Source: Bacteroidota bacterium
GTDB lineage: Bacteria; Bacteroidota; Bacteroidia; Chitinophagales; Saprospiraceae
Length of the DNA: 64,000 bases
Direction: 5' to 3'
Assembly (NCBI GenBank): GCA_016124585.1
Contig: WGNL01000021.1
Coordinates: 62,001-126,000 of the forward strand
The translations under genes and the position numbers were made by a program. The notes below the pieces were generated by a model that was not told the DNA's origin, did no database searches, and worked only from the letters and a program-made list of their open reading frames with translations. This document shows positions 1-64,000 of this stretch, piece after piece. Positions within the stretch are counted from its first letter, which is position 1, and the number at the start of each line of letters is the position of its first letter.

Positions 1-101
1 ACATCCTCTGCCTCTGCTGCCTGCCCGACAATGCCAAGAGCAAAGCGGTAAAGCCGGTTTTTTATCGGCAGAATTTTCGTTTTAAATTCGAGTTGGTTCA
101 T
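1..101 (-). CDS. ECF-type RNA polymerase sigma factor, N-terminal fragment
   Basis: The gene runs off the left edge, so only the first 33 codons are present. The start is the ATG complementary to 99-101. The visible peptide begins MNQLEFKTKILPIKNRLYRF and continues ALGIVGQAAEAEDV. This fits region 2.1/2.2 of Bacteroidota extracytoplasmic-function sigma-70 factors, where a helix ending in hLYRFA is followed by a short loop and an xxAEDVhQE helix. It would direct RNA polymerase to an alternative promoter set. Regions 2.3 to 4 lie outside the window, so the ECF subgroup and any anti-sigma partner cannot be judged. It is transcribed divergently from the ClpB-like gene. Confidence 0.75.
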   Translation of the reverse strand, partial: MNQLEFKTKILPIKNRLYRFALGIVGQAAEAED

Positions 102-323
102 CAAAATTGCGATATGTAAATTGTTCCAAGCTGAGTACAAAAGCCAGACGACGGTATTTTTTAGTTTGTTACAGCTTTTGAATTTTTTTTGTAAAAAAGC
201 CCTTTCTAGCAGCAAATCAAATTTACGCCTAAATTAGCCGCTAATCGGAATTGGCTATTTTCACAGGCAAAATTGTTCAGATGCAAAATGCCCTCATGGG
301 CAAGTAAACCGTAAATCCACTTC

Positions 324-3300
324 GTGCCACAAAACATCACCCTACCATTTCATACCATCAAGCTTCGCCTCAACAATGGCGATGATTTGTCATTTCCCCT
401 ATCCGACCCCAACGCATTTCATCTTGGCATTGCAGAAACCGAACTTGCTGAAAAATTTGCGACACAATTCCAGAGGAAACAACTGGACAAAGGCCAAATC
501 TTGGGCCTGTTAGACCTACTTCGGGATGGCGAATTCCAGACAAAAAAAATCATCGTGCCCTTTGCCGAATCTCCAGATGGCATCAGTTTTCCTGAATTTG
601 AATTGGAATTTGACTACATCGTACAACCACAAAACGAAGCTTTTTGGGGCATGATTCCGGCACTTGGCCTTGAGACATTGTCAGGTTCTGAGGCTGAACT
701 TGAACATCACCTCATGGAGGTAGTCCGCATTGAGTTTTCCTCCAAAAAAAGGATGCAAAGTGTTTTCCAAATCATAGCGGCAAGTTGGTTTGACAATGCA
801 TCAGTGGTTCGCTCCGAAATCAAATTAAAGACTTGGTCACCCGCAGAACTCGTTGAAAACCAGCGGAATAAGCAGCTTGAATTATTGCCGAAGGTCGCCG
901 AAAAAATGGCAGAACCAAATCCACAAGCATTTGGTCGGGAAGAAGAACTTTCCCAGATGGAGCGCATTTTGAAAGGACGTTTTAGCCGAAACCTATTACT
1001 GGTTGGAGCATCTGGCACTGGCAAAACTGCTTTGGTTCAGGAATTGGTACACAGAAAAAAGCGGCTTGGCATTGAGGCGGATATTTGGGAAACAACCGCC
1101 TCTGTGCTCATCAAAGAGCTTACAACAGAGACGGGCTGGCAGGATAATACTACCCTACTTGTAAAAGAACTGACACTTAAAGGCGACGTACTCTTTGTTC
1201 GAAACCTAGCCGAATTATTCGAAGTGGGACGATATGAAGGCAATTCCGTGAGTATGGCCGAATATCTTCGCAGTGCCATCGGGCGAGGTGAAATAACGTT
1301 GATTGGTGAGTGTACACCGGAAGAACGTGCCCGCATCGAACTGCGGAGCCCAGGTTATTTGGCCCATTTCCAAACTGTTCAAGTGACCGTTCCAAAGTCG
1401 GATGTTGAGGCCATCATTTTACAGAAAATTAAAAACCTGGCCGACCGGCGAAATGTATCCGTTGAACCAGAAGCTGTTCATGAAATAGTTCGATTGCACC
1501 GCCGTTTCTCACCCTACAGCGGCATGCTAGGCAAGCCTATTCGCTTTCTTGAAAGCATTTTACTAGGTCTTTCTGATAAACCTTTTTTGCCCAAAAAGAA
1601 AAAAAATAAGGCCACTGAAATTGCCTTGGGGCAAGTTGCAGGGGGTGAATTCACCGAAGCAATCACCCGCAGTTTAGTATTGAAAAACTATTGCGAAGAG
1701 TCAGGTTTGCCCAACTTCATGGTTGACCCAGCGGTGCCAATGGATGTTTCAGCCATTCGCAAATCGTTCAACGCTAATGTATTTGGCCAGGAGAGAGCCG
1801 TGGAAGCCGTTGTTGACATGCTTGCCACGGTGAAAACGGCCTTAAGCCGAACGGGTAAACCAATTGCCTCTTTCCTATTTGCCGGCCCAACTGGAGTTGG
1901 TAAAACAGAATTGGCAAAGGTGCTGGCCACCACCATGTTTGGCAGCCGAGAACGCTTGCTTCGGTTCGATATGAGCGAGTATAGTAGCCCTTGGTCTGTG
2001 ATGCGCCTGACCGGGGAAGGGTATTATTCCGATGGCTTGCTTACTTCGGCAGTGCGGCGTGACCCTTTTTGTGTTTTGCTTTTTGATGAAATCGAAAAAG
2101 CCGATTCAAAATTTTATGAATTGTTGTTGCAAATATTGAGCGAGGGGCGACTTTCGGACAGCCGAGGCCGCACAGTCAATTTTTGCAGTGCAATCATCAT
2201 CATGACTACCAATATTGGCGCAGCCAATCTTCAGCGCAACCGGATTTCATGGAAAAAAGAACTCGGAGAGAAAGATGTAACTGAACATTTTTCGACTGCC
2301 ATCGAGCAGCATTTCCGTCCCGAACTTTACAACCGGATGGACGCCATTGTAGCATTTGCGCCACTCGATCCAACTACAGTGCGTTTCGTGGTAGAGCGGG
2401 AAATTGATTTGCTACGCAAACGGGAAGGAATCCGATTCCGGCACTTGGATTTGAATATTGACGATGCGGTACTTGAATACCTTGCCAATGTTGGGTATGA
2501 GGCAAGATTCGGTGCCCGCTACCTCCAGCGGGCGATACGCGAGCAACTCACTGTGCCATTGGCCGAAGAACTTAACCAATTCGCTTTCGATGAGCGATTG
2601 AGCGTGCAAGTGGGAATGCAAGCAGGTAAAATAAATGTGGAAGTGGATGCTGACCCGCTCGGCTTTGATTTGCTGATGGAGCAATGGGACAAATTGACAC
2701 TGGCTGAAAAGACATCGCACCAGCGGCGCAGGATTGCCCTGCTGATGGAAAGCCCTCTGTTCCTGCGTTTTGAAAGTGAAATAGACATGCTAGAAAGCGA
2801 AAAAAATCGCACCGGAGCTGAGTTCTGGAAAAATACCGCACAAGCAAAACGTCACTTTCGCCTCCTAGAAACCCAAGATCGGGCACAAAGCATTTTTGAA
2901 AAAATACAGGCGCTTGAAGTAGAAATTTCGCTGGCCTGCATGGAGCAAGGCCCATTTTTGACTGATTATGAGTCTCGTTTTGAAGCTTGGGAAGCCTCTT
3001 TTTTTGAACTACAAGTGGAACTTCACAGCCTTATTTTCCCTAAGCGTGACAACTGCCGAATTGCCATCTACGGCATCCAATTAACAGCGGCGCTTCCCTT
3101 TTATTTGTCAATATTCAAAGCTAAAAATTTTCTAGTCAAAGAAATACAGGCAGTTTGGTTTCGGGAAGGGTACAGAGGTGAAGCCAACATTGGCAGCTCC
3201 GCAAGCCCAAAAAGCAAGGAAAAAGCATTCTCCTATTTTTACCAACCAATGCAAAATCTAGATGCCCAACATCCAAAATTCAATTCTGAGAAACCAGGCG

Positions 3301-3653
3301 ACTTGCTCTGCGGCGTAGAATTGTTGGTTAATGGGCCATCGGTCTTTCTGTACTTAGGGGATGAGAAAGGGTTTCAAACTTGGATGACAAGGGAACATCA
3401 GGAACCATTTCAAATTTATGTGCAAACATCAATGGCTGAAATCAAGACACCGGATGATATTCATCGGCAAGGGTTTTATTTGAGCGGCAAACCAAGGCGA
3501 CAGGTTTACCCGTTCAATTTTTCGGACACAAAACTTGGCTTGGCTACGCAATTGCCTCCGTTAGAAAATGTGGCTCCATTGATTCAGAAACTCGATGAAA
3601 TTTATGAAATCGAATTGACAAGGGCATTTTTAAATAATGAAACAGAAGATTAG
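324..3653 (+). CDS. ClpA/ClpB-like double AAA+ ATPase with degenerate first ATPase domain
   Basis: A 1109-residue cytoplasmic Hsp100-like ATPase. The start is a GTG, because an in-frame TAA lies at 312-314 and no earlier start exists. Residues 1-195 are a non-canonical N-terminal domain. The first AAA+ domain has a good Walker A (GASGTGKT, 228-235). Its Walker B position reads VLFVRN (289-294) rather than hhhhDE, and the usual ALERRF arginine-finger segment reads PGYLAHF. The second AAA+ domain is intact: GPTGVGKT at 521-528, LLFDEIEKAD at 585-594, a TTNIGA sensor and FRPELYNR. A roughly 300-residue charged, partly helical C-terminal extension after the D2 small domain is unlike standard ClpB. 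It probably remodels proteins using D2 only. No ClpP is nearby and the substrate is unknown. Confidence 0.8.
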   Translation: MPQNITLPFHTIKLRLNNGDDLSFPLSDPNAFHLGIAETELAEKFATQFQRKQLDKGQILGLLDLLRDGEFQTKKIIVPFAESPDGISFPEFELEFDYIVQPQNEAFWGMIPALGLETLSGSEAELEHHLMEVVRIEFSSKKRMQSVFQIIAASWFDNASVVRSEIKLKTWSPAELVENQRNKQLELLPKVAEKMAEPNPQAFGREEELSQMERILKGRFSRNLLLVGASGTGKTALVQELVHRKKRLGIEADIWETTASVLIKELTTETGWQDNTTLLVKELTLKGDVLFVRNLAELFEVGRYEGNSVSMAEYLRSAIGRGEITLIGECTPEERARIELRSPGYLAHFQTVQVTVPKSDVEAIILQKIKNLADRRNVSVEPEAVHEIVRLHRRFSPYSGMLGKPIRFLESILLGLSDKPFLPKKKKNKATEIALGQVAGGEFTEAITRSLVLKNYCEESGLPNFMVDPAVPMDVSAIRKSFNANVFGQERAVEAVVDMLATVKTALSRTGKPIASFLFAGPTGVGKTELAKVLATTMFGSRERLLRFDMSEYSSPWSVMRLTGEGYYSDGLLTSAVRRDPFCVLLFDEIEKADSKFYELLLQILSEGRLSDSRGRTVNFCSAIIIMTTNIGAANLQRNRISWKKELGEKDVTEHFSTAIEQHFRPELYNRMDAIVAFAPLDPTTVRFVVEREIDLLRKREGIRFRHLDLNIDDAVLEYLANVGYEARFGARYLQRAIREQLTVPLAEELNQFAFDERLSVQVGMQAGKINVEVDADPLGFDLLMEQWDKLTLAEKTSHQRRRIALLMESPLFLRFESEIDMLESEKNRTGAEFWKNTAQAKRHFRLLETQDRAQSIFEKIQALEVEISLACMEQGPFLTDYESRFEAWEASFFELQVELHSLIFPKRDNCRIAIYGIQLTAALPFYLSIFKAKNFLVKEIQAVWFREGYRGEANIGSSASPKSKEKAFSYFYQPMQNLDAQHPKFNSEKPGDLLCGVELLVNGPSVFLYLGDEKGFQTWMTREHQEPFQIYVQTSMAEIKTPDDIHRQGFYLSGKPRRQVYPFNFSDTKLGLATQLPPLENVAPLIQKLDEIYEIELTRAFLNNETED

Positions 3654-3962
3654 TTGGTGCGGGTTTGTGTAAAAAAAATATTAAGTCAAAATGAAAAAAA
3701 CTCAATGGGATTGTTGGCCGTTTTTTCAAAAAAGACTACCTTTCCCGTATTAAAGCAGCCAAAAATGTAGTTGGGAATTTTTCAAATTATAGGCTGCAAA
3801 AAGTTCTTTACTTACTGATTTCCTTTCAACTAAACACGACCCGATTGGGTATCGATGCGGCAGATTGGTTGTTCAATGCAAATCCTCACACTTTGAATTA
3901 CCTGCTGTGAACGTCCAAAACCCAACGACAGTCAACCGGGCGTAATTAAAACCTTTTGATTT
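3654..3962. other. Intergenic region without a recognisable gene
   Basis: About 310 bases between the ClpB-like gene and the small DNA-binding protein gene. It is AT-rich with several A and T runs. I see no convincing reading frame, tRNA or strong hairpin. It probably contains the promoter of the 88-residue protein, but no clear TAnnTTTG element stands out. Confidence 0.5.
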
Positions 3963-4229
3963 ATGAACCTTACATTCAAAGAGTTGAGAGACTTAAAGCA
4001 TTCACTGCCAACGGGCAGCATTTCACGAATTGCTTCTGAGCTGAACGTTGACGAGCAAACTGTTCGCAATTATTTTGGGGCACAAAAATTCAGCGAAGGC
4101 CAGATTCCAGACCTGCAAGTTGAACCAGGCCCAGATGGCGGAATCGTTCATATTGAAGACACAAGAATTCTTGATTTGGCTAAACAAATTATCGAGGCTT
4201 CCAATCATCACCAACTTAGTCCAAACTAA
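3963..4229 (+). CDS. Small helix-turn-helix DNA-binding protein
   Basis: An 88-residue protein. Residues 4-40 read as a helix-turn-helix: FKELRDLKHSLP, then ISRIASELNVDEQTVRNYF, where the second helix is the likely recognition helix. An acidic, glycine-containing segment (EPGPDGGIVHIEDTRIL) and a short final helix follow. The arrangement resembles a family of about 90-residue Bacteroidota proteins usually annotated only as DNA-binding; its targets are not known to me. It is monocistronic, and a bidirectional hairpin separates it from the convergent methyltransferase gene. The role could be local or nucleoid-associated regulation, but this is inference. Confidence 0.65.
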   Translation: MNLTFKELRDLKHSLPTGSISRIASELNVDEQTVRNYFGAQKFSEGQIPDLQVEPGPDGGIVHIEDTRILDLAKQIIEASNHHQLSPN

Positions 4230-4257
4230 AAATAAGTCCTGTTAAATTAAACACCTG

Positions 4258-4290
4258 AAAAAGGGGCGGAATTGAATTCCGCCCCTTTTT
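4258..4290. terminator. Bidirectional rho-independent terminator
   Basis: An A run, the stem GGGGCGGA paired with TCCGCCCC around an AT-rich loop, then a T run. Because the stem is flanked by A on one side and T on the other, it can act on both strands. It lies between the convergent DNA-binding protein gene and the trmN6-like gene. Confidence 0.85.
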
Positions 4291-4331
4291 CTGTTTTGGC
4301 CATTTCCAGTTCATCCACCTCGCACACATCT

Positions 4332-5063
4332 TCACAGATTCTGATAATACTGGCCCGTAAAGTGGAGGTACTCCTCCGTATAATCATTGGCACCATCGCT
4401 TTCATTAATTACCAAACTTGATTGCACTAATGGTTTTTGCACCAGTTCAAACTGTAGCAAAAGCCGCTCAACCGGCTTGTCAACTTTGGGCATCACCTCC
4501 ACCATTTTCGAGCAATAAATGCCATAATTACTTGCCATTTCCCGAAAACGTAAACCTTCCATTTGTGGTAAAATCATACAAAACCTGCCATGATGCGCCA
4601 ACAAGGAACGAACAGCTTGCAAGAGATCGCCATGCGGCAATTTAACTGTGTGTCGCACTGAGTTCTTGTCTTGGCTACTCGAAAAAGTCCCTCCACTGAA
4701 AAAGGGCGGGTTGCTAACTATCAGATCGTAATGCTGTCGGGTTTGCTTTGCAAAATCTTGGATGGAGGTGTTGAAACAGGCAAGTTGACTGGCCCAGGGC
4801 GAGTTTTGCATGTTTTCGACCGCTTGAGCAGCGGCCTCATCATCAATTTCCACAGCATGGATAGTAGCGTCCTTTGCCCGTTGCGACAACATGATGGCAA
4901 TGAGGCCAGTACCCGTGCCAATATCCAAAATATTAGCGGCGCCCGTGGTGTCGGACCATGCGCCTAGCAGTACGCCGTCCGTTCCCACTTTCATGGTGCA
5001 ACGGTCCTGCGCTATGGCGAATTGTTTGAATTGAAAGGGTTTCACGTCTGAGGTCATCTGCAT
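4332..5063 (-). CDS. trmN6: tRNA1(Val) (adenine(37)-N6)-methyltransferase-like protein
   Basis: Class I SAM-dependent N6-adenine methyltransferase of the YfiC/TrmN6 type, about 243 residues. In Escherichia coli the family methylates A37 of tRNA-Val. Evidence includes the FQFKQF..AQD.C.MKVGTDGVLLGAW N-terminal signature, the SAM-binding DIGTGTG (residues 47-53), an acidic VEIDDEA strand end, and the catalytic NPPF motif (118-121). The start is the ATG at 5061-5063; the ATG at 5055-5057 (MTSDV) is equally possible. A longer in-frame TTG at 5084 is unlikely. The N-terminal part overlaps the tail of the VanZ-like frame by about 130 bases. Confidence 0.8.
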   Translation of the reverse strand: MQMTSDVKPFQFKQFAIAQDRCTMKVGTDGVLLGAWSDTTGAANILDIGTGTGLIAIMLSQRAKDATIHAVEIDDEAAAQAVENMQNSPWASQLACFNTSIQDFAKQTRQHYDLIVSNPPFFSGGTFSSSQDKNSVRHTVKLPHGDLLQAVRSLLAHHGRFCMILPQMEGLRFREMASNYGIYCSKMVEVMPKVDKPVERLLLQFELVQKPLVQSSLVINESDGANDYTEEYLHFTGQYYQNL

Positions 5064-5445
5064 CGGACAAGTGTTTCTGGTCAAGCAACTTAGCTAGATG
5101 GGTGCCAAGGTAAATTCCTGCATAATTACACACCATGTCCATTATTTCAAAATTTCTGGAAGGTATGAAAATCTGACTGAACTCTTCAAGTGTGATACCA
5201 ACAGCCAGCAACAAGCTGCTTATCAACAACCCATGTCCCAGGATGTTCAAGCGGCGGTGCGGCACTGCATGAAAAAGGAAAAAGGAAAGCATTACCATCA
5301 GGCAAAAGTGGATGGCCTTGTCGCCAAACGGCACTGAAGCTATCAGGTATTTGATTTCTAAGCCTAAATGAGTCTGCAGACCAACAATAGAAATCACGAA
5401 CAGAAAAATGGAAATGGCTGAGGCTGAGAGTATCTTGAATAACAT
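4933..5445 (-). CDS. VanZ-like small membrane protein, with read-through tail
   Basis: A 170-codon frame whose first ~120 residues have the VanZ pattern. It has an N-terminal hydrophobic segment, GDKAIHF after a loop, two more membrane segments, EEFSQIFIPSR, and a final helix (IMDMVCNYAGIYLGTHLA). VanZ-type proteins normally have four membrane helices and stop soon after this last helix. Here the frame continues about 45 basic, low-hydrophobicity residues that are simply the out-of-frame reading of the trmN6 5' end. Either the natural stop was lost, or a frameshift or sequencing error hides it near 5080. The function of chromosomal VanZ-like proteins is poorly known; in glycopeptide resistance clusters VanZ raises teicoplanin resistance. 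Confidence 0.65.
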   Translation of the reverse strand: MLFKILSASAISIFLFVISIVGLQTHLGLEIKYLIASVPFGDKAIHFCLMVMLSFFLFHAVPHRRLNILGHGLLISSLLLAVGITLEEFSQIFIPSRNFEIMDMVCNYAGIYLGTHLAKLLDQKHLSDADDLRRETLSIQTIRHSAGPLHHESGNGRRTARRMVRHHGRR

Positions 5446-5568
5446 GAACCAAAATTTTGTGGAGGCATGTATTCAGGTTCAAAAAATTGACCAAAATGGT
5501 TAAATGCATAAAATACAAGACAAATTCAACTATAAATTATTGACCATCAATCCATTAATATTTCAAAA

Positions 5569-7515
5569 TCATTTCTTCCTAATTTTCTCTTTAAATGATT
5601 TCACCATTGAATCTGCTGCAACATGGTTGAAATCAGGCGTTTTTATTACCTCTGTTTTTTCTCCAAATAGCAGCATATAGTTTTTGTCAGAATAGGATAA
5701 AATATGTTGTTTTGCTGGATTGCCTACGTTGAAGGCAAAGGAGGCAGGGAATAATTTTCGTTGATGCTGCTCATCATACACCACAATTTTTTCAAAAAAA
5801 ACACTGGTCTCATCTTGCACATCTTGGAGCGCATCGTGAACGGCTTGGTCTCCTGTACGGTAGGTAAAAAAACTGCGGGAAGGCAGATTTTTCCCAGCCA
5901 CAATTACTTGAAATGAAACAATGTTCAGCGTATCATCTCCCACCATAAGCTGGGGTTCATTTTTTATGGAAACCAAAAAACTGTCCAACGAATAGTTTAA
6001 ATTGGAAGGCGATGCAGACATATCACCCCATATCATGCGCACGTCTTTACCTTGATAGCTTTGATATTCAGGTAAATAGTAAGCATCCTCTTCCATATAG
6101 GTCAAGGTTGTATTTGCAGCGGCTACTTTCGATGCCAAGGACTCAGCTTCCGTCAGGTAATGGCGATTGGTACGAAAACCCGGAATCCGCACGATTTCGT
6201 ATTGCCTTGCATCACCATAAAGTTGCACAATCCGGTCAGTGTTCGGGTTGTCAGGGTCAATTTTCACCAAGGTTCGTTGCCCCTTTCGGACAACGATTTG
6301 ATAAGGCATCGTGGCTTCCAGTTGGTTGATTTGAGGCACAAAAAATGGCGGCTCATACCCTGCATTCGGGTCCTTGATTTTGATTTCTATCTTGGAAAGA
6401 TAAATATCTTCTGTGTCGCCGAAAAGCGTCAGTTCATCGCCGAGTCCAAGGCTGTCATTAAAAACCAAGCCTTTCTGACGGTCAAGCAACACTATTTTAT
6501 GGGGGTCAATGCCGTTGATGTAGGCCTGCGTGCCATGCTGTTTGTTTTTATACAAAATGCTTAATATACCCGGCTTCATGGGTTGCCCATCTTTGTAAAC
6601 AACAAAAGGCTTGTTAATAACATCCTGAAAATCAGCTAAATACAATTTCATACTAGCGCTGTACCCATTTGGATTGGCAAATTTGGAGAGTGGCATTTTC
6701 AACCCACCCCAATCCACATAGTAATCATGAGGCTTGTCTATCTTGTTTTCAAAAATTGTCGTTTTGACCAAGTCATCTGCCACCTCAAACAGCTTTTGAG
6801 TGGGTGAAAATGCAACTGGCACCCACATAAATATCAGACCGAGCGACACGGCCAAGCCCATGTAGCCAATTGAAGTGGGAACAAGGCCCGTTCGTTCTTG
6901 TGCCGAGTTCTGCCAATTATCGTAAAGTTCCGCCCAGTATCTACGGTAGCGGTACACCAAAGGGTTCCACCAATTCAGCACCACCAAAATTTCCATGAAT
7001 ACCGCTTCCCAAGCATAAATCGGATGGGTTGGCATCCATTTTTTTAGCCATTCCGCTTTTTTTTCCTCATCGAAATATTGCCAATTCAATATCAAGTTGC
7101 TCATAGCGGCAGTGGGCATAGTTTGCCATGCAACCAACCTTGCAGCATGATTTCCATTTTTTTCTAAAAACTGAAGAATAAGCCAAAGCCTGTCCATTAG
7201 GCGAAAGGAAGATACCAGAACACCTACAAAATAGAAAGCTAACATTAGTGAACCAATCGTAATAGTATATTCTGGCAGGCGATAATCCATCAACTGCGTG
7301 AAGGACATGGCCTGCTTTTCGAAAGGAACTGCCTTGGATACATTTAGAAAAGCAGCTTGCAAAAGCGGCAATAAACCAGCAAATACAGGCATTAATCGCA
7401 GCTGCCATCTTTTTGCCAAAAAGGAATTGACATGAAAATGCGTCAGGCGATAATACCCTAGCAAGAGCCAAAATGCGAGCAACGATTCGAGTGCATACTG
7501 CGGAAAGGATGGCAT
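5569..7515 (-). CDS. M56/BlaR1-like membrane protein without the zinc motif, with GldM-C-like C-terminus
   Basis: A 648-residue protein. Residues 1-250 carry about four membrane helices arranged as in M56/BlaR1 sensors, including the conserved end of the protease region (FMEILVVLNWWNPLVYRYRR, 173-192). The HExxH zinc motif expected about 15-20 residues earlier is absent; the stretch reads AEWLKKWMPTHPIYAWE. After a helix near 215-235 comes a long periplasmic region. Its C-terminus (VFFEKIVVYDEQHQRKLFP followed by a SFAFNVG strand) resembles the final domain of the gliding protein GldM. Bacteroidota M56 proteins with extracytoplasmic tails are common, but no BlaI-type repressor gene is adjacent here. 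A non-proteolytic envelope sensor or scaffold is inferred. Confidence 0.6.
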   Translation of the reverse strand: MPSFPQYALESLLAFWLLLGYYRLTHFHVNSFLAKRWQLRLMPVFAGLLPLLQAAFLNVSKAVPFEKQAMSFTQLMDYRLPEYTITIGSLMLAFYFVGVLVSSFRLMDRLWLILQFLEKNGNHAARLVAWQTMPTAAMSNLILNWQYFDEEKKAEWLKKWMPTHPIYAWEAVFMEILVVLNWWNPLVYRYRRYWAELYDNWQNSAQERTGLVPTSIGYMGLAVSLGLIFMWVPVAFSPTQKLFEVADDLVKTTIFENKIDKPHDYYVDWGGLKMPLSKFANPNGYSASMKLYLADFQDVINKPFVVYKDGQPMKPGILSILYKNKQHGTQAYINGIDPHKIVLLDRQKGLVFNDSLGLGDELTLFGDTEDIYLSKIEIKIKDPNAGYEPPFFVPQINQLEATMPYQIVVRKGQRTLVKIDPDNPNTDRIVQLYGDARQYEIVRIPGFRTNRHYLTEAESLASKVAAANTTLTYMEEDAYYLPEYQSYQGKDVRMIWGDMSASPSNLNYSLDSFLVSIKNEPQLMVGDDTLNIVSFQVIVAGKNLPSRSFFTYRTGDQAVHDALQDVQDETSVFFEKIVVYDEQHQRKLFPASFAFNVGNPAKQHILSYSDKNYMLLFGEKTEVIKTPDFNHVAADSMVKSFKEKIRKK

Positions 7516-7608
7516 AAAAGGCGATTTTCAGGCTGAAAAATAAATACTTAACGCCTGTTTTTCAACCTGATACACCGTTGTTAACATTTGGTTGAAATAA
7601 AATGCAGC

Positions 7609-8400
7609 CTACTTTTTGCCAACAGCTACCATTTTATCCTCAACCTCGTGTACTAATTCGATGAAATGTGGGTCTCGCTTAATTCCTCGCTCACGGTGGA
7701 AAGGTAGGTCAACTTGGATATGTTGGACAAAATTACCGGGATTGGAGCGCATGATGTAGATGTCGTCGCCGAGGTAAACGGCCTCAGAAATGTCGTGAGT
7801 AACGAAGATGACGGTGGGATGAAATTCCAGCCAAAGTTCACTCAACAGTTCTTGCATTTGCAGACGGGTGTTGATGTCAAGCGCACCAAAGGGTTCATCC
7901 ATCAACAAAATTTCAGGATTGGCGACCATGCTTCGGGCAATGGCTACCCGCTGCAATTGTCCGCCAGAGAGGGTTGGATATTGCGCAAACTTTTGTTCAT
8001 GGCCCTCCAACCCTACTTTCTTGATAATGTCCATGGCTCGGTCTTTCCGCTCCTTTTCAGCCACGCCTTTGTATTGAAGGGAAAGTGCCACATTGTCCAA
8101 AACAGAAAGCCAGGGCAGGCTAGAATATTGTTGAAAAACCATGCTCACCCTAGTTGCTTCATCAATGGGTTTGCCATGTATGAGCACCTGGCCTTCCGTA
8201 GGTTTTTGCAGACCAGCTACGTAACGCAAGATGGTGGATTTGCCACAGCCAGACATGCCAAGTAACACCACAAACTCACCTTGTGCTGGCTTGTCTAAGA
8301 TGTTTAGGCTAGCATTTTTGATAACCCAGTTCTGGCCCCCATCGTACGTCTGACCGACGTTGCGAAGCTCGATGATGGATGGAAGATTGGTCGCTGACAT
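7609..8400 (-). CDS. ABC transporter ATP-binding protein, NitT/TauT (SsuB/TauB/NrtD) type
   Basis: A 263-residue ATPase that energises the permease encoded immediately upstream; the genes are 25 bases apart and on the same strand. Visible motifs are Walker A GMSGCGKST, a Q-loop in VFQQYSSLPWLSVLDNV, signature LSGGQLQRVAIAR, Walker B ILLMDEPFGALD and the switch histidine in FVTHDISEAVYL. These are typical of nitrate/sulfonate/taurine-class importers. No periplasmic substrate-binding protein is encoded nearby, so the substrate cannot be assigned from context. Confidence 0.85.
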   Translation of the reverse strand: MSATNLPSIIELRNVGQTYDGGQNWVIKNASLNILDKPAQGEFVVLLGMSGCGKSTILRYVAGLQKPTEGQVLIHGKPIDEATRVSMVFQQYSSLPWLSVLDNVALSLQYKGVAEKERKDRAMDIIKKVGLEGHEQKFAQYPTLSGGQLQRVAIARSMVANPEILLMDEPFGALDINTRLQMQELLSELWLEFHPTVIFVTHDISEAVYLGDDIYIMRSNPGNFVQHIQVDLPFHRERGIKRDPHFIELVHEVEDKMVAVGKK

Positions 8401-8425
8401 AAAATTCCGGTTTAAATATTTGGGT

Positions 8426-9532
8426 TCAAGATTGGCTGCGAATTGATGATTGCAATTTTATTTCACCGAAGGCAATGAAAACCAACCCTGCCAAAGCCCC
8501 AATAAGCGCAATAGTGCCGACCATTGGCAGTTTGGAGAAAAAGACAGCTACAGCAAAAATCAACAGCAGCAAATAGATGCCGTAGCGTACTTCGTTGTTG
8601 CCGTTCAACACCATTTTGTAGTGGCGGTGCGGGAACAATCGTTTCCCGATGTAAACAAAAATCCGGTCTTGTAAAAAACCAATCAGGATGATGACTAGGA
8701 TAATAGCGAACATATCTGGTACTTGTTGCAAGCGGCGCTTGATGTAAATGAGTGCACCGAGGCCCCCGCCATCTTTGTTGATGTACTCCGCCACGATAAT
8801 GTAGGTCCAAGATACCGCAGTAAGAACCCGAATATCATCCAGCAAGCGGCTCATCACAGCGGGGAAATAGACCGTTTTGATGGTTTGCCAATTGCTGGCA
8901 CCAAGAGTGAAAACAGTGGAAAGATAGACCTCATCTACATCGTCGATACGGGAAATGACGGTAGGCAAAAGAAAAACGATGATGCCGAAGGCCAAAAAAG
9001 CCACCTTCATTTCATCATAAATACCAAACCAGATGATGAAGACCCCGATGAGTGCCGTAAGCGGCAGATAGCGCAGGGCGTCCACAGGTCTACTGAAAAG
9101 TCCCCGAAAAACCGGATACAACCCAATCAGAAAACCAATAGGAATACATATCAAGATGGCCCAAAAATAGCCCTGAAAGTTAAGCCAGATGGAACGGAGG
9201 GCATTGTGAAGGAGGTTGTCATCTTTTATCAAATGACCATAGCTGGCTGCCACTTCTGTCGGTAGCGGAACAATAGGATATATTTTCTTGAACTCCTTGG
9301 CGTTGGCAAATTTGATGGAATCGGCCCGTAGAATGGAGTCTCGCAGCACTGTGTTTTGGATGGAATCAGCCGTAAGCGAGGACGGCAATTCCGTGTTGAA
9401 TCCTTCTACAACCGGCACTTTTCGAGAAAGCGCCTCTGCCAGTACCCACCAAACAATGAGGATGATGACGATGCCGAGAATACCCAGTATCAGGCTTTGC
9501 GATTTGGTTAGTTTGCCCCGTAACTCAAACAT
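8426..9532 (-). CDS. ABC transporter permease, NitT/TauT type with long periplasmic insert
   Basis: A 368-residue inner-membrane permease. After the first membrane helix (residues ~13-32) there is an unusually long soluble stretch of about 70 residues before the SIWLNFQGYFWAI helix. The BPD_transp_1 core follows. Its EAA-like loop reads TLGASNWQTIKTVYFPAVMSRL. A pair of extra hydrophobic segments at the C-terminus (residues ~315-350) lies beyond the usual end near 250-270. The ATPase gene lies directly downstream. The enlarged periplasmic segment could compensate for the missing binding protein, but this is speculation. Confidence 0.8.
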   Translation of the reverse strand: MFELRGKLTKSQSLILGILGIVIILIVWWVLAEALSRKVPVVEGFNTELPSSLTADSIQNTVLRDSILRADSIKFANAKEFKKIYPIVPLPTEVAASYGHLIKDDNLLHNALRSIWLNFQGYFWAILICIPIGFLIGLYPVFRGLFSRPVDALRYLPLTALIGVFIIWFGIYDEMKVAFLAFGIIVFLLPTVISRIDDVDEVYLSTVFTLGASNWQTIKTVYFPAVMSRLLDDIRVLTAVSWTYIIVAEYINKDGGGLGALIYIKRRLQQVPDMFAIILVIILIGFLQDRIFVYIGKRLFPHRHYKMVLNGNNEVRYGIYLLLLIFAVAVFFSKLPMVGTIALIGALAGLVFIAFGEIKLQSSIRSQS

Positions 9533-9566
9533 GGCTCTAAAATTTTAGGTGGGCAAGGTAAGGGTT

Positions 9567-9643
9567 TGTTTGATTGTTGAATTGCATGATTGCGGGATTG
9601 TTGTCATTACTTGGGCAACAATTCGACAATTCAACTATCAACC
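9567..9643. repeat. Intergenic imperfect inverted repeat built from TTG-rich words
   Basis: The left arm repeats words such as GATTGTTGAATTG and GGGATTGTTG. The right arm carries their complements (CAACAATTCGACAATTCAAC). It can fold as a long imperfect hairpin. It lies between the T9SS type B gene and the ABC permease gene, both on the minus strand. Similar word-repeat hairpins occur at 30088, 48066 and 50164. Confidence 0.55.
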
Positions 9644-9644
9644 A

Positions 9645-12050
9645 TTACTTCATCAGCGTCACATCCCCCATATAAATTTCAGTGCGGCCATCAAAAAACG
9701 TTAGTTCAGCCCGATAAATAAAAACTGCGGGGTCAAGCGGGCGGCCATCCAGCTTTCCGTCCCAGCCTAGTGACTCCTTATTGGGGGGGAAATCACTTCG
9801 CTCGAACATCAGCTCGCCCCAGCGATCAAAGACTTTCAAAGAATTGATTTTCGAAACTTTTCGGTCAGCATACACTGTGAAAAAATCATTGGTGTTGTCT
9901 AAATTAGGTGAGAAGGAATTTGGGATAAAGACGTTGTCAGATTTTTGAAGAATGATCCGCATCAGGTCTTCCGCTTTGCAACCGTCTTTATCTTTCAGAA
10001 TGATGTTGAAAGTGGTTGTATTGTCCAATCCAACAACCCAAGGTTCTAGGCAGTCAGTACAGGAAAGCAGTTTGGGCTGTCCCCATTCAAAAGTAAAGGA
10101 GTCCACAAGATTTGTCAGTGCCTGGAGTTGTACGCTATCGCCATAATTGAGGTAAATATCTGGCCCAAGTTCTACCAGTACTTCTTCTTTCTCAGGAATG
10201 TTAAATGTGGAATCCAGTTTACAACCATTAGTATCAATAATTGAAAGGTCGTACAAACCAGGGGCTAGATTCAAATAGTTGGCAGTGGGCTCCCAAGGGC
10301 CACCATCGAACGAAAACTGAAAAGGAGGTGCAACCCCATCCACCGACTCCATCAAAAATGCAGCATCGTTTTTACCAAAACAAGAAATTGGGTCAATGGC
10401 CACTTTTAAGTTTTCTGGTCCCGGCACGATGACCAAAGTTGTAGAATCACTCAATTCGCAACCATCCGGATGAACCACCGTCACTTTCAATTCTAGGGTG
10501 GAATCAGGTGTCAGACTTCGGAAAGGGCCAGTTTCACCGTCTTCCCAGACGTAGTTGCAGCCGATACATGGTATAGGAACAGTTGCATCCAAATGGATGA
10601 CTTCATTTTGGCAGGTTTTGGGCGGCGCTATCAAACTAGGGCCCGGAAAGGAGCAGCCCGTCCGAATTACAAAAATATCGTTGGTGCTGTTGCCACGAGC
10701 ATCTTCCGATTTGTAAGGAGCATAATTATCAGAGGAAGAAATCCCCGTAATAATCAGGCCATAATCATGCGCTTGTAGCACGAACCTGCCATTGTCATTG
10801 GAGCTACCACCTAAGGTTTCATCCCAAAGTGCAGTCCCATTTTTGTCAGCATAAACAAACCAATAATCCTTGCTGCCAAGAACTGGGGCGGTTTTCTGTA
10901 CGCCATCAGGCACGGAAGAAGATTCGCCAATGATGAGCAAATTACCGACCGTAGATTCCACGATATCGAAGCCTTGGTCGGAGGAGGTGCCGCCGTAGGC
11001 TTTATCCCAGAGCATATTGGCACCACTTCCAGTATCTTCAAATTTTACGAGCCAAATATCGTCGCTGCCGTAGTGGTCAGCAGTTTTGTTACCAGAAAAT
11101 TTGTCTGAAGTGGATTGTCCAATGGCAAAATAATTTCCGTCTTTGGATTTGTTCAGCCGTTGTAGCACATCCTCTTTGTCGCCTCCAAATGCAGCCTCCC
11201 AAAGAATGATGCCAGAGGGGGTGCATTTTACTACCCAATTATCGTTTAGGCCATAAAACGGGGCTGTTTTGGTGAAACTTGGCTGAGATTCCGTAGGGCC
11301 GCCAAGCAGCAGATTGCCATCAGTAGTTAAAAGTGCATCGAAAAGGCGGTCCTTTCCATCACCCCCAAATGTGAAATCGCCAAGTGGGACGCCATTTTCG
11401 TCAATCTTGACAGACCAGAAATCGTAAGACCCATTGAATGCTCCAGTAGATTTTTCAAAGCTTGCGGGTGAATTGGAGAAACCTGCCAGCCAGAACTGGC
11501 CGTTTGGCAATGGAACGATTTTGCGAAGCTCTTCGTCCCCTGTGCCACCGTATGCCCTGTCCCATTGCCGATTTCCATTTGCATCGATTTTTACCACCCA
11601 AAAATCACGTAAGCCACGATTGGCCCATGTGCGGTCAGCCCCAATTCCAGAGCGGGATTCTCCGCCCAGCAAATACCCACCATCTTGCGTAGGCACGATT
11701 GACCAGAGCCTATCTTCGTAATAGCCGCCATATCGCTTGTCCCATTCCACATTGCCATCACCATCCGTTTTAACAAGCCAATAATCCCCAGTTAGTTCAG
11801 GAAAGTCAACGGTGTCCTTTGTGTTGCTGGAAACTTCGAAAGCTGGGGTACGGGAAGTTGTGATGCCACCAAAAAGATAGCCGCCGTCGTTGGTGAGAAT
11901 GGATGCACCCATTTCCTCATAGCCGATGCCGCCGTAGGTGTGGTTCCATTCAAGGGTGAGCTGCGCTAAGCAATTTTGGGAAAACAACAAAAGCCCCAAT
12001 GCAAAAATGGAGCAATGACGAAGTGTTTTGTTCACGGCGATCGGAATCAT
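9645..12050 (-). CDS. Secreted seven-repeat propeller protein with SprB repeat and T9SS type B sorting domain
   Basis: An 801-residue protein with a signal peptide ending near NCLAQ. Residues ~32-460 contain seven copies of a ~55-65-residue unit whose core is WxxxYGGxxxD...GGYLLGGES....D.W.VK. The glycine-aspartate hallmarks occur as YGGYYED, YGGTGDE, FGGDGKD, FGGDKED, YGGTSSD and LGGSSND. Seven units suggest a beta-propeller. Then come a Cys-rich Ig-like region (CIGCNYVWEDGETG), an SprB-type repeat (ISCFGKNDAAF....GLYDLSIIDTNGC) and a C-terminal gliding-motility-associated domain (FIPNSFSPNLDNTNDFF, FDRWGELMFE, GWDGKLDGRPLDP). That last domain is the type B signal for T9SS export and surface attachment. 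A surface adhesin or mucus-like component is likely. Confidence 0.8.
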   Translation of the reverse strand: MIPIAVNKTLRHCSIFALGLLLFSQNCLAQLTLEWNHTYGGIGYEEMGASILTNDGGYLFGGITTSRTPAFEVSSNTKDTVDFPELTGDYWLVKTDGDGNVEWDKRYGGYYEDRLWSIVPTQDGGYLLGGESRSGIGADRTWANRGLRDFWVVKIDANGNRQWDRAYGGTGDEELRKIVPLPNGQFWLAGFSNSPASFEKSTGAFNGSYDFWSVKIDENGVPLGDFTFGGDGKDRLFDALLTTDGNLLLGGPTESQPSFTKTAPFYGLNDNWVVKCTPSGIILWEAAFGGDKEDVLQRLNKSKDGNYFAIGQSTSDKFSGNKTADHYGSDDIWLVKFEDTGSGANMLWDKAYGGTSSDQGFDIVESTVGNLLIIGESSSVPDGVQKTAPVLGSKDYWFVYADKNGTALWDETLGGSSNDNGRFVLQAHDYGLIITGISSSDNYAPYKSEDARGNSTNDIFVIRTGCSFPGPSLIAPPKTCQNEVIHLDATVPIPCIGCNYVWEDGETGPFRSLTPDSTLELKVTVVHPDGCELSDSTTLVIVPGPENLKVAIDPISCFGKNDAAFLMESVDGVAPPFQFSFDGGPWEPTANYLNLAPGLYDLSIIDTNGCKLDSTFNIPEKEEVLVELGPDIYLNYGDSVQLQALTNLVDSFTFEWGQPKLLSCTDCLEPWVVGLDNTTTFNIILKDKDGCKAEDLMRIILQKSDNVFIPNSFSPNLDNTNDFFTVYADRKVSKINSLKVFDRWGELMFERSDFPPNKESLGWDGKLDGRPLDPAVFIYRAELTFFDGRTEIYMGDVTLMK

Positions 12051-12292
12051 AGTCAGTGTTTGTTCCTGTTTTTTGGCAAAAACTACCAGCGTGTCCTTAA
12101 CAAGTGGAATTTATTCGAATGGAGACCGGAGTGGAGCAAGACCTATCGCAATATTGGAAACGATGCGGTAAAGGTAATTTTAAAAGCCGATTTATCCAAT
12201 TTAGAAAAATGGAAAGTTAGGCTGGCTCAATTGTTAACAAAATTCAGGGAAATAAATATTTCCGTCACTTTTAATCAAGATATTTTGAAGCT

Positions 12293-13498
12293 TTAATTGT
12301 CTGGATTGGCAGGTTTTACTTCATTTTCAGGTAAATTAGTTATGGACTTAAAACGAACCTTCACCTCGTAACGACTACTCAAACCTTTCACTATAGGGGT
12401 CATCATTGTGTCCATCAACTCAATTGCCCGCTGCTTTGCTTTGTCCATCACGTCGCTTTCGAGCGCTTCCCTTCTGAATTCCCGGCGTAGCAGGTCCATA
12501 TTCTTGTTGAAGTCGGCCTGATCGATTTCCCGCATCCAGCCGATGTCCAGCTTGTCGATACGAGGATATACCTCATGGCTCAAAATCTCTGGTTCGGGCA
12601 GTGTCACTGTCACCACACCTGTTTTGGAACTGATGCTGATGTCAAAAAACTTGTCTAGCTTGAAGCCCACTTTCAGGATACTGATTGCTGACATTTCCAT
12701 CTCCGTGGAAGACACGTCCACACCTAGCACCTTGGTCTGTTTTGAAGTTCCGATGCCTTTTCTATCCCGTATTTCCATGGTGCCCAACTCAGCAATTGCT
12801 TTTTCTACCCGCTCCTGTAAGATGCCTTTTGAGCGGGAAAAATCCTGCACTGCTGCCCGTTCTTTTAGCCTTGCAATCATGGGTTGAAGCCCTTCCGCCA
12901 ATGCAACGCCGCAGGGTGTGTCCACACTTTGGCCTTTCACGTAGATTTTGCCTTCTTCAGTTGGGATTAACGTAGCAAGAATCTGGTTTATCAAAAAACA
13001 GGTGTATTTTGAAGCGACTTCGTTGAGCATATCCACGGCACCAGTCAATTCATTTTGGTACCAAGTGTTGTAAAGGGAGGAAGTAGAGTCCCTCATGGCC
13101 ACAAAATCGTTGAACATTAGTTTTTCGATATATGAGTGATGCTTTTCATACTCCTGCCGTACTCGGATTTTTAGGCTGTCAGAGAGGTTCATGCGGTTAG
13201 CCACGTGGTTCAGCAAAGAAAGATTAAAGTCATGGATGAGCTGGTCGAATTCTCGGCTGTAGCGAACTGGGTTGGAAAGAATCGGCAGTGCATTGTCATA
13301 ATCAATGTCTGCTTTGAAATCGGAGGGCACATATTTTATTTGTACTTCCTGCGGAATATTGGTGTAGGAAGCATCGGAAAAATAGTATTTGTAAACGATG
13401 AACCCCAACAAGCTTACTGCCAAAATAAACACGATTAGTCTTCCAACATTGAAGGGTTCTTTCGGCGGCATTGGCCTATTCTGATAATTTTGACTCAT
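12293..13498 (-). CDS. DUF4230-like single-pass membrane protein
   Basis: A 401-residue protein. The start is the ATG at 13496-13498 (MSQNYQNRPMPPK), preferred over an upstream non-ATG codon. A short cytoplasmic proline-rich N-terminus precedes one membrane helix (residues ~18-38). The rest is predicted to be outside the membrane. The C-terminal half contains the strand VVTVTLPEPEILSHEV and the helix FNKNMDLLRREFRREALESD, followed by a long amphipathic helix. This pattern is typical of DUF4230 proteins, whose function is unknown to me. The gene stands alone; the neighbours on either side are unrelated. Confidence 0.6.
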   Translation of the reverse strand: MSQNYQNRPMPPKEPFNVGRLIVFILAVSLLGFIVYKYYFSDASYTNIPQEVQIKYVPSDFKADIDYDNALPILSNPVRYSREFDQLIHDFNLSLLNHVANRMNLSDSLKIRVRQEYEKHHSYIEKLMFNDFVAMRDSTSSLYNTWYQNELTGAVDMLNEVASKYTCFLINQILATLIPTEEGKIYVKGQSVDTPCGVALAEGLQPMIARLKERAAVQDFSRSKGILQERVEKAIAELGTMEIRDRKGIGTSKQTKVLGVDVSSTEMEMSAISILKVGFKLDKFFDISISSKTGVVTVTLPEPEILSHEVYPRIDKLDIGWMREIDQADFNKNMDLLRREFRREALESDVMDKAKQRAIELMDTMMTPIVKGLSSRYEVKVRFKSITNLPENEVKPANPDN

Positions 13499-13684
13499 TT
13501 TCAATTCATTTAAATTCAAACTGTCCGCTTTCCGACGGCTGCCATTTGTCAAGTAACTTCAAGGCAGCAAAAAGAACGCCCAACTCGTTTCACGAAAGTA
13601 TTGTTTCTCGACATTGATTCTAGCAGAATTGAATCAATACTGAATGAAGGTTAGTTAACGGCCATGCCATCGGGTATGGCCTTT

Positions 13685-14182
13685 TTATTTGGCCTTTCCT
13701 CTGAGGAAAAAACCAAAATCTGTTGGTGGAAATTTTTCAATGCCCAGTTGCCGGCCCATCATAATGAGTTGACCACGATGCATGGTTGAGTGGTTCATGC
13801 AGTGGTGAATCATTTCGTAAGCCTTTTGGGTCTGCTCTCCATAAGATATGGTTCTGAAAAACATGCTTTTTTCAAAAAACAACTCAGGCTGTGCCTCTAC
13901 AAACTCCAAAAAAGACTGCGAAGCATTCAGTAGGTTAGAGAAAACAGCAGCATTGTCGCCCACAAATGCTTTGCTAGGAATTTCAGTTGGAGAGATGCCT
14001 TTTAGCCTTTTTAACCAAAGTGTTTCCGCATCCCAAATATGAAGGAAGGTCTTTTGTACTGATGGAAAACTACTGACTATTGTTGCCACCAACTGTTCAT
14101 CAGGTAAAGTGCTAAAAGTTTCTATCATGCGGCGATTTGCCCAAAGATTATAGTCAACATAGTCGACATAGATTTCCTTCAT
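13685..14182 (-). CDS. DinB family protein
   Basis: A 165-residue four-helix-bundle protein of the DinB/YfiT fold. The start is the ATG at 14180-14182 (MKEIYVDYVDYNLWANRR); the frame remains open upstream through the folP 5' region, but that extension is antisense to folP. The helix-one motif YNLWANRRMIE, the histidine in TFLHIWDAETLWLKR and the paired histidines in HHCMNHSTMHRGQL form the expected metal-binding triad. Family members include thiol-dependent transferases, but most have no known substrate. It is divergent from folP with an 91-base gap. Confidence 0.8.
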   Translation of the reverse strand: MKEIYVDYVDYNLWANRRMIETFSTLPDEQLVATIVSSFPSVQKTFLHIWDAETLWLKRLKGISPTEIPSKAFVGDNAAVFSNLLNASQSFLEFVEAQPELFFEKSMFFRTISYGEQTQKAYEMIHHCMNHSTMHRGQLIMMGRQLGIEKFPPTDFGFFLRGKAK

Positions 14183-14273
14183 TTTGAAAAAATTGCTGTG
14201 AATATTTGGCCGAAGGTAGGAACTTGCACCGTTTATGCTACGCTGTTTGTTGGAGCATTGAGCAATTTTGACC

Positions 14274-15134
14274 ATGATTTTCGAAAAACAAACCATCAAT
14301 TGTCGAGGCAAATTGCTTGACCTCTCCTCACCCATCGTCATGGGCATCCTCAATATTACGCCTAATTCCTTCTTTGACGGTGGCAGGTACACCAATGAAG
14401 TTGAGGTACTCCAGCAAGTGGAACGGATGATAACCGAGGGCGCAACCATTATTGACATTGGAGGCATGTCGAGCAAACCAGGTTCTAGCCTGATTTCGGA
14501 GGACGAAGAACTGAGACGAATAATGCCTGCCATTGAGGCTATACTTTGCCAATTTCCTGAAACAACCATTTCAGTGGATACTTTTCGGGCAAAAATTGCT
14601 TCAGAAGCGGTTGTCGCCGGGGCTGGTTTAGTGAACGATATTTACGCAGGCCGTTTTGATGAAAAAATGTTCGAAACTGTGGCGAAGCTTGGCGTACCAT
14701 ATATTATGATGCACATGCAGGGCGACCCCAAGACTATGCAAAAATCACCCGTTTACGAAGATGTAACCAAGGAGATATTGCATTTTTTCATCGAAAAATT
14801 AGGCCAATTGCGGGCACTTGGAGTGAAAGATGTGATACTCGACCCCGGCTTTGGTTTTGGCAAAACGGTGGAACACAATTACCACCTGCTGAACAACCTC
14901 CATATTTTCAGGATGACGGAGTTGCCGATTCTGGCAGGTATTTCCCGCAAGTCCATGATTTGTCGAGTGCTGGATGTACCCCCAGCCGCTGCACTCAATG
15001 GTACCACGGCACTTCACATGGTCGCATTGCAGCAAGGCGCACGCATTCTTCGAGTGCATGATGTTCGTGAAGCAATGGAGGTTATCCAACTGTGGAAGCA
15101 ATTGGAATTGGCAAAAAAAACAGACAAGCAATAG
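14274..15134 (+). CDS. folP: Dihydropteroate synthase
   Basis: A 286-residue TIM-barrel enzyme that joins 6-hydroxymethyl-7,8-dihydropterin diphosphate to p-aminobenzoate, giving dihydropteroate in folate synthesis. Recognised blocks are VMGILNITPNSFFDGG near the N-terminus (diphosphate and pterin site), IIDIGGMSSKPGS, ISVDTFRAKIA, GLVNDIYAG, YIMMHMQGDPKTM, ILDPGFGFGKTVEHN (the K of GFGFGK is conserved) and GISRKSMI. The start is the ATG at 14274; an in-frame TTG two codons earlier is less likely. The usual diadenylate cyclase gene partner seen in many Bacteroidota is not obvious downstream, where a membrane protein gene follows. Confidence 0.93.
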   Translation: MIFEKQTINCRGKLLDLSSPIVMGILNITPNSFFDGGRYTNEVEVLQQVERMITEGATIIDIGGMSSKPGSSLISEDEELRRIMPAIEAILCQFPETTISVDTFRAKIASEAVVAGAGLVNDIYAGRFDEKMFETVAKLGVPYIMMHMQGDPKTMQKSPVYEDVTKEILHFFIEKLGQLRALGVKDVILDPGFGFGKTVEHNYHLLNNLHIFRMTELPILAGISRKSMICRVLDVPPAAALNGTTALHMVALQQGARILRVHDVREAMEVIQLWKQLELAKKTDKQ

Positions 15135-15222
15135 GCTTCCTTTCATGCAAAGTCTTGATTCTCAATTTTTTATCCTAAAAAATTCCGTCATTTGCATAAG
15201 TTTTAAAAATAATCTTTGAAAA

Positions 15223-16692
15223 GTGGAACTTTGCCCCGGTTTCACAAAACAACCAACCCAATTGGAAGAACAGCAACTCACAGAGAATATCATCAAAAAA
15301 GTAGCCCTTCGATTTTTTAGGCACTACTACAAGTTTCGGCTTCGCTACGAAGACCAACCCGTCATCGCCAAATATGACCTGGAAGGGGTTGGTGGCATCG
15401 TAGCCGATGGGTTTTACTCTTTCAAAAAACCTGATGGAAAACCGTTCACTGCCACATTCGAGGCAACGTCTCTTGCGTCTAAAGATGAAGTGATTTTCAA
15501 GCCCGACCATCGTATTTTGCTGTGGGATGGCTTAGCAGTGACTGGCTTGGCAATGGTGATTCTGGCATTCCTGAATTTTAAGGCACATTTCCATGCTCTG
15601 GACAATACCAAACTGGCAGAAAGGATTGGGTTGTTGGTTTTGGCTGGTGGGCTTATCATCTGCATTTTTTACCTGATTGCTAGAAACTTCCGTCGTTATC
15701 GATATATCTACGCCGTGGAGCAGTTTAAAAAATACTATGCCGACGAGCAATGGGTGGCGCTTGGCACTGATGTTTTTGAAGATAAAAACGACAAACGGTT
15801 ACGGGAACTGAAAAGTCAATGTGTGTACAATGGTATCGGGCTATTGACTGTGGATAAGAACCTTGACCCTAAAATCATTATCACACCGAGCCGCCATGAC
15901 ATTTTCGCAGGTAAGCGTCAGAACATTGATTTTTTGCCCCAAAAACAAGTTCGGGATATTGAGAAAAAAGGAAAAATCGACCTTTTTTCTGGGCTTTTTG
16001 GCAGTATAAAAAAAGATAAGTCTGTGCTACGCCACCGAAAAAGCACTCATACCCAATTGGCATTACTGGTAGGAAGCTTGGCATTATTGGCGGTAGTATT
16101 TACGAAAGAATTAGAAAATCCCGATTTTCAACTTGTTGACAAACAAGAGTTTACAGAAAAGATAGCCAAATCAAAATCCAACAACCTCGCCGAACCTGAC
16201 ACATATCTACCCGATTCGTCGTCCATGCCGAAGCGTAAAAAAAGTAAGTCGGATGGTTCTTTTTGGTCGTTGCAAACCCCAAAGGAGACGACCCCTGTGC
16301 CAGCTGAATCGGCATTAGCCGAAAACAGTACTTTACGGTCTGCTGGAGGCGATGAACTTGTCGAAAAAGGTGGCACTGAAATCGTGTACGATTGTTCCCG
16401 CTTTTACAATTTTGACGGAAAAAAATTCATTGTTGAAGTGGGAGAATTGAATGAATATAAAATTGCCACCACCACCGTACAATCCATTCGAAGCAAGGGA
16501 ATTTTTTCCGCAGCGCTGTTAAAGTCATGTTTTACGGACGAAAAAAATGGATTCTTGGTGTATGCAGGTGAAATCTATAACTCCGCAGCAGAAGCAAGCA
16601 AGGAAATGGACAGTTGGGTAGCTAAGAAAAAACTCACCACTTCGGAAGTACGCAACTGGAAAATAAGGGCGATAGAACCTATCGTAAAATAA
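15223..16692 (+). CDS. Membrane protein with possible SPOR-like C-terminal domain
   Basis: A 489-residue protein read from a GTG; no ATG occurs until well inside the protein, so the start is uncertain. Residues ~100-125 and ~133-155 form two membrane helices, and a third lies near 285-300 (LALLVGSLALLAVV). Between them is a basic cytoplasmic part. The C-terminal ~100 residues are separated by a Ser/Pro/Lys-rich linker. They contain FIVEVGELNEYKIA, a spaced strand and FLVYAGEIYNSAAEASKEM, which recalls the two-repeat layout of SPOR peptidoglycan-binding domains. That match is weak. The gene follows folP by 88 bases on the same strand and may be cotranscribed. Confidence 0.5.
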   Translation: MELCPGFTKQPTQLEEQQLTENIIKKVALRFFRHYYKFRLRYEDQPVIAKYDLEGVGGIVADGFYSFKKPDGKPFTATFEATSLASKDEVIFKPDHRILLWDGLAVTGLAMVILAFLNFKAHFHALDNTKLAERIGLLVLAGGLIICIFYLIARNFRRYRYIYAVEQFKKYYADEQWVALGTDVFEDKNDKRLRELKSQCVYNGIGLLTVDKNLDPKIIITPSRHDIFAGKRQNIDFLPQKQVRDIEKKGKIDLFSGLFGSIKKDKSVLRHRKSTHTQLALLVGSLALLAVVFTKELENPDFQLVDKQEFTEKIAKSKSNNLAEPDTYLPDSSSMPKRKKSKSDGSFWSLQTPKETTPVPAESALAENSTLRSAGGDELVEKGGTEIVYDCSRFYNFDGKKFIVEVGELNEYKIATTTVQSIRSKGIFSAALLKSCFTDEKNGFLVYAGEIYNSAAEASKEMDSWVAKKKLTTSEVRNWKIRAIEPIVK

Positions 16693-16695
16693 AAA

Positions 16696-16719
16696 AGCAA
16701 GGTGCAAAAACACCTTGCT
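16696..16719 (-). terminator. Hairpin with T run on the minus strand
   Basis: A 9-bp stem AGCAAGGTG/CACCTTGCT with a 6-base loop, directly after the end of the SPOR-like gene. The T run follows on the minus-strand reading; on the plus strand the stem is followed by GAAAAATGAAAAAA. It could still act as a weak bidirectional terminator. Confidence 0.5.
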
Positions 16720-17519
16720 GAAAAATGAAAAAAGGCTTAAGGTAAGGTCATTGGTCGCCACCAGCCTAGCTAGTAGCATAGGGGCAATAAGTTATCGTAG
16801 GTTTCAAATTCAGTTTAAAATAGTTTGGAGAACAGATTTCTTAGATGCCTTCCCAAAAACAAAAAAGAAAGTTGTTGTTGAAAATTGCAGGTCGAATGCT
16901 TGTCGGGGGATACGACAACCAGGGGTAATTGCCAGGGGGCGAAGGGGGCAACATACGACCAGATGCAACTCGCAACGAACAACTTCCGGGTTATGCATCT
17001 TTGCTCAGGCCAAAAGGCACTATGAGTAGGCATCTAGGATGCCAGGATATTATTTCAAGTAGCTATGGCAATGGCATAAAAGCCAAGGACAAAGCACCTT
17101 TATCGCCTAAATGAAGTTGTTGAATATGTTAACTCGCAGCCTGTGTTTTGCGAGGATAGAAGTTGGAGAAAATTTCAGGCAATGCCTTATTTGCCTGTAT
17201 TCTTTTTTTGTGAAAGGTTATGTTCAGCAGGACGTATTATCTAGTACAAAAATGTTACCAAATTTTAAATTAAAGGCTTCAAACATGCCAGATTTATTGA
17301 GATTTCGACAAATAATAACTAATTTATGTGACATCGAAAAACAGCTTATTTAATCAATTTTTTTTCAACAAAAATACAACTAGACAACACCGCACAAACA
17401 ATATACTCAACAAAAATAGCTCTTATTAATTTTATTATTATGCGTATAGAAATGAAAAACAATTGCCATAATTATTAAAAGCTGTGATGTAAATAATGGC
17501 TATTTAAACACAAATATTT
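16720..17519. other. Geneless stretch with a G-rich core and small hairpins
   Basis: About 800 bases with no convincing gene. The part from 16880 to 17000 is markedly G-rich: four runs of four or five G between 16904 and 16952, and a TTGTCG/CGACAA hairpin at 16900-16918. A second hairpin GGCATC/GATGCC lies at 17029-17043. The rest, especially 17200-17519, is very AT-rich. Short frames exist on both strands, but none has recognisable motifs or a good ribosome binding site. A structured RNA or a decayed gene are possible explanations. Confidence 0.4.
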
Positions 17520-18038
17520 TCATGTAAAAAACTTTCTCAAGTAATCTGCAAGCTCTTCTAATCCATTTTGGCCAAATTCGGGCACTTTGAATTTGAGGTG
17601 ACATTGTTCGTAGAAAGTTGCCCTTTCTGCGAGCTTTGCGTCAATAAATGCTTCGAAATTATCTTTAGTAAGTGGAGCAAGCAACGGTCTGTTTTCTTTT
17701 TCAGGAAAGAGCCGCTTAGCTAAAAGTGAAGCTGGCGCAAAAAAGTACACAGAGACACCATGCTCATTCATCCATGCCAAATTACCTAAAAAACAAGGGC
17801 ATCCGCCTCCAGTTGCCACCACCGAATGGTTTGGTAAAGCAAGGCTCTGCAAGCAGTCAGACTCGATTTGTCGAAAAGCATTTTCACCCAACTCTTTAAA
17901 AATAGATGAAATGGACTTTCCACTTTGGGATTCAATATATTCGTCAAGGTCAATGAATTGAAAGCCCAAGAGTGTTGCAAGGTTTCTACCCAGATAGCTT
18001 TTTCCAGCACCCATAAAGCCTGTAATGAAAATATGCAT
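17520..18038 (-). CDS. aroK: Shikimate kinase
   Basis: A 172-residue kinase that phosphorylates shikimate at the 3-hydroxyl in the aromatic amino acid pathway. The start is the ATG at 18036-18038 (MHIFITG), because the P-loop must lie within the first 15 residues; an upstream in-frame extension is not needed. Seen are Walker A GFMGAGKS (7-14), the shikimate-binding FIDLD with D30 and D32, R56 in NAFRQIE, the GGG motif (77-79) and the LID arginine in ENRPLL. It is monocistronic and divergent from the DUF1573 gene. Confidence 0.92.
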   Translation of the reverse strand: MHIFITGFMGAGKSYLGRNLATLLGFQFIDLDEYIESQSGKSISSIFKELGENAFRQIESDCLQSLALPNHSVVATGGGCPCFLGNLAWMNEHGVSVYFFAPASLLAKRLFPEKENRPLLAPLTKDNFEAFIDAKLAERATFYEQCHLKFKVPEFGQNGLEELADYLRKFFT

Positions 18039-18172
18039 GTTTGCTTGAATGAAAAGGAAACCATTCAATTGGATCCTTTGGGCAAAATTAAACTGGCTGA
18101 GCTAAGTTTGCGTTTTCAGTTGGTTGAATGAAAAGCTTAAGCTTACATTTGCCCACCTTATCTAAAACGGCT

Positions 18173-18670
18173 ATGAAAAAAATAATGAACAAAAACTTTA
18201 TGCTTGTGCCCGCAGCGTTGGCAATGGCCATATTTGGCTGCAAAAACGATGGCAGTACTGAAAAGAGTGTAGAGTCTATCCAGACTGAAGGTAAAATCAG
18301 TTCTATTATTAGAAGCCCAGTAAATGCTGACGGTACAGTGGACACTATCAATGTTGCCAAGATGGACTTCGAAGCCCCGATATTTGAATTTGGCGAAGTT
18401 GACGAGGGTGCCGTTATCAAGCATGAGTTCAAATTCACAAACACGGGGAAGGTGCCATTGGTCATTCAAAATGCACACTCCACCTGCGGCTGCACCATTC
18501 CTGACTGGCCCAAGGATTTGGTTGAGCCTGGCAAAACGGGGGTCATCAAAGTGGAATTTAACACAAAGGGCAAATCAGAATTTCAAGAAAAACCAGTCAT
18601 AATAACTGCCAATACCTATCCATCCATCTCACAAGTTTACGTGCGTGGAATAGTGCATAAAATTGACTAA
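18173..18670 (+). CDS. DUF1573 lipoprotein
   Basis: A 165-residue exported protein starting at the ATG of MKKIMNKNF. A hydrophobic signal ends at MAIFGC, a lipobox, so the mature N-terminus is probably a lipidated cysteine. The body is a DUF1573 immunoglobulin-like domain: FGEVDEGAVIKHEFKFTNTG, the invariant STCGCTIPDWP, VEPGKTGVIKVEFNT, and a final strand. DUF1573 proteins are common in Bacteroidota envelopes; no biochemical function is established to my knowledge. It precedes yajC by 98 bases on the same strand. Confidence 0.85.
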   Translation: MKKIMNKNFMLVPAALAMAIFGCKNDGSTEKSVESIQTEGKISSIIRSPVNADGTVDTINVAKMDFEAPIFEFGEVDEGAVIKHEFKFTNTGKVPLVIQNAHSTCGCTIPDWPKDLVEPGKTGVIKVEFNTKGKSEFQEKPVIITANTYPSISQVYVRGIVHKID

Positions 18671-18768
18671 AATAATAAATTTCATTCTCAAGAACTTACA
18701 AAAAGCAATCATAAGTGCTGGCCTTTGATACGGCTTACTTACAATACAAATAAAATCAACGGATAAAA

Positions 18769-19110
18769 ATGCAAACACTTATTTTTCTTCAGACGCCCGG
18801 CAATGCTGGCATGATTCAGATGTTATTTTTTGCGGCAATAATCTTGGTGTTTTGGATGTTCATCATTCGCCCTCAAGCTAAGCGGCAAAAAGAGCAAAAT
18901 GCCTTCGCTGGAGGCCTGGAAAAAGGCCAAGACGTTGTCACTGCCAGCGGCATGTTGGGACGAATCAACAAGATTGAAGGGGAAATCGTCACCTTGGAAA
19001 TTGGCCCAAAGACTTATATCCGCATGACTAAATCTGCCATTTCAAAAGACATTACTGAACAGGTTTACGGCAAAGACGGAAAAAAAGGTCCTATAGAATC
19101 AGCCGAATAA
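18769..19110 (+). CDS. yajC: Preprotein translocase subunit YajC
   Basis: A 113-residue single-pass membrane protein associated with the SecDF-YajC complex that assists Sec-dependent export. After a short N-terminus there is one helix (MLFFAAIILVFWMFII) immediately followed by RPQAKRQKEQ, the diagnostic YajC junction. A small beta domain follows with GQDVVTASGMLGRI and IVTLEIGPKTYIRM. The length is normal for the family. It is followed after 23 bases by the PAP2 gene. Confidence 0.92.
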   Translation: MQTLIFLQTPGNAGMIQMLFFAAIILVFWMFIIRPQAKRQKEQNAFAGGLEKGQDVVTASGMLGRINKIEGEIVTLEIGPKTYIRMTKSAISKDITEQVYGKDGKKGPIESAE

Positions 19111-19133
19111 TCTGCAACCACTAGAGGCTGAAG

Positions 19134-19709
19134 ATGACCGATTTGCTACATTTTGACGAAACCCTATTTCATTTGGTCAATTCTGGTTGCCACAACCAAT
19201 TTTTTGATTGGTTGATGCCACTGCTTAGGGACAAATACACCTGGGTTCCACTTTACATTTTTATTGGAAGCTTTTTACTCTTGAATTTTAGGCAAAAAGG
19301 ACTTTATATATGCCTAGCTATGGTGCTAACTATTGGCCTAGCTGACGGTGCCAGCAGCCATTTGCTAAAAAAAAATGTACAGCGGCTTCGTCCGTGCAAA
19401 GTTCTAGAGGCCAATAAAGAAATGCACTTGTTAGTACCTTGTGGGAGTGGTTTCAGTTTCCCGTCTTCCCATGCCGCCAACCATTTTGCACTGGCTACCT
19501 TCATGCTACTTATTTTGGGAAGAGTATTTCGTTGGATAAAAATACCTTTGGTACTTTGGGCCAGTTCTGTTTCGTTTGCCCAAGTTTACGTTGGGGTGCA
19601 TTACCCTCTTGATGTAATAGCCGGTGCCATGCTGGGGATTTTTGTAGGTTGGGGCGTTTACCTGCTGTTGATTCATCTGCCCATCGACTTGGAACTAGCA
19701 GTGCCATAA
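19134..19709 (+). CDS. PAP2 superfamily membrane phosphatase
   Basis: A 191-residue integral membrane phosphatase with about five helices. The three PAP2 signature blocks are present: KKNVQRLRP (KxxxxxxRP type), PSSHAANHF (catalytic histidine) and the SFAQVYVGVHYPLDVIAG block (SRxxxxxHxxxD type, with S replacing the usual SR pair). Family members dephosphorylate lipid phosphates, for example undecaprenyl diphosphate or phosphatidate. The genomic context with yajC and a metal transporter gives no stronger hint. It probably recycles undecaprenyl diphosphate. Confidence 0.85.
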   Translation: MTDLLHFDETLFHLVNSGCHNQFFDWLMPLLRDKYTWVPLYIFIGSFLLLNFRQKGLYICLAMVLTIGLADGASSHLLKKNVQRLRPCKVLEANKEMHLLVPCGSGFSFPSSHAANHFALATFMLLILGRVFRWIKIPLVLWASSVSFAQVYVGVHYPLDVIAGAMLGIFVGWGVYLLLIHLPIDLELAVP

Positions 19710-19725
19710 AATTACTTTTTAAAAG

Positions 19726-20463
19726 ATGCATATTTGGGAATACATCTTACTTTTTGGCAGCGTCTTCTTGGGTGGAAGTACTGGGTTTCTTTTTCCAAAG
19801 GAAAGGAAAGGATTACTCCAAATTGTATTGTCATTTAGTGGAGCTTATATTTTGGGTATTGCCGTACTGCACCTAATGCCTTGGGCTTTTAGTGGCGGTG
19901 ACAGCCAAGCCGGCTTGTTTGTTTTGTTAGGCTTTTTCGTCCAACTGCTATTGGAACAACTTTCTGCCGGTGTCGAGCATGGGCATATCCATGCGCCGCA
20001 CCACCTGTCCGCAGGGTTCGTTTTTTCCGTGATGTTCGGCCTTTGTGTCCACGCTTTCGTAGAGGGAATCCCACTGAGTTATTATGGTGAAATGCACGAG
20101 ATACAACATGGAGGCCATGCACATACTCAAAACCACTTACTGTATGGTATCATCTTGCACCATATTCCAGCAGCATTTGCCTTAGTTTTTCTTTTGATAA
20201 TCAGCAAGTTGCAACGAGTCTGGATATGGGGCTGTTTGTTTTTGTTTGCCGTGATGTCACCGATTGGCGCTTGGCTGGCTGGGATGTTTACTTTTTCGGA
20301 AGCCATCCAAGTGAAAATAATTGCTTTCGTTATTGGTTCCCTACTGCATATTTCCACTGTTATTTTGTTCGAAATGGACAGCTCCAGCCACCACTTTATC
20401 TCTTGGAAAAAATTGCTGGCCATTAGCGCTGGGTTAGGCATTGCCATCCTCACAATTTTATAG
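19726..20463 (+). CDS. ZIP family metal transporter
   Basis: A 245-residue membrane protein with about eight helices and a histidine-rich central part. The characteristic metal-site helices are HAFVEGIPL (TM4 type) and HHIPAAFAL (TM5 type). Extra histidines occur in EHGHIHAPHH and GGHAHTQNHL, as in ZIP variable loops. Such proteins move zinc or other divalent cations into the cytosol. It lies 16 bases after the PAP2 gene and is probably cotranscribed with it. Confidence 0.88.
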   Translation: MHIWEYILLFGSVFLGGSTGFLFPKERKGLLQIVLSFSGAYILGIAVLHLMPWAFSGGDSQAGLFVLLGFFVQLLLEQLSAGVEHGHIHAPHHLSAGFVFSVMFGLCVHAFVEGIPLSYYGEMHEIQHGGHAHTQNHLLYGIILHHIPAAFALVFLLIISKLQRVWIWGCLFLFAVMSPIGAWLAGMFTFSEAIQVKIIAFVIGSLLHISTVILFEMDSSSHHFISWKKLLAISAGLGIAILTIL

Positions 20464-20655
20464 CACAAAGCCATCAATGATTTACTAGAAATAATTTTGC
20501 CCTGTCGGCTGAGTTGCATTAAAAATCAACTTGGTTAACTATCTTCGTTTAGGAGATACGCATTAATTTACTGAAAGTAAGCGGTATTTGAAATTTGGCT
20601 AAATTGGCGTCAGTTTTCGATTGTGACCTTAACCATTGCGTTCAAACTATTTGGT

Positions 20656-23466
20656 ATGAAAAACTTTGTACGAAATTTAATTTTTTTATCTGCTTTTTGC
20701 TTTGGCATTCCTTCGTTTTCACAAACCGTGATTAAAGGTTCCGTTGTCGATGCATCATCCGGGGAGCCATTGATTGGCGCCAGTATCTTTTCACTTGAAA
20801 CCAGTGAGGGAACGATTACAGAATTTGATGGCAGTTTTGAACTGAAAATTAAAGGTGAGTTGCCTATCCAGTTGACATTCTCTTACACTGGGTATGAAGA
20901 ACAAGTTATCGAAGTTACCAGTGTTTCAAATAAATTGAACGTGAGGTTGGCAGAGTCTGCCATCATAACCACTACTGTCGAAGTGGTAGGCCAGCGAATC
21001 TCTGATAAACAAAAAGCATCCCCGCTTACCGTAGAATCGCTCGACTTATTGGGCATAAAACAAACTCCTTCCGATAATTTTTACGATGGCTTGGGTTCTC
21101 TCAAAGGCGTAGATTTAACTGCCGCCAGCCTTGGTTTCAAGGTCATCAACATGCGGGGCTTCAACAGTACCAGTCCAGTTCGTTCACTACAAATCATTGA
21201 CGGAGTGGACAACCAAGCCCCAGGACTTAATTTTTCCCTTGGCAATTTTTTGGGGTCATCTGAATTGGATGTGCTCAAAGTAGACCTGATTCAAGGAGCG
21301 AGTTCCGCCTATTACGGCCCAAGCGCCTTCAATGGTGTCATCAGCATGGAAACCAAAAACCCTTTTTTACACAAAGGCCTGTCAGCCATCGTGAAAGGTG
21401 GGGAACGCAACTTGCTCGAAACTGCCTTTAGGTGGGCTGATTCTTTTAAGAATAAAGAAGGCTATGACTGGATGGCTTACAAGCTCAACTTTTCCTACTT
21501 GCGTGCTGATGATTGGGTAGCAAACAACGATGATGCAGTTGACGGAACCAAGACTCCAAAAGGTAATCCAGGAGGGTGGGACCGAATCAACACCTATGGT
21601 GATGAATATTTTTCACTAAGTGATTTTTCAAACGATACCATTAACCTCCCTTCAAACAGAGCAGGTTTAGGGATTTTTCACCGAACAGGTTATCAAGAAA
21701 AAGACTTGGTAGATTATGGCACCAAAAACTTAAAGTCAAACCTAGCTTTTCATTTCAGGTTGAACCCATCTAAGTCTTTCGAATCCACAGAATTGATACT
21801 TTCCAGCAGTTTTGGCACTGGTACAACTGTTTACCAAGGTGACAACCGTTTCAGTTTGCGGGATATATTATTTTTCCAGAATCGGATTGAGGTGAAAAAA
21901 GCAGACAAGTTTTTCGTTCGAGCTTATGCAACCCATGAAAATGCTGGCAATTCTTACGACCCGTACTTTACCGCTCTTCGGTTGCAAGAATTGGCAAAAT
22001 CACAAGAGGACTGGTCAAAGGATTATACAGGTTTCTGGAAGTCGAAGATTTATCCAAAAATGAAAGCATTGGATTATCCAGTCCCTACTGTATCACCAAT
22101 GGGTCAGCTGGTATTCGATTATGATGCAGCTTATGATTGGCTGAATACCTATGCCGATTCTATCTATGCCTGGCACCAACTTGCCGCTGCCAAGGCAAAT
22201 ACTGCAAACGTACTAATCAATACGACCCAAGATTTTTTCGAGCCTGGTACTGACCGATTTCAAACGGCCTTTGACAGCATTACCAGCTTGAAGAACACCG
22301 AAGGTGGCACCCGTTTTTTTGACGAGTCTGCTTTGTATCATTTTCACGGTGAGTATGTGTTCACCCCAAGTTTTATAGATGAAATAAAAGTAGGCGCAAA
22401 TGGCCGTATCTATCGTCCATTCTCAGACGGCACCGTCTTCAAGGACTCAGCCAATATTCGAATTACCAACAAAGAAGTAGGTTTTTATACAGGTTTAAAG
22501 AAAAAATTTAGCCGTCAGTGGACGGTGTCTGCTACACTTCGAGCGGACAAAAATGAAAATTTTGACCTTTTGTTTACGCCAGCCGCTTCTCTGGTTTGGT
22601 CACCTGATTTATTCAATTATCTACGGATTTCCTTTTCAAGTGGTGTGCGCAACCCTACCCTCACTGACCAGTATCTCAACCTAAACGTTGGACGTGCTAC
22701 CCTCCTTGGCAACTTGGAAGGCTTCGACAGTTTAGTTACTGTAGAATCATTTTTGGATTATCTCGGGTCAGGTTTTTCGAAACCAGTAGTTTATTTCAAT
22801 GCACCTGCTGTCAAGCCAGAAAAGGTCAAAACATTTGAAGTTGGATATCGCACTACCTTGTTCGAAAAACTATATATCGACGCCGGTTACTATTATAATA
22901 TTTACAATGATTTCATTGGATATGTAATTGGTGTTGATACTGATTTCGACCCACTTGGGCCACCTTTAAACACCAAGGTTTACAGGGTAGCTTCTAACTC
23001 AACCAATGAAGTCACAACCCAAGGGATGTCCATTGGCGCCAATTTTTACTTCGCTAAATTCTACCAGATTTCCGGAAATTATTCCTGGAACAAACTAAAC
23101 AAATCCTTTCCTGACGACCCAATTATCCCAGCTTTTAACACACCTGAGCATAAATACAATATTGGTCTTTCTGGCCGTGACTTACCAGTAACCATCGGGC
23201 CCATTAGAACAAAAAACCTTGGTTTCAACATTAACTATAAATGGATACAGGGCTTTGTATTTGAAGGTTCACCGCAATTCACAGGAGGTATAAACGACTA
23301 TGCCTTACTAGATGCGCAGGTAAATGTTAGGGTTCCTAAAATAAATACAACCTTTAAAATTGGAGCTTCCAATTTATTAAACAATAAAGCTTTTCAAACT
23401 TATGGAGGACCAAGTATAGGCAGACTCGCCTATATTTCTTTGCTTTATGAGTGGAAAAAAGATTAA
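20656..23466 (+). CDS. TonB-dependent outer-membrane receptor
   Basis: A 936-residue receptor starting at the ATG of MKNFVRNLIFL; the signal peptide ends at PSFSQ. Residues ~22-105 form a CarboxypepD_reg-like domain (IKGSVVDASSGEPLIGASI). A plug follows, with VINMRGFNSTSPVRSLQIIDGVDN and GASSAYYGPSAFNGVISMETKNP, then a beta-barrel ending in a strand finishing YISLLYEWKKD. It imports a ligand across the outer membrane with TonB-ExbBD energy. No SusD gene is adjacent. The next gene on the same strand is a T9SS alpha/beta-hydrolase-like protein, 130 bases away, so the two may serve one substrate. Confidence 0.9.
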   Translation: MKNFVRNLIFLSAFCFGIPSFSQTVIKGSVVDASSGEPLIGASIFSLETSEGTITEFDGSFELKIKGELPIQLTFSYTGYEEQVIEVTSVSNKLNVRLAESAIITTTVEVVGQRISDKQKASPLTVESLDLLGIKQTPSDNFYDGLGSLKGVDLTAASLGFKVINMRGFNSTSPVRSLQIIDGVDNQAPGLNFSLGNFLGSSELDVLKVDLIQGASSAYYGPSAFNGVISMETKNPFLHKGLSAIVKGGERNLLETAFRWADSFKNKEGYDWMAYKLNFSYLRADDWVANNDDAVDGTKTPKGNPGGWDRINTYGDEYFSLSDFSNDTINLPSNRAGLGIFHRTGYQEKDLVDYGTKNLKSNLAFHFRLNPSKSFESTELILSSSFGTGTTVYQGDNRFSLRDILFFQNRIEVKKADKFFVRAYATHENAGNSYDPYFTALRLQELAKSQEDWSKDYTGFWKSKIYPKMKALDYPVPTVSPMGQLVFDYDAAYDWLNTYADSIYAWHQLAAAKANTANVLINTTQDFFEPGTDRFQTAFDSITSLKNTEGGTRFFDESALYHFHGEYVFTPSFIDEIKVGANGRIYRPFSDGTVFKDSANIRITNKEVGFYTGLKKKFSRQWTVSATLRADKNENFDLLFTPAASLVWSPDLFNYLRISFSSGVRNPTLTDQYLNLNVGRATLLGNLEGFDSLVTVESFLDYLGSGFSKPVVYFNAPAVKPEKVKTFEVGYRTTLFEKLYIDAGYYYNIYNDFIGYVIGVDTDFDPLGPPLNTKVYRVASNSTNEVTTQGMSIGANFYFAKFYQISGNYSWNKLNKSFPDDPIIPAFNTPEHKYNIGLSGRDLPVTIGPIRTKNLGFNINYKWIQGFVFEGSPQFTGGINDYALLDAQVNVRVPKINTTFKIGASNLLNNKAFQTYGGPSIGRLAYISLLYEWKKD

Positions 23467-23596
23467 AAAATTAAACTTTTCATTTTTATTATGAACTGCC
23501 GATCGATAATTAATTTATCAGTATTAATCTGTTAAACTAATCGGTCGTTTGATTTCATTTCCGCTTCAACCATTATTAAAATTTAAAATCAGCATT

Positions 23597-25111
23597 ATGA
23601 AAAAAATTTCACTTTTATTTATGTTCATGTTAGCAGTGGTGGTCATGAACGCCCAAGTCAGGTACATTGACGAGGTGTTCTCCAATGTGAAGTCAACACC
23701 TGACCTGACATACGGCGTAAATGCAACCATCCTCTACATTTCCCAAGCAGGCCAAGCTGTACCAGAAGCACTAAAACTTGATATTTACGAACCAGAAGGG
23801 GATACAGAAACTGACCGCCCGCTGGTAATCATGTTTCACACAGGCAATTTCGTACCACCTCAATTCAATGGTGGTTGCACAGGAACTCGCAAGGATGCCG
23901 ACTTGGTAGAAATGGCAAAACGCCTTGCCCGCATGGGTTATGTGGTGGCTTCTGCAGACTATCGTCTCGGCTGGGACCCTACAAACACAGACCAAACCAC
24001 AAGGGTTTACACTTTGATCAATGCTGCTTATCGTGGCGTTCAAGATGCAAACACAGCGGTTCGTTTCTTCCGTAAATCCGCAGCAACTGGGGGCAATCCT
24101 TACGGTATTGACCCAAGCAAGATAGCATTTTGGGGCAATGGCACAGGCGGCTACATTTCCTACGCAGCTTCTACAATCGATACAATTACAGATACCTATT
24201 TGCCAAAATTCGTAACGCCACAAGGGCCTATGGTTCTGGACTTTCTGAGCGGAAACGTAGCAGGTACTACTGTGGGAGTAAACCCTGGCATTCCGGGCCT
24301 TCCTTACCCTGCAGGTGATACACTCTGCTACCCTAATCACGTAGGCTATTCCAGCAAAGTTCAGTTTTCAGTTTCCGTAGGTGGGGCTTTGGGAGATACG
24401 GCTTGGATCACTCCGAACGATCCTCCAATGCTTGGGTTACAAGTAACTACCGACCCATTTGCACCTTATGGCGTTGGCGATGTTGTGGTTCCTCCACCTT
24501 TCAACCTAACAGTTGTAGAGGTGATGGGCAGTGGCAGTGCTATTCCAGCAGCAAACTTGGTGGGCATCCAAGGTCCAATCACCCATCCTTTCATTGACCC
24601 AGTTTCTGTTCATGCAGCAAGTGTGAATGGTGGGAATGCAGGACTTTATCCATTCTTTTCAACTGACCCAACTGAGGGTAGTCCTTGGAACTACGCAAGT
24701 TCGCTTGAGCCTTATGGTGTTTCAGGTTCTAACTGCGATACCAATTCGGTTGCCGCCAAAATCTTCATTGACACCATCATCCAGTACTTTGCACCTCGTG
24801 CTTGTCTTGCGCTTGATTTGGGCTGCAATCTCTCCGGGATATCTGGCACCAACGACCAGCTCGACGCAGCTCAAGTTGGCTTGAATATCGCACCAAACCC
24901 AGCAACGGAAGTGGTTCGTTTCAATACAAACAACGAATTCCCGATTGAAAACATTTATGTTTACGATCTTACTGGTAGATTGGTGAAGGCACATGTTGAT
25001 GTGAATAATTCACAATTTACCCTGCAACGCAACGCATTGGCCCCAGGTATCTATTTGGCCAAAGTCATGTTCAAAAACGGATTTGTTACGAAAAAAATCC
25101 AGTTCAATTGA
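23597..25111 (+). CDS. Secreted alpha/beta-hydrolase-like protein with T9SS type A sorting domain, nucleophile replaced
   Basis: A 504-residue protein starting at ATG 23597 with a signal peptide ending in VVMNAQ. The N-terminal two-thirds looks like a carboxylesterase/BD-FAE alpha/beta hydrolase: LKLDIYEPEG, RPLVIMFHTGNF (the oxyanion HGG segment reads HTGNF), MGYVVASADYRLGW and AYRGVQDANTAVRFFRK. The nucleophile elbow reads GNGTGG (180-185), so the serine of GxSxGG is glycine 182. The C-terminal ~75 residues are a T9SS type A domain: LNIAPNPATEVV, IYVYDLTGRLV, LAPGIYLAKV. It is likely exported to the cell surface as a non-catalytic or altered hydrolase. Confidence 0.75.
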   Translation: MKKISLLFMFMLAVVVMNAQVRYIDEVFSNVKSTPDLTYGVNATILYISQAGQAVPEALKLDIYEPEGDTETDRPLVIMFHTGNFVPPQFNGGCTGTRKDADLVEMAKRLARMGYVVASADYRLGWDPTNTDQTTRVYTLINAAYRGVQDANTAVRFFRKSAATGGNPYGIDPSKIAFWGNGTGGYISYAASTIDTITDTYLPKFVTPQGPMVLDFLSGNVAGTTVGVNPGIPGLPYPAGDTLCYPNHVGYSSKVQFSVSVGGALGDTAWITPNDPPMLGLQVTTDPFAPYGVGDVVVPPPFNLTVVEVMGSGSAIPAANLVGIQGPITHPFIDPVSVHAASVNGGNAGLYPFFSTDPTEGSPWNYASSLEPYGVSGSNCDTNSVAAKIFIDTIIQYFAPRACLALDLGCNLSGISGTNDQLDAAQVGLNIAPNPATEVVRFNTNNEFPIENIYVYDLTGRLVKAHVDVNNSQFTLQRNALAPGIYLAKVMFKNGFVTKKIQFN

Positions 25112-25128
25112 TGCATGAATCTTGAAAC

Positions 25129-25168
25129 AAAAAAAAGCGGTTGGGCATGTTCCCGACCGCTTTTTTTG
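25129..25168. terminator. Bidirectional rho-independent terminator
   Basis: A strong hairpin with arms AGCGGTTGGG and CCCGACCGCT, an A run on the left and a T run on the right. It sits between the convergent T9SS hydrolase and TlpA-like genes. Confidence 0.9.
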
Positions 25169-25187
25169 TTTCTGGCCTCAGTACTTT

Positions 25188-26687
25188 TCATTTCAAATAC
25201 TGGCTCAATTGGTCAAACAACAACTGCTCATGGCTCGGTTGTTTCGCATCCTTCACTGCCAATTTCCCTTTTTTGTCAAATATCAAATATGTGGGCAAGG
25301 CTAGGTTTTCACCATCACCAAAACGCTGGATGAGTTCGTCACGAAGTGCCACGTTCACCATCATGTGATAGCCTTTCAAATTTTTGTCTTTGATGACCTT
25401 TTGCCATTTTTCAGACCGAGATTCATCGTCAACAGAAACATACAGCAGCACAATATCCTTTCCTTTCACAAATTGGTCAACTGGTTCATGGTGGCCGAAT
25501 TCAAACATGCACGGTGTACACCAAGTGGCCCAAATATCCATGTAAACAACCTTGCCTTTGAATGGCGCCAGAAGTACCTGCAAACTATTTATTTCAGTAT
25601 CCAAACCAAGTAGATGGATATCCGGGCCAAGGTTTTGCGTGGATGAAGCCCCGCTGTTTTGAGCGGTCGAAATGAACGACTCTTCACCAAGCAGGGATTC
25701 CAACACAGGGTTATATCGGCTCTGTGGGAAATCATTTTTGAACTTATCTTTCAAATCTTTTAAAATGGGCTCAACCTGGCCATCCGTTGCGGCGGCAGCG
25801 TAAATACCCGCTGAGACGTATTCCTGCACATCCGGTTTTAAATACTTCCATATCAAACGGTCATATTCCAGAAACTGCTCGCCTTTCAGTGTGTCTGCAT
25901 CAGCAAATTCGCTTTCCTGCAAAAAATCCAAGCGATACTCCCGAATGTACTGCTCCACAAAAGTCAGGTACCATTCGCTTACCGCTGCTGGGAGGTTATC
26001 TAGACAATCCTGTGTGGTCATTTTTTTCCAGTAATTGCTCCAACCTGCATCAAAAACATAAGGGCTGTTTTTCCTCGCAGCCAGCCATTGCCGATAGGCA
26101 ACACTCCCAAAAATGCTGGAATAGTACATCTGAATATCATTCTCAACTGCATCTTTGAATGGCTTCGAAAAATCATTCTTGGCCGCCTTTTTCAACAGCT
26201 TTTTTTCTGCTTCTCTATAATCAGTAACTTCCAAGTAAGTTTCTTTTGGTGTTGCGCCTTTCTTGAAAAAAGGATTGGCCATTTGGAAAAGGTGCTTCCC
26301 AGTTGGAACGGTGATGCGCTGCAAGCTTTGCAAGAACTCATTTTGCGCTGCATTTGGCCCCGTAAAGCGAACTGAACTCTCCCATTTGTCCAAATCTGCG
26401 ACCATTGCATCATTCTCCGCATTGGGTTCCAAGAACACACGGATTTTATTGCCATTTATGTGCAAAATCAAAAAGCCGGGTAAGTTTTCATTGACCTTGA
26501 TTTCAAACTTGCCATTCTTGTCCACGAGTACTGGTTCGGCGGGTTGAGGTAGGTACTTTCCATCGAACGGTTTTTCCACCAACACAACTGCTGATTGGCC
26601 ATGCTTGAGTTGCCCGCTGAACATCGTCTGTCCAGTCATTGCCGTTGAAAACAAGCAAATCGCAAAAAACCAAATTTGTCTTTTCAT
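25188..26687 (-). CDS. TlpA-like thioredoxin-domain protein, exported
   Basis: A 499-residue protein with a signal peptide ending in TAMTGQ. Residues ~20-110 form a small beta domain of the type placed before TlpA in many Bacteroidota proteins. A helical middle follows. The C-terminal ~150 residues are a thioredoxin fold with YMDIWATWCTPCMFEF, a WCxxC redox pair, and the cis-proline segment LALPTYLIFD. It probably reduces or isomerises disulfides in the periplasm, or mediates cytochrome c maturation-like thiol chemistry. The gene is convergent with the preceding hydrolase and divergent from the flavoprotein gene. Confidence 0.85.
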   Translation of the reverse strand: MKRQIWFFAICLFSTAMTGQTMFSGQLKHGQSAVVLVEKPFDGKYLPQPAEPVLVDKNGKFEIKVNENLPGFLILHINGNKIRVFLEPNAENDAMVADLDKWESSVRFTGPNAAQNEFLQSLQRITVPTGKHLFQMANPFFKKGATPKETYLEVTDYREAEKKLLKKAAKNDFSKPFKDAVENDIQMYYSSIFGSVAYRQWLAARKNSPYVFDAGWSNYWKKMTTQDCLDNLPAAVSEWYLTFVEQYIREYRLDFLQESEFADADTLKGEQFLEYDRLIWKYLKPDVQEYVSAGIYAAAATDGQVEPILKDLKDKFKNDFPQSRYNPVLESLLGEESFISTAQNSGASSTQNLGPDIHLLGLDTEINSLQVLLAPFKGKVVYMDIWATWCTPCMFEFGHHEPVDQFVKGKDIVLLYVSVDDESRSEKWQKVIKDKNLKGYHMMVNVALRDELIQRFGDGENLALPTYLIFDKKGKLAVKDAKQPSHEQLLFDQLSQYLK

Positions 26688-26906
26688 GGTAAAATGAGTG
26701 CTTAAATCTTATCGAGTAGCTGGATTATTGCCAACGACACCTAAAACGATTGTTTTGATAAAAAGGATACGACAAGGGCAAGGTTGTTGAAAAACTTGTG
26801 TTGAGTCGATTTGAAAGTATTAAAACTTTATTTCTTCTTTTTAGGAGCCAAATTCAAACTTAATACGAGAACATCGCCATTTTTGGCCCTTTCAATACAT
26901 CAACCT

Positions 26907-28151
26907 ATGCCTGATAAAATTGTTTGCGACTTCCTGATCATTGGTGGTGGTGCTGCTGGTTTCTTCGCAGCTATCCGGGCAGCGGAGGACAACCCCAATG
27001 CGAAAGTCATTATTTTGGAAAAAGGGCGGGATGTACTTCAAAAAGTCAAGGTATCCGGTGGGGGCAGGTGCAACGTCACACATGCCTGCTTCGACCCCCG
27101 GGAACTCGTGAAAAACTACCCTCGTGGAAGCAAAGCTTTGCTAGGCCCGTTCAGTCGTTTTCAGCCCGGAGATACCATTGGATGGTTTGAAAATCGGGGC
27201 GTCAAGTTGAAAATCGAGGAGGATGGGCGCATGTTCCCAACCACCGACAACTCGCAGACCATCATCAATTGCCTGCTGAATTCTGCAAGAAATGCAGGGG
27301 TGCAAGTGTTGACGGGTGAAAACGTGCAGCATGTTTCACCGCCCAAAATGCCGGGTGGCACTTGGCTCGTAGCTTCGCAAAGCGGCACTCAATTCCATAG
27401 TAAAAAACTAATGATAGCCACCGGCAGCAGCCCACGCATCTGGGAAATGCTCCGGGAAATTGGCCACAATATCATAGCACCAGTTCCCTCCCTTTTCACT
27501 TTCAACATCAAAGACACTCGCCTCACTGGATTGATGGGTCTATCCGTACCTTCTGCAACTGTACAGGTTTTAGGTGAAAAATTGACAGCAGTTGGCCCTC
27601 TACTCATCACGCATTGGGGCATGAGTGGGCCAGGCATTTTGCGCCTTTCTGCTTGGGGAGCCCGTATTTTAAGCGAAAAAAATTACAATTTCGAGATTGA
27701 AGTAGCCTGGTTGAATAGCAGCGCGGAAGAAATGTTTGAGGAATTTGGCGCCATCAAACTTTCTTCCTCAAAAAAATGGGTTGCTTCGCAAAACCCCTTC
27801 CCTACCCTGCCTCGCCGACTTTGGGAAAGCCTCGTCGCTGCCGCTGGCATTCCTGCCGACTTGCGTTGGGCCGACCTCAGCAAAGAAAAATTGCGTAAGC
27901 TGGCCACTGAAATTGGTGCAGGTAGATACCGAGTTAGTGGAAAAAGCACTTTTAAAGAAGAATTCGTGACAGCAGGGGGAATTGATTTGAAAGAAGTGAA
28001 TTTCAAAACTTTCGAGAGTAAAATTCACCCGGGCCTCCACTTCGCTGGTGAAGTCCTAGATATTGATGCCATAACGGGCGGTTTCAATTTTCAGGCAGCT
28101 TGGACAAGTGGCTGGTTGGTGGGTTCGGCGATAAATGGAACGGCCGGATGA
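26907..28151 (+). CDS. BaiN/YhiN (HI0933) family FAD-dependent oxidoreductase
   Basis: A 414-residue flavoprotein. The start is the ATG of MPDKIVCDFLIIGGG, because the dinucleotide fold begins at the extreme N-terminus. Visible are IIGGGAAGFFAAIRAAE (FAD-binding), a GRDVLQKVKVSGGGRCNVTH block diagnostic for this family, KKLMIATGSSPRI, and the final FAD segment GLHFAGEVLDIDAITGGFN. Family members are predicted NAD(P)/FAD oxidoreductases; the physiological substrate is usually unknown. Its stop codon lies within the left arm of the downstream hairpin. Confidence 0.9.
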   Translation: MPDKIVCDFLIIGGGAAGFFAAIRAAEDNPNAKVIILEKGRDVLQKVKVSGGGRCNVTHACFDPRELVKNYPRGSKALLGPFSRFQPGDTIGWFENRGVKLKIEEDGRMFPTTDNSQTIINCLLNSARNAGVQVLTGENVQHVSPPKMPGGTWLVASQSGTQFHSKKLMIATGSSPRIWEMLREIGHNIIAPVPSLFTFNIKDTRLTGLMGLSVPSATVQVLGEKLTAVGPLLITHWGMSGPGILRLSAWGARILSEKNYNFEIEVAWLNSSAEEMFEEFGAIKLSSSKKWVASQNPFPTLPRRLWESLVAAAGIPADLRWADLSKEKLRKLATEIGAGRYRVSGKSTFKEEFVTAGGIDLKEVNFKTFESKIHPGLHFAGEVLDIDAITGGFNFQAAWTSGWLVGSAINGTAG

Positions 28152-28172
28152 AGTTAACTTCATCCGGCCGTT
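28139..28172. terminator. Bidirectional terminator hairpin overlapping the flavoprotein stop codon
   Basis: A near-perfect palindrome with arms ACGGCCGGATGAAGTT and AACTTCATCCGGCCGT followed by TTTCATTTATT. The TGA at 28149-28151 is inside the left arm. It separates two convergent genes. Confidence 0.85.
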
Positions 28173-28197
28173 TCATTTATTAAATAAGGTGCTTAGC

Positions 28198-30081
28198 TTA
28201 TTGCAAAACCACATTATCTACCCGGTAGGTTGTCGTTTGACCACCAGTGCCGCTTCCAACGTATTTGAATCCGATGGCCACTTTTTGGCCAATATAGGCT
28301 GACATGTCGATGTCACCTGAGAAAATCCACTCGTTGTCCACATTCGGAGCGCCTGCAATTGTTGCAGCTGAAAGTGGGGCCCAAGTAGCCGCATCAGGGT
28401 CACAATTGAAATCGGTGGAAACCCAAACAGTAAGACCAGCTTGCACAAAAAAGGATTTTGCCGTTTCAAACGAAAGCGATTTAGGACCGTTTATGTCAAG
28501 CAACGGCGTCACCAGCCAAGTAGTCATGTCTGGAGCCGTGTCGTTAAAGGCTGTAGCCTGAGCATAGGTATTATTATCCGTGGAGAAGTACTTATAAATC
28601 CAGGTTCGGGTTCCAACGGAGGCCTTGTTTGACCATCCCGTCAAAGCAATAGAGGCATTGTTGGTGCCGCTGGAAAAGTCTTCATTCAAATCGCCGACGA
28701 CAAGCGGAGGGTTGCCGTTTTGGCAAGGGTTATTGTTTCCGCTTCCACCTCCCATTCCGAGCTTGATATTATCCACCCGGAAAGTACCGGTTTGTCCTGC
28801 ACCACTTCCACCGATGTAATGGAATCCGATGGCAATTTTTTGCCCAACGAAAGCCGACAAATCAACATCTCCAGAAGGAATGAATGCATTGTCAGCATCA
28901 CTTTGCTTCGCAATGGTTGCGTTCAATGGCTGCCAAGTGGCAGAGGTTGGGTCACATTGAAAATCAGTGGAAATCATTACAGAAAGACCATCATGGGTCC
29001 AGAAAGATTTTGCTGTTTCAAAGGTCAAGACCTGCGCTTGGGTCAGGTCAATTCGTGGAGAAATTAACCATGTGTCCATTTCAGGAGAGGCATCATTAAA
29101 AGCAGTTGCCTGAGCATAAATATTCCCTGAAAAAGCCCTTGCTTGCCAAACCCTTGTTCCTTTCAATGCGATGTTTGTCCAACCGTTCAGAGTTACTGGA
29201 TCATAATCCACCAGTGCATCAAAATTCTCATCAACGCCAGTGACAACAGGTACTGAACCATTGGCACAAGGGTCTGGTCCAATTGGGCCGCTGCACCTTG
29301 CACCACTCATTTGGACATCATTCATGTCCCGAACGAGAAACTGAAGGTCGGAACGGTAAATTTGAAGGATACCCGTCAAGTTTCCACCACCCTCAGGTAG
29401 GCTAACCCCTGCAAAATCGGCGTAACCACTTGTGCGAACCAGTAAACTAACGCCGTTGCAATCCTCCAAATCACGGTTGTAGGTGGTGCGGGTCACTGGA
29501 TCGGCAAAGGTGAAGGCTGTATCAGATACTACGAATTGAACATTGGTCACCGTAACTAAGGTGTTCACATCGTCAAAATTCAATTCACTGATAGTCTTCA
29601 CTTTAGGTACTGGCGGTGTGCCTTTTTTGCCCCGAACCAAGTGGTCACTTATTTTGATGATATTTCCAAGTTGACCATCATCGGTAATGAAGCCACCCAA
29701 TTGGTACAAGTTATTGTAGTCACCAATCACAAGACCCTTGCATTTGATATAAATTTCCCGACCGACAGGATACAGGGTGTAGCTGTCAGCTGTTTCGATT
29801 TTCACCATGATACCCCCCGTTTCATCCTGAATGACGAATGACTGGTAAAGGTTTCCGCTGGCATCATCGGCCACTACCGTTGCTTTCACTATCCAATCCT
29901 CAGTAATCGTTTCCAATTCGCCAAGCGTGTGGAGTGCCTTCAATTGCGCAATGGTCGCATTAGCGGTCAACCCAGGGTCAGTGCCTTCGGTTGGTGGTTG
30001 GTCGAAATCTTCTTTGAGGCAGGCGTTGAACAAGACACCTAAGAATAATGCAGGGAGAAAAAATTTAACTAAATTCTTCAT
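28198..30081 (-). CDS. DUF5689 lipoprotein with two choice-of-anchor J domains
   Basis: A 627-residue lipoprotein (MKNLVKFFLPALFLG..FNAC lipobox). Residues ~40-265 are a DUF5689 module with OB-like strands (IVKATVVADDASGNLYQSF, GGIMVKIETADSYTLYPVGR, LTGILQIYRSDLQFLVRD). Two ~165-residue choice-of-anchor J jelly-roll domains follow; both carry A.AFNDASPEMDTWLISP- or TAPDMTTWLVTP-type blocks and end IGFxYxGSGxxGQTxTxRVDN. The repeats are clearly duplicated. The gene is directly downstream of a TonB-dependent receptor on the same strand, so it is probably the surface ligand-binding partner, in the position a SusD would occupy. The ligand is unknown. Confidence 0.8.
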   Translation of the reverse strand: MKNLVKFFLPALFLGVLFNACLKEDFDQPPTEGTDPGLTANATIAQLKALHTLGELETITEDWIVKATVVADDASGNLYQSFVIQDETGGIMVKIETADSYTLYPVGREIYIKCKGLVIGDYNNLYQLGGFITDDGQLGNIIKISDHLVRGKKGTPPVPKVKTISELNFDDVNTLVTVTNVQFVVSDTAFTFADPVTRTTYNRDLEDCNGVSLLVRTSGYADFAGVSLPEGGGNLTGILQIYRSDLQFLVRDMNDVQMSGARCSGPIGPDPCANGSVPVVTGVDENFDALVDYDPVTLNGWTNIALKGTRVWQARAFSGNIYAQATAFNDASPEMDTWLISPRIDLTQAQVLTFETAKSFWTHDGLSVMISTDFQCDPTSATWQPLNATIAKQSDADNAFIPSGDVDLSAFVGQKIAIGFHYIGGSGAGQTGTFRVDNIKLGMGGGSGNNNPCQNGNPPLVVGDLNEDFSSGTNNASIALTGWSNKASVGTRTWIYKYFSTDNNTYAQATAFNDTAPDMTTWLVTPLLDINGPKSLSFETAKSFFVQAGLTVWVSTDFNCDPDAATWAPLSAATIAGAPNVDNEWIFSGDIDMSAYIGQKVAIGFKYVGSGTGGQTTTYRVDNVVLQ

Positions 30082-30087
30082 TATCAA

Positions 30088-30182
30088 TGAGTTGATTGTT
30101 GGAATATTTGATTGCTGAATAACTTCATTGTTGGATTGTTGTTGTGATTAGGTTTACAATAAAACAACCCAACAATTAACTT
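30088..30182. repeat. Intergenic imperfect inverted repeat built from TTG-rich words
   Basis: The left part repeats TTGATTGTTGGA, TTTGATTGCTGAAT and TGTTGGATTGTTG; the right end has complements (AAAACAACCCAACAATTAAC). It fills the gap between the TonB receptor stop and the start of the DUF5689 gene, so it would be in the leader of the latter or in the polycistronic message. Confidence 0.5.
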
Positions 30183-32933
30183 TTAAAACCTAAGCGCCCC
30201 CATCAGGAAGAAGTTGGTGCCATAGGCATAAAAATATTTTGGTGGGTAAACGTTGACATCATTGGTGAAATCGGCACTATCAAAGCGAAGTTGCTCAAAA
30301 CCACCTGTGATCACTTCCGCATTGAGCAGATTGGTGATGCCCAAAGTCAGACTAAAGAATATATCGTCGTTTACCTTGAATGATTTGTTGGCAAAAATAT
30401 CTACAGTGTAAGCACTTGGTGCTTTTTGCTGGTCAACTATGCTGTTGTATAGCTGCGAACCCTGTTCCAACCCAAACACGGCATCCACAGTGCGGCGGAA
30501 TGGACTGAAATCAAGGTAGTTCCGGTCAAAATAATTGAAGGTTATGCTGGCTGACCAGAATTTTGGCGAACGGTAATCAAGGGTAGCACTATAAGCAGTT
30601 TGGGGAGTACTTGGCACATAAAAGTTTTTGGCATAAACAATCCCCCGGTCGTTCAACTGCCCATCATCGTCAATCACAAAAATAGCCCGAGGGCGGGAAG
30701 TGTAAACATATTCACCTACCGCTGCCACGCCACTTAGAGTGAGGCTGGGCGTCAACTTCGCTTGCGCTGCTAGCTCAACCCCCGTATGCCGTTTGTCTGC
30801 ACCTACCAAGATGCTCGTTCCAAATCGGGTTACATCCTCCGTGAAGAAAAAGCGGTTGAGTTTCAGGCCATTGTTGAACTGGGTCATATAAAAAGTAGCC
30901 CTTGCTTTTAACCTCGGCGCACGGAGCAGGTATCCTACCTCTCCGCTCAAAACTTCTTCATTTTGCAGCCCAGGCACGAGTTGGTCACGGCTGCGAGGAG
31001 AAGCGTATGCAGTCCTAATATCAGGAGCCCGATTGAGGAATGCTCCGTTTGCATAGAAGTAATTTCGACCGTTCAGCTTGTATGTTATCCCGCCTTTTGT
31101 GCCATAATTGAAATAATCTTTTACTTCAGAATCCCCGTAAGAACTATTGGGAAAGCGGCCGTTCCGGTAATGTCCTGTCCTCCAAAAATCTGTTCGGGAA
31201 ACATCACCGGCCAAGAAGAAATCCAGTTTACGGAAGCTAAATTGTGCTTGCGCCCAAGCATCGGCACGACGGCCCGTGATGTCGTAGTCCCATTTGTAGG
31301 TATCGCCCTGACGGACAATCGGGTCTGGGTCGTTCAAATTATACTCAGGCGACTGTCCCGGAATGGGTGTATCCAATGCAAAATGGTCAACATTCGGATA
31401 ATAGTCACCTCCCAACAAGTCTTCAACAGTAGCGAAATAATGCGTTTTTTCCTGCTGAAAGCTTAATCCCGCATTGATGGCCAAATGGTCGTTTATAAAA
31501 TTTTGGTAGATAGTATTGCCGCTCAAACGGGTAAGGTTAGAGCGTTGATCGCCGAGAATCACCTGTGACATATTGCCTGGTGTACCGTTGTAAGATTGGC
31601 CGTTCAAGCGGTTACCTTCGTAAATTTCATCCCATTGAACCTGAAGCAAATCGGGGTTGTTCCGATAAACTTCTGCCACTTGGTTAGCAATAGTCGGGCC
31701 TCCGTTACCAGGAAGGTTGTAGTACACAGGCAATTTCCGATAGTAGTCAGGACGAGGGTCAGGTGCATTGAACCAATCCAACTGAGTGCGGCCATAATGT
31801 CCTGTCAGGAAGCCAAGTGAAGTGGTCAAGTTTGACTTTTCATTGATAGTCCAATCGTGTCGTAGCACGCCAAACGGCTGATGGGCGTCCACTACCCGTG
31901 AATTGCGTTTGCGACCATCTTGCCAGCCCCAGTTGGGATTATAAAAATTGGTACCAGCCAAATCGTTCACTTCTTGAATAGACGTGCCCGCTGCCCCACG
32001 TTTGACTGGCGAACCAGCCACAGTCAAGTTCAGCATGTGCTTTTTATTCAACTTCCGGTCAATTGAGCCAAAATAGGACCAGGCATCGTAAAAAGTGCCT
32101 GGCACATAGCCCTCTTCCGCCCACCTTCTACTCCCGGAAAAGGAAAACGCCCACCCACTCGGCAGCATCCCGGTATTCCAAGTAGCCATGACCCTGCCTG
32201 CATAGGAGCGGTTTCCATACATATATGATATGCGCTTACCTACGCGTTGCTCGCTAGCACGAGTGTCAATGGAGGCAGCACCTCCTACCCCTCCAAAACT
32301 ATAAGACGAAGGGCTAAGGTCAATTGTGCTTTCCCGGTTCCGGGTCACGTCGTTCAGGCCGCCCCAAGTGCTCCAATAGACGGAGCCTGTTTCGAGGTTG
32401 TTCACCAAAATGCCATTGAACAACGTGGGGGTCTCTGAATCGTAGCCCCTGATTTCAAAACCACCGGTGCTCAGATTAAATGATGCGGCATTGACGAATG
32501 GATCACGGGAAGCAGATAGAATACCAGAAATATTCTGGTCACCAAGGTCGCTATCATCATCGCTGCTGAGGGTAATGATGGGAATACGGTCTTCATCGGT
32601 GACAAACTCTTTGGCAGAAGGCTCATGAGAAAGGGAAACCGTGCCAATATCAGCCTTGGTTGCATGGCTTTTGAGGTCTACTGCTTTTTCCAAAGCAATA
32701 AAACCCTCTTTGTAAAAGTAAACGACCAAGTCGGCACCCCGAAGCCGAGGTTTTAAAAAGAATTTGCCAGAAGCATCGGTCATTGTTTCAGAACCAGCCG
32801 CGGTAACCGTTACACCTTCGATGGGCAATTTGTTACTATCATCGGTCACGAATCCAGTAATTTCGACAACTTGAGCAAAGGAGAAAACAGTAAAAAGGCA
32901 AGAAAATAATACGAGTAAAAAGGTTTGTTTCAT
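30183..32933 (-). CDS. TonB-dependent outer-membrane receptor
   Basis: A 916-residue receptor starting at the ATG of MKQTFLLVLFSC; the signal peptide ends in VFSFAQ. The N-terminal CarboxypepD_reg domain reads ITGFVTDDSNKLPIEGVTV. The plug includes GGFEIRGYDSETPTLFNGI and VGGAASIDTR. The long barrel ends FLMGALRF. The reading frame is open farther upstream, but that part lacks a signal sequence. The DUF5689/choice-of-anchor J lipoprotein follows 101 bases downstream. The pair is a candidate nutrient uptake locus with a non-SusD lipoprotein. No regulator is adjacent. Confidence 0.88.
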   Translation of the reverse strand: MKQTFLLVLFSCLFTVFSFAQVVEITGFVTDDSNKLPIEGVTVTAAGSETMTDASGKFFLKPRLRGADLVVYFYKEGFIALEKAVDLKSHATKADIGTVSLSHEPSAKEFVTDEDRIPIITLSSDDDSDLGDQNISGILSASRDPFVNAASFNLSTGGFEIRGYDSETPTLFNGILVNNLETGSVYWSTWGGLNDVTRNRESTIDLSPSSYSFGGVGGAASIDTRASEQRVGKRISYMYGNRSYAGRVMATWNTGMLPSGWAFSFSGSRRWAEEGYVPGTFYDAWSYFGSIDRKLNKKHMLNLTVAGSPVKRGAAGTSIQEVNDLAGTNFYNPNWGWQDGRKRNSRVVDAHQPFGVLRHDWTINEKSNLTTSLGFLTGHYGRTQLDWFNAPDPRPDYYRKLPVYYNLPGNGGPTIANQVAEVYRNNPDLLQVQWDEIYEGNRLNGQSYNGTPGNMSQVILGDQRSNLTRLSGNTIYQNFINDHLAINAGLSFQQEKTHYFATVEDLLGGDYYPNVDHFALDTPIPGQSPEYNLNDPDPIVRQGDTYKWDYDITGRRADAWAQAQFSFRKLDFFLAGDVSRTDFWRTGHYRNGRFPNSSYGDSEVKDYFNYGTKGGITYKLNGRNYFYANGAFLNRAPDIRTAYASPRSRDQLVPGLQNEEVLSGEVGYLLRAPRLKARATFYMTQFNNGLKLNRFFFTEDVTRFGTSILVGADKRHTGVELAAQAKLTPSLTLSGVAAVGEYVYTSRPRAIFVIDDDGQLNDRGIVYAKNFYVPSTPQTAYSATLDYRSPKFWSASITFNYFDRNYLDFSPFRRTVDAVFGLEQGSQLYNSIVDQQKAPSAYTVDIFANKSFKVNDDIFFSLTLGITNLLNAEVITGGFEQLRFDSADFTNDVNVYPPKYFYAYGTNFFLMGALRF

Positions 32934-33100
32934 ACAAAGTATTTGTTGCTGCAAAGGTAGCAAGCCTGTATCTGTAAATGTTTTTTTTGGAAAAATTAAC
33001 CCAGTGTTAAACTGGAAAATGTCATCAAAAGTCCAATTCCTGCTCCTAGAGTGGGCCTGAGGTTCAGATTCCACAGGTGGTTGCATTCCATTTTTCCACA

Positions 33101-33142
33101 AATCAGAACCGGATGCCGCTAACGCAACATCCGGTTCTGATT
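33101..33142. terminator. Long perfect-stem hairpin, terminator-like
   Basis: A 15-bp perfect stem AATCAGAACCGGATG/CATCCGGTTCTGATT with a 12-base loop. It lies 33 bases downstream of the minus-strand small secreted protein and upstream of the TonB receptor. No long T run follows on the minus strand, so it may instead be an RNA-stabilising or repeat element. Confidence 0.6.
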
Positions 33143-33175
33143 CTAAATATTTTTCAAATTGACTAATTCCAGCTT

Positions 33176-33643
33176 TTAATACGAATAAAAACTGTTGACA
33201 GTAGTCAACGCAGCATCTTCATAATCCCCCGAATAAATCACGACCACAATAAGGTTAGTCGCACTTTCAGGGTCGAGCAGTGCCATCACCAAGGCATCGG
33301 CACCATCTTTCGAACCTCGGGCATAGTAACCAGTAAAATTATTCACATCTACAGCGTCGCCATCTGTAATTAAGTCATAATCCATTTCTTTAACCATGGC
33401 ATCCACCACTTCCGCAAGGTCATCGGTAGTGATTGTTTCATCCTGGATAGGTGCAATTGTCAAATAAACATTGTCATTTCCAGCAGAAAACTCTTCTGCA
33501 TTGTTGGTGTCAATCTTGAAGCCACGAGGAACTTTGAAGCCGACACGATGCGTATCCCAAGTCATGTCAACCTGGGCAGTAAGTTGTGCAGACAAAAACA
33601 GGAGCCCGACGAGGGCAGACGAAAAAATTTGGATTGATTTCAT
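33176..33643 (-). CDS. Small secreted protein of unknown function
   Basis: A 155-residue protein starting at the ATG of MKSIQIFSSALVG; a typical signal peptide ends in AQLTAQ. The mature part begins with a beta-rich stretch (WDTHRVGFKVPRGFKI), has a helix (TDDLAEVVDAMVKEM) and a possible beta-alpha-beta pattern ending in TTVNSFYSY. No cysteines or catalytic motifs stand out. I do not recognise the family. It is transcribed divergently from the Tat-exported oxidoreductase, with ~220 bases between. Confidence 0.6.
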   Translation of the reverse strand: MKSIQIFSSALVGLLFLSAQLTAQVDMTWDTHRVGFKVPRGFKIDTNNAEEFSAGNDNVYLTIAPIQDETITTDDLAEVVDAMVKEMDYDLITDGDAVDVNNFTGYYARGSKDGADALVMALLDPESATNLIVVVIYSGDYEDAALTTVNSFYSY

Positions 33644-33862
33644 TGAAATAATTGAGTTTGTGAGCCGGAATCGAAGTATTGGCGGGGTACCAAGGTTACA
33701 ATCATTTTCAACCGGTTTCAATTAGAGGCACAAAGTAGAAAATTGCACAAACAAAACAGTGCCAGTTTGGCCCATTACAAATAGCTTTTGTTAAACTGGA
33801 TTTATTGACAAAAGTATTTAGCTTTCCGCTTCAAACTAATTCTTCATCTAAACTTAAATACT

Positions 33863-35224
33863 ATGGCTAACTCCCGTCGAAATTTCCTTCGCCAATCAAC
33901 CACCGCCCTCGCCGCCACTGGCCTAACTGCTGCCATCCCCGCTGTTGCTTCGGCTGCTTCCGGTATAAAAACGGTTGCTCCTAGCGACAAGCTCCGCTTT
34001 GGGGTCATCGGTTGCAACGGCATGGGCTGGGCGGACATGCGGGCACACCTGTCCACGATGCCAGAAGTTGACTGTGTTGCACTCGCTGATGTTGACCAGA
34101 GCGTGCTCGACAAGCGCTCCGCCGATGTGGAGTCGATGCGTGGCAACAAGCCCAAATTATTCAAAGATTATCGCAAAATGCTGGAAATGAAGGATTTAGA
34201 TGCAGTCATCATCGGTACACCCGACCACTGGCACTGCCTCGCATTTTGTGACAGCCTCTCATCAGGCAGGCATGTTTATTGTGAAAAACCCATTTCTGCA
34301 CGTATCGAGGAATGCAATGTGATGCTCCGAGCAGCCAAGCGCTATCCAAAACAAATGGTACAAATCGGACAGTGGCAGCGCAGCGGAACTCACTATGCCC
34401 AAGCACATGAGTACCTCAAATCAGGCAAACTTGGCAATATCCGTCTGGTGAAAGTTTGGGCCTACCAAGGTTGGATGAACCCAGTGCCAGTTCTGCCAGA
34501 CAGTGCTCCACCCGCAGGTGTGGATTACGACATGTGGCTCGGTCCTGCCCCAAAACGTCCGTTCAATCCAAACCGTTTCCATTTCAATTTCCGCTGGTTT
34601 TGGGATTATGCCGGTGGTCTGATGACTGATTGGGGGGTTCACGAAATTGACATCGCCTTGTTTTTCATGGGAGCAACAGCTCCAAAATCTATTATGGCCA
34701 GCGGTGGCAAATTTGCCTACCCCGATGATGCCTCCGAAACACCTGATTCGCTCCAAACTGTCTTTGAATTTGACAAATTCAACATGCTCTGGGAACATGC
34801 CACCGGTATTGACAACGGCCCTTACGGCAAGACGGAGGGTATCGCCTTCATCGGAAACGACGCCACTTTGGTGGTCAACCGTGGCGGTTGGGAAATCATT
34901 CCGGAAACCAAGAAAGGTGACGAAGGTTGGCGGGTGAACAAGGTGGAGGCATTGCCGTATCAAGGGAAAGGCAACACGGACTACTTGCAGCTCCATGCGC
35001 AAAACTTTGTGGAAGCTATCAAAAAGAACGATGCTTCTGTGCTGAACTGCGGTATCGAGACGGGTGCTGTGGCAGCCATCAGCGCCGCCATGGGAAATGT
35101 GGCCTACCGCACAGGCCGTAAGCTCTACTGGGATTCCGCCAATGGCAATTTCAAGAACGACGCTGCTGCCAATGAGTACTTGAAAGCGAATTACAACAAC
35201 GGGTGGAAATTACCCAACTATTGA
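33863..35224 (+). CDS. Tat-exported Gfo/Idh/MocA family oxidoreductase
   Basis: A 453-residue protein with a twin-arginine signal (SRRNFLRQSTTALAATG, then an alanine-rich segment). A Rossmann domain follows: LRFGVIGCNGMGWADM, VALADVD, AVIIGTPDHWHCLAF and CEKPIS with the conserved EKP. The C-terminal substrate domain has MTDWGVHEIDIALFFMG. Such exported members act on sugars or polyols with tightly bound NAD(P). The stop codon is 3 bases from the next start, so it is cotranscribed with the dual ABC ATPase. Confidence 0.88.
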   Translation: MANSRRNFLRQSTTALAATGLTAAIPAVASAASGIKTVAPSDKLRFGVIGCNGMGWADMRAHLSTMPEVDCVALADVDQSVLDKRSADVESMRGNKPKLFKDYRKMLEMKDLDAVIIGTPDHWHCLAFCDSLSSGRHVYCEKPISARIEECNVMLRAAKRYPKQMVQIGQWQRSGTHYAQAHEYLKSGKLGNIRLVKVWAYQGWMNPVPVLPDSAPPAGVDYDMWLGPAPKRPFNPNRFHFNFRWFWDYAGGLMTDWGVHEIDIALFFMGATAPKSIMASGGKFAYPDDASETPDSLQTVFEFDKFNMLWEHATGIDNGPYGKTEGIAFIGNDATLVVNRGGWEIIPETKKGDEGWRVNKVEALPYQGKGNTDYLQLHAQNFVEAIKKNDASVLNCGIETGAVAAISAAMGNVAYRTGRKLYWDSANGNFKNDAAANEYLKANYNNGWKLPNY

Positions 35225-35227
35225 AAT

Positions 35228-36877
35228 ATGGAACCGGATAAACTCCTCACCATCAACAATTTACAAGTCAGTTTTCCAACGGAAAATGGCAAAGTAGATG
35301 CCCTTCGGGGCATTTCTTTTTCCATGAAAAAAGGGGAAACATTGGGCATTGTTGGGGAGAGTGGGTCGGGTAAATCCATCACTGCCTTGACCATCATGGG
35401 GCTGCTTCCAAAGGCTGCTGAACATGCTGGAGGGCAGGTTTTCTTCAGCGATAAAAATGGGCAGGTACTCGAACTGGCAGCAGGACTAGATGAAGTTGGT
35501 TTCCAAAAAATAAGGGGCCGTGAAATCGCAATGGTTTTCCAAGAGCCAATGACCTCGCTCAATCCTGTTTTTACTTGTGGAGTTCAAGTCGCAGAAGCCA
35601 TTTCTTTGCATCAAAAAACCAGCGCTGAAGAAACCAAGCAACAAGTGCTTGCTTTGTTTGAAAAAGTAAAACTGCCAGACCCGGAGCGAATCTACCGGAG
35701 CTACCCACACCAGCTCAGCGGTGGCCAACGCCAGCGGGTGATGATTGCAATGGGAATCAGTTGCAACCCTTCGCTCCTCATTGCCGACGAGCCGACCAGC
35801 GCCCTCGACGTGACGGTTCAGCGCTCTATCCTTGACCTCGTAAATGAGCTAAAAAACGAATGGGGAAGCTCAACTATTTTCATATCACATGACCTTGGAG
35901 TAGTGGCACAAGTTGCTGACAACGTGCTGGTTATGAAAAACGGCGAAGTAGTCGAACATGGTTCTGTTGCCCAAATATTCAAAAATCCTCAGCAGCCCTA
36001 CACCCAGCTTTTACTCGAAAGTTTTACTAAAAGGACAAACTCAAATCTCAATTCAACAGAAAGCCAGGTATCTAGTAATCAAACTATTCTAGCCGTTCAA
36101 AACCTCCAAACACATTTTTCAGCCAAACGCAATTTATTTGGCAAAACAACTTCCTATGTCAAAGCGGTTGATAGTGTCAGCTTTGAAGTGTTGCAAGGCG
36201 AAACACTGGGGCTGGTGGGAGAGTCTGGCAGTGGAAAGACGACGCTCGGCAGAAGCATTCTCAATTTGGTGAATCCAAGCGCTGGCGAGGTCATTTTTCA
36301 GGGTAAAAATATTTTAAAACAATCTGAAAATCAGTGGTTTACAACCCGGAAGGACATTCAGATAATTTTCCAAGACCCCTACTCCTCTCTCAATCCTCGT
36401 CAACATATCGGCCTTGCAATCACTGAACCAATGAAAGTGCACGGCCTTTATTCTTCAGAAAATCAGCGGCGGGAGCGAGCAATCGAACTATTGGAAACAG
36501 TGGGTTTGGAAGCTGGGCATTTTTGGCGCTTCCCTAGTGAGTTTTCGGGCGGGCAGCGACAGCGGATTTGTATTGCTAGAGCACTGGCCTTAGAACCGAA
36601 GCTCATCATCTGCGATGAAGCCATTTCTTCCCTAGATGTGACTGTTCAATCGCAAGTGCTTGATTTACTGGAAGTTCTGCAAGACAAACACGGCCTCACC
36701 TATCTTTTCATTTCCCATGACCTGAACGTGGTACGCCAAATCAGTGATCGAATAGCCGTGATGAAGGAGGGGAAAATCGTGGAAATTGGAACGGCGGAGG
36801 AGGTTTTTTTGAACCCAAAATCAGACTACACTCGGCAATTGCTGGAAGCAATTCCTACAGTTGATTTGAAAAATTAA
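35228..36877 (+). CDS. Duplicated ABC ATPase, oligopeptide/nickel (DppD-DppF or YejF/GsiA) type
   Basis: A 549-residue fusion of two ATPase domains. The first has [10 protein letters not shown], the Q-loop [39 protein letters not shown] and [11 protein letters not shown]. The second has [52 protein letters not shown] and [11 protein letters not shown]. Both have complete catalytic sets. The usual oligopeptide-loop tail of each half is recognisable ([24 protein letters not shown]). No permease or binding protein gene is next to it, so the transport partner must be elsewhere. It follows the Tat oxidoreductase gene with a 3-base gap. Confidence 0.9.
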
Positions 36878-36917
36878 TTCCAGATATCCTCAACACTAAC
36901 TGTTAACTGCCCTCTGT

Positions 36918-37271
36918 CTAACCTCCAACTTTGAGTATTCCCGTTTTCTCACCAAAATACTGCACAAACTTCTGCATGTCCACCGCCAGTTCCCGGTTTT
37001 GCGTTGCCTTAAAATAGGTGTCCGCCATTCCCCGCAGGGTCTGGAAGAAAAAACGGTCCATCTCGTTTACCTGCATATCGTGGGCCCATAGGTCAATTTT
37101 CATGGTATCCAAGGACTCTCTTTCAAACAACGAGAGCAGCATCCCCTTGCAGTTCACAGGCTTATCGCCATCGGTACGGTCGTCGGCATCCCAGTCTATG
37201 CTGGTAGGCACGTTCTTTTCGTCTAGGTTGACGGTGATTCTGATTTGGGAAGTTCGAGCTGGTTTTGTCAT
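36918..37271 (-). CDS. gldC: Gliding motility protein GldC
   Basis: A 117-residue cytoplasmic protein matching GldC, known from Flavobacterium gliding genetics as a protein that improves gliding but is not essential. Features seen are the N-terminal strand SQIRITVNLDEKNVPTSIDW, the GMLLSLFERESLDTMKIDLW block and the helix DRFFFQTLRGMADTYFKAT. Its start overlaps the stop of the upstream VPS10-like gene by four bases (ATGA), so it may be translated with it. No other gld or spr genes are in this window. Confidence 0.85.
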   Translation of the reverse strand: MTKPARTSQIRITVNLDEKNVPTSIDWDADDRTDGDKPVNCKGMLLSLFERESLDTMKIDLWAHDMQVNEMDRFFFQTLRGMADTYFKATQNRELAVDMQKFVQYFGEKTGILKVGG

Positions 37272-39817
37272 CGAATGGATTGTTTTATGAAACGACTAAC
37301 GCCGACTTTGTCACCCGATTTTAGCCTTAAAAAATATTGCCCTGCCGGAAGTGCACCTACTTCGAAGGACTGGTTGATTTGTTTTTCTTGCGTGGTCTTG
37401 GAAGTACCAAATTGACGTCCGTGAAGGTCAAAAATAGCCAGCTCAGTGACTTGATCCGCAGATGCTAGCGAGGCAGTCACCAAAATTTTATCCGTAGCTG
37501 GGTTCGGTGAAATCTTCAAGTCTTTCAGCGCAGCTAAGTTATTTTTTACAGCAGAAACTGGCTGTGTCAGCAGAGAATCAATAGGATATGTCATGATTGA
37601 CCGGGCAAAAGTACCAGCAATCAGCGTGTTTTGCACAGGATTCCAATCAAGGTCAAAACTAGGAATGTACGGCATATTTGTACCTAACCGTGACCATTCT
37701 TGTCCGCCGTTCAGCGTGGCATAAATCCCAGCGTCCGTAGCTACGAACAGTACCGAATCACCGTGACCAGGCAAAACAAAAAGATTATTTACGGCAATGT
37801 TCGGGAGGTTGCTGCTGATATCTTCCCAAGTTTGGCCCTGGTTGGTAGATCGGTGAACCCGTGGTATAAACTCGTTGTCCCGGTAGCCAGAATGAGTGAC
37901 ATACACCCAATTTTGGTTGGTAGGAGATGCTTCTACATCGGTCACATACCGGTCTGGCAAACCTGCAGAAATATTAGTCCACATGAAATCATCACCATCG
38001 TTGCGGTGGACGTTTCCGTCTGAAGTACCCACGTAAACGAGACCAGGTTCCAAAGGTGACTCAGAAATAGCAGAAATATTGTGGTGCCGAGGATTGAAAA
38101 TAAGCCCATCAGTCAAGTCATCACTGATTGCTTCCCAGAAAGGTATTGTACCTTCAGTACTTCGATACATTCGATAGGTTCCCGTGTAAAGAATCTCAGG
38201 GTTGTGGTTGCTCATTGCCACAGGCATGTCCCAATTTCGTCGGTCATTTTCATCAATCCCAAATTTTGCATCATAAAAAGACCCGCCGCCATCATCTGTC
38301 ACGACGAGGCCACCGTTTTGTGTTTCAGCATAAAAAACCAAGGGGTCGGTTGGATGGAATATAGCCTGAAAACCATCGCCGCCATAGATTCGGGGCCAAT
38401 CGTTAGGGGCATTGGCATTTCCACCTGTAGTGCCATTGTCCTGTGCGCCGCCGTAGTAGTTTTCAGGTTCGTGCGGATTGAAAGCAACCCGGTAAAACTG
38501 CGTGGTTGGGATATTTTCGATGTCCTGCCACGTATTGCCAGCATCCATGGATTTATAGGCGCCACCGTCCGTGGCGAGGTATAAATTGCCCGAATTTGTC
38601 ACTACAAGGTCGTGTTTATCCGCATGTACTTCATAAGTCCACCAAGGTGGCCCAAGTTGCTCCCAAAAACCGAGTTCAGGATAACCACGATAAAGTTCTA
38701 AGCCTAGCAAATACAGCTCGTCATCATTCGTCGGGCTTGTTCTCAATTGGCTGAAATACCAACCTTGTCCCGACATAGAACCTTCTGCGCCAAAGATGTC
38801 AATAGGCTCCCAATTATCGCCTGCATCGGTGGTTTTGAAAATGCCTGCCAGCTCCAAATCCGTCCCCACGAACATTGAATAGACCAGCCCTGGCGTCAAT
38901 TTTGAAATAGCCAACCCTGTACGGCTCATGTTGTCTGACGGCAGTCCATTGGTGAGTTGTGTCCAAGTATCGCCACCGTCAACGGTTTTGAAAACCTTTG
39001 CTCCAGGTCCCGAGATTGTGCTTTCCTGATTGCTGCGCACCCGGTCCCAACCGCTAGCGTAAAGGACATTTGGGTCAAATGGGTCCATCACCAAATCAGT
39101 AACCCCTGCTTGATCGCTGATGAAAAGCACTTGCTGCCAGTTCGCCCCGCCGTCAGTAGTACGATAGAGGCCACGTTCGTTGTCACGAATAAATGGCATG
39201 CCCATTGAGCTAGCGAAAATAATGTTTGGGTTGGCTGGATTAACTACAATTTTAGTGATGACCCGCTGCGCATCAAGCCCTATGTGAGTCCATGTATCAC
39301 CGCCGTCAGTTGACTTGTAGATACCGTCGCCAAGCATAGGATAAAAGGAAATATTTGGGTCGCCAGTGCCGACATAAATCGTCTGTGGGTTTGTTGGGTC
39401 GAAGGTCACGACACCGATTGATGGCCAGGTTTGAGTGTCAAAAACGGGTTCCCAGTTTTGCCCGGCATCAATTGTTCTCCACAAACCTCCACTAGAAAAA
39501 CCAGCGAAAATGATGTTCTCATTCTGCGGATTCACAGCCATCGTATTTACTCGTGCCCCAATATTGCCTGGCCCCTGCACGGTCCACTCCGCATCGAACC
39601 CAATCCCTCTCTGACTGCCCATAATCCGAGCTTCCGCCATGCCACTTTCATAAGCTTTGATATCCATGAAATCATCCGGGTAGGCCCGCTGAAGAAAAAA
39701 ATTTTCGTTGGGGAAATCGCTTTCTGAAAATTCAGACACTTTGTCTTCTGTTTGACAAGCTGTCAATGAAATGATGGCGAAATAGACAAGAAAATAGGGA
39801 ATGTGTCGGTTCAACAT
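37268..39817 (-). CDS. Sortilin/BNR-type propeller protein with lipobox and T9SS type A sorting domain
   Basis: An 849-residue secreted protein. The N-terminus (FLVYFAIISLTACQTED) carries a signal peptide with a lipobox-like LTAC. The body repeats the sialidase/sortilin (VPS10) unit many times: TIDAGQNWEPV, STDGGDTWTHI, TTDGGANWQQV, TVDGGDTWTQL, TTDAGDNWEPI, SMDAGNTWQDI, STNQGQTWEDI and LNGGQEWSRL. The C-terminal ~80 residues are a T9SS type A domain (LKISPNPATDKIL, LAIFDLHGRQF, LPAGQYFLRL). Related proteins are often annotated as glycosyl hydrolases without proven activity. Lipobox plus T9SS signal is an odd combination. The stop overlaps the gldC start. Confidence 0.82.
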   Translation of the reverse strand: MLNRHIPYFLVYFAIISLTACQTEDKVSEFSESDFPNENFFLQRAYPDDFMDIKAYESGMAEARIMGSQRGIGFDAEWTVQGPGNIGARVNTMAVNPQNENIIFAGFSSGGLWRTIDAGQNWEPVFDTQTWPSIGVVTFDPTNPQTIYVGTGDPNISFYPMLGDGIYKSTDGGDTWTHIGLDAQRVITKIVVNPANPNIIFASSMGMPFIRDNERGLYRTTDGGANWQQVLFISDQAGVTDLVMDPFDPNVLYASGWDRVRSNQESTISGPGAKVFKTVDGGDTWTQLTNGLPSDNMSRTGLAISKLTPGLVYSMFVGTDLELAGIFKTTDAGDNWEPIDIFGAEGSMSGQGWYFSQLRTSPTNDDELYLLGLELYRGYPELGFWEQLGPPWWTYEVHADKHDLVVTNSGNLYLATDGGAYKSMDAGNTWQDIENIPTTQFYRVAFNPHEPENYYGGAQDNGTTGGNANAPNDWPRIYGGDGFQAIFHPTDPLVFYAETQNGGLVVTDDGGGSFYDAKFGIDENDRRNWDMPVAMSNHNPEILYTGTYRMYRSTEGTIPFWEAISDDLTDGLIFNPRHHNISAISESPLEPGLVYVGTSDGNVHRNDGDDFMWTNISAGLPDRYVTDVEASPTNQNWVYVTHSGYRDNEFIPRVHRSTNQGQTWEDISSNLPNIAVNNLFVLPGHGDSVLFVATDAGIYATLNGGQEWSRLGTNMPYIPSFDLDWNPVQNTLIAGTFARSIMTYPIDSLLTQPVSAVKNNLAALKDLKISPNPATDKILVTASLASADQVTELAIFDLHGRQFGTSKTTQEKQINQSFEVGALPAGQYFLRLKSGDKVGVSRFIKQSIR

Positions 39818-39937
39818 ATCGGCAGAATTTTGGCTTTGCTCAAAATTAGACTCAGATGTAAAATTCTAATAATGAGCTATTTAGAGAATAATTGATAGCA
39901 TTAGTGTCAACAATAATTAAACCTGAATTTCACAAAC

Positions 39938-40648
39938 TTAACGCAAGTTTTTGGCAATTAATGCTTGGTCAATTTCCGCCGCCAAAGCTTGTAAAAAATG
40001 AGATGGATAAACATGGACGCCAGCCTTCAATCCTTGCGCTGCACTGACCATCGCCTTGGCCACCACGTCCGCCTCAATAGGTCGGTATTTCGTCAGTAGC
40101 CCACCTGTCAGTCGGTCAAATACTTTCCCAATCCTGCCTGCAAGTTGTTCTCCAAAACAGTTCTCGTTGCGCTCTCCTAGCAAAACCGACGGTTGGAAAA
40201 TATGCAATGACCAGAAGTCCAACTTACGCAAGGCGAGTTCCAATTCACCTTTCACACGGCTATAAAAAAACCTGGAGTTAGGGTCAGCTCCTACCGAAGA
40301 TACCAGTAAATACTGGCCAACTCGATTATCCAAAGCTATTTTCGCTACCTCAAAAGGATATGTAAAATCCACTTTATAAAATGCAGCTTTGCTGCCCGCA
40401 ATAGCCATTGTAGTTCCAAGGCAACAGAACAAATCGTCACCTTTCACAAGATGCTTGAACGATGCTGGATCGTCAAAATCCACGATATGCTGTACTAGTT
40501 TTGGATGTTTCAAATTCAACGGTTTTCGCACGAAAATGACTACATTTTCATACGCCGGGTGCAATAGCAGAAACTGGGTCAAGTACCCACCAATGAGGCC
40601 AGAGGCACCTAAAACTAAGGCAGTTTTATTATCTTTTGCTATTTCCAT
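39938..40648 (-). CDS. NAD(P)-binding Rossmann protein (atypical SDR, NmrA/HTATIP2-like)
   Basis: A 236-residue atypical short-chain dehydrogenase. Nucleotide-binding glycine motif ALVLGASGLIGGYLTQ at residues ~10-25; FCCLGTTMAIAGSKAAFYKVD and YLLVSSVGADPNSRFFYSRVKGELE follow, the latter containing the S..G and YSRVKGE (YxxxK type) elements. FQPSVLLGERNE is also typical of this subgroup. Such proteins may act as oxidoreductases or NADPH sensors; the substrate is unknown. Its ATG lies inside the 3' end of the upstream glycosyltransferase gene (10-base overlap), so it is the last gene of the 40-48 kb cluster. Confidence 0.85.
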   Translation of the reverse strand: MEIAKDNKTALVLGASGLIGGYLTQFLLLHPAYENVVIFVRKPLNLKHPKLVQHIVDFDDPASFKHLVKGDDLFCCLGTTMAIAGSKAAFYKVDFTYPFEVAKIALDNRVGQYLLVSSVGADPNSRFFYSRVKGELELALRKLDFWSLHIFQPSVLLGERNENCFGEQLAGRIGKVFDRLTGGLLTKYRPIEADVVAKAMVSAAQGLKAGVHVYPSHFLQALAAEIDQALIAKNLR

Positions 40649-41838
40649 TCTTCAATAATCATAGGCCATTGGTTCATAAGCCATTGCTTAAAACGCTCGG
40701 CCCGTGCTTCCCATGTCAGCGAGCGGGAGGTTTTGGCAGCATTGGCCGCCAATTTTTCCTGCATTTTTTCATCGGAAAACAAGAGGCGGATAGCCTCTGC
40801 GTTTTGAGCTGCATCGTCGGGATTTACGAGAATTCCGTTTTCGCCATGCTGAATCAGTTCCCGCATATCTGCCAAATTCGGAGCGACGATGGGGCGGCCT
40901 GCGGCCAAATAAGGGAACAATTTGAAGGGCAGCACAGTCCTGCCAAATTTCTCCATCGGTGCCGAAACGGGTGGAATTATTAGCGCATCGGCAGCATATA
41001 AATAAGGTGAAACTTCCTTGATGGGAAGCCGCTCCACCAGTATGACATTGTCAACTTTTTTTGCTTCGCAATAGGCTGTTAAACGGGTTATATCTTCCGG
41101 TTTTCCACCCACCAATAAAAAGATTAAATCAGGTAAATATGTCGCAATATCCACAAGGCTTTCGATGCATTTATTCTTCTGCATATTGCCTGTATAGACG
41201 ACATATTTTTTATTTATTCCCAGCTTTAATTGTTCCCTAGCTTCCTTTTTAGACAATATGGGCAGCATATCCGAATTGTCCACGCCATTGTGCAGCGTCA
41301 ATAATTTTTCCTTCGGAAAACCAACTTTCAGCATGGATTCCCTAGATACATGACTGTGCAAAACCATGCCGACGAACTTGTCACTTTGAGCCCGCTTCGC
41401 AAACCAGCGCATCGTCTTCGGGCTTTCATCGCCTAAGCGGCGATAGGTCTCGAACATGACTTTTTCACCAAAAAAAAAGGCCAACAAAACGGCAAATTTG
41501 TTCCGGGAATAAATCAAATGATATTGCTTCGAAAAGACCGCATATATCGTGGCAACCAGAGAATGAAAGAACTTCTCCAATTTCAATCCGCTCGTCGGCA
41601 CGGTCTTTAACACCTTGATTTTCAGATTGTTGGAAACGTTGTAGTATTTGGCGATTTCCTCCGCTTGGTCGTAGTTAGGTTTAAAAAACTGCTGTGCATT
41701 GGCTGGAATAATCAGCTCCACATCCATCCCGATTTGATGCATGCTGTTCACGTTTTTGATGACCTGCTGGGTGTTCGTGTTGTGGTGAGGGAAGCGCTCA
41801 CTGGCAATCATGGCAATGCGTGGAAGGGGCTTTTTCAT
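40639..41838 (-). CDS. GT4 family glycosyltransferase
   Basis: A 399-residue GT-B fold enzyme starting at the ATG 41836-41838 (MKKPLPRIAMIASERFP). The acceptor domain includes HHNTNTQQVIKN. The donor side has VYTGNMQKNKCIESLVDIA, LLVGGKPEDITRL and the PFKLFPYLAAGRPIVAPNL region ending in DMRELI (the EX7E-like acidic pair of GT4). It would transfer a sugar from an NDP-sugar. Its start overlaps the stop of the CDP-alcohol phosphatidyltransferase gene by four bases (ATGA), which points to coupled translation and a joint pathway, perhaps glycosylation of the lipid made there. Confidence 0.85.
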   Translation of the reverse strand: MKKPLPRIAMIASERFPHHNTNTQQVIKNVNSMHQIGMDVELIIPANAQQFFKPNYDQAEEIAKYYNVSNNLKIKVLKTVPTSGLKLEKFFHSLVATIYAVFSKQYHLIYSRNKFAVLLAFFFGEKVMFETYRRLGDESPKTMRWFAKRAQSDKFVGMVLHSHVSRESMLKVGFPKEKLLTLHNGVDNSDMLPILSKKEAREQLKLGINKKYVVYTGNMQKNKCIESLVDIATYLPDLIFLLVGGKPEDITRLTAYCEAKKVDNVILVERLPIKEVSPYLYAADALIIPPVSAPMEKFGRTVLPFKLFPYLAAGRPIVAPNLADMRELIQHGENGILVNPDDAAQNAEAIRLLFSDEKMQEKLAANAAKTSRSLTWEARAERFKQWLMNQWPMIIEEWK

Positions 41839-43049
41839 ACCTGATTTCCTTTTGCCTTTGATGCCGAAAAATGCGCCTGAACAGAAAAAACAAATACCAT
41901 GAACGCCATGATGGCAATATATATCAGCGCCCATTGCATTTTACCGAATATGCCCAGTATAAAAAATATAAGCGCAAATAAATCCCGCTTACCGAAGGCT
42001 GCCGCTACTTGGAATATTTTATCGAAAGTGCTGTTTCCATCTTGGAAACCATATTTCACATTTAATAGCGTTCCACCTGATTTAAACCTTAAAAGATAAA
42101 AATATAAACTGCCCAATGCGGCCACTGCAAATATGACTGATAATATGCCAGCCCATATAATATATGATGGTGCACTATTCAAAAATAAACCTGTTATGAT
42201 GCCGCCAAGCGCTGCCAAATAGGAGGTATTGTCCACCACGGTATCCAGCCATTGCCCGAAGGGTGAAGATTTGAATTTGAGGCGAGCCAATTCGCCGTCC
42301 ACGCCATCCAGCACGGAAGTAAAATGGAATAGCGCTCCGCCGATGAGGTAGTTCCAGTAGCCGCCTTTTGCCAAAAACCAAGCCGTGGAAAGTCCAATCA
42401 ATCCCGTCACGATGGTGAACTGGTTTGGCGTGATGCTGGTATGTGCCAGCACCCGGCTGAAACTTGTGGAAATCGGACGGTTCAGGTTTCGGGAAACCCA
42501 GCCATCGGTGGGCTTGGTCAGGCTTCGGATGAGGGCTTTTTTGACGGTTTTTTTCTCTTGGTTGTTGTGAACCGTTACGCAGATAAGTCCTTGAAAATCA
42601 AGTATTTTTGTTTGCAATACCTGCTGCTTGGCCAGCGTCAGCGCTTGCTCAAGATTTGGCCACTGTTCCTTGGCGATTGCCGTCAGGGCACTTTTGGGAT
42701 ACCAACCAATTTCCCCTGAACTGGTGGTCAAAATGGTCGTGGATTGCCCACTTTCTGCCAGTATTTGCTGTACACATTTGGGGTCAATGACCAGTGGCTC
42801 CGTCATCACAATCGCCCCATTTTCCACTGTTGGAAAAGCATTTTGAAAATCATCCGAGTATTGGATGTCCAGTTTCCAGTCTGATTTTTTACCCAAAAAA
42901 ACCTGCGCCGCTGCGGGCAAAAACACCTGCTCCACCCCACCCCGCTCCAATGCGTGGAGGCTGCGTTCCAGCACGGTCAGGCCATAAACCACGGTCTGAG
43001 CTACTGCTTGGTCCGGGACGAAAAGGAAGGCTGTTACCTTATTTTCCAT
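41835..43049 (-). CDS. CDP-alcohol phosphatidyltransferase with N-terminal nucleotidyltransferase-like domain (copy 1)
   Basis: A 404-residue protein. The C-terminal ~220 residues are a multi-pass CDP-alcohol phosphatidyltransferase with the full motif DGVDGELAR...GQWLDTVVD. The N-terminal ~170 residues resemble a nucleotidyltransferase fold (VPDQAVAQTVVYGLTVLERSLHALERGGV) but lack a clear GxGxRxx..PK signature. The combination recalls archaeal and bacterial bifunctional inositol-phosphate cytidylyltransferase/transferases. The junction reads LIRSLTKPTDGWVSRNLNRPIS and recurs almost word for word in the copy at 46823. It is predicted to join a CDP-activated alcohol to a second alcohol, giving a phosphodiester in the inner membrane. 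Confidence 0.85.
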   Translation of the reverse strand: MENKVTAFLFVPDQAVAQTVVYGLTVLERSLHALERGGVEQVFLPAAAQVFLGKKSDWKLDIQYSDDFQNAFPTVENGAIVMTEPLVIDPKCVQQILAESGQSTTILTTSSGEIGWYPKSALTAIAKEQWPNLEQALTLAKQQVLQTKILDFQGLICVTVHNNQEKKTVKKALIRSLTKPTDGWVSRNLNRPISTSFSRVLAHTSITPNQFTIVTGLIGLSTAWFLAKGGYWNYLIGGALFHFTSVLDGVDGELARLKFKSSPFGQWLDTVVDNTSYLAALGGIITGLFLNSAPSYIIWAGILSVIFAVAALGSLYFYLLRFKSGGTLLNVKYGFQDGNSTFDKIFQVAAAFGKRDLFALIFFILGIFGKMQWALIYIAIMAFMVFVFSVQAHFSASKAKGNQV

Positions 43050-43073
43050 GAAAAAATTTTATTAGAAAGCACA

Positions 43074-43118
43074 AACGTCGGCGTCCCGATAGCTATCGGG
43101 ATGAACCTCCCCGACGTT
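43074..43118. repeat. Composite palindromic repeat (nested palindrome)
   Basis: Outer ends AACGTCGG and CCCCGACGTT are inverted; between them lies a perfect 18-base palindrome TCCCGATAGCTATCGGGA (43084-43101). The right part (AACCTCCCCGACGTT) recurs in the palindrome at 47580-47612 inside a coding sequence. The element sits between the CDP-alcohol transferase gene and the membrane protein gene. Confidence 0.75.
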
Positions 43119-43125
43119 GTTGGCA

Positions 43126-43956
43126 TCAAACCAATCCCTGGTGCGGAGCCATGAAAGCCATGATTCCTGCAATGATGACGAACAACCAACAGGCGATGAA
43201 CACCGCCACGAATGGCTTGCGCCGCTGCTCCATTTCGGGGAATTTTACGGGCATCCCTTGGAATTTCCCACGGGGCCGACTGGGAAAAAAGAAGGTTTTG
43301 TAAGTCTCGATGCTGGCGATGGTAAAGCCGAGGCTACACAAGGCAATCGCCACGAAATTGTCGGTCAGGTTCGCTGCCACCCAGCCCCAAGAGTAGGCCA
43401 CGGCAGGACTGCGGAAGAATTTAAACCACTCGAAACCCTCAATCGGGGCGTCCTTCCATGCGCCGCCGAAGGCCGAAATCCAGCCGCCGACGCTCAGGAA
43501 TGCGAGGATGAGGTAGGGGTTCAGCGGCAAGTTGCCCGCTTGGTACATGTGCCAAAGTGTGACCAATCCCCAACTCACCAACACGATGCCACCCACATAG
43601 AAAAAGGCAGCGATGTAGCGGTCACGCTTGCTTTCCACGATGCGCCCGAAGACGTGCAACTGCATCGGGATGAAGAATTTGGTCTGGTCGGAAGTGCGCA
43701 AAAACGTCTTCCAAATCTCGATGATCGCACGTTCAGAGGTGTAAACGCTGCCCCAAAGCAGGTAAACGCCCGCCGCTGTGCTGAGGTCAAGTCCGATGAG
43801 TTTCCAAAGGAAAAATGCCAGCAAAATGGCCACGATGGTACTCCGAAAATACCGGAGCCAGGTGAAGCCTTCGTAAGGGGTATCCTTATACATGCCCCAA
43901 GTGGAAGTGTGCAATCCGGCGGTGAGGCCGGTAAGAAAAACTAAGAGTATTTCCAT
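43126..43956 (-). CDS. Multi-pass membrane protein with internal duplication
   Basis: A 276-residue membrane protein of unknown family with about seven helices. The two halves repeat each other. The first half has YKDTPYEGFTWLRYFRSTIVA followed by a helix and SERAIIEIWKTFLR. The second has WKDAPIEGFEWFKFFRSPAVA followed by a helix and IASIETYKTFFFP. The shared signature is KDxPxEGFxWxxxFRSxxVA with a downstream E..KTF. The invariant charged residues next to membrane segments suggest a binding site repeated with pseudo-twofold symmetry. It lies in the cluster with CDP-alcohol transferases. Transporter, flippase or carrier are guesses. Confidence 0.7.
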   Translation of the reverse strand: MEILLVFLTGLTAGLHTSTWGMYKDTPYEGFTWLRYFRSTIVAILLAFFLWKLIGLDLSTAAGVYLLWGSVYTSERAIIEIWKTFLRTSDQTKFFIPMQLHVFGRIVESKRDRYIAAFFYVGGIVLVSWGLVTLWHMYQAGNLPLNPYLILAFLSVGGWISAFGGAWKDAPIEGFEWFKFFRSPAVAYSWGWVAANLTDNFVAIALCSLGFTIASIETYKTFFFPSRPRGKFQGMPVKFPEMEQRRKPFVAVFIACWLFVIIAGIMAFMAPHQGLV

Positions 43957-43977
43957 AGTCAGTTTGTCGTTATGGTT

Positions 43978-44078
43978 GGTTTCGGGTTTCAGGTTTTTGG
44001 TTTCAGGGAGGGACTAGGAGTTTATCAGGCACCCCCTGAAACCCTAGACCTGAAACCTGAAACCATAAACCTGAAACC
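43978..44078. repeat. Intergenic inverted repeat built from GGTTTCAGG words
   Basis: The left arm contains GGTTTCGGGTTTCAGG and TTGGTTTCAGGG. The right arm contains CCCTGAAACCCTAG, CCTGAAACCTGAAACC and CCTGAAACC. The unit CCTGAAACC or its complement occurs about six times in 100 bases. It lies upstream of the duplicated membrane protein gene and downstream of the Gfo/Idh/MocA gene. Confidence 0.65.
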
Positions 44079-44114
44079 AAAAAAGTCCGCAAAGGTAGCC
44101 AAGTCACTTAGAAT

Positions 44115-45098
44115 TCAAGCACCTGCCGTGCGATAAGCTTCTTCTATCATCGCCACGTCCCTTTTTGCCAGTGTATAATGGAAAGCAGGCTCCTCTCCGT
44201 TGCGCAGCGCCGCAAAAAAATCCCGGAACATGGCCTGCTTGCCGAGTATGTCCGCAAAACCGGGGAAGAGGAACCGCCACCGCTTGCCACGGATGAGCAT
44301 GAACAACCCATTCGACTCAAAAGTTATGGACCCGGCCGTGCCGTAAATCCGGCAGAGGCGCAGGCCTCCGAAAATCGTATTCACTTCCCAGGAATACAGC
44401 AGCGTGGCGATGGGGCCATCTTTGTATTTCACCACCATTTGCGAGCTGCGCTCCAGCCCGTTGGGCTTTTCCTTTTTGGGTAAAAACCCCGTAACCGATT
44501 GAATATCAAGCCCTAAGTTGCTGACGAAATTGACCCAGTGGATACCCCCCTCGAAGAGCGCACCGCCACCTGTGAGGGCTTGGTCGTCCCGCCAGTCGTC
44601 CGTTTTTTGGGTTTTGGTGGCGTTGAAAATCATGAATTTCAGGTGGCCGATGGGTTGTTCGGCCAGCACTTGGCGGAGTTTTCGAAGCAGGGGTTTGTAG
44701 AAATAATTTTCGGCGACCATCACCTGCACGCCCGTTTTCTGCCGCTCGGCGTCCACCAAATCGAAGTCAGAGGATTTGAAAAACGGCGGCTTTTCGAGGA
44801 TGACATGCTTGCCTGCCCGCACGGCTGCCAGCGCCAGTTCGAGGTGGTCGGCGGGGGGTGTGGCGATGAAAATCACGTCAATTTTCAGCGACGAAATAGC
44901 GGACTGGTAGGAACCAAAATGGCCGCTGCCCTTGAGTTTTTGGGTAAACTCCAAGGCCTTGGCCTCGCTCCGACTGGCGTAGTAGCACTGCACGTCGCTG
45001 AATTTTTGCAGCAACTTGCCGTGCTTGGCGGTGATGTTGCCGCAGCCGAGGAAAGCTAAACGGATGGGTTGGGTGGAAGGTATTTTTTTGAATGTCAT
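44115..45098 (-). CDS. Gfo/Idh/MocA family oxidoreductase
   Basis: A 327-residue cytoplasmic NAD(P)-dependent dehydrogenase. Rossmann part: IRLAFLGCGNITAKHGKLL, SLKIDVIFIATPPADHLELAL and KHVILEKPPF with the EKP lysine. The substrate part has GGALFEGGIHWVNFVSNLG (the conserved histidine at the active site) and ends in KRDVAMIEEAYRTAG. Family members oxidise sugars, inositols or amino-sugar derivatives. Its place between a GMC oxidoreductase and a CDP-alcohol transferase gene suggests it makes or modifies the polar head group. Confidence 0.88.
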   Translation of the reverse strand: MTFKKIPSTQPIRLAFLGCGNITAKHGKLLQKFSDVQCYYASRSEAKALEFTQKLKGSGHFGSYQSAISSLKIDVIFIATPPADHLELALAAVRAGKHVILEKPPFFKSSDFDLVDAERQKTGVQVMVAENYFYKPLLRKLRQVLAEQPIGHLKFMIFNATKTQKTDDWRDDQALTGGGALFEGGIHWVNFVSNLGLDIQSVTGFLPKKEKPNGLERSSQMVVKYKDGPIATLLYSWEVNTIFGGLRLCRIYGTAGSITFESNGLFMLIRGKRWRFLFPGFADILGKQAMFRDFFAALRNGEEPAFHYTLAKRDVAMIEEAYRTAGA

Positions 45099-45217
45099 AA
45101 TATCTTAAGGTCGTCGGAAGGCTTAGTAAGCCCTACGCAAGAGGGATTGCTAAGCCAATACTAGCCTAATTAAGGTACCATGGCTTAAAAATCCCTCGTT
45201 CCTCGGGCTTTTCAATC

Positions 45218-46747
45218 CTACATCCCCACAATCCACTCCCCTACCCGCAACGCATTCGCCGCAATCGTCAAACTCGGGTTCAGCGCCGCAGAGGTCGGCA
45301 TCACGCTGCCGTCCGTCACGAACAGGTTTTTCACACCCCGGAACTCGCAGTTTTCATCGAGTGCAGAAGTGGCTGCCTCGCTACCCATGCGCACCGTACC
45401 GACGGCATGGGAGAAGGTGCGGATTTGGTGGATGTAGTGGGCAATGGCACCTGCGCCGTACATGATTTTTTTGCCTTGTTTGGTCAAAATCTTGAGTGCT
45501 GCTTCGTCCCGTTGGGAGTATTCATGAGAAATGATGGGCTGTGGCAACCCGAATCCATCCTTCACCAACGGATTGATTGTCAATGAATTGGAAAACTGCG
45601 GCTGGTCTTCGACGATGGCCAGCAGTCCCGTGAGCAGACGCACCCCTTGACTGAGCAGTACGCCAAGCGGGCCAGGAACTTCGTTCTGGACGAGGCCCAT
45701 CGGCGGCGTGGGCATTTGCTGGAGACTGCCTAGTTTGCCGAAACTGGGGGCAATTTTTTTGTCGCCAAAATAGTAGTCAAGGATGGCCAATTGTTTGTGG
45801 AACCGCCGCTCCTTGTCCGCCGCACCGGGGAAGATGCCGAAGATGATGGCGTTTACATGGCGCATCAGGTAGCGGCCAATAACCTGCCCGCCGGGGTTCA
45901 ATTTTTCCAAACTAGAAGCCAACAGCAAATGTGGCGAACCAAGCGCTCCCGCAGCCAAGACCACATATTTCGCTTTGAAAACTTGTCGCTCGCCCGTAGT
46001 TTTCGAGACTGCCTCTACCCCAGTGATTTGTCCATTCTCCGCTATCAAACGGGTAACGATCATTTGCGAAAGCAATTCCATACCGTCCGCTTGCAGCTTT
46101 GGAATGACGAGCGTCGAAAGGTCATTTTTCGCACCAATTGCGCAAGCAAACGTGTCGCAGGTCGTACATGAAATGCAAGTTTTGCGGCTGGTGTCTTCGT
46201 AATTAATCGCCAGCGGAAGTTGAAATGGGTGCAACCCCAGCCTCTCTGCACTGGATTTTACTTTCTTCGAAATATCCGCCAACGGCGCAGGCCCTTGCGG
46301 GAATTCGGCGCTTCGTTTTGGCTCCGTCGGGTCAATGCCCGCCTCGCCAGAAATCTGCAAAATCTGCTCGGCCTCGGTGTAGTACGGCTCCAAATCGGCG
46401 TAGCTGATGGGCCAACCCGTGGCGTTTTTGCCTTCTATCTCCTCGTTTTTTTCAAAATCGGCTTCCCGAAAGCGGAAGGAAACCCCACCGTAAAATGCAG
46501 AAGGCCCACCGACAGCCGTGTAAAGCCCCATCACTTTTTTATTGCCACCCTTGGCGACGTTCAGCGGGGTGGATTTGTCGTTGTGGACGGAAAGGTCGAG
46601 CGAGCCACGTAGCCCCCAGTTTTCAGGGCCACGCTGTACCCAGTCGCCCCGTTCCAGCATGAGGACTTTCATGCCTGCGGCGACGAGTTTGCGGGCGGCC
46701 ATTGAACCGCCGAAGCCACTTCCGATGATGATTGCGTCGTATTGCAT
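45218..46747 (-). CDS. GMC family FAD-dependent oxidoreductase
   Basis: A 509-residue flavoenzyme starting at the ATG 46745-46747 (MQYDAIIIGSGFGGSMAARK), so the FAD-binding GxGxxG starts at residue 9. Other features are GWPISYADLEPYYTEAEQ, a cysteine cluster CISCTTCDTFAC near residues 195-206, VVLAAGALGSPHLLL, and the C-terminal HAVGTVRMG with DGSVMPTSAALNPSLTIAANALR (the active-site H and N). The cysteine cluster resembles that seen in some alcohol/polyol oxidases of the family. The function is probably oxidation of a sugar or polyol hydroxyl. It follows the second CDP-alcohol transferase in the cluster. Confidence 0.88.
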   Translation of the reverse strand: MQYDAIIIGSGFGGSMAARKLVAAGMKVLMLERGDWVQRGPENWGLRGSLDLSVHNDKSTPLNVAKGGNKKVMGLYTAVGGPSAFYGGVSFRFREADFEKNEEIEGKNATGWPISYADLEPYYTEAEQILQISGEAGIDPTEPKRSAEFPQGPAPLADISKKVKSSAERLGLHPFQLPLAINYEDTSRKTCISCTTCDTFACAIGAKNDLSTLVIPKLQADGMELLSQMIVTRLIAENGQITGVEAVSKTTGERQVFKAKYVVLAAGALGSPHLLLASSLEKLNPGGQVIGRYLMRHVNAIIFGIFPGAADKERRFHKQLAILDYYFGDKKIAPSFGKLGSLQQMPTPPMGLVQNEVPGPLGVLLSQGVRLLTGLLAIVEDQPQFSNSLTINPLVKDGFGLPQPIISHEYSQRDEAALKILTKQGKKIMYGAGAIAHYIHQIRTFSHAVGTVRMGSEAATSALDENCEFRGVKNLFVTDGSVMPTSAALNPSLTIAANALRVGEWIVGM

Positions 46748-46822
46748 AAAAAGGTTGCTGGTTTTGGGGTTCAGGTTTTGGGGCGCAAAGTTGAGCTTTT
46801 CTGGCTGCGCCAACGGTAGTTT

Positions 46823-47986
46823 TCAGGCTGTTTTTACCAAAAAATGTGATTGTAGCGAGAGGATAAAAATCAGGGCAGCCATGACAGCGAAATAAACAAG
46901 CGCCCAAGGTAGCAGCCCGACGATAGCCAGCAGCAGGGAAAAAAAGATGTAGAAGTCCCGCTGGCCGAGGAATTTTACCGAAAGCATAAACCTCGCCCAG
47001 CGGCTGTCGCTGTCGTAGAAGCTGTAGTTGATGCGGAAATTACCGCCGAAACCCGTCCGCACAACGTAAAACGACAAGCTGATGATGCTCAAAACCCCTG
47101 CCAGTACAGCCAAGTAACCTGCAACGGGCAGCATGGAAATGGGGTCGGTACTCTGTACACCGAGCGCCAAGGCCAGCAAAATTGCAACGCCAGAGATGAA
47201 GTCGATAAACGTATCCAGCCACTGGCCGAACTTGGAATGCTGCATTTTCAGGCGGGCTAGTTCCCCGTCCACGCCATCAAGTATAGAGGCAAGTTGGTAA
47301 ATGGCAGCACCAATGAGCCAGTTGCGGTAGCCACCTTGGTAAATGAAATAAACAGGGGCGAAGGCCACCAAGCCATTCATCGCCGTGAACATGGTCGGGG
47401 TGATGGGCGTGTAGGCCAACAGGCTGCTGACCTGCTTCGAAAACCGTCGGTTGAGGTGGCGGGAAACCCAGCCGTCGGCAGGTTTGGTAAGGTTGCGCAT
47501 CAAGCGCTTTTTGACTTCTCGAAGCTCGGCATCGTTGCTTACGGGGTGGCAACTGCGTTGGCCGATTTCGATTTCGGTTAACGTCGGGGAGGTTTGAAAC
47601 CTCCCCGACGTTGTAACTAGCGTGATTTCGCCGGAGGCTGCGGAAATTACGGGATGTGTTCTGGCCATTTTCAGCATGTCTTCCAGCACGGAAATGTCCA
47701 CGACAAGTGGCTGTTGGAAGTTGAAAATGGCGGTAGGATTTTGCGTCAGCAACTGCTGTTTTGCAGCCTCCATTTCTGAAGGAAGAAAAAAATGCAAGTC
47801 CATTCTCCGCAAGTTTTTGGACAAGTGTTTTCGCAAAGCCGCAGGCTCGTAACTGAGCAACCATGTGGTTTTTACCCCCGTTTTTTGCAACGCCAATAGC
47901 GTCCGTTCGATGGGCGAATAGCCCAGCACGTTGAATAAGCGAGCTGCTGGTACTGCTACCAGTGCTGCGCATTGAGCGTTCTCCAT
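46823..47986 (-). CDS. CDP-alcohol phosphatidyltransferase with N-terminal nucleotidyltransferase-like domain (copy 2)
   Basis: A 387-residue paralogue of the protein at 41835. Both share the N-terminal PxARLFNVLGYSPIERTLLAL-like block, the junction MRNLTKPADGWVSRHLNRRF and the catalytic DGVDGELAR...GQWLDTFID motif followed by multiple helices. The N-terminal domain contains an 11-residue insert (TSGRFQTSPTL, 126-136) encoded exactly by a 33-base palindromic repeat. Two paralogues in one cluster suggest two successive or parallel phosphodiester-forming steps with different alcohols. It is the first gene of the minus-strand cluster. Confidence 0.85.
   Translation of the reverse strand: MENAQCAALVAVPAARLFNVLGYSPIERTLLALQKTGVKTTWLLSYEPAALRKHLSKNLRRMDLHFFLPSEMEAAKQQLLTQNPTAIFNFQQPLVVDISVLEDMLKMARTHPVISAASGEITLVTTSGRFQTSPTLTEIEIGQRSCHPVSNDAELREVKKRLMRNLTKPADGWVSRHLNRRFSKQVSSLLAYTPITPTMFTAMNGLVAFAPVYFIYQGGYRNWLIGAAIYQLASILDGVDGELARLKMQHSKFGQWLDTFIDFISGVAILLALALGVQSTDPISMLPVAGYLAVLAGVLSIISLSFYVVRTGFGGNFRINYSFYDSDSRWARFMLSVKFLGQRDFYIFFSLLLAIVGLLPWALVYFAVMAALIFILSLQSHFLVKTA
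47580..47612. repeat. Palindromic repeat inserted in frame within a coding sequence
   Basis: Perfect arms AACGTCGGGGAGGTTT and AAACCTCCCCGACGTT around one central base. The right arm is also found at 43104-43118. Its 33 bases keep the reading frame of the CDP-alcohol transferase and encode residues 126-136. Confidence 0.85.
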
Positions 47987-48065
47987 ACTTGATGATTTTG
48001 TGGAAATCTGTCCCTTGCTTTAGCTAAACCTTCGAGGTGTTCTTCCGTAAGATGAAAAGTTAATC

Positions 48066-48168
48066 GTTGAATTGTTTTATTGCTGTATTGTTGTGGGGTT
48101 AATGGTCGAACGCTCAATTTCGCTGCATGTATCAAAAAACAATTCAACAATCTAACAATAAAACAATC
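48066..48168. repeat. Intergenic imperfect inverted repeat built from TTGAATTGTT words
   Basis: Left arm GTTGAATTGTTTTATTGCTG and TATTGTTG; right arm AACAATTCAACAATCTAACA then ATAAAACAAT. The arms are complementary over most of their length with a ~50-base spacer. It lies between divergent genes, ending a few bases before the start codon at 48174. Confidence 0.6.
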
Positions 48169-48173
48169 ATTAA

Positions 48174-48716
48174 ATGTCAGATACAAATTCCTTCCTCGGC
48201 ATCGGTTCGAGGGTAAAACATCCCGCCTACGGTGACGGGGCCATCATTCGCCTACACGGGGCGGCTTACGAGTGCTGCTTTATGCTTTACGGCATCAAGA
48301 TGGTCGGCAAGGACTACGACAAATGGACGGTGACCGAGGCGATTCCCGCTGAAGCTGGGGTTTCATTTAGCGAAGCGGAAAAATCGTTGATGAAAGTGCT
48401 CAAGCACTGGTCGGACATCAGCGAGGTGGTGGAAATCGGCGACCGCTGGGACGGCGGCACGATGACCCTCAAGCCGAAAGACCCCGGCCTGACGCCAAAG
48501 GACGTGCCCATCGAGCAGTTTTTCCATAAAATCGTGATGGTGCGTGACCGCCTGCGGGTCATGGAGCAGAAAATCAATGCCAGCAAACTCACCGACGCAG
48601 AGAAGGTGGAATTGCAACAGTATATCACCCGCATCTATGGCAGTTTGACAACTTTCAATGTGCTGTTTAAATATAAGGAGCAGCAGTTTGTAGGGGATAA
48701 GGGGAAAGGTGAGTAG
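48174..48716 (+). CDS. Unrecognised 180-residue protein with Tudor/CarD-like N-terminus
   Basis: A 180-residue soluble protein. Residues 8-55 read as a small beta-barrel: GIGSRVKHPAYGDGAIIRLH, then CCFMLYGIKMVGKDY, similar in layout to the KOW/Tudor-like start of CarD or UvrD C-terminal domains (G..V.H..fG.G.v). The middle is charged, and residues 118-165 form two helices (EQFFHKIVMVRDRLRVMEQ and ..DAEKVELQQYITRIYGSLTTF), possibly a helical hairpin. The family is unknown to me. The start codon is immediately preceded by an inverted word repeat. GC content is high, as in the neighbouring cluster. Confidence 0.6.
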   Translation: MSDTNSFLGIGSRVKHPAYGDGAIIRLHGAAYECCFMLYGIKMVGKDYDKWTVTEAIPAEAGVSFSEAEKSLMKVLKHWSDISEVVEIGDRWDGGTMTLKPKDPGLTPKDVPIEQFFHKIVMVRDRLRVMEQKINASKLTDAEKVELQQYITRIYGSLTTFNVLFKYKEQQFVGDKGKGE

Positions 48717-48748
48717 TCAGATTTTATCCTCAAAAAATTTCATCTGAT

Positions 48749-48771
48749 GAGACCAACGGACAGTTGGTCTC
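48749..48771. repeat. Perfect 9-bp-stem hairpin downstream of the 180-residue protein gene
   Basis: GAGACCAAC and GTTGGTCTC flank a GGACA loop. No T run follows, so this is either a weak terminator or a short repeat element similar in size to the 18-base palindrome at 43084. Confidence 0.55.
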
Positions 48772-48817
48772 TAAAATTGTAGCTAATTTTGACCACTAAA
48801 ATTGACTACATATTACA

Positions 48818-50161
48818 ATGAAACATAAACTCACCCTTTCCATTACGCTGTTTTCTTTTTTTGTTTTTGTCCTCCACAGTTGCCTTATCATGGAAGGCAG
48901 CTTCACCAAACTCCCCCCCGGCCCTTGGCGGGCAGCGCTGAAACTCACACCTGAGTTCATTTCCCCCAATCCAAAAGGACAGCCGCTGCCTGAGAAAGTG
49001 AATATGAAGTTTGCCGATGTGAACGAAAACGAACTGCCGTTCAATTTTGACGTGGTGTACGACAACGATACCAGTTTTCACATTGAAGTTATCAATGGCG
49101 ACGAACGAATCGTCGTGCCAGCTTCTGACATTCAATTCGGGAGGAGCAAAAAGCGCTCGCAGGATACAATCCGCATCAATTTCCCGATGTACGAATCCTA
49201 TATCACCGGGGCTTTTGCGGGCAATACCATCGAAGGCAATTGGATGGTGACGACGAGGGAAAACTACGCCATCCCTTTCATTGCGAAGCAAGGCCATGAC
49301 TGGCGTTTCACTGCATTACGCAAGCAACCAGCGATGGATTTGTCGGGAAAATGGGCCTGTAATTTTGGCTTAGAATCTTGGCCAGAGGCAGAAGAACCTT
49401 TTCCTGCCATCGGGGAATTCAAACAGGATGGCAATCGTCTGATAGGAACTTTCATGACGGAAACTGGCGACTACCGCTTCCTGGAAGGTACGGTGCAGGC
49501 TGATAAATTCTACCTTTCCTGTTTTGACGGCGCCCATGCTTTTCTTTTTCAGGGAAAAATATTGGCCGATAGTACCCTCACGGGCGCATTTTTTTCTGGG
49601 AAACATTATCGCACTACTTGGACTGGGAAACGTGACCCAAACTTCAAACTGGCTGACCCAGATTCGCTGTCATTCCTCAATCCCGGCTACGACAAACTGG
49701 CTTTTTCCTTCGTAAACCCCGACGGCAAAACCATCTCGCTTGACAATCCTGAATACGAAGGCAAAGCAAAAATTATCCAAATCATGGGGACTTGGTGCCC
49801 AAACTGCCGGGACGAGACGGCTTTTTTGGTCAACTTTTTGAAGGAACAGAACCCGCAAAACTTGGCAGTGATTGCACTGGCTTTCGAGAAGCATGCTGAT
49901 AAAACTAGCGCTGACAAAGCCATCCGCATTTACAAGGACCGTTTCCAGATGCCCTACGAAGTAGTGTACGCTGGAACTAACAAAAAAGCTGAAGCAGCTA
50001 AAGCTTTGCCAATGCTAAAGGAAGTTTTTGCCTACCCTACCCTCCTTTTTTTAGACAAAAACAACCAGGTCGTGAAAATTCATACCGGTTTTAGCGGTCC
50101 TGCTACTAGCGAATACGCTTCATTTAAAGAAAACTTTAATAAGTTTGTATCACAATTCTGA
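48818..50161 (+). CDS. TlpA-like thioredoxin-domain lipoprotein with WCPNC motif
   Basis: A 447-residue exported protein. The N-terminus (ITLFSFFVFVLHSCLIMEGS) has a signal with a lipobox-like LHSC. Residues ~25-290 are beta-rich, with DUF4369-like character and two similar parts (IEGNWMVTTRENYAIPF; LTGAFFSGKHYRTTW). The C-terminal ~150 residues are a thioredoxin fold with IQIMGTWCPNCRDETAF and the cis-proline segment FAYPTLLFLD. The WCPNC pair differs from the WCxPC of most TlpA proteins. It likely handles periplasmic disulfides. The upstream gap holds a hairpin. Confidence 0.82.
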   Translation: MKHKLTLSITLFSFFVFVLHSCLIMEGSFTKLPPGPWRAALKLTPEFISPNPKGQPLPEKVNMKFADVNENELPFNFDVVYDNDTSFHIEVINGDERIVVPASDIQFGRSKKRSQDTIRINFPMYESYITGAFAGNTIEGNWMVTTRENYAIPFIAKQGHDWRFTALRKQPAMDLSGKWACNFGLESWPEAEEPFPAIGEFKQDGNRLIGTFMTETGDYRFLEGTVQADKFYLSCFDGAHAFLFQGKILADSTLTGAFFSGKHYRTTWTGKRDPNFKLADPDSLSFLNPGYDKLAFSFVNPDGKTISLDNPEYEGKAKIIQIMGTWCPNCRDETAFLVNFLKEQNPQNLAVIALAFEKHADKTSADKAIRIYKDRFQMPYEVVYAGTNKKAEAAKALPMLKEVFAYPTLLFLDKNNQVVKIHTGFSGPATSEYASFKENFNKFVSQF

Positions 50162-50163
50162 GT

Positions 50164-50240
50164 ATTTGAGGAAAAATTAGTTTGAGTATTTGAGGCTGCG
50201 CCCAATCTCAAACCTTCAAACGCTCAAATCTTTGAATCCA
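50164..50240. repeat. Intergenic inverted repeat built from TTTGAG words
   Basis: Left arm GAGTATTTGAGG and TTTGAGTATTTGAGG; right arm CTCAAACCTTCAAACGCTCA then AATCTTTGAAT. It lies in the leader of the TIR-TPR-SDR gene, ending 8 bases before its start codon. Confidence 0.5.
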
Positions 50241-50247
50241 CGAAAAT

Positions 50248-53200
50248 ATGTCTCAAAACAAGCAACACCTTATTGCATATCACCCTGACAACCAACAGGT
50301 TGCAACGGAAATCCGGGAAGAACTCGCCAAATTGGGATACATAGTGGACGGTAAAAGCCTTAATGCTGGAACCAATACCCCATTACGCCAATCCATTACC
50401 TCTCCTAGCGGTGCAGTGTTGCTGTTGGTCACAGACAATTTTCTCAAGTCTGAACAGTGCATGAACGGCGCCATGGAAGCGCTACAACACTGGGCCGACA
50501 ACGGCCAACTCGTGCCCATCGTAGCCGATGGCGTTCAAAAGCGGCAGGATGGGCCAGGTTGGGAGACGGTGCCAACTTCCTTTGAGCGGGTCAGCAATAT
50601 CATCCAGTACATGAATCATTGGCAAGACCAATATTTGTTGCTACGCAAAGAAAAAAGGGGGCATGAAGACGATGCTCAACTGGAGGCAAAAATTGAAATC
50701 ACGAAAACCGTGTCGGGTGAAATTGGTGAATTCTTGCGTTACCTACGCAACTTGCGCTGGTACAGTCTCGCTGATTTCAAGGCAGGAAATTACAAGGCTT
50801 TTCGCCAGTTCACTGATGAAGTCGCTATTGACGACGAACCCGTTGCTGATATGCCGCAACAACCTGAAGCTACTCAAGAAACCACTGTAGTTGCATCGAT
50901 ACCCGATATTGAAAATGCGCCGGAATCACCAAAGTCACAAGACGATGAGGAAACCCCACGGCAACGAACACTTGCAGAAATAATACAGGATTCTGGCGAT
51001 GAACTGATGGCTGAAAATTCAGACATTGGTCAGAAGAAGAACCTGCCCAAATCAGACGAACTCACAGTTGACTTGAATGACATACCTGGTATGGATTTAC
51101 TCAACCGCCTTGAACAAAAGGAAGAGCACAGCAACTCAAACCAGAAGTCCAAACAGGACGACGAGGAAGGCGTGGAAATTTCCTCCATTTTGAAGGAAGT
51201 ATTGGGGGAAGAAGATGGTGGTGAGGATTATAAGTTTTTAGGTGAAGACCCCGACCATCCTGAAGATTTCGACCTTGACTCCCTGTTTGACGAAGAGGAA
51301 CCCACAACAGAAAAAACAAGCGAAGTACCTGTTTATGAAGGGGATGAAGTCTCCTTGGAACTGGTTTCCGATGAGGAAGAAGGCTTAGTGCTACGAGCTG
51401 ATGGAAATGGTCATTCTACACCAGAAGAGGTGCTTGAACACGCCGTCCTACTCTTTGACGAGGGCCAAAAAGCCCAGGGCTTAGATTTCCTACGGCAAAC
51501 AGTGCAACTAAACGCATCTGACAACACGATGCGCTACTACTATGCGTACGCCCTCGCTCGGTACGGAAAAGACTTTGCCAATGCAAAAGGTCAATTGGAA
51601 GTTATTCTCGCCAACGACATGGAACATACAGATGCCCTGTTTTTGCTAGGAGAATTATCTGAAAACCAAGGCGAATTTGAGGAAGCCAAGCACAATTTTG
51701 AGACAGTTGCCGCCATTCAGCCTGATTTCCCTGAGGTATATTATAAATTGGGGATGTTGACTTTGCAGCATTTTGAAGGTCAGGAGAATTTGGCACTTGA
51801 GTTTTTCAAAAAATCGGTCGAGTTCAACCCAAAAAATGCAGACTCGCAATACATTTTAGCGACACTTTACAATGAATTTGCAGACGACCAACCTGCCGCT
51901 ATTAAGCATTTCAACCTTGCGCTGAAGTACAACCCAAAGCACGCATTTGCCAATTACGACCTTGCGCTGCTCCATTACCAATATGGAGACCCAAGTCTGG
52001 CCATTGAATACTACCAAAAGGCGGTTGATTTGAATCCAGAGCTGAAAACGGCAGAGAACGATGCGGCATTTTTAACAGCTTTGCAAACTGAGGAGCATGC
52101 AGAATCAGTTGAAGATGAAGAAGTCGTAGAGAAAGAAAGCATTGTTGAGATGAACGATGCATCAGCGCAAAAGCCAGAACCTGAGACCCCTCTGGACTTT
52201 TCCGAAAATGTTGAGGAAGCAATAAGTAATATCTCCGTAGCTACTGGAATTGCTGAGAAACAGGAAGAAGTTATCTCTCCAGACATTGAAGACACATTGG
52301 AAAATTTTGTGGCCGACGATGAATTAAATAAGACGGGTGGAAACGAGCCTGTTGCGGAACACATTGCCGATGCAGTTGAAGCAGCTATTCTTCCACTTTC
52401 TGAACACGAAGCAGAATCACCAACGCTGGAGGACTTGTTGGAAGCAGAGCCTGAAACTGAAATTGTACTGCCACCTCCTTCTACACCTGTTGCAGTAGCA
52501 AAATTACCTGTTGAACCAGGGCCCAAAAAATTCACAGCCACACTGGAGGACATCCTTGATCAAGAAGATGAAACCGAGGAAGACAAATTTGTACTGCCAC
52601 TTTCAAATGATAAGTCGAAGATAGCTGTCAAAACAGTACTAATTACAGGTGCCACTTCAGGTATTGGCAGGGCAACTGCCGAATTATTTGCAAAGAATGG
52701 CTACAGGGTCATCGCTACGGGTCGCAGAGCTGAACGATTGGAGGATATGTCCACTCATTTCAAGGAAAAATATCATAATGACCTGCTCACGTTGGCTTTC
52801 GATGTTCGCAATCTAGATGCTGTAAAATCAGCTATTGAAAACTTACCGGAGGAATGGCGAAATATTGACATTCTCATCAACAACGCTGGGCTATCACGTG
52901 GGCTTTCCCCTATTCATGAGGGTGATATTGAGCAATGGGAAACCATGATTGATACGAATATTAAAGGCTTGTTATACTTGACACGAGCCATTGCCCCAAA
53001 CATGGTAAAACGCCGGAGTGGACATATTATTAATGTAGCTTCTAGTGCTGGCAAGGAGGTTTATCCCGGCGGCAATGTTTACTGTGCCACCAAATTTGCA
53101 GTAGATGCGCTCACAAAATCCATGCGGCTTGACCTTTACACGCACAATATTCGGGTTAGCCAAGTAGCACCAGGTCACGTGGAAGAGACTGAGTTTGCCA

Positions 53201-53394
53201 GTGTTAGGTTTGATGGTAATACCGAGCGAGCTGCCAAGGTTTACGAAAATTTCCAGCCACTACGGGCAAGCGATGTGGCCGAAGTAATTTACTTCATGGC
53301 AACCCGACCACCACATGTCAACGTTCAGGATGTGCTACTTTTCGGAACACAACAGGCTGGTTCGAATTTTATTGATAGATCGGGCAGGCTATAA
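50248..53394 (+). CDS. TIR-like / TPR / short-chain dehydrogenase fusion protein
   Basis: A 1048-residue cytoplasmic protein of three parts. Residues 1-~160 look like a TIR fold: HLIAYHPDNQQVATEI, GYIVDGKSLNAG, GAVLLLVTDNFLKSEQCMNG, GQLVPIVADG. The glutamate expected three residues after the conserved Cys (C71) of NADase TIRs is G74. Acidic low-complexity linkers span ~215-390 and ~605-790. Residues ~392-605 are at least five TPR units (e.g. YKLGMLTLQHFEGQENLALEF, YDLALLHYQYGDPSLAIEYY). Residues 793-1040 are a complete classical SDR: TGATSGIG (800-807), NNAG (878-881), ASSAG, YCATK (Y945, K949). The SDR resembles YdfG-type 3-hydroxy acid dehydrogenases. A single frame with no internal stop supports a true fusion. 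Confidence 0.82.
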   Translation: MSQNKQHLIAYHPDNQQVATEIREELAKLGYIVDGKSLNAGTNTPLRQSITSPSGAVLLLVTDNFLKSEQCMNGAMEALQHWADNGQLVPIVADGVQKRQDGPGWETVPTSFERVSNIIQYMNHWQDQYLLLRKEKRGHEDDAQLEAKIEITKTVSGEIGEFLRYLRNLRWYSLADFKAGNYKAFRQFTDEVAIDDEPVADMPQQPEATQETTVVASIPDIENAPESPKSQDDEETPRQRTLAEIIQDSGDELMAENSDIGQKKNLPKSDELTVDLNDIPGMDLLNRLEQKEEHSNSNQKSKQDDEEGVEISSILKEVLGEEDGGEDYKFLGEDPDHPEDFDLDSLFDEEEPTTEKTSEVPVYEGDEVSLELVSDEEEGLVLRADGNGHSTPEEVLEHAVLLFDEGQKAQGLDFLRQTVQLNASDNTMRYYYAYALARYGKDFANAKGQLEVILANDMEHTDALFLLGELSENQGEFEEAKHNFETVAAIQPDFPEVYYKLGMLTLQHFEGQENLALEFFKKSVEFNPKNADSQYILATLYNEFADDQPAAIKHFNLALKYNPKHAFANYDLALLHYQYGDPSLAIEYYQKAVDLNPELKTAENDAAFLTALQTEEHAESVEDEEVVEKESIVEMNDASAQKPEPETPLDFSENVEEAISNISVATGIAEKQEEVISPDIEDTLENFVADDELNKTGGNEPVAEHIADAVEAAILPLSEHEAESPTLEDLLEAEPETEIVLPPPSTPVAVAKLPVEPGPKKFTATLEDILDQEDETEEDKFVLPLSNDKSKIAVKTVLITGATSGIGRATAELFAKNGYRVIATGRRAERLEDMSTHFKEKYHNDLLTLAFDVRNLDAVKSAIENLPEEWRNIDILINNAGLSRGLSPIHEGDIEQWETMIDTNIKGLLYLTRAIAPNMVKRRSGHIINVASSAGKEVYPGGNVYCATKFAVDALTKSMRLDLYTHNIRVSQVAPGHVEETEFASVRFDGNTERAAKVYENFQPLRASDVAEVIYFMATRPPHVNVQDVLLFGTQQAGSNFIDRSGRL

Positions 53395-53597
53395 ACTGAC
53401 TAGGATTTGTCTACAATTTTTTTTTCTGAGGAAAATATCGGTTTTTTGCAACCGCATAGCATGGCAAGTGTTTTCAGAAAGTCTTGGGATTTTAGGCAAA
53501 ATTGAAGGTGACTTTAGAATTTTGATTCCAATATTTGGCTATCCATAAAATCTTGCCCCGCTTTTAGCTTATTACTTTAACTTTTATTGCTCAAAAT

Positions 53598-54647
53598 ATG
53601 GTTTTGGAAAAAACAACACCTGCAAAGAAAGCGCCTGCAAAGAAGGCCGCACAAAAAAAAGCCGCATATACCAAGGAACAATACCTATTTTGGTACGAAA
53701 TGATGCTCCGCATTCGTCGCTTCGAAGAGCGTTGCCTTTTGGCATACAGCCAACAAAAAATCAGAGGTTTTCTCCATGTTTATATTGGGCAGGAATCCAT
53801 CGCTGCTGGCTTAGAATCCGCCTTGCAGCCAGGAGACGGCATAGTAACTGCCTACCGCCAGCACGGAATTGCCATTGGTCGGGGCGTTTCGACTAAAGCA
53901 GCAATGGCAGAACTTTATGGAAAAGCTACAGGCGTGAACAAAGGCAAGGGTGGTTCAATGCACTTTATGTCAAGCGAGTTCAAGTACTTTGGTGGCAATG
54001 GTATCGTTGGTGCTCAAATTCCTATCGGTGCAGGTATCGCCTTCGCCGAAAAATACCGTGACACCGACAATTTATGTGTAACCATGTTTGGTGACGGTGC
54101 AGCTCGCCAAGGCGCACTTCACGAGGCGTTCAACATGGCCATGACCTGGAAATTGCCAGTGCTTTTCATTTGTGAAAACAACCACTATGCCATGGGAACT
54201 TCCGTGGAACGCACCAGCAACGTTTCTGACCTCTACAAACTCGGCCTTGGCTTTGATATGCCGAGCGAACAAGTGGATGGCATGACGCCAGAGTCAGTAC
54301 ATGAGGCTATTGCCAAGGCAGCGGCGCATATCCGCAGTGGAGCCGGTCCATACTATCTTGAAATCAAGACCTACCGTTATAAAGGCCACTCAGTTTCTGA
54401 CCCAGGTAGTTACCGCACCCGTGAGGAGCTGAAAAGCTATCAGGATATTGACCCTATCAATATTACTGAAGAAAAAATCATCAAATTCGGCTATGCAACA
54501 GAGGCAGAAATAGAAGCCATCAAAGAACGGATAAAGGTTGAAATTGACGAGGCAGAAGCTTTTGCCGATTCATCCCCATACCCTGATGCATCCGAACTTT
54601 ACACGGATAACTATGCTGAGCCAGACTATCCTTTCATGAAAGATTAA
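53598..54647 (+). CDS. pdhA: Pyruvate dehydrogenase E1 component, alpha subunit
   Basis: A 349-residue thiamine diphosphate enzyme subunit that decarboxylates pyruvate as part of the pyruvate dehydrogenase complex. Seen are FEERCLLAYSQQKIRGFLH, VYIGQESIAAGLESAL, DGIVTAYRQHG, the GDGAARQGALHEAFN ThDP/Mg motif with CENNHYAMG, and YRYKGHSVSDPGSYR near the phosphorylation loop. The first 20 residues are a Lys/Ala-rich tail (TPAKKAPAKKAAQKKAA) not found in most bacterial PdhA and resembling histone H1-type tails. The beta subunit and E2 are not adjacent. A strong terminator follows. Confidence 0.92.
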   Translation: MVLEKTTPAKKAPAKKAAQKKAAYTKEQYLFWYEMMLRIRRFEERCLLAYSQQKIRGFLHVYIGQESIAAGLESALQPGDGIVTAYRQHGIAIGRGVSTKAAMAELYGKATGVNKGKGGSMHFMSSEFKYFGGNGIVGAQIPIGAGIAFAEKYRDTDNLCVTMFGDGAARQGALHEAFNMAMTWKLPVLFICENNHYAMGTSVERTSNVSDLYKLGLGFDMPSEQVDGMTPESVHEAIAKAAAHIRSGAGPYYLEIKTYRYKGHSVSDPGSYRTREELKSYQDIDPINITEEKIIKFGYATEAEIEAIKERIKVEIDEAEAFADSSPYPDASELYTDNYAEPDYPFMKD

Positions 54648-54649
54648 AC

Positions 54650-54684
54650 AAAAAAGCCGCTGACAATGTCAGCGGCTTTTTTGT
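54650..54684 (+). terminator. Rho-independent terminator of pdhA
   Basis: Arms AAAAAAGCCGCTGAC and GTCAGCGGCTTTTTT around a 3-base loop, immediately after the pdhA stop, followed by GTTT. Confidence 0.93.
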
Positions 54685-54779
54685 TTAAGGGCTAGTTTGG
54701 AAACAACAACTAACCTTGATAATTCGAGTCTTAAACAGCCAGTAAGTTGATTTTTTCTGCGCCAAATTCAAAGTTTCTT

Positions 54780-54787
54780 TATTTTTG
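54780..54787 (+). promoter_or_regulatory. Possible Bacteroidota -7 element
   Basis: TATTTTTG fits the TAnnTTTG -7 consensus of Bacteroidota sigma-A promoters, about 90 bases before the TPR protein gene. A -33 TTG at the ideal spacing is not clear. Confidence 0.35.
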
Positions 54788-54878
54788 CGCCACTTTTGAA
54801 AAACCTTCTCCGATTTTTAGCGTAAACCCAAGGCTCAAATCAGGTTTTTCAACCATTAAACATCAGATTTAATTTAAA

Positions 54879-55562
54879 ATGGCACAACGCAAAAAGACAG
54901 CTAAGCAAGACGACGTATTGATTGACATCTCTGAAGTTAGCGGACAAGCAGAAGATTTTTTCGAAAAATACCAGAAGCAAATCCTCATCATTGGCGGCAG
55001 CTTGTTGCTGATTGTTGGTGGTTGGTTAGCCTACAAATTCGCCTACCTCAAGCCTCGCCAAAAGGAGGCTGTTGAGCAAATGGCACAAGCAGAATACCAG
55101 TTTCAGCGGGATTCCTTCGCATTGGCGCTTGCCAATCCTGGCGGGGGCTTTCCTGGCTTTGCCGACATTGTTAAGAAATATGGTGGCACAGATGCCGGCA
55201 ATGCAGCACTTTACTACGCAGGTGTAAGCAGCCTCAACCTTGGCCAATTCGATGCAGCTATTTCCTACCTCGAAGATTTCAGCCCATGCGGCAAACTGCT
55301 TCCTGCTATGAAATACGGCACACTTGGCGATGCACATGCTGAAAAAGGCGACCTTGCAAAAGCCCTCGGCCTCTATAAAAAAGCGGCTGGTGCTGACGAC
55401 AACGGCATTATCACACCATACTACCTTAAAAAAGTCGCCTTGTTGAGCCAAAAACAAGGTGATTCAGCAGCAGCAAAGGAAGCTTGGGAAAAAATCAAAA
55501 ATACCTACCCGCAGTCAAACGAAGCTCGTGATGCGGACAAGTACATTTCCAGCCTGAACTAA
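54879..55562 (+). CDS. Single-pass membrane protein with tetratricopeptide-like repeats
   Basis: A 227-residue protein. A Lys-rich, then acidic N-terminal tail (AQRKKTAKQDDVLIDISEV) precedes a membrane helix (ILIIGGSLLLIVGGWLAYKFAY, ~37-58). The C-terminal part carries TPR-like helix pairs: AALYYAGVSSLNLGQFDAAI, YGTLGDAHAEKGDLAKALGLYKKA and KVALLSQKQGDSAAAKEAWEKI. The layout resembles YfgM of Gammaproteobacteria, a Sec-associated periplasmic TPR protein. A strong terminator follows, so it is monocistronic. Functional assignment to YfgM is not certain. Confidence 0.75.
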   Translation: MAQRKKTAKQDDVLIDISEVSGQAEDFFEKYQKQILIIGGSLLLIVGGWLAYKFAYLKPRQKEAVEQMAQAEYQFQRDSFALALANPGGGFPGFADIVKKYGGTDAGNAALYYAGVSSLNLGQFDAAISYLEDFSPCGKLLPAMKYGTLGDAHAEKGDLAKALGLYKKAAGADDNGIITPYYLKKVALLSQKQGDSAAAKEAWEKIKNTYPQSNEARDADKYISSLN

Positions 55563-55587
55563 AAGGCTGAACAGCTAATTTTTCAAT

Positions 55588-55627
55588 AAAAAGGCAAGAT
55601 TTCAACCGAATCTTGCCTTTTTTTGTT
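55588..55627 (+). terminator. Rho-independent terminator
   Basis: Arms AAAAAGGCAAGATT and AATCTTGCCTTTTTTT with a TCAACCG loop, directly downstream of the TPR membrane protein gene. Confidence 0.9.
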
Positions 55628-55668
55628 GCTCGTTTTATCCCTTCCGAAGGGAGTCTAAACACATTTTT

Positions 55669-56184
55669 ATGGCTAGTGCAAACAAGAATTTATCTGTTTA
55701 CGATGAAAATAACATGCCTTCAACAGAGGGTATGAGTTTTGGCATTGTAGTGTCTGATTGGAACGCTGAAATCACGCACGCCCTTCACAAAGGCTGCCTT
55801 GCAACCTTATTGAAGCACGGCGTCAGTGAAGAAGATGTACGCACAGTGCAGGTTCCCGGCTCATTCGAGTTACCCGTGGGTGCAAAAATATTAGCTGGCG
55901 CAAAACGCTTCGATGCCATCATTTGCCTCGGCTGTGTAATCAAAGGTGAAACCCAACACGATGAGTACATCAACCATGCTGTAGCTACAGGCTTGACCAA
56001 CCTAAGCATTGCCAGTGGCATTCCATGTATTTTTGGCGTAGTGACAACTAACGACCAACAGCAGGCACTCGACAGGGCTGGTGGCAAGCATGGAAACAAA
56101 GGGGTGGAAGCTGCATTTACTGCCATCAGGATGGCAGCATTGCGAAAAGAAGTTGCGAAACCCGCCAATAAAATTGGTTACTGA
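55669..56184 (+). CDS. ribH: 6,7-dimethyl-8-ribityllumazine synthase
   Basis: A 171-residue enzyme forming dimethyl-ribityllumazine from 5-amino-6-ribitylaminouracil and dihydroxybutanone phosphate, the penultimate step of riboflavin synthesis. Motifs seen: GIVVSDWNAEIT (substrate-binding strand), VPGSFELPVGAK, CLGCVIKGETQHDEYI (catalytic histidine in ETQH), IPCIFGVVTTNDQQQAL and KGVEAAFTAIRMA. Its stop overlaps the start of the isochorismatase-like gene (TGATG), so they are translated together. The rest of the riboflavin pathway is not in the window. Confidence 0.93.
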   Translation: MASANKNLSVYDENNMPSTEGMSFGIVVSDWNAEITHALHKGCLATLLKHGVSEEDVRTVQVPGSFELPVGAKILAGAKRFDAIICLGCVIKGETQHDEYINHAVATGLTNLSIASGIPCIFGVVTTNDQQQALDRAGGKHGNKGVEAAFTAIRMAALRKEVAKPANKIGY

Positions 56185-56756
56185 TGCAGGCACTGCTCAT
56201 CGTCGGAATGCAGGTGGACCTGCTACCAGGAGGTCCAGCAGAAGTGCCCGACAGCCAATCGTTGGTGTCGGTTTTGAACCAAATCATGCCAAAATATGAC
56301 CTCGTGGTGGCTGCGAACTTTTGTTTACCTGCTGACCACGTGATGTTTGCCGCCAATCATCTCTGGCGAAAACCAGGTCAAGTCATCAGCTTTCAAGGGG
56401 AAGACATTGCGATGCACTACCTTTTTTGTGTAAAAGATAGTTTTGGCGCAGAATTCATTCCAGGGCTCCATACCGATAAAATTGAGTTTACAGCGCTAAT
56501 GGGCAATGACAGCTTAACGCCCCCGTACAGTGCTTTTTATGATTTTGGTAAAAAGCTAGAGACTGGGCTGGCTGCATTCCTTGCATCACAAAATGTGGAA
56601 GAATTGCATATCGCAGGCATGCCACTTGAATCGGAAGTTCAACATTCTGCGGAAGATGCCAATGTGTTGGGCATCAAAGCGACTGTACTTACCGATGCAT
56701 GCCGCAAGCGATTCCCAACCCAAGTAGTTCCACCAAGTTTTCCAAAATATGATTGA
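56184..56756 (+). CDS. Isochorismatase/nicotinamidase-fold protein lacking the catalytic triad
   Basis: A 190-residue protein with the family fold: LLIVGMQVDLLPGG near the N-terminus, DHVMFA, DSLTPPYSAFYD and LHIAGMPLESEVQHSAEDA. In active nicotinamidases these blocks read LLIVDMQVDF, D.H....H and GLATDYCV. Here the catalytic Asp is Gly8, the metal D.H is N45/C47, no lysine is at the expected position before DS..PPYSAF, and the catalytic Cys is Glu151. So it is predicted to be catalytically dead or to use another chemistry. It overlaps ribH by one base at its start and the ABC ATPase gene by eight bases at its end. Confidence 0.8.
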   Translation: MQALLIVGMQVDLLPGGPAEVPDSQSLVSVLNQIMPKYDLVVAANFCLPADHVMFAANHLWRKPGQVISFQGEDIAMHYLFCVKDSFGAEFIPGLHTDKIEFTALMGNDSLTPPYSAFYDFGKKLETGLAAFLASQNVEELHIAGMPLESEVQHSAEDANVLGIKATVLTDACRKRFPTQVVPPSFPKYD

Positions 56757-57396
56757 GCTAAAAAATATTCAGCCCATTCCACTCAAGGAAATGCCAGGGG
56801 GTATCAGTTCGGATTCGGGCGTTTATTCCACGCATTGCCTTTTTGAAAAAGGGAAAAAATACCTTGTGAACGCTGCTTCTGGGAAAGGTAAATCCACGCT
56901 GTTGCATATTATTTATGGCATTCGTAGCGATTACGACGGCTTAGTTAGCCTAGAAGGCAATGATATTCGAGAACTTGGTGCAAATGAATGGGCAGCGTGT
57001 CGGCAGCGTCAGCTTTCCATTGTTTTTCAAGATTTGCGACTGTTCCCACAGTTGACTGGGCTGGAAAACATTGAATTGAAAAACGGCCAAACCGACTGTA
57101 TTTCAAAAGAAGAAATGATGGACTGGGCCGAAGAACTAGGCATGGCAGCCTACCTACAACAAACCGCCGCTACCCTATCCTATGGCCAGCGCCAACGCAT
57201 CGCAATTCTCCGCTCCCTTTGTCAGCCATTTGATTTGTTGCTGCTCGATGAGCCTTTCAGCCACCTGGATGAGGAAAACACTCGGAAGGCTTCTAATTTA
57301 ATTGAAGAAACCTGCAAAAAACGGGGAGCTGGATTTGTGCTGGTAAGCCTTGGGGAAGAATATTTTTTCAGCTACGATAAAAAGATTGACCTTTAA
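56749..57396 (+). CDS. ABC transporter ATP-binding protein (LolD-like)
   Basis: A 215-residue ATPase. Walker A reads AASGKGKSTLLH instead of GxSGSGKST; then comes the Q-loop VFQDLRLFPQLTGLENI, the signature LSYGQRQRIAI (Y replaces the usual G) and Walker B LLLLDEPFSHLD. The H-loop is replaced: FVLVSLGEEYF lacks the switch histidine. Short size and architecture match LolD/FtsE-type ATPases. No permease gene is next to it. The start overlaps the preceding gene by eight bases, so the three genes ribH, isochorismatase-like and this one form one operon. Confidence 0.8.
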   Translation: MIELKNIQPIPLKEMPGGISSDSGVYSTHCLFEKGKKYLVNAASGKGKSTLLHIIYGIRSDYDGLVSLEGNDIRELGANEWAACRQRQLSIVFQDLRLFPQLTGLENIELKNGQTDCISKEEMMDWAEELGMAAYLQQTAATLSYGQRQRIAILRSLCQPFDLLLLDEPFSHLDEENTRKASNLIEETCKKRGAGFVLVSLGEEYFFSYDKKIDL

Positions 57397-57473
57397 AAGA
57401 CATTGACAATCAGGAACTTAACTACTAGCTGTTAAGTTAAAATCAACAAAGTTTAAATTTTTATCAAAAGAGG

Positions 57474-57506
57474 TTTGACAATTTGAACTTGGCCGTCTTA
57501 TATTTG
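57474..57506 (+). promoter_or_regulatory. Bacteroidota-type promoter of the tRNA genes
   Basis: A TTTG at 57474-57477 and a TATATTTG (TAnnTTTG type) at 57499-57506, 21 bases apart, fit the -33/-7 promoter of Bacteroidota. The tRNA-Gly gene starts 31 bases downstream. Confidence 0.6.
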
Positions 57507-57536
57507 CACCGCTTTAGAAGAAAAGCATAAAAATAA

Positions 57537-57612
<76 letters not shown>

Positions 57613-57643
57613 AAGCCTTCAATTTATTGAGGGCTTTTTTTTT
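57613..57643 (+). terminator. Probable terminator after tRNA-Gly
   Basis: AAAGCCTTCAA and TTGAGGGCTTT form a hairpin, followed by a run of nine T. It lies between the two tRNA genes, so tRNA-Leu may be read through or have its own start. Confidence 0.75.
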
Positions 57644-57665
57644 ACATTTGCGTTTTAATCACCCT

Positions 57666-57748
57666 GCCCGGGTGGTGGAATGGTAGACACGCAGGACTTA
57701 AAATCCTGTTGCCATGCGGCAGTACGGGTTCAAGTCCCGTCCCGGGCA
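57666..57748 (+). tRNA. tRNA-Leu (anticodon TAA)
   Basis: Acceptor stem GCCCGGG/CCCGGGC with discriminator A at 57748. The anticodon stem is CAGGA/TCCTG with loop CTTAAAA, anticodon TAA for UUA codons. There is a long variable arm typical of leucine tRNAs (TTGCCATGCGGCA), then T-loop GTTCAAGTCC. CCA is not encoded. It is 83 bases. Confidence 0.95.
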
Positions 57749-57753
57749 CTTAA

Positions 57754-57791
57754 AAGCCGTAGCGAATGAATTCGTTGCGGCTTCTTTTTTT
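57754..57791. terminator. Terminator between tRNA-Leu and the glucanase gene
   Basis: AAGCCGTAGCGAA and TTCGTTGCGGCTT form a hairpin (a few G-T pairs) followed by CTTTTTTT on the plus strand. It overlaps closely with the end of the convergent minus-strand gene. Confidence 0.8.
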
Positions 57792-59135
57792 CTACTCGTA
57801 AGTAAATCCAAGTTTATTGAGGCCATTCTGTACCTCTGGACAAGACATGAACAAGCGCCAGAGCAATCCTGTCCGCTCATTTTCCATCATCACTACAATC
57901 GGGCCTTGGTCGATGGCGAGGTACCGCTGCGGGAACCAGTCCACTTGTTGGTCAAAAGCATCGTAAAAACCGTATTTTCCAAAAAGCCGAGTTCCGAGGT
58001 CATCATAAAAATGGCGCATGGCTGCCATGCTTTCCTTTGGAGAATAGGGAAAGGAAGAAAGCGCAGCCGTTGGGGAGATCACTCCGTAATCTTCCTCCGG
58101 ACGGTGTGCTGCATAAAACCGGATAGAATAACTGGCAGTAAGCCCCCAACAATCAGGGCCGTAACCTGGGTAATGTTTCGGATTTTCAACGCAGTAGTCG
58201 TAGTCAATCATCACATGATTCCGGTTGTGTTCCCAATAATCTGCGTAGCGGTCTTTCAGTTTTCGGGGGTCAAGACCGAGGTAGGAGTAATGCGACCAAA
58301 ACAGCGGCCCGCCATATTCAGGTGAACCGTTGTGCTGAAGGGCAAGCGTCTTGCCATATTTGGTGGGGCCACCAGTGATGGCACCATTTTTTGCCCAACC
58401 TTCATGGTAGCATTCAGCGGGTACGCCGTGCGTTGGGGAGCATGCAGCTAGGACATAGGTAATTAGGCACTCGTTGTAACCGGTTATCCGAAAATTCATT
58501 TTCCAGCCATATTCTGGCGACCAGTGCCAAAAAAGAATGTTTTCCTGGTCCGGGCCTCGGTACCAATCCCATTCTACGGCCCTCCACAGCTGGTCAATTT
58601 TTTCGGAAAGGGCTTTTTCCTCCGCATTTCCATCCTTAAAATATTGGCGGACACAGAGCAGACCTTGCACCAAAAAACTTGTTTCAACCAAATCGCCACC
58701 ATTGTCAAACTTTCCAAAAGGCACGGTTTTGCCAGTCCTCCCATCCAGCCAATGGGGCCAGGCACCATTGAAACGGTCAGCTTTTTCAAGCCAATCGGCA
58801 ATGTGACGAAAGCGTTCAAATCCTTCTTGCCGAGTGATGAAGCCACGCTCAATGCCGACCAAAATGGCCATCAGCCCGAAGCCTGAGCCCCCTGTCGTGA
58901 CGACATGTTGATCGTTGTCCGGGTAAATCCCATCCAAGTGGATTCGCTCACAGGCCAAACCAGAATTTGGTTCTGCACCACTCCAAAAATATTCGAAGGT
59001 GTTTTGCTGAACGAGTTTGAACAAAGCATCATCGGTCAGTTGCTTTGGATTTTCCCCACCCGAATTGGCAGGTTCTTGTTTTGCGCAAGCAGAAAAAATG
59101 AAAGGAACAATGAGAAAAAAAATAAGTGCCCGCAT
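57792..59135 (-). CDS. GH144-like beta-1,2-glucanase / glucoamylase-family lipoprotein
   Basis: A 447-residue lipoprotein starting at the ATG of MRALIFFLIVPFIFSAC, with a lipobox cysteine. The mature protein has the (alpha/alpha)6-type glycoamylase domain: TFEYFWSGAEPNSGLACER, VVTTGGSGFGLMAILVG, GAWPHWLDGRTGKTVPF, DLVETSFLVQGLL and CWGLTASYSI. These resemble the domain of the Chitinophaga pinensis endo-beta-1,2-glucanase family GH144, in which acidic residues near the GLTAS block and in the NGGDLVET region are functionally important. The likely substrate is a beta-1,2-glucan, but this is inferred. It forms a group with a GH13 enzyme upstream on the same strand. Confidence 0.8.
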   Translation of the reverse strand: MRALIFFLIVPFIFSACAKQEPANSGGENPKQLTDDALFKLVQQNTFEYFWSGAEPNSGLACERIHLDGIYPDNDQHVVTTGGSGFGLMAILVGIERGFITRQEGFERFRHIADWLEKADRFNGAWPHWLDGRTGKTVPFGKFDNGGDLVETSFLVQGLLCVRQYFKDGNAEEKALSEKIDQLWRAVEWDWYRGPDQENILFWHWSPEYGWKMNFRITGYNECLITYVLAACSPTHGVPAECYHEGWAKNGAITGGPTKYGKTLALQHNGSPEYGGPLFWSHYSYLGLDPRKLKDRYADYWEHNRNHVMIDYDYCVENPKHYPGYGPDCWGLTASYSIRFYAAHRPEEDYGVISPTAALSSFPYSPKESMAAMRHFYDDLGTRLFGKYGFYDAFDQQVDWFPQRYLAIDQGPIVVMMENERTGLLWRLFMSCPEVQNGLNKLGFTYE

Positions 59136-59263
59136 GGTTGTTTCTGTTTTCAAAAATTTGAAGGAGACGGCATTTGAATGGAAGTCCAACTGAAGGAATG
59201 ACCTAGTTATTCACGGTATTTGAATCGAGCAGGTGGCAACCAACCCAAACTAAAATCAAGTCT

Positions 59264-60031
59264 CTAAAGCCCGAATAATTCAAATACCTTTTCACCAGCT
59301 GGTTTTTTATTGAATTGCAGTTGAAGGGTGTATTCGCCTGCATCCCACCAGACCCCACTGTACGGACTTATTTCACCCGAATAGCCTACTCCCCCCTCCT
59401 TAAAAGTCAACTGAATGGGTTGAGTTGGAAATACGTTTCCGTTCTTGTCCAACAAAATGCCTGTTACCGCCGGATCCGGGTCATCTTCTCCTTCAAAAAT
59501 GGCCGTAACCATTATCTTTTTTAAGGTTTCGGATAAGACCATTCTGGACATATCGTTCTCGCACCAATTTAACGTGCCTAGCGCATCAGCAGTACAAATG
59601 CGGATTTTTGATTGAATGGGTGCCTCCCGAATGAAAAACCACCACGCAGCAAAAGCCACCAAAGGAATCACCAACCAACGCCACCAAGCAGTCGAGTTTG
59701 TATTTTCTTCGACAGGGCTGTTTGCTATTTTGTTCTCCGTTTTTGGTTGAGCCTCTGCCGACTTCTCTTTCCCCGCTTCAATCCTTTCAATAAATATCTG
59801 CACCTTGTCCAGGAGCTTGTTCATCGCAATGTTTTCCTGCTCGTAGGTGATAACGCCTTTCAGTTTATCCGTTTTCACCTTTTCCAACTGTGCCGAAATA
59901 TTGGTGGCCGTTCGCAAAAACTCTTTGCCGGAACGGCTCACCTTCAATTGTTGCTTCAACTCATCAAGCACCAAACTCAGTTCGCCAGCCTCTAGCCAAG
60001 CTGTAATTTGCGACTTGTTTTTTAATTTCAT
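59264..60031 (-). CDS. EAD11-like domain membrane protein
   Basis: A 255-residue protein starting at the ATG complementary to 60029-60031. Residues ~5-85 are a helical domain: WLEAGELSLVLDELKQQL, SGKEFLRTATNISAQLEKV and KGVITYEQENIAMNKLLDKV. The spacing and the SxxLxxhxxxxxxGhIxxEExxhxxNRLh pattern fit effector-associated domain 11 (EAD11), a death-like adaptor module of bacterial conflict and signalling systems. A membrane helix follows (WLVIPLVAFAAWWFF, ~123-137), then a beta-rich extracytoplasmic domain (LDKNGNVFPTQPIQLTF; VWWDAGEYTLQLQF). The beta-domain and helix are shared with the adjacent gene. It lies between two glucan hydrolase genes on the same strand. Confidence 0.65.
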   Translation of the reverse strand: MKLKNKSQITAWLEAGELSLVLDELKQQLKVSRSGKEFLRTATNISAQLEKVKTDKLKGVITYEQENIAMNKLLDKVQIFIERIEAGKEKSAEAQPKTENKIANSPVEENTNSTAWWRWLVIPLVAFAAWWFFIREAPIQSKIRICTADALGTLNWCENDMSRMVLSETLKKIMVTAIFEGEDDPDPAVTGILLDKNGNVFPTQPIQLTFKEGGVGYSGEISPYSGVWWDAGEYTLQLQFNKKPAGEKVFELFGL

Positions 60032-60081
60032 CAACAGAAAATTTGAATGGATGAATTCATCTTTGGGGCCAATACAAATGC

Positions 60082-60585
60082 CTACTGCACGATTTCAAAT
60101 GATTTTTCACCGATCACTTTATCCCCCATTTTAACTTGAACCCGGTATTTGCCAACTGTCCATTTGATGCCGTGCAATGGCGTGATAGCTGACCAGTAGC
60201 AGTCATTCTCCACAGCCGTATCCAAAGCAAGATGTAGCGTATTGGTGGGGAAAACTTCGCCAGAAGGCCATAAAACCACTGCGCTTAAATCTGCACCAGT
60301 ACTATTTTGACCTGCTAATTTTACAGTTACGTTCAATGCTGCTCCATCGTTGAACATTGAAAGTTGTTGCAATTCTTGCAAACAGCAATGACCAGTCACA
60401 GACATTTGGGCCATGCTGCAAAGCTTGATTTCAGCAGCAGCAGTTTCGATTGGTGGGGCTGTTTTTTTAGTTTGAGACAGAAACCACCGCATGCCAATTG
60501 CCAAAACAGGGATGAGCAACCACCACCATGCAAATCCCCGTTTCTTGTTTTCTTGTTTCTCTTCCAAATTGATGTTTGATTCCAT
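60082..60585 (-). CDS. Membrane protein, short paralogue of the EAD11-like protein
   Basis: A 167-residue protein that lacks the EAD11-like region but otherwise matches the adjacent one: a membrane helix preceded by basic residues (KKRGFAWWWLLIPVLAIGMRWF), then a cysteine-containing strand region (IKLCSMAQMSVTGHCCLQEL), LWPSGEVFPTNTLHLAL, and GIKWTVGKYRVQVKM as the counterpart of VWWDAGEYTLQLQF. Its start lies 33 bases after the GH13 stop and 50 bases before the EAD11-like gene, so the three are probably cotranscribed. I do not recognise the extracytoplasmic domain. Confidence 0.65.
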   Translation of the reverse strand: MESNINLEEKQENKKRGFAWWWLLIPVLAIGMRWFLSQTKKTAPPIETAAAEIKLCSMAQMSVTGHCCLQELQQLSMFNDGAALNVTVKLAGQNSTGADLSAVVLWPSGEVFPTNTLHLALDTAVENDCYWSAITPLHGIKWTVGKYRVQVKMGDKVIGEKSFEIVQ

Positions 60586-60618
60586 TTAAAATTATGTTTG
60601 ATAAACCTTGCGGAGCTA

Positions 60619-62574
60619 TTACTGCAATTCCAGCACCAAGGTCGTGTATCGGCCAACTTGTACATTCTCCAAATTGCTCAAAACCTCATCGGTAATAATG
60701 TTTTTAGCCTTTGTAAAACCGAACATACGTTCTTCGAAATGTTCTGTCGATACAGATTTGGGCTGGTCGTTGCAGTTCATGATGCACATGACGGTTTTGT
60801 CTACGTTGTGGCGGAAGTAAACATACACGCCATCTTCTGGCACAAACTGCGTCAATTTTCCAGTCTGCAATACGGGGTTTGCTTTGCGATAGTTCGCCAG
60901 TTTTTTGAAATAATTAAAGGCATCATTTTCCTTTGGCGAGCGGCCAGCCGCAGTAAACTTGTTGACAGTATCGCCGGGCCAGCCACCAGGGAAGTCTTGG
61001 CGCACCTTGCCATCGGGGTTTGTGTAACCGGTGAGCAAAATTTCCGTGCCGTAGTACAAGGATGGGATACCCCGGGTGGTCATGATGAAAGTAAACCCGG
61101 CCTTTAGCTTGTCAACATCTTCACCCACCGTTGAATAGAAGCGGCTGAGGTCGTGGTTATCAAGGAAAAGGACGTTTCGGAATGGATTTTCATACAGAAA
61201 ATCCTGTGAAAGCGTCATGTACAAGCGGATAGCACCTGTGAGCCATTCATTTTTTTGCGTCAGCGCATCTGTGAGTGCAAAACTTAGTGGAAAGTCCTTC
61301 ACCTGCGGCAGATTATAGTTAAAATCCTTACTGAGGCCATTGTTTTTGGTGTAGTAAGCCAAGGTGGAAACATTTTCTACCCAAACCTCTCCGAACATGC
61401 CAATGCCGGGGAACTCCTCCTCCATGCGCTTTGCCCATGTAGCTGTAAATTTCTGATTGGGATAATAATAGGTATCAATGCGGTAAGCGTCCTGTCCAGT
61501 GTAAGCCGCCCACCAGATGGTATTTTGGATGAGGTAATTCGCCAGTCGGGGATTTTGTTGATTAAGGTCAGGCATGTGATTGTCGAACCAACCGTTGCTG
61601 ACGTGCTGCTGGTCCCATTCCGACTTGTAGGGGTCGGTATTGATGGAGCCTCGGTACACTGGCTTGGTCAGCTCAGACCATTGATGAATCCAATCTTCTG
61701 AAGGAAGGTCTTTGATGAACCAGTGCTGGTCACCGCAGTGGTTGAAGATAATGTCCATGATGACCTTGATGCCCTTAGCATGGCAATCTTCCACAAACTT
61801 TTTATACAGTTCATTTGACCCAAATCGCTTATCGATATTGTAAAAATCAGTGACTGCATAACCGTGATAACTCTCATAGGGCTGGTCATTTTCCATGACT
61901 GGGTTCAGCCAAAGTGCGGTCACGCCGAGCTCGGTGAAATAGTCCAAATGGTTGATGACACCCTGCAAGTCGCCACCGTGGCGAAAGTACATTTTGTCCC
62001 GGTTGACACCTACTTGAGCCATGTCAGAATAGCTGTCGTTACTAGGGTCTCCATTGGAAAAACGATCCGGCATGAGGAGGTAGATGAAGTCGCTGCTGTT
62101 GAGGGCCTCTGGGCTTGAGACCTTAAGGCTTAGCGTCCGTGCCCTAAGTTCGTAAGCATAGTTTTTGGTGTCCGTGCCTTTTTTCAAGACGATGTTGAAC
62201 TTGCCGGGCTTTGCACCTGGGCCGATTTTAAGGTCAACGAAGAGGTAATTCGGGTTCTCTACTTGATGAACTTCCACCAATTTCACACCCGCATTGTTTG
62301 CCAGGCTCACTTCGTAATCCTTGATATTTTGGTCATAAATAAGCACTTCCAATTCCGGGTGGGCCATGCCAGTGAACCAAAATGGCGGTTCCACACGGAC
62401 CTTATCAACCTTGCCTCCTGTGGCTGCAATGTGGCGGTATTTTGATTTTTCCATCCCAATCGGTAGGCGTTGCTCAGGGTTATCATCGTAGATATTGCCA
62501 GTCTGGGCTGAAAGCTTGCAGGAGAGAAGGGAGAGAATTGCGAAGCAGCAAATAAATAAAGTGGGTCTGTTCAT
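60619..62574 (-). CDS. GH13 alpha-amylase family enzyme (SusA/cyclomaltodextrinase type)
   Basis: A 651-residue exported enzyme (signal AILSLLSCKLSAQ, with a possible lipobox LLSC). An N-terminal beta domain (residues ~25-150, PPFWFTGMAHPELEVLIYD) resembles CBM/N-terminal domains of neopullulanase-type enzymes. The GH13 barrel follows: FIYLLMPDRFSNGD, GDLQGVINHLDYFTELGVTALWL, GIKVIMDIIFNHCG, DAYRIDTYYYP (catalytic Asp), GMFGEVWVEN (acid/base Glu) and LFLDNHDLSRF (third Asp). A C-terminal beta domain ends the protein. All three catalytic residues are present. It hydrolyses alpha-1,4-glucans or cyclodextrins, probably in the periplasm. It is the first gene of the minus-strand group with the EAD11-like pair. 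Confidence 0.9.
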   Translation of the reverse strand: MNRPTLFICCFAILSLLSCKLSAQTGNIYDDNPEQRLPIGMEKSKYRHIAATGGKVDKVRVEPPFWFTGMAHPELEVLIYDQNIKDYEVSLANNAGVKLVEVHQVENPNYLFVDLKIGPGAKPGKFNIVLKKGTDTKNYAYELRARTLSLKVSSPEALNSSDFIYLLMPDRFSNGDPSNDSYSDMAQVGVNRDKMYFRHGGDLQGVINHLDYFTELGVTALWLNPVMENDQPYESYHGYAVTDFYNIDKRFGSNELYKKFVEDCHAKGIKVIMDIIFNHCGDQHWFIKDLPSEDWIHQWSELTKPVYRGSINTDPYKSEWDQQHVSNGWFDNHMPDLNQQNPRLANYLIQNTIWWAAYTGQDAYRIDTYYYPNQKFTATWAKRMEEEFPGIGMFGEVWVENVSTLAYYTKNNGLSKDFNYNLPQVKDFPLSFALTDALTQKNEWLTGAIRLYMTLSQDFLYENPFRNVLFLDNHDLSRFYSTVGEDVDKLKAGFTFIMTTRGIPSLYYGTEILLTGYTNPDGKVRQDFPGGWPGDTVNKFTAAGRSPKENDAFNYFKKLANYRKANPVLQTGKLTQFVPEDGVYVYFRHNVDKTVMCIMNCNDQPKSVSTEHFEERMFGFTKAKNIITDEVLSNLENVQVGRYTTLVLELQ

Positions 62575-62762
62575 CTGTAATTCAGTTTATTTGCCTTGCT
62601 CGGCCTCAATTTATTTGGAATTGAGAGCTTCATCAAGGATTTGGAAAGTAAATCCAGTCAATTTTCCAAGCTGTAATTATCTGAAATTCAATTTATTGCA
62701 CCTGAAAAAATTGGCTTTAAATCGACATATGGAAACTTTCCTTGCAATTATAGGACATTCAG

Positions 62763-64000
62763 ATGAACCTAGACCAAAAAGCACGTAACCGATACGCCAA
62801 TTTTTTTGCCATTGCTTTTGTGGGCCTTTTCTGCGTCACTTGGTTCACATTTTTTGAATGGGACATGCTCACTGGCGAGTACTGGCACAACGATGACAAT
62901 GCCCAGCACGTCGCTTGGATGTGGAAATGGCGGCCAGACAATCATTTTGCCCTAAATGATAAAATGAATGCGGCTGCTGAACAGCTACAACAGTGGGGTT
63001 ATTGGGCCGTTAGCAGGGTGGCAATGTTGGTTATGACGCCTATTTCTTTTGCGAAATACATGCCGCTTACCTCCCTTCTAGTTACTTGTTTTTTTACCTT
63101 TTTCATCTTCAAAAAAAGGTTTGGCAACTTCCTCGGGATAGCCGCTGCCATTCTCGTTGGGTTCCTCACTTTTGAGCGGATGGTCGGATTCAATGGCCGA
63201 GCTTTCGGGTTTCCACTTCTGCTAATGTTCCTTTATTTTTTCACTCAAAATAAATGGCGAGGAACAGCAATTTCGTTGGTAATAACTTCCTTGTTCTACC
63301 CCATCTCTTTGCTCATCGAATTGGGGTTAGTGGCCCTGGAAGGAACACGACTTGCCCTCCTTCACAGGAATAATTTGCGGCAGGCAATCATTACTAATTG
63401 GAAGAAAATGTCGATGGTGGCCATCTGTCTACTTGTCAGCATTGCGATTCCAGTATTGAAATCTACTCAAATAAAAGCCGACCCAAATATTGGCAACATG
63501 TTCAGTTCTCATGAACTTTTAACGTTACCTATGTTTGGTTCCAATCTTGGCAGAGTTGATTTCAATGGTGAGGTTCGTAAGTTACCAGAGGTCTTATCAA
63601 ATGGGCTTCAAGAGATGCAATATATGTTGCCTATTATCATCGTTTGCCTGTTTATTCTATGGGGGCAAATGCAACAGGATTCAAGTCATCGACAATTGGA
63701 TTTAACCATTTTGTATCTACCAGTCGTGGGAATTGGGCTGATGATGATGGCCAGGTGGCTGTTGCCGTTGTTGTTCCTGCCTACCCGATACTTGACTTAC
63801 ATGTACCCCGTTTTTTTTACTTTTTTATTAGTGCGGCTTCTCAGCATTTATACCAGCTTTTTTCAAAAATGGCTTCCCGGATCACTGCTGATTGCAGTGC
63901 TTATCATACCTAGGTTTTGGGTTCACCAAGCGAGAAACAACGCACAGCAAAATTACGAAGGCTATGCCCAAATATTCAGCAAGGTAGAGGAACTTCCAGC
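62763..64000 (+). CDS. Large multi-pass membrane protein, N-terminal part
   Basis: The frame starts at ATG 62763 (MNLDQKARNRYANFF) and is open to the window end (412 codons), so the C-terminus is missing. At least eight hydrophobic helices are visible, with an extracytoplasmic loop after the first one (EWDMLTGEYWHNDDNAQHV..MWKW) containing several acidic residues and a histidine. This topology, with an acidic first loop, resembles GT-C-type glycosyltransferases or membrane mannosyltransferases that use lipid-linked sugars, but no diagnostic motif confirms it. It is divergent from the GH13 gene, 188 bases apart. Confidence 0.65.
   Translation, partial: MNLDQKARNRYANFFAIAFVGLFCVTWFTFFEWDMLTGEYWHNDDNAQHVAWMWKWRPDNHFALNDKMNAAAEQLQQWGYWAVSRVAMLVMTPISFAKYMPLTSLLVTCFFTFFIFKKRFGNFLGIAAAILVGFLTFERMVGFNGRAFGFPLLLMFLYFFTQNKWRGTAISLVITSLFYPISLLIELGLVALEGTRLALLHRNNLRQAIITNWKKMSMVAICLLVSIAIPVLKSTQIKADPNIGNMFSSHELLTLPMFGSNLGRVDFNGEVRKLPEVLSNGLQEMQYMLPIIIVCLFILWGQMQQDSSHRQLDLTILYLPVVGIGLMMMARWLLPLLFLPTRYLTYMYPVFFTFLLVRLLSIYTSFFQKWLPGSLLIAVLIIPRFWVHQARNNAQQNYEGYAQIFSKVEELP

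Follow-up and report, generated by a model that had tools for sequence, protein, structure and literature searches.

A TIR fold joined through TPR units to a classical short-chain dehydrogenase in Saprospiraceae, with a possible assembly role for its N-terminal arm

TIR domains and short-chain dehydrogenases (SDRs) are both NAD(P)-linked folds, and bacterial TIR domains have been studied mostly as NAD-consuming immune enzymes. In the window, a stretch of 64,000 nucleotides from a Saprospiraceae genome, a single gene joins a TIR-like domain to an SDR, which raises the question of what the TIR domain does beside this enzyme. An earlier note, made from the letters of the DNA, held that the fusion could link NAD consumption to the dehydrogenase and favoured a scaffold role. 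Each domain is already known; for the TIR-TPR-SDR order and its apparently non-catalytic TIR lineage, the open-access searches made returned no paper naming this architecture and none on a TIR domain in Saprospiraceae.

The gene is one uninterrupted frame on the forward strand, from the ATG at 50248 to the stop at 53394, encoding 1048 aa, and the source genome has one full-length copy and no second. The order of the domains is TIR fold (residues 1-193), linker, six TPRs (391-616), linker and classical SDR (791-1048). The TPR_1 (52.8 bits) and TPR_8 (52.3 bits) models score above their cut-offs, several TPR models match, and the full-length model contains six TPR helix pairs (392-595) and a capping helix. 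Thus, the 1048-codon frame and the architecture described in the earlier note are borne out, the latter by the AlphaFold2 fold of the TIR domain and by Pfam for TPR and SDR, and its count of at least five TPR units becomes six. An assembly artefact was considered and ruled out by the complete fused frames present in many genera; 101 such frames were found among relatives, with lengths of 632-1259 aa (median 885). In the full-length model, based on an alignment of only eight sequences and less confident in its SDR part (residues 883-892, 932-944 and 975-1048 below 50), the block pLDDT of both linkers is mostly 23-45 and the overall pTM is 0.32, so that the domains are probably flexibly tethered and not fixed with respect to one another. 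The features of the locus are detailed in Table 1.

Table 1. Positions in the window of the fusion gene, its parts and its conserved upstream neighbours.
Feature	Coordinates	Strand	Evidence
Conserved upstream gene, unknown family	48174..48716	+	Homologues 60-74% identical
Thioredoxin-fold protein, conserved upstream neighbour, lipoprotein-like N-terminus (by eye)	48818..50161	+	AhpC-TSA/Redoxin
Whole ORF, 1048 aa, TIR-linker-TPR-linker-SDR	50248..53394	+	Frame, Pfam, full-length model
TIR domain with C-terminal helical extension, residues 1-193	50248..50826	+	AlphaFold2, Foldseek, VIA, conservation in relatives
Gly74 codon at the place of the NADase glutamate (Cys71+3)	50467..50469	+	Alignment of relatives
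Linker 1, residues 194-390, acidic, predicted disordered	50827..51417	+	pLDDT <50 at 191-377; dN/dS 0.22 (G001/G013)
IPGMDLL short linear motif, residues 279-285, within linker 1	51082..51102	+	Relaxed motif in relatives
Six TPR units, residues 391-616	51418..52095	+	Pfam TPR; helix pairs of the model
Linker 2, residues 617-790, predicted disordered	52096..52617	+	pLDDT <50 at 613-792; dN/dS 0.23 (G001/G013)
Classical SDR domain, residues 791-1048	52618..53391	+	adh_short; 3asu; N904, S932, Y945, K949

The AlphaFold2 model of residues 1-200, which rests on a ten-row alignment, reached a pLDDT of 87.7 and a pTM of 0.83. Its VIA alignments gave Z 12.4 with BtTir (128 residues, rmsd 3.2), 12.1 with PdTir and 11.9 with TcpB, and in the Foldseek search the highest-ranking matches were plant and bacterial TIR domains, although the E-values were modest, the best being 2.4e-4 and only two not exceeding 0.001. 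Pfam TIR_2 scored 25.5 bits with the N-terminal piece and 22.2 with the whole protein, both below the curated cut-off of 28, and a phmmer search of the PDB with the N-terminal piece returned two unrelated matches only (E 0.72 and 0.76). The pLDDT and the Z of the model support a TIR (flavodoxin-like) fold for the N-terminal domain, a point which the earlier note had left for checking. The fold is shared with the bacterial TIR NADases BtTir, PdTir and AbTir (Z 8.8-12.4); they differ in the glutamate at Cys+3, which is Gly here and unconstrained across the fused family, and in that TIR_2 stays below its cut-off here. It is also shared with MyD88 and Mal/TIRAP (Mal Z 10.5), adaptor TIRs without NADase function; non-catalytic assembly would be a further, putative likeness, whereas the TIR domain described here is bacterial and fused to an enzyme.

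C71 is present in the source protein, and Gly74 occupies the place where the NADase glutamate of helix C (Cys+3) is expected, in agreement with the first reading. According to passages of PMC9153377, NADase activity requires this helix-C glutamate, and TIR domains without it can still need TIR-TIR association. The position is Glu in five of 105 fused TIRs; at least 12 different residues occur there, among them Gly, Asn, Arg, Gln and Asp. By contrast, each of the 14 TIR relatives with another architecture has Glu; these are the 14 fetched out of 30 weak matches (hand count) of the family, order and phylum samples. Pfam typing of nine of these 14 gave TIR-TPR, AlbA-TIR, TIR-WD40, LRR-Roc-COR-EAD11-TIR and TIR with unassigned parts. 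On the other hand, Asn64 is present in 101 of 111 fused-type TIRs (105 fused and six TIR-only rows) and in none of the 14 relatives; Gln126, Tyr129, Leu130, Arg133 and Ser156 are likewise conserved in the fused type and mostly absent from those relatives, and five of the 12 positions flagged as specific to the fused type fall in helix 115-138. The fused L135, whose TIR scored low, is outside the 105 rows. The fused TIR thus keeps its fold and has gained conserved residues of its own, whereas the catalytic position is freed from constraint; it has probably ceased to cleave NAD, being in this sense a pseudo-TIR. The preference for a scaffold is supported by these counts, and the proposed coupling of NAD consumption to the dehydrogenase finds no support in them.

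The stand-alone bacterial TIR-TPR proteins L121 (G038) and L126 (G526) are matched by the same profile over the TIR domain and its helical extension, followed by TPRs; unlike the fused protein they keep the glutamate and are without SDR, and no thioredoxin-like or SDR match was found within the stretch fetched around them. A LRR-Roc-COR-EAD11-TIR protein (L129:1137-4667, G181) has a TIR domain related to the fused one, with the glutamate kept.

The SDR domain matches Pfam adh_short with E 3.2e-60 to 4.7e-59 and has TGATSGIG (800-807), NNAG (878-881), N904, S932, Y945 and K949, so that every classical residue listed in the earlier note is present. All four residues of the tetrad are present in 101 of 105 fused rows and in 37 of 37 'SDR-only' rows (25 same-family SDR-alone genes, seven same-order outgroups and five from fused or split genes). 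Of the 105 fused rows, 104 have Arg826 and 102 have Arg827, a pattern typical of classical SDRs that prefer NADP(H) and one which suggests NADP(H) as the cofactor. The closest solved sequence is PDB 3asu (E 2.1e-68), a serine dehydrogenase of the YdfG type, and the best NCBIfam model is PRK10538 (270.9 bits), the YdfG equivalog, whose cut-off of 411 bits is not reached. YdfG-type SDRs, which are NADP-dependent 3-hydroxy acid dehydrogenases, have the classical motifs and the tetrad in common with the protein described here, but this bears in addition a TIR-TPR arm of about 790 residues. Some variants were observed: in the fused SDR of G081 (L148:1757-4198) both Tyr and Lys of the active site are lost and the glycine motif is changed, so that a pseudo-SDR follows a pseudo-TIR, and in that of G082 (L188) the catalytic Tyr is replaced by Phe. 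The genomes of L188 (G082) and L160 (G172) have a second, stand-alone SDR of the same family (L256 and L257).

A TIR profile built from a 23-row alignment matched 120 of 199 sampled Saprospiraceae genomes at E<=1e-3, 113 of them with a fused-type TIR and seven with other TIRs only (hand count). TIR and SDR homology lie in one frame in 97 of these 113, approximately half of the 199 genomes (hand count); the 97 include G081 (degenerate SDR), G199 (broken SDR) and G218 (truncated where its contig ends). Among the other 16 of the 113, ten have the gene at a contig end or split over contigs (G021, G035, G173, G158, G167, G186, G145, G213, G205 and G023), G225 and G095 have it in two frames, which may be true splits or frameshifts, G200 has a short form, G137 is without SDR, and G084 and G183 have separate genes. 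The profile matched 29 of 198 genomes of the order sample and eight of 345 of the phylum sample; in both, strong matches (E<1e-20) are only in Saprospiraceae and those outside are weak (2.1e-17 to 5.5e-4). Among at least 60 relatives, the fusion recurs often within the genus and the family. Whether other genomes keep it had been raised at the outset as a check, and about a hundred do. At seven fetched loci of other families of the same order (L075-L081) the SDR is a free protein of 252-259 aa. The SDR gene is not universal in the family, since its profile matches 165 of 199 Saprospiraceae genomes at E<=1e-75 and the other 34 gave no match at that threshold. On a low-coverage MAG contig (L044:2505-5155), what appears to be a frameshift in the TPR region interrupts the fusion.

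Of the 98 testable fused loci, 85 have a thioredoxin-like gene upstream in the same orientation, at a median distance of 50 bp (eight fused loci are outside the testable set). The same holds for 23 of the 25 SDR-alone loci of the family, where the median distance is 3 bp, and for none of six testable outgroup loci. In the window the product of this gene matches AhpC-TSA/Redoxin, with ResA/TlpA weak and below cut-off. The gene before it matched no Pfam or NCBIfam family, and at 13 loci, fused or SDR-alone, a homologue of this gene precedes the thioredoxin-like one.

In the one close pair compared (G001/G013, NG86), dN/dS was 0.057 for TIR, 0.072 for TPR and 0.035 for SDR, which shows purifying selection on the three domains in this pair, and 0.22-0.23 for the linkers, linker 1 evolving faster than the domains; YN00 values were odd for some domains, and between the source gene and G001 synonymous change is saturated. 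Linker 1 has the motif IPG[LMIV][DNES][LMAQ]L in 38 of 105 fused rows (shuffled mean 0.0), L065, where the TPR profile had no match, being outside the linker counts. In the source protein the motif, IPGMDLL, overlaps a short helix predicted with low confidence in the full-length model (282-293).

Unfused forms also exist. In G084 (L219) and G183 (L245), of one genus, the thioredoxin gene, a TIR-TPR gene and an SDR gene are separate and 8-12 bp apart, so TIR-TPR and SDR stay together even without covalent joining. In G137 (L175:1694-4216) TIR-TPR lies behind the same thioredoxin-like gene and a different tail replaces the SDR; the best SDR elsewhere in that genome reaches only 2.7e-56, and the pieces are therefore not always needed together. 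Conversely, SDR stands alone at the 25 same-family loci, with the thioredoxin-like gene in front of it at 23, and the arm is thus dispensable for the SDR in those lineages. In a 139-row SDR tree, which labels the fused L135 as 'alone', the SDR-alone rows fall within the fused ones, and on this tree alone the arm would seem to have been lost. However, in an AU test on an 81-row subset, without L135, L219 and the fused rows beyond 49 kept, the fused rows as one clade are not rejected (p 0.394), and constraining the SDR-alone rows to one clade improves on the tree of the free search (p 0.658). The arm may thus have been gained once and lost in some lineages, or gained later. Both trees are without L148, L190 and L177 (degenerate, broken or cut SDR).

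On balance, we consider it probable, with some reservation, that the non-catalytic TIR-TPR arm assembles or targets an active, probably cytosolic short-chain reductase of NADP(H) type; assembly, partner and substrate are what we infer. An arm of this kind is the simplest account, because the catalytic position of the TIR is unconstrained, its fold and new residues are held and the catalytic residues of the SDR are kept. The TIR domain would be an assembly or docking module that either associates with itself or contacts a partner via the surface that has become conserved in the fused type. Further partners may dock at the TPRs and at the linker motif of IPGxxLL type, and these parts together, joined by long and flexible acidic tethers, would concentrate the active SDR or direct it to a target. 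Against this scaffold reading, five fused proteins keep the Glu, the SDR of G081 is degenerate and that of G082 has Phe for Tyr. A wider proposal is made only tentatively: that this is a widespread, apparently housekeeping adaptor TIR, of an immune-type lineage that lost its NADase chemistry, which builds or targets an NADP(H) redox assembly and whose gene order ties it to a thioredoxin-like lipoprotein. If true, it would be a bacterial counterpart of the adaptor TIRs and would show an immune domain turned to routine metabolism. The idea is directly testable owing to the unfused neighbour-gene form and the natural variants that keep the Glu, lack the SDR or have a degenerate one.

The TIR domain could instead be a nucleotide sensor, binding NAD(P) or a derivative uncleaved and regulating the SDR allosterically. 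Two NAD(P)-linked folds, purifying selection on both in the tested pair and the adjacent genes of G084 and G183 would accord with this, but the long disordered linkers speak against direct coupling of the domains and TIR-TPR outlives the SDR in G137, and we regard a sensor as rather unlikely. We think it equally doubtful that SDR and arm are functionally independent and the fusion merely co-expresses two neighbouring genes; the SDR is alone at the 25 examined loci and TIR-TPR in G137, as independence would predict, yet the fusion is kept in 97 of 199 genomes and the separated genes of G084 and G183 are still adjacent, in unchanged order. An anti-phage or abortive-infection protein consuming NAD like other bacterial TIRs is very improbable, for although TIR relatives occur in conflict-type architectures (LRR-Roc-COR-EAD11-TIR, AlbA-TIR, TIR-WD40) and five fused proteins retain Glu, these are only five of 105 rows, PADLOC gave no match for the protein or five neighbours, in keeping with the earlier remark that no obvious defence genes adjoin it, the first 200 residues had no plasmid or phage match, and the synteny recurs at one locus.

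In addition to the assembly or targeting role preferred here, two observations concern the surroundings of the gene. Pyruvate dehydrogenase E1 alpha is encoded directly downstream in 10 of 11 same-genus relatives. A direct repeat, TGAGTATTTGAGG, is present at 50159-50195 in two copies 24 bp apart, from the end of the thioredoxin-like gene and before the fusion.
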